A stretch of DNA of 22,298 nucleotides from IMG/VR virus record IMGVR_UViG_3300003324_000710, positions 1-22,298 of that record. One strand, 5' to 3'. Below are positions 1-22,298 of the stretch, in pieces. Origin of the DNA: a virus. Under the pieces are notes generated by a model. The model made no database searches and was not told the origin of the DNA. It saw only the letters and a program-made list of their open reading frames with translations. Numbering within the stretch: the first letter of the stretch is position 1; each line of letters begins with the position of its first letter. Made by a program: the position numbers and the translations under genes.

Positions 1-759
1 GCTCGCGATGCTCTCGATGCTCGCGCTGCTCGCGCTGCTCGCGCTGCTCGCGCTGCTCGCGCTGCGACGGACGGAGTCCGCCGCGGGGGTGCCCTGCAAC
101 GGTTCGCCGAATGGTGTTTGCAGCGCTGGAATTGGTGGTATCAGGAGGTCTCGTACCTGGCATGCACGCACATCGGCGCCGAGCAGCTCGGAACGAGCTC
201 GGGCCTGCGATGGGCGAAGCCGATCTACGATGCGTTCCTCGCCGGCTGCTGGACGATCCAGTTCACCGACGACGCGCTCCTCTGGTGCGCCAAGCCAGCC
301 GTCCACGTCGAGGAGATCCCGACGGGACGACGCTTGCACTCCGCCGAGACGGCCGCCGTGGAGTCGGACATCGAGCGACTCTACTTCTGGCACGGCGTGC
401 TCGTGCCGGCGTTCGTCGTCGTCCGCCCCGACCTGATCACGCTCGATCACATCCGACAGGAAGAGAACGCCGAAGTCCGCCGCGTGATGACCGAACGCTA
501 CGGGTACGAGCGGTACCTGACCGACGTCGGCGCGCAGCGTGAGCAGGCCGACGACTATGGCGAGTTGTTCCGGATCCAGCGCGAGGGCGACACCGATCTT
601 GTGATGGTGCGCGTCGTCAACTCGACGCCTGAGCCCGACGGGTCATTCAAGCCCTACATGCTCCGCGTGCCGCCACACGTGACGAGCGCCCGCGAAGCCG
701 TGGCGTGGACCTGGGGGATCGAGCGCGCCGAGCAGTACGCACCAGCGATTCAGACATGA
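1..759 (+). CDS. DUF6745-like protein, 5' end outside the window
   Basis: The reading frame is open from base 1 to the stop at 757-759, so the gene most likely starts upstream; a TTG at 118 is the best internal start (213 residues). The first 23 codons encode a low-complexity R/L-[AD]-A run. After it come aromatic-rich segments (QRWNWWYQEVSY) and a C-terminal stretch VNSTPEPDGSFKPYMLRVPP followed by AREAVAWTWG. That C-terminal pattern is what I associate with DUF6745, a family of unknown function often preceded by Ala/Arg/Asp/Leu repeats, as here. No catalytic motif is evident. Family assignment is from memory and moderately sure; function is unknown. It may be cargo picked up from a host rather than a core phage gene. 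A 34-bp gap separates it from the next gene. Confidence 0.7.
   Translation, partial: ARDALDARAARAARAARAARAATDGVRRGGALQRFAEWCLQRWNWWYQEVSYLACTHIGAEQLGTSSGLRWAKPIYDAFLAGCWTIQFTDDALLWCAKPAVHVEEIPTGRRLHSAETAAVESDIERLYFWHGVLVPAFVVVRPDLITLDHIRQEENAEVRRVMTERYGYERYLTDVGAQREQADDYGELFRIQREGDTDLVMVRVVNSTPEPDGSFKPYMLRVPPHVTSAREAVAWTWGIERAEQYAPAIQT
4..66 (+). repeat. 9-bp in-frame tandem repeat
   Basis: Four perfect copies of CGCGCTGCT (22-57) are flanked by two degenerate copies (4-21) and one copy with a single change (58-66). Each unit is three codons, giving the peptide series RDA-LDA-(RAA)x5. Because the unit is a multiple of three, copy-number change by slippage would preserve the frame of the surrounding gene. 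Confidence 0.9.
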
Positions 760-793
760 TCGTGCTCAGCGACCTTAGCCAAACGGAATAACA

Positions 794-1690
794 ATGCGCT
801 TTTCCAAGATCTGGCACGACGCCACGACCACGCGGCTCGAGTGGCACGAGGACCTCGCCGGCGCGGTCGATCGACACGAGTTCGAGTGCACCGAAACGCC
901 CACACGCGCATTCCGGGATGCGCTGCAGGCGTTCGTCCCGTTCGCCGTCGGGCTTCTGAGTCTGCCGGCTGAGTGGGCGGACGCCACGGTGCGCTCGCTC
1001 TCGATCAAGGATGGCGACGACGGGCTCGGGCTCCAGGTGACGATCATGCGGAAGATCGCCACGGCGAAGAACCGGCCGGTGGTGATCACCACGCCCTACC
1101 TGTCCGAGCCGCCCGACGGGTACAACGGCGACGGCGTCGGCTACCTGAACGAAGTCACGCTCATGCTGCTGGCCGAGGCCGAAGTGCAGGCCGAGCTCTA
1201 TCGCGACGGCACGCGGGGCGAGCAGATCACGCTGCCGCTCTCGAACAACGCGCGCGAGGTCGACGACCGCATGGCCGCGGCGGAAGTCGCGTCGACCCGG
1301 AAGCCCAAGAACGGGAAGAAGTCGAAGGCGCCGAAGCAGGGCGACACCGGCGTCGCGATCGTCGCCAACGAGCCGGGCGAGCCAATGACCGACGCCGCGC
1401 TCCGGCAGCTCCTGCTCTCCGTCGAGCGGGATGTGCCGGTCGACGCGATCAACCTCTGGACGTCGAGCGACCGCAACGTGGCGCGCGCATGGGCCGAGGC
1501 GCGGCAGAAGGAGATCGTGGCCGGGTATCACGCGACAAGCGAGTTCGCGGAGCCCGAGTGTGTCGCGAAGTCGGCGACGCTGCCGCTCAAGGCGGACGAG
1601 TGGACGACGCCGGCGCCGCCCAAGGTGAGCGACAACGGCGTCCAGGAAGCGCGGGCGGCGATCGAGCGCGAGGCGTCGGGGGCGCCGTGA
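794..1690 (+). CDS. conserved phage protein of unknown function
   Basis: Predicted 298-residue protein. Residues 1-150 form a compact alpha/beta-looking domain with a repeated phage-type pattern: a charged N-terminus, an FRDALQAFVPFAV helix, a strand ending VRSLSIKDGDDGLG, then TTPYLSEPP. Residues about 160-195 are a Lys/Pro-rich linker and the rest is helical (AINLWTSSDRNVARAWAEARQKEI). I have seen similar N-terminal domains in phage early regions next to DNA-handling genes but know no function. The ATG at 794 has only weak SD similarity upstream. The stop overlaps the GTG of the next gene at 1687, so the two are probably translated together. Confidence 0.75.
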   Translation: MRFSKIWHDATTTRLEWHEDLAGAVDRHEFECTETPTRAFRDALQAFVPFAVGLLSLPAEWADATVRSLSIKDGDDGLGLQVTIMRKIATAKNRPVVITTPYLSEPPDGYNGDGVGYLNEVTLMLLAEAEVQAELYRDGTRGEQITLPLSNNAREVDDRMAAAEVASTRKPKNGKKSKAPKQGDTGVAIVANEPGEPMTDAALRQLLLSVERDVPVDAINLWTSSDRNVARAWAEARQKEIVAGYHATSEFAEPECVAKSATLPLKADEWTTPAPPKVSDNGVQEARAAIEREASGAP

Positions 1691-3570
1691 CGAAGCTGCG
1701 TGTCTCTACCGCGCTGTCGCTGCCCGAGGACACGGTTACAAGCACGCTGATCGTGTATGGCGGGAAGGGGATGGGCAAAACGAACTTTGGCAGCGTGCTC
1801 GTCGAGGAACTGTCGCGGGCCAAGCTCCGATGGTCGTTCCTCGACCCAATGGGCGTTGCCTGGGGGCTACGCTACTCGGCGGATGGCAGCGGGCCGGGCA
1901 TCGAGTGCGTCATCCTCGGCGGTCCGCACGGCGACATGCCGATCGAGCCCACTGGCGGCGCGGTGATCGCCGATTTCGTCGTCGACGAAGAGGCGAACGT
2001 GCTCATCGACTTTTCGCGAAAGCCGTCAGGCGACATGTGGTCGAATGGTGAGCGCGTTCGCTTCGTGACGGATTACACGCGGCGTCTCTTCAGTCGGCAG
2101 GGCCAGCTCGTTAACGGCCGACGCCGAGAGCCGTTGTTTCAGATACTGGACGAGGCCGCGCGATACATCCCGCAGGTGATTCCCGCCGGTCGCTCGGATG
2201 CGTTCAGCCTCGCAGACTGCCTCGGTGCGTGGGAGCAGGCCGTCGAGGAAGGGCGCAACATCGGGCTCGGCGTCGGGCTCCTGACCCAGCGATCGGCACG
2301 CATCAACAAGAGCGTCGCAGAACTCGCGGACGCGATGATCGCGTTCCGCACGGTTGGACCGAACTCGATCGAGGCCGTCACCGATTGGCTCGGCTCGCAT
2401 GTGGAGAAGAGCCGCATCAAGGAGTTGACCGGTCAGGTGCGAACGCTTCCCGTCGGGAGTGCGCTCGTCGTATCGCCTGGGTGGCTTGGGCTAGAAGAGG
2501 TCGTCCACTTCCGCGAGCGACAGACATTCGACTCGAGCGCGACGCCGAAAGCCGGCCAGCGAGCGAAGAAGGTCAGTGGACCCGGCGCTAAGCCCGACCT
2601 CGCGAAGTACCAGGAGCGGATGGCGGCGACGATCGAGCGCGCGAAGGCCGATGACCCCGCAGAGCTGCGCAAGCAGATTCTCGCGCTCAAGAAGCAACTG
2701 GCCGAGACCGAGCGCGCGCTTGCGGCGAACGCTGGCGTCTCTGGCAAGGAGATCGAGCGGCTGCTCGCCGAGGAGCACCAGCGCGGCTACAACAATGGCG
2801 TGGCAGCGGAGCGCGCGCGCCTGCAGGTCGCGGCGGGGCGACTGCTTCGCACGCTGGAAGAGTACAGCTCGGACATTGCCGCAACTGCTGGCGGGCTGGG
2901 AGACATCGTCAGCAAGTACCGCGACGCCTTCCAGACCGAGAGCACCGCGCAGGTGGCAGCCCGTGACCCCATCGCCGCACGCCACCCTGCGACGCCGCGC
3001 CGGTTCGAGGTCGTGAAGCGTCCTGCGCCATCGCGCGGTGTGGGTCGTGTGGCCGGGCCCGAGCCGAGCGACAACGGCCACGTCACCGGCGTCGAGCAGA
3101 AGATCCTCAACACGCTCCGCGCGCTCGAGGACCTTGGCATCAGCCCCGTCGACAAGCCGACGGCCGCAGCGCTCGTGGGCTACCACCCGAACGCCAAGAG
3201 CTACGCGAACGCCTTGGGCTCGCTGCGCACGGCGGGCCACGTCGACTACCCGAACGGCGGGCAGGTGGCGCTCACCGACACCGGGCGCGCGCGCGGCACG
3301 AGCCAGTTCTCGATCACGTCGCTCGACGAACTCCATCGCACGTGGTTCGACCGGCTGGGCAACGTCGCGCGGCGCATCTTGGAGCCGTTGATCGCGGCGT
3401 ACCCGGACGCGCTGGATGCCGACGACGTGGCGGCGGCGGCTGACTATCACCCGAACGCGAAGTCGTTCGCGAACATGAAGGGCCGGCTCCGAACCTTGGG
3501 CCTGGTCGACTACCCGCGTCCCGGCCAGATCGCCGCAACGCGCGTGCTGTTCCCGGAGGGGCTCGTCTGA
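1687..3570 (+). CDS. HerA/FtsK-like P-loop ATPase with two C-terminal winged-helix modules
   Basis: Predicted 627-residue protein from the GTG at 1687, chosen because it overlaps the previous stop and lies 24 codons before the Walker A; the frame is open further upstream but out of phase with a real gene. Residues 25-32 are Walker A (GGKGMGKT). Walker B ends in D155-E156 (QILDEA) and LLTQRSARI around residue 201 fits the sensor region of HerA-like ATPases. Residues about 310-350 look coiled-coil. Two similar winged-helix-like segments follow, each with YHPNAKS[YF]AN then LRT-G-VDYP, at residues 499 and 587, 88 residues apart. Likely an ATP-driven DNA translocase or DNA-binding ATPase; the substrate is unknown. 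It sits directly upstream of the recombinase region. ATPase fold sure, role not. Confidence 0.85.
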   Translation: MTKLRVSTALSLPEDTVTSTLIVYGGKGMGKTNFGSVLVEELSRAKLRWSFLDPMGVAWGLRYSADGSGPGIECVILGGPHGDMPIEPTGGAVIADFVVDEEANVLIDFSRKPSGDMWSNGERVRFVTDYTRRLFSRQGQLVNGRRREPLFQILDEAARYIPQVIPAGRSDAFSLADCLGAWEQAVEEGRNIGLGVGLLTQRSARINKSVAELADAMIAFRTVGPNSIEAVTDWLGSHVEKSRIKELTGQVRTLPVGSALVVSPGWLGLEEVVHFRERQTFDSSATPKAGQRAKKVSGPGAKPDLAKYQERMAATIERAKADDPAELRKQILALKKQLAETERALAANAGVSGKEIERLLAEEHQRGYNNGVAAERARLQVAAGRLLRTLEEYSSDIAATAGGLGDIVSKYRDAFQTESTAQVAARDPIAARHPATPRRFEVVKRPAPSRGVGRVAGPEPSDNGHVTGVEQKILNTLRALEDLGISPVDKPTAAALVGYHPNAKSYANALGSLRTAGHVDYPNGGQVALTDTGRARGTSQFSITSLDELHRTWFDRLGNVARRILEPLIAAYPDALDADDVAAAADYHPNAKSFANMKGRLRTLGLVDYPRPGQIAATRVLFPEGLV

Positions 3571-3749
3571 TGACGAAGCGCGGCGTGGCCGTGGACTCGA
3601 TCACGAGCGTAGAAACGCTCGACTTCGACGCGTGGGCGGCACAGTACGCGGGTGCCGTGCTCGCGGCGCACCGCGCAGCCGTGCATCGTTTGGATGATCC
3701 TGCGCCGGCCACCACACCGGCGCGCCGCTCCGACCACGAAGCCGCCTAA
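3570..3749 (+). CDS. small hypothetical protein, 59 residues
   Basis: A short ORF whose ATG overlaps the stop of the ATPase gene (ATGA), the coupling used throughout this window. The product begins MTKRGVAVDSITSVETLDFD and has one amphipathic helix (WAAQYAGAVLAAHRAAVHRL) and a Pro/Arg-rich tail. Third codon positions are almost all G or C. No family recognised. It ends 16 bases before the recombinase start, so it could couple the two genes; the DNA at its 3' end also carries a small inverted repeat (3702-3723). Confidence 0.55.
   Translation: MTKRGVAVDSITSVETLDFDAWAAQYAGAVLAAHRAAVHRLDDPAPATTPARRSDHEAA
3702..3723. repeat. inverted repeat just upstream of the recombinase gene
   Basis: Perfect 7-bp arms GCGCCGG / CCGGCGC separated by 8 bases (CCACCACA), ending 42 bases before the recombinase ATG. 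In DNA this GC-rich such a dyad can arise by chance. It could be a translation-controlling hairpin or part of a recombination site; nothing in the sequence decides. Confidence 0.35.
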
Positions 3750-3765
3750 GAGCCACGGCCCAACG

Positions 3766-5523
3766 ATGCCACCACGCCCCGCCACGCGCCCCGTTCCCGT
3801 CGTCGATCTCGCTGCGATCGATTGCGTCGGGTACATCCGCGTCTCCGATGAATCGCAGGCCGACGAGAAGCGCACGTCGCTCGATGATCAAAGGCAGGCG
3901 ATCGAACGCCGCGCGTCTGAGCTCGGCCGGAACGTGCAGTACTGGTTCGTCGACGCCGGCGCCTCGGGCGGCTCGGAGCACCGGCCAGAGTTTCAATCGC
4001 TCTTGGCCTCGTGCCACGCCGCGCCGCGCCGATCAGGGCCAGGCCACCGGGCCGGCTACGTGATCGTGCTCAATGAGTCGCGCTTCGGGCGATTCGACGA
4101 TCCGGACGACGCCGGCTATTTCCGGGGGATGCTGCGCCGGCTCGGCTGGCAGCTCCGCTACAGCGAGAACGACGTCGTCGAGAACAAGATGCTCAACTTG
4201 CTGCTTCGGTCCGTCACCGCGGCGCAGGCGAGCGAATATCGCGACAATGTGAAGCGAAACGCCCGCCGCGGTGCCAAGGGCACGGCCGAGCAGGGCTACT
4301 GGCAGTCGCAGGCGCCCTACGGCTACCGTCGCGCCGTCGTGTACCCGCCGGGCCGCGAGCGCGTGCTGGAGAACGGCGTCCGGAAAGCGATCGACGAGCG
4401 CGTCTCGCTGACACCCCACGAGGGCGAGGCCGAGATCATTCGCGCGATGTTCCGGCGCTACGCCAAAGGCGCTGATTCGGTGCACAGCTTGGCCGATTGG
4501 CTCACCACGAACGATCGCGATCGGAAGTGGAACTGCGCCATGGTGCGCTACTGCTTGAAGAATCCGGCATATGCGGGCGACGTCGTGCACGGCCGCGTAC
4601 CGTCCGAACTCCGCGTGAACGGGCACCGGCCGACGCGACCCGCCGACGAGTGGTGGATCTGTCGCGACGCGCACCCGGCGATCATCCCGCGCGACTTGTT
4701 CGACGCGGTGCAGTCGCGGCTTTCGGCAAACCGTCGCGCGACCCGCGGCGTGCGATCGGATTGGGTTCTCACGGGCCTCGTGCGCTGCCGCTGCGGCGCG
4801 ACGCTCGCCGGTGGCGGGGGAGGAGGTCGAAGCGGCCGCTCCCCGAGCTACAAGTGTGCGACGCACGGCCAGCACGCCGCAGCGCGATGCGCCTATCGGG
4901 GCTCGGTCGTGAAGTACGCGCTCGAGCGCGCCATCGTCATGGAGATCGCCAAGGTGCTGTCATCGCGCGGCGCCAAGGAGCGACTGGCGAAAGCGCTCGA
5001 CGCGGCCATGACGCGAGAGCGAGAGACGCCTGGCGACCTCCTGGTCGCCGTTGATGCGCGGCTTGCGGCTGTCCAGGAGCGGCGCGATCGGCTCGTGCGC
5101 GCGATCGAAGCGGGCACGCTCTCGCACCTGGATGCGCGCGCCCGGATGGGTGAACTCCGGCAAGAGGAGGCACAGGCCCGTCGCGACCGCGAGCGGCTCA
5201 TCGTCGAGCATGACCGGCGCAACAAGGGCACCGATGAGCGCGAGCAGTTGCTGTCGCTCTTGCTCGATTTCCCTAAAGCCGCGGCGACGCTCGAGGGACC
5301 AGCGCTTCGCGAGTTGCTCCGGCCGTGGATTCGATCTGCGGTCTTCAACACGGACACGAGAGTCCTCACGATGGAAATTCGGCACGTCCCATCCTTGGCG
5401 GTCGCTGCTGGCGCGTCTTTCCCTGTAGCGGATTTGGATAGGCTGGCACCCGAGCCTAAGCAAAAAGGCTACACCGTTCGGCACGCCGTCGTTGGGAAGC
5501 CACGGAAGCGAGGCGCGGCATGA
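3766..5523 (+). CDS. large serine recombinase (probable phage integrase)
   Basis: Predicted 585-residue protein, a typical large serine recombinase size. The N-terminal resolvase-like domain has GYIRVSDES, with S27 the expected nucleophile, then VDAGASGGSEHRPEFQ and the Arg-rich RFGRFD. A recombinase domain follows (AQAPYGYRRA; NPAYAGDVVHGR). A zinc-ribbon has Cys at 341, 343, 364 and 375, and a coiled-coil-like Arg/Glu-rich region lies at about 430-490. These enzymes cut and rejoin attP and attB through a phosphoserine intermediate and need a directionality factor for excision. The ATG at 3766 is preferred because residues before it are out of keeping with the family; the frame is open to 3652. 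Unusually there is almost no non-coding DNA on either side for attP. The next gene overlaps by 4 bases. Confidence 0.93.
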   Translation: MPPRPATRPVPVVDLAAIDCVGYIRVSDESQADEKRTSLDDQRQAIERRASELGRNVQYWFVDAGASGGSEHRPEFQSLLASCHAAPRRSGPGHRAGYVIVLNESRFGRFDDPDDAGYFRGMLRRLGWQLRYSENDVVENKMLNLLLRSVTAAQASEYRDNVKRNARRGAKGTAEQGYWQSQAPYGYRRAVVYPPGRERVLENGVRKAIDERVSLTPHEGEAEIIRAMFRRYAKGADSVHSLADWLTTNDRDRKWNCAMVRYCLKNPAYAGDVVHGRVPSELRVNGHRPTRPADEWWICRDAHPAIIPRDLFDAVQSRLSANRRATRGVRSDWVLTGLVRCRCGATLAGGGGGGRSGRSPSYKCATHGQHAAARCAYRGSVVKYALERAIVMEIAKVLSSRGAKERLAKALDAAMTRERETPGDLLVAVDARLAAVQERRDRLVRAIEAGTLSHLDARARMGELRQEEAQARRDRERLIVEHDRRNKGTDEREQLLSLLLDFPKAAATLEGPALRELLRPWIRSAVFNTDTRVLTMEIRHVPSLAVAAGASFPVADLDRLAPEPKQKGYTVRHAVVGKPRKRGAA

Positions 5524-5948
5524 CCGCGCCGACGAACCGCTACCGCGGCAAGCGCTCGTGGAAGCAGACCAACTTCCTCACCAAGTCCGAGCGGCTCCCG
5601 ACCCGCAGAAAGCACGGCCGCGAGCGTGGCTACGCGAACAAAGGCGTCGAGCGCACCCGTAAGCTGAACGCTCGCGGCATCGAACGGCGCACGGGACAGA
5701 CGCGCCATGTGCCAGCGTCGGTCAAGGCGTCGGCCGGAGCGAGCCCGCACCCCTCGAAGCGCCAACGCAAGCTCGAGCTGATGGAGCAGGCGCAGCGCGC
5801 GGGGTGGCGCGGCCGGACGTACAAGGGCGCGAAGCAGTTCGAGGACGCGCTCGAGCGACGCGTGAAGGTGAAGGGCCAGCTCTCGACGCGGCACCTGCCA
5901 CGGAAGCGCTCTGGTTGGCGTCGGTGGCTCGCGAAGGGGAAGCGATGA
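5520..5948 (+). CDS. highly basic hypothetical protein
   Basis: Predicted 142 residues with Arg/Lys throughout and few acidic residues, starting at an ATGA overlap with the recombinase gene. Seen features: KRSWKQTNF near the start, an RRKHGRERGYANKG segment, a predicted helix RQRKLELMEQAQRAGWRG, and a basic C-terminus. No cysteines or obvious fold. The charge suggests nucleic-acid binding, and the position directly after an integrase would suit an accessory or directionality factor, but that is inference only. I do not recognise a family. Confidence 0.65.
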   Translation: MTAPTNRYRGKRSWKQTNFLTKSERLPTRRKHGRERGYANKGVERTRKLNARGIERRTGQTRHVPASVKASAGASPHPSKRQRKLELMEQAQRAGWRGRTYKGAKQFEDALERRVKVKGQLSTRHLPRKRSGWRRWLAKGKR

Positions 5949-6250
5949 GCGCGCCCACGGTTGCCGAGCTGCGCGCCAAGGTCACGGAGAAGGGACCGTG
6001 GTTCGACGTCCCGGCTGCTACGCGCGTCGAACACTGCCGCTCGTGCCGCACGGACGTCTTCTGGATCCGCACGGCAGCGGGCAAAGCGATGCCCGTCGAT
6101 TGCGACGTGCCAGGCGGCAAGCGGCCGGAACGCGCCGAGCCGGACCTGTCCGACGACGGGTCTGGCCGCATGTACGAACCGGCCGACGGCCGCGGCGTCT
6201 CGCACTTCGCGACGTGCCCGCAATCGCCGCTGTGGAGGAACAAGCGGTGA
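5945..6250 (+). CDS. small Cys/His (probable zinc-binding) phage protein
   Basis: Predicted 101 residues, start at 5945 overlapping the previous stop (ATGA). Motifs in order: HCRSCRTDVFWIRTAAGKAMPVDCD (described here as CxxC followed by an aromatic strand and a GKxMPVD turn) and a distal HFATCP. The CxxC ... HxxxC arrangement is typical of a small zinc ribbon found in many phage early regions as a protein of unknown function. Likely cytoplasmic and possibly nucleic-acid binding. The frame is open further upstream, but only the part from 5945 has plausible composition. Confidence 0.7.
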   Translation: MSAPTVAELRAKVTEKGPWFDVPAATRVEHCRSCRTDVFWIRTAAGKAMPVDCDVPGGKRPERAEPDLSDDGSGRMYEPADGRGVSHFATCPQSPLWRNKR

Positions 6251-6558
6251 GTCTCGTCTGCCCGCATTGCCATCGCGAGTTCAAGCCCGCGACGGAGCCG
6301 CTCACGGCACGCCAGCTCGCGGTGCTGCGCTGGATCGAGGACTACATCCGAGTGAACGGCGTCGCGCCGACGTTCACCGAGATCGCGACCGGGATGCGCT
6401 ACGCCTCGCTCTCGTCGGTGCACGAGCACCTGATGAACCTCGAGCGGAAGGGCGTGCTCCTGCGCACCTACAACGCCGAGCGCGGCATCACGCTACTCGT
6501 GCGGTCCGACGAGCTCGGGGCGATCGCGCCCGCGAGCGACGGGGAGACCAGCGACTAA
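6247..6558 (+). CDS. LexA-type winged-helix DNA-binding protein lacking the protease domain
   Basis: Predicted 103 residues from GTG 6247 (GTGA overlap). A short N-terminal CPHCHREF could hold zinc with a partner. Residues 19-85 match the LexA DNA-binding domain: LTARQLAVLRWIEDYI, then GVAPTFTEIATGM, then LSSVHEHLMNLERKGVL. LexA itself is about 200 residues with a Ser-Lys autoprotease; none is present, so this cannot be cleaved by the RecA/SOS route. It may bind host LexA boxes or phage operators. Its stop overlaps the stop of the minus-strand repressor (6555-6558), so the two genes are convergent. Fold assignment is confident, target is unknown. Confidence 0.85.
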   Translation: MSLVCPHCHREFKPATEPLTARQLAVLRWIEDYIRVNGVAPTFTEIATGMRYASLSSVHEHLMNLERKGVLLRTYNAERGITLLVRSDELGAIAPASDGETSD

Positions 6559-6773
6559 TGGCCGCGCTTCTTCTTCGCGGGCTCGTACTCGAGCAGGTCG
6601 CCGGGCGTGCACTCGAGCGCCTCGCAGAGCAGCGCGAGTGTCGAGAGGTTGATGCGGTCCGCGGTCTTGAGCTTGTAGATCGCCGACGGCGTCATGCCCA
6701 TGCGCTTCGCGAGCGCGTACCCGGTGAGCTTCCGGGCTTCCATGAGTTCCTCGAGGCGGACGACGATCGGCAT
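6555..6773 (-). CDS. XRE/Cro-C1 family repressor (small)
   Basis: Predicted 72-residue protein made of one helix-turn-helix domain: LEELMEARKLTGYALAKRM, then MTPSAIYKLKTA as recognition-helix region, then INLSTLALLCEALECTPGDLL, ending in a Lys/Arg tail. This matches the short Cro/C1-type XRE proteins. There is no oligomerisation or protease domain, so control must come from dimerisation of the HTH or from partners. It is the only rightmost-arm gene on the minus strand near a divergent promoter pair, which fits a lysogeny repressor or Cro-like switch protein. The start at 6773 lies 6 bases after a candidate -10 box, so the message may be leaderless. Confidence 0.85.
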   Translation of the reverse strand: MPIVVRLEELMEARKLTGYALAKRMGMTPSAIYKLKTADRINLSTLALLCEALECTPGDLLEYEPAKKKRGH

Positions 6774-6779
6774 GCTTCC

Positions 6780-6808
6780 ATAGTAGCACTATTGTCCCCT
6801 CTGGACAA
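6780..6808 (-). promoter_or_regulatory. candidate leftward promoter for the repressor
   Basis: On the minus strand a -35-like TTGTCC (6808-6803) is followed after exactly 17 bases by TACTAT (6785-6780), each 4/6 to sigma70 consensus. Only 6 bases separate the -10 from the repressor ATG, so transcription would start at or next to the A of ATG. A GGAAG sits 1 base before ATG, too close to act as a normal SD. Confidence 0.5.
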
Positions 6809-6810
6809 TA
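6790..6810. promoter_or_regulatory. operator-like dyad 1 (TATTGTCC / GGACAATA)
   Basis: A perfect inverted repeat with 8-bp arms, TATTGTCC at 6790-6797 and GGACAATA at 6803-6810, around a 5-base spacer (CCTCT). It overlaps the -35 elements of both divergent promoter candidates, the position expected for a Cro/C1-type operator. The two half-sites are 13 bases apart centre to centre, so both face nearly the same side of the helix. Confidence 0.75.
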
Positions 6811-6831
6811 TGTGCCGCTGGCCGCTATATT
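6802..6831 (+). promoter_or_regulatory. candidate rightward early promoter
   Basis: TGGACA (6802-6807, 5/6 to TTGACA) and TATATT (6826-6831, 4/6 to TATAAT) are separated by 18 bases. The predicted start near 6838 would lead into an SD and the gene at 6865, and from there into the long right-arm operon. Its -35 lies in operator dyad 1 and its start in dyad 2. Confidence 0.6.
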
Positions 6832-6855
6832 CCCTAGTGGACCATACCACCAGGG
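6832..6855. promoter_or_regulatory. operator-like dyad 2
   Basis: Arms CCCTAGTGG (6832-6840) and CCACCAGGG (6847-6855) pair in 8 of 9 positions around a 6-base spacer. It spans the predicted transcription start of the rightward promoter. GGACCATA at 6839-6846 matches the dyad-1 half-site GGACAATA in 7 of 8 bases, 36 bases downstream, so it may be a weaker copy of the same operator half. Confidence 0.5.
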
Positions 6856-6864
6856 AGGAAGCGC

Positions 6865-7101
6865 ATGACCCATGTGAACGGATCACGCCGCGTGAAGCGG
6901 CAAGTCACCACGGCCCGGGGCGAGCCGTTGGTACTCCTGCTCTCGCCCGAGGGCATTTGGCTCCGCGAGCCACGTCGTCGGACCGCGTTCCTGCTCCCCT
7001 ACGGCGCCGCGTTCCAGCGCGCCGTGCAGCTCCAGGTCGATGCCGACCGTGCGGCGAAACGCGCGTCGCGCAAAGCACGCAGGCAGGGGAGGGCCCGCTG
7101 A
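6865..7101 (+). CDS. small basic phage protein, first gene of the right-arm operon
   Basis: Predicted 78 residues. A strong SD (AGGGAGGAA, 6852-6860) ends 4 bases before the ATG, the best ribosome site in the window, as expected for the first gene after a promoter. The centre reads PLVLLLSPEGIWLREPRRR, a strand-turn-strand with an LLPYGAAFQRAVQLQVDADRAAKR helix after it and a basic tail. I recognise the pattern as a recurrent small phage protein without known function. Being directly behind the divergent promoter it may be a Cro-like or other early regulator, but no HTH is evident. Confidence 0.7.
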   Translation: MTHVNGSRRVKRQVTTARGEPLVLLLSPEGIWLREPRRRTAFLLPYGAAFQRAVQLQVDADRAAKRASRKARRQGRAR

Positions 7102-7343
7102 TGCCATCGCCTTATGACCGCCAAGTGCGCGAGACGCTCGCTCGGCTCGGGCTCATCGGGAAGTACGCACCGAACCAGATCGAAGCGTTCATGCGTGTCG
7201 AGCACCCGACACTCGACGGACTCTCGCGCGATCAGTTCACCGGTGAAGTCGCGCTCGCGTGCGAGTGCATCGCGACCATCGGGCCAGATGAAGCGGAGAA
7301 GGTGGCTGAGTCCATGGGCCTCGGCCGGGAGGTGGCACCATGA
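7101..7343 (+). CDS. small hypothetical protein, 80 residues
   Basis: Starts at the ATG of a TGATG overlap at 7101 and ends in an ATGA overlap with the helicase gene. Mostly helical and acidic: YDRQVRETLARLGLIGKYAP, then IEAFMRVEHPTLDGL, then FTGEVALACECIATIGPDEAEKVAESMG. The frame is open far upstream but the earlier part overlaps real genes and looks like shadow sequence. No family recognised. Tight coupling to the helicase gene suggests a replication-related accessory role, by position only. Confidence 0.65.
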   Translation: MPSPYDRQVRETLARLGLIGKYAPNQIEAFMRVEHPTLDGLSRDQFTGEVALACECIATIGPDEAEKVAESMGLGREVAP

Positions 7344-9247
7344 CCGCCGCCGTTGCCATCCAGGGCACACCGACAAGCACCGTGGCTGAGATCATCGAGC
7401 GCGCGGTGCTTACCCTCGCCGGTCGTTGCGACGGCGCGCACACGCTCGACGGTGTCGGCTACAGCCGCTGGGACGCGGGCTGGGGACACGACACCGCGGA
7501 GCGGATTCAACGTGGTGAGCCGATCAATCTCGAGCGCGCACTCCGCGTTGTCTCCAAGTACCGGAAGCAGCTCGAGCGATCTGGCATCGTGCTGCCCGAC
7601 CTCGAGTTGGTCGCGGCCGAGGTTGAGTCACGCCGTGCAGCGCGCGCCGCGGCGGACGCTCGCTCTGGTGCGCCACTCTCGCCGGCGATTACCGGCGTCG
7701 AGGTCTCACGCACGACGGGCGACACGTTGGCGATCCGGTTCCCCTACGATCAGGCGAAAGTCGAGATCGCACGCGGGCTGCCAGGTCGCCGCTGGGACGC
7801 CGCGTCGAAGGCGTGGACAGTGCCGTTCGCTTCGTTGCCGGCAGTGATGGCCGCGTTCCCCGAAGCGGTGCTGACCGGCACGCTCGGTGCCGAGCTTCGG
7901 GCGAAGCAGGAAGCGGAGGACGCGGCCGAGCGTGCGCGCCGTGCGCAGATCGCGGCAGACATCGCGCGGTACGAATCGATCAAGCCGACGCTCTCGCGCA
8001 CCTTGTTCGAGCACCAGGACGTCGGCGTGCGCTGGCTCATCGAGACGCGCTTCGCGATCCTGGCTGACGACATGGGCCTGGGCAAGACGATGCAGGCGCT
8101 CGTAGCCGCACGCGCGCTCGGCCATCGCATCTTCGTCGTGTGTCCCGCTGGACTCCGGGTCAACTGGCTGCGCGAGGCGGAAGCCGTGGGCGCCACGGTC
8201 GAGGTGTTCTCCTGGGCGAAAGTGCCCGAGCCCGTCGGCATCCCGTACACACTCATCGCCGACGAGGCGCACTACGCGCAGAACATGAAGGCCGCGCGCA
8301 CGAAGCGCTTCCTGGCGCTCGCCAAGGAGGCCAAGGCGTGCTTCTGCCTCTCAGGCACGCCGATCAAGAACGGCCGACCGGCCAACCTGTTCCCGCTGCT
8401 CGTGGCCACGCAGCACTCGCTGGGCAAGGACCGGCGCGCGTTCGAGGTTCGCTACTGCAACGCCGGACCGACGCGCTGGAGCCAGTGGGACGTGACCGGC
8501 GCCGCGCACCTGGACGAGCTGCACGGCAGGATCGCTGACGGGTTGCTTCGGCGCATGAAGGACGAGTGCCTCGACCTACCCGAGAAGACGCGCATGACGC
8601 GCACGGCCGAGCTCTCGAGCGAGATGCGCGACCTGTACGAACGGACGCTCCACGAGATGCAGTCGGAGTACCGACGGAAGAAGGAAGCGGGCGAGATCGG
8701 CGAGGCGGACGCGCTTGTACTCATGAACCACCTACGGCACGCCGGCTCGCTCGCGAAGGTGGACACGGCCGTCGAGTTGGGCGAGGAGGTAATCGAGCAG
8801 GGCGGACAGGTTGTGATCTTCACCGCCTTCCTCGATAGCGCAGCGCAGATCGCCGATGCACTCAACGCTGGCCGCATCACCGGAGCCGAGGACGCCGAGC
8901 AGCGCCAGCGCGCGATCGATGCGTTCCAGGCCGGCGAGCGGAAGGCGATCGTCTGCACGCTCGGTGCTGGCAACGTTGGCATCACGCTCACCGCCGCGCA
9001 GACGGTTGTCTTGGTCGATCGGCCGTGGACGCCGGGCGATGCGATTCAAGCGGAAGATCGCCTACACCGCATCGGACAGCGGGGAAGCGTGCTCGCGGTG
9101 TGGCTGCAGGCGAACGAGGCAGACGTCGCGATCGACGAACTCCTCGAGCAGAAGCACGAGCGCATCGAGCTGGTGCTGGCCGGGAAGCGGAAGACGCTCC
9201 GTGGGCTCCGGTCAGTTGGCGACGTGGCCGCGGCGGTGCTCGGATGA
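7340..9247 (+). CDS. SNF2-family DEAH-box DNA helicase/translocase
   Basis: Predicted 635 residues. All key superfamily 2 motifs are present: Walker A DDMGLGKT (residues 243-250), DEAH (308-311), motif III SGTPIKN, motif V GAGNVGITLT with VVLVDRPW, and motif VI QAEDRLHRIGQ (570-580). Before the ATPase, about residues 125-175 (TLAIRFPYDQAK ... WDAASKAWTVPF) resemble the HARP-type domain of SMARCAL1-like annealing helicases. Residues 20-85 carry the pattern CDGAHTLDGVGYSRWD ... YRKQL seen on phage SNF2 proteins. Likely ATP-driven remodelling of replication forks or recombination intermediates on phage DNA. Start is an ATGA overlap. Helicase class certain; exact role inferred. Confidence 0.93.
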   Translation: MTAAVAIQGTPTSTVAEIIERAVLTLAGRCDGAHTLDGVGYSRWDAGWGHDTAERIQRGEPINLERALRVVSKYRKQLERSGIVLPDLELVAAEVESRRAARAAADARSGAPLSPAITGVEVSRTTGDTLAIRFPYDQAKVEIARGLPGRRWDAASKAWTVPFASLPAVMAAFPEAVLTGTLGAELRAKQEAEDAAERARRAQIAADIARYESIKPTLSRTLFEHQDVGVRWLIETRFAILADDMGLGKTMQALVAARALGHRIFVVCPAGLRVNWLREAEAVGATVEVFSWAKVPEPVGIPYTLIADEAHYAQNMKAARTKRFLALAKEAKACFCLSGTPIKNGRPANLFPLLVATQHSLGKDRRAFEVRYCNAGPTRWSQWDVTGAAHLDELHGRIADGLLRRMKDECLDLPEKTRMTRTAELSSEMRDLYERTLHEMQSEYRRKKEAGEIGEADALVLMNHLRHAGSLAKVDTAVELGEEVIEQGGQVVIFTAFLDSAAQIADALNAGRITGAEDAEQRQRAIDAFQAGERKAIVCTLGAGNVGITLTAAQTVVLVDRPWTPGDAIQAEDRLHRIGQRGSVLAVWLQANEADVAIDELLEQKHERIELVLAGKRKTLRGLRSVGDVAAAVLG

Positions 9248-9693
9248 CCACCACAATCAATGGAGACAGGACGATGCAACTGGTCGGCAGTGCCGGCGCG
9301 GGCGCGTGCTCGCGAGGCTGGACGAAGCGGTGCGCGAACGCCAAGTCGCCCGCCGAGAAGTGCCGTTGCAAGTGCGGTGGCGCGCACCACGGCGTGAATC
9401 ACAGGGCCGAGGAGAAGGACAGCAGCAACCGTCACGCGCGATTCAGCATGGTGCGTTCGGACGAGCACGAGATCGTGATCCGCGACGAGGGCCCGTGGGG
9501 TCAACACCTCACGGTCACGAACGACGCGGAATGGGTTGTCGGGCAGCTTGGCGAATCATTGCGCGGGCGCCGGCTCTTCTACTTCGACAGTAGCAACGAG
9601 CTGGACGAGATCGTGACCCGGGATGGTCGATTCGTCGGCTTCGCACCGGGCCCGCAGCGCGCTGGCGACGGCACGGTGAGCGCTACGCTGTGA
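9244..9693 (+). CDS. small Cys-rich (probable zinc-binding) phage protein
   Basis: Predicted 149 residues from ATG 9244 (ATGA overlap), or 139 from ATG 9274, which has GGAG 8 bases upstream; both are plausible. The Cys cluster reads CSRGWTKRC, then CRCKCGGAHHG. The C-x-C-x-C-GG-x-HG end is a pattern I know from many small phage proteins of unknown function. The second half (residues 70-145) looks beta-rich: EIVIRDEGPWGQHLTVTNDAEW and RLFYFDSSNELDEIV. Probably a cytoplasmic zinc protein; function unknown. Confidence 0.7.
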   Translation: MTTTINGDRTMQLVGSAGAGACSRGWTKRCANAKSPAEKCRCKCGGAHHGVNHRAEEKDSSNRHARFSMVRSDEHEIVIRDEGPWGQHLTVTNDAEWVVGQLGESLRGRRLFYFDSSNELDEIVTRDGRFVGFAPGPQRAGDGTVSATL

Positions 9694-10070
9694 ACGATCT
9701 GCCGCTCTTCGCTCCGCTGTCGCGGGCGAATCGTGCAGACGAGAAGCGCCGGCTCGAGGAACGGCTTACGCCGCACATCCTCGAGCTGGCGCGACGCGCG
9801 GGCGCCGAGGGCATCATCGCGGGCGACGTCATCGCTGCGGCGATCGCCGAGTGGGGGATCTGGACCGGCGAGGAATGGCGCCGGCACCAGCGCGCGTACT
9901 CGATGGTCGGGCCGCTGCTCAAGAAGCTCGCGCGCACCGGGGAGCTCGAGCCCAAGCTCGTCCAGGGCTACCACGTCTCGCGGCAGTCGACGCGCGAGCA
10001 CAGCCACAAGAACCGCAATCTCATTTACCTGCATCCGGCTTTCGCGACGGAGCGGAGGGGAGTCGCCTAG
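9690..10070 (+). CDS. hypothetical protein with possible winged-helix fold
   Basis: Predicted 126 residues from a GTG in a GTGA overlap. A helical N-terminal half (EKRRLEERLTPHILELARRAG, GIIAGDVIAAAIAEWGIWTG) is followed by MVGPLLKKLARTGELEP, the kind of helix plus turn that ends in a wing in small DNA-binding domains, then YHVSRQSTREHSHKNRNLIYLHP. This resembles winged-helix proteins found near phage replication genes, but I would not assign a family. The next gene starts directly after its stop. Confidence 0.65.
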   Translation: MNDLPLFAPLSRANRADEKRRLEERLTPHILELARRAGAEGIIAGDVIAAAIAEWGIWTGEEWRRHQRAYSMVGPLLKKLARTGELEPKLVQGYHVSRQSTREHSHKNRNLIYLHPAFATERRGVA

Positions 10071-10403
10071 ATGGCCGATACGCGAACCGCGGGCAAGCGC
10101 GCGATGGCGTGGTGGCGATGGTGGACCGAGGGGGACCCGCGCCTTGAGACACTGTATCCGCCTCCCGTTGTTCCGCAGCGACACACGATTCCGGCGCGCG
10201 TCCGGATCGAGGTGTTGGTGCGCGACGGTCCATTCTGTCGCCACTGCGGCCAGCGGGTCACGATGCAGACTCTTGAGTTCGACCACTTTCCCGTACCCGT
10301 CATTCGGGGCGGGACGAACGACGCTTCGAACATCGTTGTGGCCTGTCGACGCTGTAACCGATCGCTCAGGGACCATGGGCGGCTGGAGCTAATCGATGGC
10401 TAA
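10071..10403 (+). CDS. HNH endonuclease
   Basis: Predicted 110 residues. Zinc ligands C56-x2-C59 (CRHC) and C92-x2-C95 (CRRC) bracket the beta-beta-alpha metal site: D71-H72 (EFDHFPV) and N87 (TNDASNIVVACRRCN). This is the standard compact HNH layout (RDGPFCRHCG ... DH ... GG ... NIV-AC-RCN). Such enzymes nick or cut DNA with one divalent metal; in phages they act in packaging, homing or host-DNA degradation. Its place beside the initiator rather than the terminase argues against the usual packaging role, without excluding it. It overlaps the next gene by 8 bases. Confidence 0.88.
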   Translation: MADTRTAGKRAMAWWRWWTEGDPRLETLYPPPVVPQRHTIPARVRIEVLVRDGPFCRHCGQRVTMQTLEFDHFPVPVIRGGTNDASNIVVACRRCNRSLRDHGRLELIDG

Positions 10404-11829
10404 CGTGCAGGTCGAGAACGGGCATGTCCGCATTGCGAACGATCTCTACGAGGCGCTGAGCTACGCACCGTTCTCGGCAACGCAGCTCAAGATCCTGCAC
10501 GTGCTCGTCCGGCTGACTTATGGCTGGAAGGGAGGGCGGAGCGTTCGGCTCTCGGTGCCTGACCTCGCCGCACGGTGCGACCTTCGGCCCCTCGGCGGCT
10601 TCCGGCGCGCGCTCGCGGATCTGATCGCCAACGACGTGGTCTTCGAGCTCGACCGACCCACAGGCCGTCGGCCAGCGCTGTACGCGATCAACAAGAACTT
10701 CGAGGAATGGGGCCGGTTCGTGGTCCACCCGACGCGTCTTGAATGTCTCTTCAGCGAGGCGCCGGTCGCGGAAGACAACGTATTCCTTGCGTTCTTGGCG
10801 CGGCGTAGAGTCACCGGGCAGGGTCAGGCTACGGGCGACCACTCGCCGGTTTCGAAGAGCGGTAGCGTACCCCAAGAGGGTCACTCTACACCATATGGTA
10901 GCGTTACCCGCGAGGGTAATGAGACACTTGAGGGGGCGGAACGGTTAACTAACCCTCCTGGAAGCGTAGACTCACCCTCCTGGGTAGGCGTGCTACCCAC
11001 GGGGGTTAGTCATGATGCTCGCAAGCCCAATAACGATGAGACTTTGCAGCGTCGGAAAGCAATAGAAATACAAGAAAGCCAAACTACAACAGCAACAGCA
11101 ATAGCTCCTGCGGCGAGTGCTGCGCAGGCCAGTTCGTCGAACAGCGCCAATAGCACCGTCGCGAGTCCCGAACGCGACTACGCCATCGGGCTCACCACCG
11201 CGCTCAACCAGGGCATCACCGAACACTGGGGCGAGCAGCCCAACCCCGTCGTCTACGCCACCGCTCTGCAGGTCGCCAGCGAGCTGAGAGCCATGGGTGT
11301 CGACCTGGGACTGGCCCGCGCCGCCATCGTCGATTGGTGTCGATCGAGCCGGAAGAGCGAGCCGCCGAAGACGGTCTCGTACCTCCGGGCCGTGATCGTC
11401 GAGGCGCACCGCGCCGCCGAGCAGCGGGCGTTCAACGCCGCGGATCCTGGTGTGAAGGTGTCGTCCACGAACGGTGATCGGGGTGGATCCGTCCGCCCGA
11501 TCGCGTCGCTCGTGGCCGTCGATGCCGACCGGGAGAAGCGGGAGCGCGCGCTCCGTGAGCGGTACGAGCAGCGCCGGCGCGAAGCAGGCTCGCGATGGGC
11601 CAGCGACCCGGCGAACGCCGAAGCCTATCGGGCCATCGTCGCCAAGGCGAACGAGCACTACGCGGGGTTCCTCGAGCGTGCTTTCGCGCAGCGCGCGCGC
11701 GACATCGAGGTGTCGCAAGGCTGCGCGGAGCGCTCGGGCTTCCCCGACTTCGAGACCTGGCGCGCCGAGCACGAGCACGACCCGCCCGACGCACGGCAGT
11801 CGTCCGACGACCTTCGCCAACCAGCCTGA
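10396..11829 (+). CDS. phage replication initiator, lambda O-type N-terminal domain
   Basis: Predicted 477 residues. Residues 7-120 match the phage replication protein O family: NGHVRIANDLYEAL, FSATQLKILHVLVRLTYGW (T41-Y42-G43-W44), then a winged helix LSVPDLAARCDLRPLGGFRRALADLI and a hydrophobic strand. A low-complexity linker (about 145-255, Gly/Ser/Thr/Asn/Ala-rich) is encoded by DNA with clustered dyads and an A-rich tract. The C-terminal part is helical and charged, with WASDPANAEAYRAIVAKANEHYAGFLERAF. In lambda, O binds iterons inside its own gene and recruits the host helicase through a loader; the same layout is inferred here. No loader gene is obvious, so the C-terminus may do that. 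Confidence 0.85.
   Translation: MANVQVENGHVRIANDLYEALSYAPFSATQLKILHVLVRLTYGWKGGRSVRLSVPDLAARCDLRPLGGFRRALADLIANDVVFELDRPTGRRPALYAINKNFEEWGRFVVHPTRLECLFSEAPVAEDNVFLAFLARRRVTGQGQATGDHSPVSKSGSVPQEGHSTPYGSVTREGNETLEGAERLTNPPGSVDSPSWVGVLPTGVSHDARKPNNDETLQRRKAIEIQESQTTTATAIAPAASAAQASSSNSANSTVASPERDYAIGLTTALNQGITEHWGEQPNPVVYATALQVASELRAMGVDLGLARAAIVDWCRSSRKSEPPKTVSYLRAVIVEAHRAAEQRAFNAADPGVKVSSTNGDRGGSVRPIASLVAVDADREKRERALRERYEQRRREAGSRWASDPANAEAYRAIVAKANEHYAGFLERAFAQRARDIEVSQGCAERSGFPDFETWRAEHEHDPPDARQSSDDLRQPA
10861..11008. repeat. iteron-like cluster of GGGTA dyads inside the initiator gene
   Basis: Inverted repeats sharing the half-site GGTA(A/G)/TACC are packed here: GGTA-GCG-TACC (10861-10871), GGTA-GCGT-TACC (10897-10908), TTACCC-GCGA-GGGTAA (10904-10919), GGTTA-AC-TAACC (10943-10954) and GGGTAG-GCGTG-CTACCC (10982-10998). 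GGTAGCGT recurs exactly at 10861 and 10897, 36 bases apart. ACCCTCCTGG recurs exactly at 10952 and 10974, 22 bases apart. The encoded peptide is low complexity, so the DNA rather than the protein appears constrained. Confidence 0.75.
11028..11104. other. A-rich segment next to the dyad cluster (candidate unwinding region)
   Basis: About 59% A+T over 11031-11100 by hand count, the most AT-rich stretch of this gene in an otherwise GC-rich window; A predominates on the plus strand and 11061-11070 is 9/10 A+T. It follows the dyad cluster immediately, the order seen at the lambda origin (iterons, then AT-rich duplex-unwinding DNA). Confidence 0.6.
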
Positions 11830-11859
11830 CCACCGCGTGACCACCGCCTGACCACCGAC
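11827..11859 (+). repeat. three tandem copies of an 11-bp unit
   Basis: TGACCACCGCG, TGACCACCGCC and TGACCACCGAC follow each other, then CACCACCACAC. The first copy contains the stop codon of the initiator gene and the array fills most of the 49-base gap before the STAS gene. No SD is visible in this gap. Confidence 0.85.
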
Positions 11860-11878
11860 CACCACCACACCGATCACC

Positions 11879-12343
11879 ATGAGCACCCCAGCCGACGTGA
11901 CACCAGCCGCCATCCGCACCGAGCCCCGCCTCGACGTGCAGACCTTCCCGTCCGGACAGCCGTACCAACGCCGCGAACGCGCGACGGATCCCGACGCCAT
12001 CCTCTGGCTCCGGCTCGATGGCCAACTCACGAGCGACAACCGGCAGCAGTTGAAGCTGCGCATCCTGGACGAACTCGCCGACGGCCGGCGCGACGTCGTG
12101 CTCGACTTCGGCAGTTGCGGCTACGTCGACTCCTCGGGGTTGGGCGTCCTGCTCTCGATCACGAAGCGGATCCGCGACGCCGAGGGCCAGCTCGTGCTGG
12201 TCGGGTTGAACGATGATCTGCGCGCGCTGTTCACGATGACGCGCATGGCGCCCTTGTTCACGTTCGCGGACGACAACCTCGGCGCGATCGCACTACTCGC
12301 GCGTCCGTCGTCCCCATCCCCCGAGCGGAGCGAGAAACCGTGA
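11879..12343 (+). CDS. STAS-domain protein, anti-sigma-factor-antagonist-like
   Basis: Predicted 154 residues. After a disordered-looking 40-residue N-terminus, residues 40-140 follow the SpoIIAA/RsbV-type STAS pattern: AILWLRLDGQLTSDNRQQLK, RRDVVLDFGSCGYVDSSGLGVLL (D84-S85-S86-G87, with the conserved phosphorylatable Ser present), then GQLVLVGLNDDLRALFTMTRMAPLF. In bacteria these proteins bind an anti-sigma kinase and free a sigma factor, depending on Ser phosphorylation. No anti-sigma kinase or sigma factor is encoded in the window, so the partner would be a host protein. The gene sits within the replication operon. Start is ATG 11879 with no clear SD; an internal start would not affect the domain. 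Confidence 0.82.
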   Translation: MSTPADVTPAAIRTEPRLDVQTFPSGQPYQRRERATDPDAILWLRLDGQLTSDNRQQLKLRILDELADGRRDVVLDFGSCGYVDSSGLGVLLSITKRIRDAEGQLVLVGLNDDLRALFTMTRMAPLFTFADDNLGAIALLARPSSPSPERSEKP

Positions 12344-12933
12344 GCGAAACGCCGTGCGTCTGCGGGCACAAGGAGTCGTCGCACGTCAAGCCGTCGCTCG
12401 GCGGGCTCACTGGCTTTATCGGCTGCGTCGAGTGCGGCGAGGGTCGCGCTGGATTCGGCTGCATCTTCACACCCCGAGCGGAGCGCCGAGCCGTGACAGA
12501 CGAGACGACGCAGGGCGCGTACACGCGATCTGCAACCGCGAACCTCATCGCGCGCGTGAACGAGATCGCGACCGAGCGCGTGTACGACCTGACGGCCTTG
12601 CATGGCATCGATCGGTGGGAGGCCGAGCGAGACGCGCTAACACTGCACGAAGTCTGTGAGCGACTGCAACGCGCCGAGGCTACCGTCGCCGCGCTCCAGG
12701 CAGACAAGGACCGCGCCCAAAAGGAAAACGCGGAGCTGCGCGAGGACTACCACCTTGCTACGCTGTACGGCCGGCAACTCGCGAACGCGGCCTACAATCT
12801 CGCCCAACGCGAGCATTTGACGAGCGAGGAACGGGAGACGCTGGACGCCTGTCGCAAACAGTGGGACGCGATGCGCGAACGCCGGATCGCCCGGTCAGGC
12901 GCCGCGGAGCACACGAACAGGGAGGCCGAATGA
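12340..12933 (+). CDS. Cys/His N-terminal domain plus coiled coil, unknown function
   Basis: Predicted 197 residues from GTG 12340 (GTGA overlap). The N-terminus has CVCGHKESSH, then GCVECGEGRAGFGCIF, a likely treble-clef-like zinc site. Residues about 95-150 (ERLQRAEATVAALQADKDRA, QKENAELREDYH) have heptad character of a coiled coil, followed by a charged helix. The C-x-C-G-H-x3-[SD]-H opening recurs in the 61-residue protein at 17489. Probably an adaptor or structural scaffold protein; no family recognised. Confidence 0.7.
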   Translation: MSETPCVCGHKESSHVKPSLGGLTGFIGCVECGEGRAGFGCIFTPRAERRAVTDETTQGAYTRSATANLIARVNEIATERVYDLTALHGIDRWEAERDALTLHEVCERLQRAEATVAALQADKDRAQKENAELREDYHLATLYGRQLANAAYNLAQREHLTSEERETLDACRKQWDAMRERRIARSGAAEHTNREAE

Positions 12934-13253
12934 GCCGCGACCGATACGAACGCAAACACAGATTCACCAACCCGCTGCGGCGTGAAGCGAACCTAACGTC
13001 GGCCTTGAACGCGCCGAGCGAAACGCTGGCTGAGGCGATGGGGATAGCGCCACTCCCGTCGAACTTCGTGGCAGAGGTCAACGGACACCACATCTACCGC
13101 GACGAATCGAATCCGGGTCGCTATCACCTCTGGACGCCGGGCACGGGATGGTGGGGTTTCGACCTCACAGAGGAATATGCTCGGCGCGTGTGCGTGACTG
13201 TCGCCCCCACCACCCCGACCCCGCGCCGATCGGCGGAAGGGGAGACGGCGTGA
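12930..13253 (+). CDS. hypothetical protein, 107 residues
   Basis: Starts at ATG 12930 (ATGA overlap) and ends in a GTGA overlap. The N-terminal 45 residues are charged and helical with TLAEAMGIAPLP. The middle looks like a small beta domain: FVAEVNGHHIYRDESNPGRY, HLWTPGTGWWGFDLTEEYA. A Pro/Thr-rich tail ends the protein. No family recognised; probably cytoplasmic. Confidence 0.6.
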   Translation: MSRDRYERKHRFTNPLRREANLTSALNAPSETLAEAMGIAPLPSNFVAEVNGHHIYRDESNPGRYHLWTPGTGWWGFDLTEEYARRVCVTVAPTTPTPRRSAEGETA

Positions 13254-13420
13254 GCCAGCCGACGTATGTGAATGGCCCTTGGCTGCACTCCATCGCGCTA
13301 GACGAGCGCCTCGTCTATTCCTGCTGGTTTGTGAATGGCGCGTGTCCGATCCGGTTCGACGAGTCCATATCGCGTGCCAATCCCGTCCCAGGCGCCACAG
13401 AGCACAAGGAGAACGGATGA
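13250..13420 (+). CDS. small hypothetical protein, 56 residues
   Basis: GTG start at 13250 overlapping the previous stop, and its own stop overlaps the next ATG. Aromatic-rich centre WLHSIALDERLVYSCWFVNG followed by ACPIRFDESIS. Too short to classify. Support comes from the coupled start and stop and from neighbour-like third-position G/C use. Confidence 0.5.
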   Translation: MSQPTYVNGPWLHSIALDERLVYSCWFVNGACPIRFDESISRANPVPGATEHKENG

Positions 13421-13725
13421 GCGGACAGATTCGTGCGATCCGCGACTTCGCGCCGATTCGGAAGACGGTGTTTGTCGAGACGAGCGATCCGCACCAAACC
13501 GGCTTCGCTGTGTTCGAGTTCTCGCCGAGCGGCATTCGCTGGTGGTGGGAGTACGACGAGCAGGGCGCGCAGCAGGTCTCGTGGGCGCAGATCGTAGCCG
13601 GAACCCATTGTGTTCACGCCGACGACGTCACCTCGCAACTCGACCGCGCCGGTCAAGCCATCCTCGCCGCCGAAGCGAAACTGGCCGTCATTCGGCGTTC
13701 GTCCGCTTGGAAGCTGATCCCATGA
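13417..13725 (+). CDS. hypothetical protein, 102 residues
   Basis: ATG 13417 in an ATGA overlap. First half beta-rich: KTVFVETSDPHQTGFAVFEF, GIRWWWEYDEQGAQQVSW; second half one helix (SQLDRAGQAILAAEAKLAVI) with a basic end. The WWWEYDEQGA... segment suggests a small beta-barrel or SH3-like fold, but that is a guess. No family recognised. Confidence 0.55.
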   Translation: MSGQIRAIRDFAPIRKTVFVETSDPHQTGFAVFEFSPSGIRWWWEYDEQGAQQVSWAQIVAGTHCVHADDVTSQLDRAGQAILAAEAKLAVIRRSSAWKLIP

Positions 13726-13772
13726 TCGCGCTCCCCACGATCGAGCAGGACCGAGAGGAACGGAAACAGTGA
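13722..13772 (+). CDS. possible 16-residue leader-type ORF
   Basis: ATGA overlap with the gene before and GTGA overlap with the gene after give MIALPTIEQDREERKQ. At this length it may simply keep ribosomes moving between the two neighbours rather than make a working peptide. Its 3' end holds GAGGAACGG, which can act as the SD for the GTG at 13769. Confidence 0.3.
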   Translation: MIALPTIEQDREERKQ

Positions 13773-14038
13773 GTGACATGACGAACGGAGAGTACGTGGA
13801 CGCGCTGCATCAGGCGTATCAGATCGCCGCGCTGCTGCGGAGCGCCCCCGACTTCGCTGCCGCCCGTGAGTGCGCGACGCGCTCGCTTGACGTTGGACCA
13901 ATTCTCGACCCGTCGCTGTGGATCGAGGGCAGCGACCGGCTCGAATGCGACCGCGACCTCTTCGACGTGCTGGCGAGCGCGCAGCGGAAAGCGCGCAAGA
14001 TCATCGACCGGCGACTGATCGTTGAGGAGCGACGATGA
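13769..14038 (+). CDS. hypothetical protein, 89 residues
   Basis: GTG start at 13769 (an in-frame ATG follows at codon 4). All-helical and acidic: GEYVDALHQAYQIAALLRSA, DFAAARECATRSLDVG, DRDLFDVLASAQRKARKIID. Resembles the small helical phage proteins often found upstream of resolvases, without a known role. Stop overlaps the start of the RuvC-like gene (ATGA), so the pair is probably translated together. Confidence 0.6.
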   Translation: MSDMTNGEYVDALHQAYQIAALLRSAPDFAAARECATRSLDVGPILDPSLWIEGSDRLECDRDLFDVLASAQRKARKIIDRRLIVEERR

Positions 14039-14565
14039 ACGTGACGAAGCGTGCCACCAAAGCCACCATGAGCATCGTCGCCCTCGACCTCTCCCTCACC
14101 GCGACCGGCTGGGCGCACTCCGACGGTCGGAGCGGCGTCTGGGTGCCGTCGAAGCACGTCGGCCTCGGGCTCGCACGCATGCGGTGGATCCGCGACACGA
14201 TCCTGGCCACCGTCGCCGGCGCGCAGCTCGTCGCCATTGAGGGCTACGCCTTTGGCGCGCAGGGCAACGCCATGTTCAACCTCGCGGAGCTCGGCGGCGT
14301 CGTGCGCATGGCGCTCTTCGATAGCGGCGTGCCGTTCGCCGACGTGCCGCCATCCTCCCTCAAGCTGTTTGCGACCGGGAAGGGCAACGCGCCGAAAGAC
14401 CAAGTGCTCGCCGCGGCGATCCGGCAACTCGGCTACGCCGGCCACGATCACAACGCGGCCGACGCGCTCTGGCTCCTCTCCATGGCGCTCGTCCGGAACG
14501 CCGATCCCGCTACGCTCACCGAACCCCAGCGGCGCGCGCTCGCCAAGATCGCGTGGCCGTCGTAG
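14035..14565 (+). CDS. RuvC-like Holliday-junction resolvase
   Basis: Predicted 176 residues, the usual RuvC size. The acidic catalytic positions are in place: D18 in IVALDLSLTATGWA, E69 in LVAIEGYAFG, and D138/D143 in HDHNAADALWLL. The fold is RNase H-like, and the enzyme is expected to cut four-way DNA junctions that arise in phage replication and recombination so concatemers can be packaged. Start is either ATG 14035 (ATGA overlap) or ATG 14068, which would trim 11 basic residues before the first strand. Phage RuvC-like proteins are sometimes structure-specific for other branched DNA. Confidence 0.87.
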   Translation: MNVTKRATKATMSIVALDLSLTATGWAHSDGRSGVWVPSKHVGLGLARMRWIRDTILATVAGAQLVAIEGYAFGAQGNAMFNLAELGGVVRMALFDSGVPFADVPPSSLKLFATGKGNAPKDQVLAAAIRQLGYAGHDHNAADALWLLSMALVRNADPATLTEPQRRALAKIAWPS

Positions 14566-14595
14566 TGCCCAACCCGTTGCCACAGGAGATCTGCC

Positions 14596-14814
14596 ATGCC
14601 CGAAGAAACGATCCTGCAGTACTTCGCGTTCGCGCACCTGCCCGAGCACCTACAAGCGGTGTCGCGCCCGTTCGGCGAGCTCGCCGACAAGATCATGGAG
14701 CTGCCGCGCAATCCGGAGCGTACCGTGGCCCTCCGCAAGCTGCTCGAGTCGAAGGATGCAGCGGTACGCGCTCGGCTCGCGAAGGAAAACGCCACGGAAG
14801 TCGGCGCAGGTTGA
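14596..14814 (+). CDS. small helical-hairpin protein resembling the Acb2/Tad1 hairpin family
   Basis: Predicted 72 residues with AGGAG (14583-14587) 8 bases before ATG. Pattern: FAFAHLPEHLQ (residues 10-20), then PFGELADKIMEL, P-x3-ERTVALRKLLESKDAAVRARL (40-61; split here as a helix starting ER and ending in alternating Ala/Arg). This two-helix layout, length and P-x3-E[RK]-x2-A[LM]-x-KL-x-E[AS] spacing resemble the phage anti-CBASS protein Acb2 and its relatives, which sponge cyclic nucleotides. The aromatic-Pro start of Acb2 (YHPP) is only partly kept (AHLPE). It is therefore a candidate relative, not an assignment; such small proteins are widespread in phages with unknown role. Confidence 0.65.
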   Translation: MPEETILQYFAFAHLPEHLQAVSRPFGELADKIMELPRNPERTVALRKLLESKDAAVRARLAKENATEVGAG

Positions 14815-14851
14815 CCGTCTTACCACCTCCCAACCCTGAACCGAGGACGGA

Positions 14852-15046
14852 ATGCAGATCACCATCAACGTGAGCGGCACCGACAACATGAGCCCCGGCG
14901 CATGCTACGACGTGCTCGGCAAGGTGCTCGAGCTCGCGCAACCCCACACGTTCCACGATAACGAGAACGAACGCGACGCCACAATCACATGTGGACCGAT
15001 TACAGCGACTGTGAGCGTGCGCAGACCCCCCGATGCCAACACCTGA
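14852..15046 (+). CDS. small hypothetical protein, 64 residues
   Basis: ATG 14852 preceded by GAGGACGGA. The peptide alternates short strands and one helix: [48 protein letters not shown]. No family recognised. It overlaps the longer possible N-terminus of the cold-shock gene by 14 bases, one reason to prefer the later start of that gene. Confidence 0.5.
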
Positions 15047-15116
15047 CCGAGACGAATACCGCATCCCCGCACGAGAGATCACCAAACTCCCCATCTCCAC
15101 ACTGAGGAACCTCGCA

Positions 15117-15380
15117 ATGGCTCGACGCAGTGGCACCAGCTCGTTGGCGACCGATCGCCTGACCGGCACCGTGAAGTGGTTCAACGACCAGAAGGGCTAC
15201 GGCTTCATCACCCCGGACTCGGGCGGCAAGGATTGCTTCGTCAACTTCTCCGGGATCAGTGACCAAGGCCGCGGTGGGCGGAAGACGCTCGTCGACGGGG
15301 CGCGCGTCGAGTTCGAGATCGAGCAGGGGCAGAAAGGCCCGGCCGCGATCAACGTCGTCGAAATCTGCGAAGTCGCATGA
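15117..15380 (+). CDS. cold-shock domain protein
   Basis: Predicted 87 residues from ATG 15117, with GAGG about 10 bases upstream; an in-frame ATG at 15033 would add 28 residues not typical of the family. Five-strand OB-fold pattern: [16 protein letters not shown] (RNP1 = KGYGFI), DCFVNFSGI (RNP2), then a glycine turn, [22 protein letters not shown]. Cold-shock proteins bind single-stranded RNA or DNA and melt secondary structure. RNP2 is normally VFVHF; here the His is Asn and the first Val is Cys, so ligand stacking may differ. Last gene before a 128-base gap; likely the end of the early operon. Confidence 0.88.
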
Positions 15381-15394
15381 ATCGCTAGGTTTCC

Positions 15395-15441
15395 GTGCGA
15401 TTTTGCGTCCGGCGCCCGAAAACGTCGTCGTAAAATCGCAC
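15395..15441. repeat. 13-bp inverted repeat downstream of the cold-shock gene
   Basis: GTGCGATTTTGCG (15395-15407) and CGTAAAATCGCAC (15429-15441) pair in 12 of 13 positions around a 21-base loop. No T-run follows the right arm, so it is not a standard intrinsic terminator. It fills the longest plus-strand gap before the late genes and could be a regulator-binding site, an RNA-stabilising hairpin or an atypical terminator. Confidence 0.65.
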
Positions 15442-15508
15442 AGGAGCCACGATCGCATCGCCGGCAATATCCCAGCACGTCCCATTTTCAGAGCATGAGG
15501 GTACTGTT

Positions 15509-15718
15509 ATGCCCGGCCAGGTCGTCAGTCTCACGAGCGAGGACGCGCTGCTGCAGGACGACTACGAGCAGCCGCGCCGACCGCGCAAAGGCAAGGCGAA
15601 GTCGAAGAAGCGGAAGAAGCTCGGCAAGCGGAAGCTCCCCACCGCCGTCAACAAGCGGTCTCGGATCGCCGAGGCCATGGACGTTCCAACGACGTCGAGT
15701 GGGAAGCGAGAAGGCTAA
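15509..15718 (+). CDS. small Lys-rich protein with terminal IxxAM motif
   Basis: Predicted 69 residues. Acidic N-terminal 20 residues, then a strongly basic centre (RKGKAKSKKRKKLGKRK, residues 26-42), then RSRIAEAMDVP at 51-60. The centre suggests nucleic-acid binding or an interaction tail. The I-x-x-A-M-[GD] motif is shared with the products at 16164 and 16649. GAGGG lies 9 bases before the ATG. No family recognised. Confidence 0.6.
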   Translation: MPGQVVSLTSEDALLQDDYEQPRRPRKGKAKSKKRKKLGKRKLPTAVNKRSRIAEAMDVPTTSSGKREG

Positions 15719-16128
15719 GTCGTGCGTCGTTTGCGTTGCTTCGCGCGTTCAGAAAGCAGGCGCCTCGTCGCCTCGGAGTGGCGATGCCCAGGCCGTCCAC
15801 GGCTATGCTGCGAATTGTGCACCGCGGCTGGCAACAGACTCAAGTTCTCGATTCGGTTGTCGTCCCTGACGCCGTTGATGTGATGAACATGGAAGCCTTT
15901 CGGAATCGGCCCGTTCGCGAGTTCCCACACGACGCGGTGCTGAAGCATGATCTTTCCACTGACGTTCACCGCGATGTAGCCATCCTTCCGAAGGTGGCCC
16001 GTTCCCCACGCGCGGTTCCGCGTGATGGTCGGATCGCCGTACTGCTTCCAACGCCACCAATGCGTGCCGCAGTAGCCATGACCGTGTACGGGTCGTCCGC
16101 AGTCCTGAACGGCACATGTTCCTCTCAT
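15715..16128 (-). CDS. HNH homing-type endonuclease on the opposite strand
   Basis: Predicted 137 residues from ATG 16128 (the frame continues to a TTG at 16164). N-terminal zinc finger CAVQDC ... HGYCGTHWWRWKQYGDP. The nuclease core is AVNVSGKIMLQHRVVWEL, then FHVHHINGVRDDNRIENLSLL (H-H, N and the IENL ending are the HNH signature), then a Lys/Arg tail with SEATRRLLSERAK of DNA-contacting type. This matches free-standing phage homing HNH enzymes, which cut intron- or insert-less alleles so their own gene is copied in. It runs against all neighbours, overlapping the stop of the 15509 gene by 4 bases, and is best explained as a later insertion. Confidence 0.88.
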   Translation of the reverse strand: MRGTCAVQDCGRPVHGHGYCGTHWWRWKQYGDPTITRNRAWGTGHLRKDGYIAVNVSGKIMLQHRVVWELANGPIPKGFHVHHINGVRDDNRIENLSLLPAAVHNSQHSRGRPGHRHSEATRRLLSERAKQRKRRTT

Positions 16129-16163
16129 GCGAAGAATAATAACTAAACTCAAAGGAGCATCCA

Positions 16164-16475
16164 ATGTCTTTCAAAGCCGCAGCAGCGTCGATCGCGAAGC
16201 GACAGGGTGAGCCAATCGCTAACGCCAAAGCGGAACTGGCGGCGGCCACGCGCCGGGCCGGCCCGGCAGGCCGGAAGAAGAACCCGAAGTTGAACCGCGT
16301 GAAAGGCAAGGCGAAGCCATCAGTCAAGGGCTCGGCCAAGCCCGCCAAAAAAGTGTCGCCGATGAAGGAGAAGGGTGGCAAGAAATCGTCGGCCAAGCGC
16401 TACGCGCCGTCGCCGATCGGGCAGGCGATGGGCGTCCAAGGCATGAAGGACCCCGGCATGGGCGCGACGTACTGA
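16164..16475 (+). CDS. small Lys/Ala-rich phage protein
   Basis: Predicted 103 residues. Strong SD (AAAGGAG, 16151-16157) 6 bases before ATG. Pattern: FKAAAASIAKRQGEPIANAK, TRRAGPAGRKKNPKLNRVKGKA, a long Lys/Ser/Pro linker, then YAPSPIGQAMGVQGM. The first 45 residues look like a small protein often found near phage packaging genes, of unknown function. Residues 81-91 share SPIxxAMG with the 16649 product. Probably binds DNA or a capsid component by charge; inference only. Confidence 0.65.
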   Translation: MSFKAAAASIAKRQGEPIANAKAELAAATRRAGPAGRKKNPKLNRVKGKAKPSVKGSAKPAKKVSPMKEKGGKKSSAKRYAPSPIGQAMGVQGMKDPGMGATY

Positions 16476-16482
16476 CCAGCCC

Positions 16483-16665
16483 ATGCAGAGCCGTCCCTCG
16501 CTTCCGACGAAAAGCGCGCCGCTGGTGTGCGTGAAGTGCCGCCTCTCAGCGGCGCCGCCGATCATCGTGCAGCAGGACGGCCACGCCAGGTGTACGAACG
16601 ACGTCGCCTGCAGAAAGCGTCAGCGCCGACTCGACCAGGAGAAGCCCAATGCCCGGAATGGATAA
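16483..16665 (+). CDS. small Cys-pair protein, 60 residues
   Basis: ATG 16483, 7 bases after the previous stop. CVKC (residues 16-19) and a later C-x5-C (CTNDVAC) give four ligands for a small zinc ribbon, followed by a basic RKRQRRL tail. No family recognised. The 3' end overlaps the next gene by 17 bases. Confidence 0.5.
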   Translation: MQSRPSLPTKSAPLVCVKCRLSAAPPIIVQQDGHARCTNDVACRKRQRRLDQEKPNARNG

Positions 16666-16837
16666 GACGATGAAGGAATTCGCGGCAGGCGAGCTGCACT
16701 CGGGCTCGAAGACCGGGCCGGTGGTGCGGAACCGCGCGCAGGCCATCGCAATCGGACTCTCCGGGACGCGAAAGAAGAGAAAGAAGCGAACGAAGGCGCC
16801 CGTCTCGCCGATCCGACGCGCGATGGGCGCGGCGTGA
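16649..16837 (+). CDS. DUF6496-like small protein
   Basis: Predicted 62 residues. DKTMKEFAAGELHSGSKTGP, then VVRNRAQAIAIGLS, resembles the DUF6496 pattern (short helix, Gly-Ser turn, VxxRxQAIAIALS helix), a family of unknown function common in phages and bacteria. A Lys/Arg run and APVSPIRRAMGAA end the protein; the SPIxxAMG end is shared with the product at 16164. AGGAG at 16639-16643 serves as SD. Confidence 0.65.
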   Translation: MPGMDKTMKEFAAGELHSGSKTGPVVRNRAQAIAIGLSGTRKKRKKRTKAPVSPIRRAMGAA

Positions 16838-17008
16838 TTGTGCCCACTGCCCGGCGTCTACCAGACTGCCCGCGAGTACCTCGAGCGTGCGCTCGTCCAA
16901 GCGGAAGCCCGCGGCGATCGCCAGCTCGCGCGCACCATCGCGGTCCGGATCTGCGAAGTGATCGAACAGGAGGATTACCACGAGTGCAGGTTGCTACATG
17001 AGCGATAG
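16838..17008 (+). CDS. small helical protein, 56 residues, TTG start
   Basis: The frame opens right after a stop at 16835-16837 and uses TTG at 16838. Product: CPLPGVYQTAREYLERALVQ, AEARGDRQLARTIAVRICEV, then an acidic IEQEDYHE end. Nearly every third position is G or C and the composition is protein-like, unlike the competing GTG frame at 16834. It overlaps the terminase small subunit gene by 11 bases. No family recognised. Confidence 0.5.
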   Translation: MCPLPGVYQTAREYLERALVQAEARGDRQLARTIAVRICEVIEQEDYHECRLLHER

Positions 17009-17492
17009 CGACCCGAACACCCTCGTCCTGCACCCGCAGGACTTTCACCCCGACGACCCGTTCGCCGAGCTCACCAAGCTCGACGAGAAGATGGGCCGCG
17101 CGCTCGACGCGTTCGCCCGGTCGCTCAGCGTTGAGGCGGCGTGCACACACGTCGGCATCGCATACAGCACGTGGTACGTCTGGCGACACCGCTACCCGCA
17201 GTTCGCCGAGATGGTCGAGCGAGTGCGGCGGCTGGCACTTCCCGAGGTCGAGGACTCGCTCTTTCGCCAAGCGAAGGACGGGAACGTCGAAGCGGCGAAG
17301 ACGATCCTCAAGGCGCACGACCAGAAGTACCGCGAGCGGCAGGTGATCGAAGTCGTCTCGCCCGACGTGCAGCGCCGGCTGATGGACCAGGCCAACGCGA
17401 TCATCGAGGTGTGCCGCGCCGAGCTGTCGGCCGAGCAGGGCGCGACGCTCGCCGCAAAGTTGGCCGAACGGCTGCGGGAGATATGGGCATGA
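16998..17492 (+). CDS. probable terminase small subunit
   Basis: Predicted 164 residues. Helical with a helix-turn-helix: KMGRALDAFARSLSVEAACT, HVGIAYSTWYVWRHRYPQFAEMV, then the linker EVEDSLFRQAKDGNVEAAKTILKAH, a pattern common to small terminases and phBC6A51-type DNA-recognition subunits, and a C-terminal helix that could contact the large subunit. It would recognise the packaging site and load the motor. Direct position before the large subunit (one small gene between) supports this. Class by pattern and context, not by a decisive motif. Confidence 0.75.
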   Translation: MSDSDPNTLVLHPQDFHPDDPFAELTKLDEKMGRALDAFARSLSVEAACTHVGIAYSTWYVWRHRYPQFAEMVERVRRLALPEVEDSLFRQAKDGNVEAAKTILKAHDQKYRERQVIEVVSPDVQRRLMDQANAIIEVCRAELSAEQGATLAAKLAERLREIWA

Positions 17493-17674
17493 CAGTGACG
17501 CTGATGCGCCCCATCGTGGGCGACGAGCATGCGGTCTGCCGGTGCGGCCACGAGCTGCGGGACCACTACGTTGGTTTGCTCGACGACAACGGCAGAGTGT
17601 TCCAGCCCGAGTCCTGCTCGCTGTGCTCCTGCGGGCAGTTCGCCAAGCCTATCACCGAGCCGGCTCCGCAATGA
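17489..17674 (+). CDS. small Cys/His protein, 61 residues
   Basis: ATG 17489 in an ATGA overlap. CRCGHELRDH near the start and CSLCSCGQF near the end make a probable treble-clef-like zinc site. The opening matches the 12340 product (CVCGHKESSH). It lies between the two terminase genes, so it may serve packaging, but small zinc proteins occur all over this phage. No family recognised. Confidence 0.6.
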   Translation: MTVTLMRPIVGDEHAVCRCGHELRDHYVGLLDDNGRVFQPESCSLCSCGQFAKPITEPAPQ

Positions 17675-19446
17675 CAGCCGCGCCAGCGTTCGCCGTCCCA
17701 ATCTCACCGCTGCGCGCGGCTTACGACGCCACGCACGCGCCGCTCTTCACGCCGACCGAGGACGCGAGCGAGCTGCCGGCCGTGCACGCGCTCGAGCAGT
17801 ACCGCGACAACCCGCTCGGCTTCTTCGTCGAGAAGATGGGCGTCTCTGAGCGCTCGATCCGCTGGGCCATGAACCCCGGCTACGTCGACCCGAACGGCGT
17901 CGCGGTCCATCAGTGGGACGGCACGCCGGAGCCGCTGCTCGAGATCCTCGCCGGGCTCGTGGCCTGGGAAGATGTGTGCGTCGAGTCGGGCACCGGGACC
18001 GGCAAGTCGTTCCTGGGCGCGCTGATCGTGCTCTGGTTCATCGCGTGCTGGGAAGAGGCGCGCGTGTTCACGTTCGCGCCCAAGGAAGAGCAGCTCCGCG
18101 CGTACATCTGGATGGAGATCGGGAAGCTCTGGCCGCGGTTTCAGATCCTCTTCCCGACGGCGGTGCTCACCGACCTCCGGATCCGGATGCGCGGGCCGCG
18201 CGACATGGCGTGGGGCGCGCAAGGCTACTCCGTCATGCTCCGCGCCGGGCAGGAAGTCTCGACGAGCGCGCAGGGCATGCACGCCGAGCACATGCTGTTG
18301 ATCTACGAGGAGGCGCCCGGCATCGCGACCGCCGTGACCGAGGCCGGCGAGAACACGTGCACCTCGCCGCACAATCTGCGGCTCGCGCTCGGCAACCCGG
18401 ACCACCAGCTCGACGCGCTCCACCTCTTCGGCCACGACCAGTTCGGCCAACAGCGGGACGGGGTCCGCTGCGTCCGCGTCTCGGCGCTCGACCACCCGAA
18501 CGTCGTGACCGGCAACGCGTCGATCGTGCCGGGCGCGGTGTCCGAGAAGTCGATCCGGTGGCGTGCCCGGAAGTACAACATCGACGGCAAAGAAGGCCGG
18601 CTCTACAAGTCGCGGGTCCGCGGGCTCTCGCCGGCGGAAGCGGCCGACGCGCTCATCACGCTCGAGTGGGTGCGCGCCGCGCAGAAGCGGTGGGCCGACG
18701 AGAACGACAAGAAGGTCCTGACCGCCGACGGCAAGGCGAAGAAGGCGCTGGGCGTCGACGTCGCCAACTCTGAGGACGGCGACGAGGCCGCAATCAGCCG
18801 GTGGACCGGCGCCTATTGCCGGGAAGTGGTGAGCTTCGCGTGCCCCGATGCGAACCGGCTGGGGTATGACGTCGTGCAGGAGATGAAGCGCGACCAGATC
18901 GCGGACGAGCACGTCGGCGTCGATTCCGTTGGTGTGGGCGTCGGTGCGGTGAACGAGGCCAAGCGGCTCGAGCGCTACGTCGTCGCGTTGGGCAGCAAGG
19001 CGAACGCGCCGGATGGCGAGTTGATCACGCTGGCCGGGCAAGAGGTCGGAGCCAGCGAGGAGTTCAACCACCCGCGATCGCGCTGGTACTGGCGACTCCG
19101 CGAGGACCTGCGGCAAGGGAACGTCGCGCTCCCACCGGACCCCGAGCTCGCGCAGGACCTGATCACGCCCACGTGGACGACGCGCGGCGGGAAGATCGTC
19201 GTCGAGTCGAAGGAGGACCTGAAAGACCGCCTGCCCGGTGGCCGCTCGCCGAACAAGGGCGATGCGGTCGTCTACGGCAATTGGGTGCGGGACCGCTCAC
19301 CGATCGTGACGCCGCTCGCCAAGCGGAAGCCCGCGCTGACGATCGCCGAGCGGATCAAGAAGGAGCTCGAGGACCTGGACAAGATGGAGCAGCAGTCCCG
19401 GCCGAGCGCACGCGAGAAGTACGGCTCACCACTCCGACAGGGTTAA
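17671..19446 (+). CDS. terminase large subunit (packaging ATPase-nuclease)
   Basis: Predicted 591 residues from ATG 17671 (ATGA overlap); the frame is open to 17542 but the extension overlaps another gene. ATPase: GTGTGKS (residues 107-113) as Walker A, MLLIYEEAPG (208-217) as Walker B plus catalytic Glu. The C-terminal RNase H-like nuclease has acidic positions in ALGVDVANSEDGDEAA, in EHVGVDSVGVG and in PNKGDAVVYG. It drives DNA into the prohead through the portal and cuts concatemers. Position between a small-subunit-like gene and a portal gene agrees. The C-terminal end is Lys/Glu rich and may be the portal- or partner-binding tail. Confidence 0.93.
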   Translation: MTAAPAFAVPISPLRAAYDATHAPLFTPTEDASELPAVHALEQYRDNPLGFFVEKMGVSERSIRWAMNPGYVDPNGVAVHQWDGTPEPLLEILAGLVAWEDVCVESGTGTGKSFLGALIVLWFIACWEEARVFTFAPKEEQLRAYIWMEIGKLWPRFQILFPTAVLTDLRIRMRGPRDMAWGAQGYSVMLRAGQEVSTSAQGMHAEHMLLIYEEAPGIATAVTEAGENTCTSPHNLRLALGNPDHQLDALHLFGHDQFGQQRDGVRCVRVSALDHPNVVTGNASIVPGAVSEKSIRWRARKYNIDGKEGRLYKSRVRGLSPAEAADALITLEWVRAAQKRWADENDKKVLTADGKAKKALGVDVANSEDGDEAAISRWTGAYCREVVSFACPDANRLGYDVVQEMKRDQIADEHVGVDSVGVGVGAVNEAKRLERYVVALGSKANAPDGELITLAGQEVGASEEFNHPRSRWYWRLREDLRQGNVALPPDPELAQDLITPTWTTRGGKIVVESKEDLKDRLPGGRSPNKGDAVVYGNWVRDRSPIVTPLAKRKPALTIAERIKKELEDLDKMEQQSRPSAREKYGSPLRQG

Positions 19447-19467
19447 CCCCGACAGGGAGAACCGCCC

Positions 19468-19905
19468 ATGCAACCGGGATTTATTGCTGGCTTCGTGCTC
19501 GCGATCGCGTTCGTTGGGGTCGTCGCGTTCAAGATCGGTCAGATCGTGGAAAGTGCGGTCCACGCGGATGAGCGCGTGAACAGCGCGCGCGAGATCGCCG
19601 GGCTGCGTGCCGCCCTCGCCGGCGCACGCTCCAACGCGGCGATATGGGAACGGATCGCGAAGACGGCCTTCAGTCCGGGGTTCGTCGTGACCGACCGGAC
19701 TGGCTCGGCCAGCTCGACCGACGAGCCGATCGAGGACCCGCCGTCCGTGCGCGAGTCAGACCGACGCGTCGTCGAGTCGCGCCGCACCGTACCGGAGGAA
19801 GTGATTCGCCGGAACCCGATGGCGGACATGACCCCGAAGGGCATCCTCGATCCAGACGCGATGCCGGCGCCGAGCATGGCCGTGTTCGATGACGACGAGG
19901 GTTGA
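19468..19905 (+). CDS. small membrane-anchored hypothetical protein
   Basis: Predicted 145 residues. SD GGGAG (19455-19459) lies 8 bases before ATG. One hydrophobic segment, residues 4-27 (GFIAGFVLAIAFVGVVAFKI), would be a transmembrane helix with no cleavage site evident, followed by a helix and a Pro/Asp/Arg-rich soluble tail. Could be a spanin-like or holin-like accessory, but no lysis enzyme is nearby to support that. No family recognised. Confidence 0.65.
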   Translation: MQPGFIAGFVLAIAFVGVVAFKIGQIVESAVHADERVNSAREIAGLRAALAGARSNAAIWERIAKTAFSPGFVVTDRTGSASSTDEPIEDPPSVRESDRRVVESRRTVPEEVIRRNPMADMTPKGILDPDAMPAPSMAVFDDDEG

Positions 19906-20303
19906 TGCCGGACGCAGGCACGGAACGTCCGGACCGCCCGCGCCGCGAGCACATCCACGTCGCCACCGTCATCTGGCATTGCGATCCCAACGCGATCGTG
20001 TGCCAGCAGGGCGATCACCTGATGGCGTTCTACGAGACCGGCTACCGGGCCGATTGGCGCCGCATCTCCGGCCACGCCTTCTTCCAATGCCGGAAGTGCA
20101 CGCCGCCGCAGTACTTCTTCGCCTGCTTCACGCAGTACCCACACCCGATGGTCACGTGCTACGCGCTGAGTCGCGAGAGCTACGAGGAATGGGACAAGTC
20201 GGACGAGCCCACGCCGCCGACGCCCGAGTTGCTCTACCGGCTGCGCGATCCTGACGGCAAGAGCTACAACCCGTGGTGGCACCCACCGAGGAATAGTCGA
20301 TGA
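19905..20303 (+). CDS. hypothetical protein, 132 residues
   Basis: ATG 19905 in a TGATG overlap; a TTG one codon earlier is also possible. Beta-rich centre with aromatic residues: IHVATVIWHCDPNAIVCQQG, FQCRKCTPPQYFFACF (Cys pair plus Cys), HPMVTCYALSRESYEEW. Five Cys in 45 residues suggest a metal site. No family recognised; sits in the terminase-portal interval. Confidence 0.6.
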   Translation: MPDAGTERPDRPRREHIHVATVIWHCDPNAIVCQQGDHLMAFYETGYRADWRRISGHAFFQCRKCTPPQYFFACFTQYPHPMVTCYALSRESYEEWDKSDEPTPPTPELLYRLRDPDGKSYNPWWHPPRNSR

Positions 20304-20815
20304 GTGAGAGCAACGAGCAGCCCGACATCGTGCCCGCCAAGGTCGCGATCGTCGGCAAGGATGGAAAGACGGTGCTCAACAAAGGCGCCGACGCGCGTGA
20401 CGCGCGTGACAAGCCGGGCAAGCGCTCGCGCCCGCCCAGCGACTTCATGAAGGGCTTCGCGACGCGCGAAGAAGTCATGGAGCACCTCTCGACCGCCGCG
20501 CTTGCGGTCGGGCAGAAGATGTACGACCAGATGAGCGGCGAGACGGCCGAGCTGCTCGAGGAAATGGAGCGCGTGATCACGCGGCACGTGATCGAGTACT
20601 TCGAGTCGCGCACGATCCGCGGCCGCGTGAAGCGCTGGTGGCGCGCGCACGTGACGAAGCCCACGCCGCGGCTGGTGGTCGACGCGGCCGAGGCGCTCGA
20701 CCCGAACGTGAACGGAGTCGACGACGCGAGCGGGACGCGCCTGACGATGGGCATGGTGAAGGAAGCCATCAGGCAGCTCGCGCCGGACCTTCCGCCGAAG
20801 AGCAACGCACCGTGA
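20300..20815 (+). CDS. hypothetical helical protein, 171 residues
   Basis: ATG 20300 (ATGA overlap). Disordered Lys/Asp-rich first 45 residues, then amphipathic helices: FMKGFATREEVMEHLSTAAL, TAELLEEMERVITRHVIEYF, RVKRWWRAH, and an acidic C-terminus. GACGCGCGTGACGCGCGTGAC at 20390-20410 is a 9-bp tandem repeat encoding DAR-DAR. No family recognised; may be a head-assembly accessory by location. Confidence 0.6.
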   Translation: MSESNEQPDIVPAKVAIVGKDGKTVLNKGADARDARDKPGKRSRPPSDFMKGFATREEVMEHLSTAALAVGQKMYDQMSGETAELLEEMERVITRHVIEYFESRTIRGRVKRWWRAHVTKPTPRLVVDAAEALDPNVNGVDDASGTRLTMGMVKEAIRQLAPDLPPKSNAP

Positions 20816-21039
20816 CGCGCGCGCAACGTGTCGCCGTCGGCTGGTTCAAGCACCGAGCGCTCCGGTTTCGCGTCGTCTTCTGGCTCACGCCGTCGCTGTC
20901 CGCCGCCGACCTGGACGCGCTCATCAGCCAAGAGCCGGGATCGGTTATCCGCCTCGGCCCTCCCTACGGCATTGAGTACACGCGCGGACCGCGCATTCGC
21001 GTGAAGCGCATCAACTCCACGATGAGGGTTCCGGCATGA
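20812..21039 (+). CDS. small basic hypothetical protein, 75 residues
   Basis: GTG 20812 overlaps the previous stop (GTGA) and the stop overlaps the next ATG. Strand-rich: LRFRVVFWLTPSLSAADLDA, SVIRLGPPYGIEYTRGPRIR, VKRINSTMRV. No cysteines. No family recognised. Confidence 0.55.
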   Translation: MTRAQRVAVGWFKHRALRFRVVFWLTPSLSAADLDALISQEPGSVIRLGPPYGIEYTRGPRIRVKRINSTMRVPA

Positions 21040-21278
21040 GACGGACTCGCCCGCAGGACCGGCTTCGCCCGCAGGAGCCCGGCCGCTGCACGTGCCACCA
21101 CGTGACCGACACGCCAGAGTGGACCGGGCACCGCGGCGCCGGCGCTGGGCTCACGACGCGCCACGGCGCGAAGCACGGCGACCCGTTCAAGCGGACCGGG
21201 TCGTGCCAGCACTCGGAGCTGCAACGGACCACCGAGCCACGCCGGAAGGTCGTCGCCATTCTCAGGATTCGGCCGTGA
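21036..21278 (+). CDS. small Arg-rich, Cys/His hypothetical protein, 80 residues
   Basis: ATG 21036 in an ATGA overlap. CTCHHVTDTPEW and a later CQHSEL give possible metal ligands, with basic segments at both ends. The protein ends in a GTGA overlap with the next gene. No family recognised. Confidence 0.5.
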   Translation: MRRTRPQDRLRPQEPGRCTCHHVTDTPEWTGHRGAGAGLTTRHGAKHGDPFKRTGSCQHSELQRTTEPRRKVVAILRIRP

Positions 21279-21733
21279 CCGCCTTCGAGCGCAAGTCGTT
21301 CAGCGTGGCGATGGGCGGACGGAAGCCCGACGACTGCCAGCACGGGTGGATCAACGAACGTGGGCGCTGCGTGTTCTGTGGCGCGGACGGGCACCGTGGG
21401 GCTGCGCCGCAGACGATTCTCGACAACGACGTTCTCGCACGCGTCATCGTCGGCGAACTCCAGCGGTCTCCGCGTGGCGTTAGCCTGCCACGACTGGCAA
21501 AGGACCTCGGGGCGCTTGCGACGAACGGGCGCATCCATCGAATACTTCGGGCGCTCGTCGACTATGGCGCCGCTGAACGTTCCTTCGGTCCGGCTGGAGT
21601 TACAACGCTCCCAACGGGCACAGCGGTCGACGGACCGGAGAGGAGGGTCTACCGCCGAAGGTGGAGGGGCGAGTTTGACTTCGCCGACTTCGCTGACTTC
21701 ATCGACAGGCGGTGGCAGGCGAAAGCTCGGTAG
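21275..21733 (+). CDS. zinc-finger plus winged-helix-like protein
   Basis: Predicted 152 residues from GTG 21275; an apparent upstream extension overlaps the previous gene. CQHGWINERGRCVFCGA (ligands C21 ... C33, C36) forms a small zinc site, then LARVIVGELQRSPRGVSLPR, LAKDLGALATNGRIHRILRA, LVDYGAAERSFG reads as a winged helix. It may regulate late genes, lying just before the terminator and portal. A duplicated DFADFADF near the end comes from a short DNA repeat. Fold plausible, role unknown. Confidence 0.6.
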   Translation: MTAFERKSFSVAMGGRKPDDCQHGWINERGRCVFCGADGHRGAAPQTILDNDVLARVIVGELQRSPRGVSLPRLAKDLGALATNGRIHRILRALVDYGAAERSFGPAGVTTLPTGTAVDGPERRVYRRRWRGEFDFADFADFIDRRWQAKAR

Positions 21734-21792
21734 CCGTCCAACTGTTGCGTCCGCGCCGCATTCGTCGTACTCTTGATGCGCTGAGCAGTCCA

Positions 21793-21808
21793 CCGGTCAA
21801 CTGACCGG
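21793..21808. promoter_or_regulatory. 16-bp palindrome before the terminator
   Basis: CCGGTCA and TGACCGG are perfect 7-bp arms separated by 2 bases, too close for an RNA hairpin and therefore more like a dimer-binding DNA site. It is followed at once by AC-AAT, giving GGACAAT at 21807-21813, which equals the half-site of the operator at 6790-6810. Confidence 0.5.
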
Positions 21809-21829
21809 ACAATCCATTCCAGGCCGACT

Positions 21830-21876
21830 GGCCCTCCACTCCCGAGCACATCGGGGGTTGGGGGCCTTTCTCTTTT
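21830..21876 (+). terminator. strong rho-independent terminator
   Basis: A 16-position stem, GGCCCTCCACTCCCGA (21830-21845) with TCGGGGGTTGGGGGCC (21851-21866), has one mismatch and two G-U pairs, a GCACA loop, and is followed directly by TTTCTCTTTT. It would end rightward transcription from the terminase region before the portal gene. Confidence 0.85.
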
Positions 21877-21909
21877 CCACCCACATCGCACCGCATGGTC
21901 CAGTTCTAA

Positions 21910-22298
21910 GTGGCCGAGACGGTCGAGAAACCCGCCAGCAGCTCCACGAACTTCTCCCTCGAGCGCGCGGCCGAAGCGCCGCCCAAGCTCGACGCCTCTG
22001 ACGAGGACAAGGGCCACTACGCCCTCGCGCGCTTCGCGATCCAGAATGACCACTACGCGGGCCTGTACCGGCAGTGGGCCAAACCGCTCTTCTTCCTCGT
22101 CGGCAAGCATTGGCTCAACTGGAACGCGAAACGGGTCCAGTACGAGCTGGATAACGACGTTCCGGAGTGGCGGCAGCAGCCGGTCACGAACTACACCTAC
22201 GCCGTCTACCGCGCCGCCGTCTCGAAGCTGACGAAGCAGCGCCCGAAGCACGAGGTCGTCCCGCCGTCGGGCGACTCCGACGACCGCGAGGCCGCGAA
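21910..22298 (+). CDS. portal protein, N-terminal part (cut by window end)
   Basis: GTG 21910 starts an open frame with no stop before the window end, giving 129 codons of an unfinished gene. After a Ser/Ala/Asp-rich start, residues 42-125 read ARFAIQNDHYAGLYRQWAKP, WLNWNAKRVQYELDNDVPEW, then QQPVTNYTYAVYRAAVSKLT and VPPSGDSDDREAA. The last segments match the start of portal proteins (conserved N near the first long helix, P and D-x2-D-x2-A after it), closest by eye to the P22 type. Portals form the dodecameric DNA gate of the capsid. It follows the terminator, so it needs its own promoter or read-through. Class good, subtype uncertain. Confidence 0.85.
   Translation, partial: MAETVEKPASSSTNFSLERAAEAPPKLDASDEDKGHYALARFAIQNDHYAGLYRQWAKPLFFLVGKHWLNWNAKRVQYELDNDVPEWRQQPVTNYTYAVYRAAVSKLTKQRPKHEVVPPSGDSDDREAA

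Follow-up and report, generated by a model that had tools for sequence, protein, structure and literature searches.

Replication origins of the lambda type, which lie within the gene for the initiator protein O, have long been known. Lambdoid iterons are all inverted repeats, and those of lambda are bound by O dimers (PMC7466680); unwinding in lambda requires at least two iterons and the A+T-rich tract next to them (PMC7466680, citing Dodson 1986 and Wickner 1987). The O genes of the Stx phages P27 and 933W carry more than four iterons with an A+T-rich tract alongside (PMC7466680), as does the locus described here; unlike it, both phages are closely related to lambda and have O and P, and dimeric O and its binding are experimental results (PMC7466680).

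The DNA analysed (the window, 22.3 kb in full) forms the start of a 38.5-kb, GC-rich virus record with a temperate-phage layout. Its O gene and that of lambda both encode an O-family N-terminal domain and carry several iterons of inverted-repeat form in the linker, with an A-rich tract after them; the iteron spacing is near 20 bp in both. The half-sites differ (TTACC(C) in a 16-bp dyad, against TCCC-N9-GGGA in lambda), as does the distance from the N-terminal domain to the first strong iteron (about 157 bp, against 4 bp); unlike lambda, the window belongs to a GC-rich genome with no recognised P gene, and the C-terminal region of its O is unrelated. The locus is very probably an origin of the lambda type, set within a distantly related O gene, and as such an ordinary example of a well-known arrangement.

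Coordinates of all features are collected in Table 1. Read from its gene layout (integrase, repressor, terminases), the phage is temperate, and by the same layout the Cro/C1-type repressor region is a candidate control point for transcription across the origin. The 8-bp overlap of the HNH and O genes suggests translational coupling. Directly 3′ of O lies a STAS-domain gene (11879-12343), surprising for a phage replication region; a RuvC-like resolvase and the terminases are also encoded, listed after O in the window layout. Relatives of the SNF2-type helicase, 64-68% identical, were located on four viral contigs (L093-L095 and L097), on whose fragments the O gene was not seen.

Table 1. Features of the window, with positions counted from its first letter.
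Feature	Position	Strand	Remarks
Serine integrase	3652-5523		
Cro/C1-type repressor	6555..6773	-	HTH_26 match; divergent from early genes including O
SNF2-type (SNF2-like) helicase gene	7340-9247		
Small HNH protein gene	10071-10403		3′ end overlaps the start of O by 8 bp
O-type replication initiator gene	10396..11829	+	477 aa; Phage_rep_O (PF04492); PHROGs O-like/DnaD-like
Outlying weak dyad TCACCGGGCAGGGTCA	10811..10826	.	Palindromic-matrix search; doubtful member
Iteron 1 TACCCCAAGAGGGTCA	10868..10883	.	Palindromic-matrix search; CCC-N4-GGG
Iteron 2 CTACACCATATGGTAG	10886..10901	.	Palindromic-matrix search; 18 bp centre-to-centre to each neighbour
Iteron 3 TTACCCGCGAGGGTAA	10904..10919	.	Fixed-gap and matrix searches; most symmetrical copy
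Iteron 4 TAACCCTCCTGGAAGC	10950..10965	.	Single good arm; direct repeat D2; not scored as full dyad
Iteron 5 TCACCCTCCTGGGTAG	10972..10987	.	Fixed-gap and palindromic-matrix searches
Iteron 6 CTACCCACGGGGGTTA	10993..11008	.	Fixed-gap and palindromic-matrix searches
A+T-rich tract, putative duplex-unwinding element	11029..11103	+	61% A+T; encodes about residues 212-236
Predicted four-helix domain of O, about residues 258-349	11158..11451	+	Model pLDDT 85

The O protein was assigned to its family with the PF04492 profile, for which a score of 46.4 bits was obtained against a curated cut-off of 28.7, with O residues 4-105 aligned to positions 3-95 of the 95-position profile, so that the domain is covered. 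In the structure model, a winged-helix N-terminal domain (about residues 8-108; pLDDT mostly >85 over residues 11-110) is followed by a disordered linker and a helical C-terminal region; helix 66-78 of this model is likely the DNA-reading helix. The best viral fold match was a protein with the lambda O N-terminal domain, and the list of PDB matches was headed by winged helices. Among these, the N-terminal domains of plasmid initiators (PDB 4pql, 4pt7 and 5kbj) were aligned over O residues 1-125 with Z 8.4-9.0, but with an rmsd >5 Å and Z values that unrelated winged helices equalled, so that no membership is claimed. The four-helix domain is, from the model, a candidate partner-contact domain; the structure search gave it no fold match above background, and the scores for a DnaD-like (Z 4.5) or lambda P-DnaB (Z 5.5) assignment were not meaningful. 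A PDB sequence search with O returned no match, no close relative was obtained by tblastn in phages, by protein search in viral contigs or by an exact pattern search for the O motif GHVRIAND, and a search of genome contigs yielded only two O genes, both distant.

The dyads fall in the linker coding sequence. Residues 130-211, which they encode, had a pLDDT <50, and GSV occurs three times among Gly-Ser-Val/Pro repeats. The two exact direct repeats reported in the first-pass annotation were recovered as given: GGTAGCGT, with copies at 10861 and 10897 (36 apart), and ACCCTCCTGG, with copies at 10952 and 10974 (22 apart). Longer imperfect direct-repeat families were also present (D3, and D2, which includes the copy at 10950). 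The five GGTA/TACC dyads claimed are likewise all present (10861-10871, 10891-10900 (ACCATATGGT), 10897-10908, 10943-10954 and 10983-10997), but their gaps are unequal, and the register with a constant gap is T-N-ACC-N6-GGT-N-A, with ACCC-N4-GGGT in the strong copies. Most GGTA...TACC dyads come from adjacent iterons, or the flanks of these, facing one another, so that the right cluster had been identified in the wrong register.

In the constant-gap register the linker holds five full palindromic iterons and one half copy, with uneven centre spacings of 18, 18, 46, 22 and 21; they are more degenerate than in most related O genes. The arrangement thus has the repeated, inverted-repeat iterons after the N-terminal domain of O that mark a lambda-type origin, and also its adjoining tract, as the A+T-rich tract begins 20 bp past the iterons. 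That tract had been proposed as the A+T-richest stretch of the gene; it proved to be the A+T-richest 75 bp of the gene, of the window and of the 38.5-kb record. The cumulative GC-skew check suggested earlier gave an extremum at 11738, but with a sign opposite to the usual one, and was therefore set aside.

Departure of the dyads from chance was assessed with a fixed-gap search of all half-sites of 3-5 bases at all gaps of 2-12 against a dinucleotide background; simply counting dyads, with no background model, was of no use, since self-overlapping GCGC runs dominate this GC-rich genome. Across the whole 22.3-kb window, ACCC-N4-GGGT ranked first (3 copies; CCC-N4-GGG, 4 copies), and its three copies in the 38.5-kb record all lie within the O linker. 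When the O gene was shuffled 400 times among synonymous codons, the score of this dyad was equalled in 2 cases (p about 0.005). The palindromic-matrix search gave six T-N-ACC-N6-GGT-N-A sites (all those in Table 1 except iteron 4), a score matched by none of 200 shuffles.

For the wider family, O-like genes were gathered by alignment and reduced to 54 distinct ones, which together with lambda and the window made 56; each was subjected to the same fixed-gap statistic with 100 synonymous shuffles. Lambda served as positive control, and TCCC-N9-GGGA was recovered at its annotated iterons. Significant palindromic clusters (p 0.05 or less) were found in 40 of the 56 genes, where about three were expected by chance; the last dyad lay 0-250 bp past the N-terminal domain in 38 of these 40, against 29% predicted from length. 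In 46 of the 56 genes, the A-richest 60 bp started within 250 bp past that domain. Judged from these sequences, palindromic linker iterons are the norm in the O family. The view that palindromic iterons are specific to this phage was thus not upheld, lambdoid iterons being inverted repeats (PMC7466680). The sites themselves vary by phage (GTACC-N5-GGTAC, TTACC-N6-GGTAA, GTTGG-N7-CCAAC, TGTCT-N8-AGACA and others). Of the 37 O genes with strong motifs, roughly a dozen had TACC-type half-sites, and these were clustered on the N-terminal-domain tree (6 changes against 10.3 shuffled, 1/500), in a test for which the label of the window was assigned manually and in which the window stands on a long branch; by this comparison, site class is a trait that tracks initiator ancestry among O genes.

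Several groups within the survey showed features of their own. In six O genes (L152, L024, L031, L037, L040 and L057) the first iteron is placed some 60 bp upstream of the point where the N-terminal domain ends, in beta-wing codons, so that one binding site overlaps the folded domain. Six short O genes (L007, L043, L055, L058, L068 and L082) had no significant palindromic linker cluster, and a DnaB-type helicase gene adjoins O of L007; the origin of this group may, from sequence, lie elsewhere. On seven contigs (L160, L172, L175, L190, L201, L226 and L229) the iterons are 24 bp long (encoding TTPKNGEG) and number from about two to eight or more, within O genes that are near-identical, with a nearly constant N-terminal domain; as read from these genes, iteron copy number is fast-changing.

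When 2.9 million viral contigs were scanned for pairs of closely placed copies of the dyad found in the window, 53 stretches were obtained. Among them is L152, in which the N-terminal domain of O shares only 30% identity with its counterpart in the window. The L152 dyads (TTACCC-N4-GGGTAA or near variants) lie 8-50 bp past that domain, followed by an A-rich tract. Half-site and gap are identical to the window's and the linker position is the same; unlike the window, the L152 stretch has 45% GC and nearly perfect iterons, one of them inside N-terminal-domain codons. With TTACC-type half-sites also in several other O genes, the half-site had been wrongly taken as peculiar to this phage. The flipped half-site control (CCCA-N4-TGGG pairs) was not negative, as O genes were found in 15 of 80 stretches, mostly from one group of near-identical phages, plus L214. 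Since the flipped half-site also matches O genes, the scan supports a general rule, namely a tendency of such dyads, where closely paired, to sit in O linkers, and not a special status of the window's half-site.

On the PF04492 membership, the dyad statistics and the O-gene survey, region 10868-11103 is highly likely to be the replication origin of this phage, of the lambda type, as the first-pass annotation had proposed in placing an origin of lambda architecture in an O-type initiator gene. That the dyads are a by-product of a repeat-prone, low-complexity linker and of codon usage, with no DNA reader, would suit the disorder and the recurrent GSV of this peptide, as disordered linkers tolerate repeat expansion; yet shuffles that keep both peptide and codon usage rarely yield such a dyad cluster, and across the O family it is palindromic repeats, beyond direct ones, that recur at the linker, which leaves this explanation very little probability.

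An action of the dyads in the transcript or for another protein (attenuation hairpins, an operator or O autoregulation) is considered just as improbable. RNA of the dyad region folds better than shuffled sequence (z -2.5), and iteron 3 would form a hairpin with a GCGA loop, but any palindrome folds as RNA, the loops of the other copies are unrelated, and the place past the DNA-binding domain of O and before the A+T-rich tract is the origin layout of the family. Least probable is a relic origin, with replication of the phage from elsewhere or a decayed prophage: the degeneracy of the iterons and the absence of a recognised helicase or loader would fit it, whereas the reading frames of O, terminase, integrase and repressor are intact.

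For the lambda-type origin, the following course of initiation is envisaged. The winged-helix N-terminal domain of O would bind each 16-bp dyad as a dimer, several O dimers would wrap the DNA, the adjacent A+T-rich tract would then open, and a replicative helicase, either of the host or an unrecognised phage protein, would be loaded via the C-terminal part of O. By analogy with lambda, iterons 5 and 6, 21 bp apart and next to the tract, would be the essential pair. The O gene can carry such sites because the linker peptide is free to vary. The 38.5-kb record gave no match to PF06992, PF01695, PF03796 or PF07261 (lambda P, DnaC/IstB, DnaB and DnaB_2 types), and an O-P module, with a helicase loader or helicase gene beside O, was accordingly not found in the whole record with these four profiles; a partner may have been missed because the record is incomplete or the partner divergent. 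In a phage lacking any P, DnaC or DnaB relative, O might itself load the helicase of the host, using a helical C-terminal domain that differs from the one in lambda, and would then be initiator and loader in one; this is a tentative and rather unlikely proposal.

For this one phage, the likely start of replication is indicated, together with the putative site read by its initiator. In most of the O genes tested, palindromic linker iterons can be called from sequence alone, and the half-site can be given gene by gene; many such initiator-site pairs could serve to derive and test a rule of recognition.
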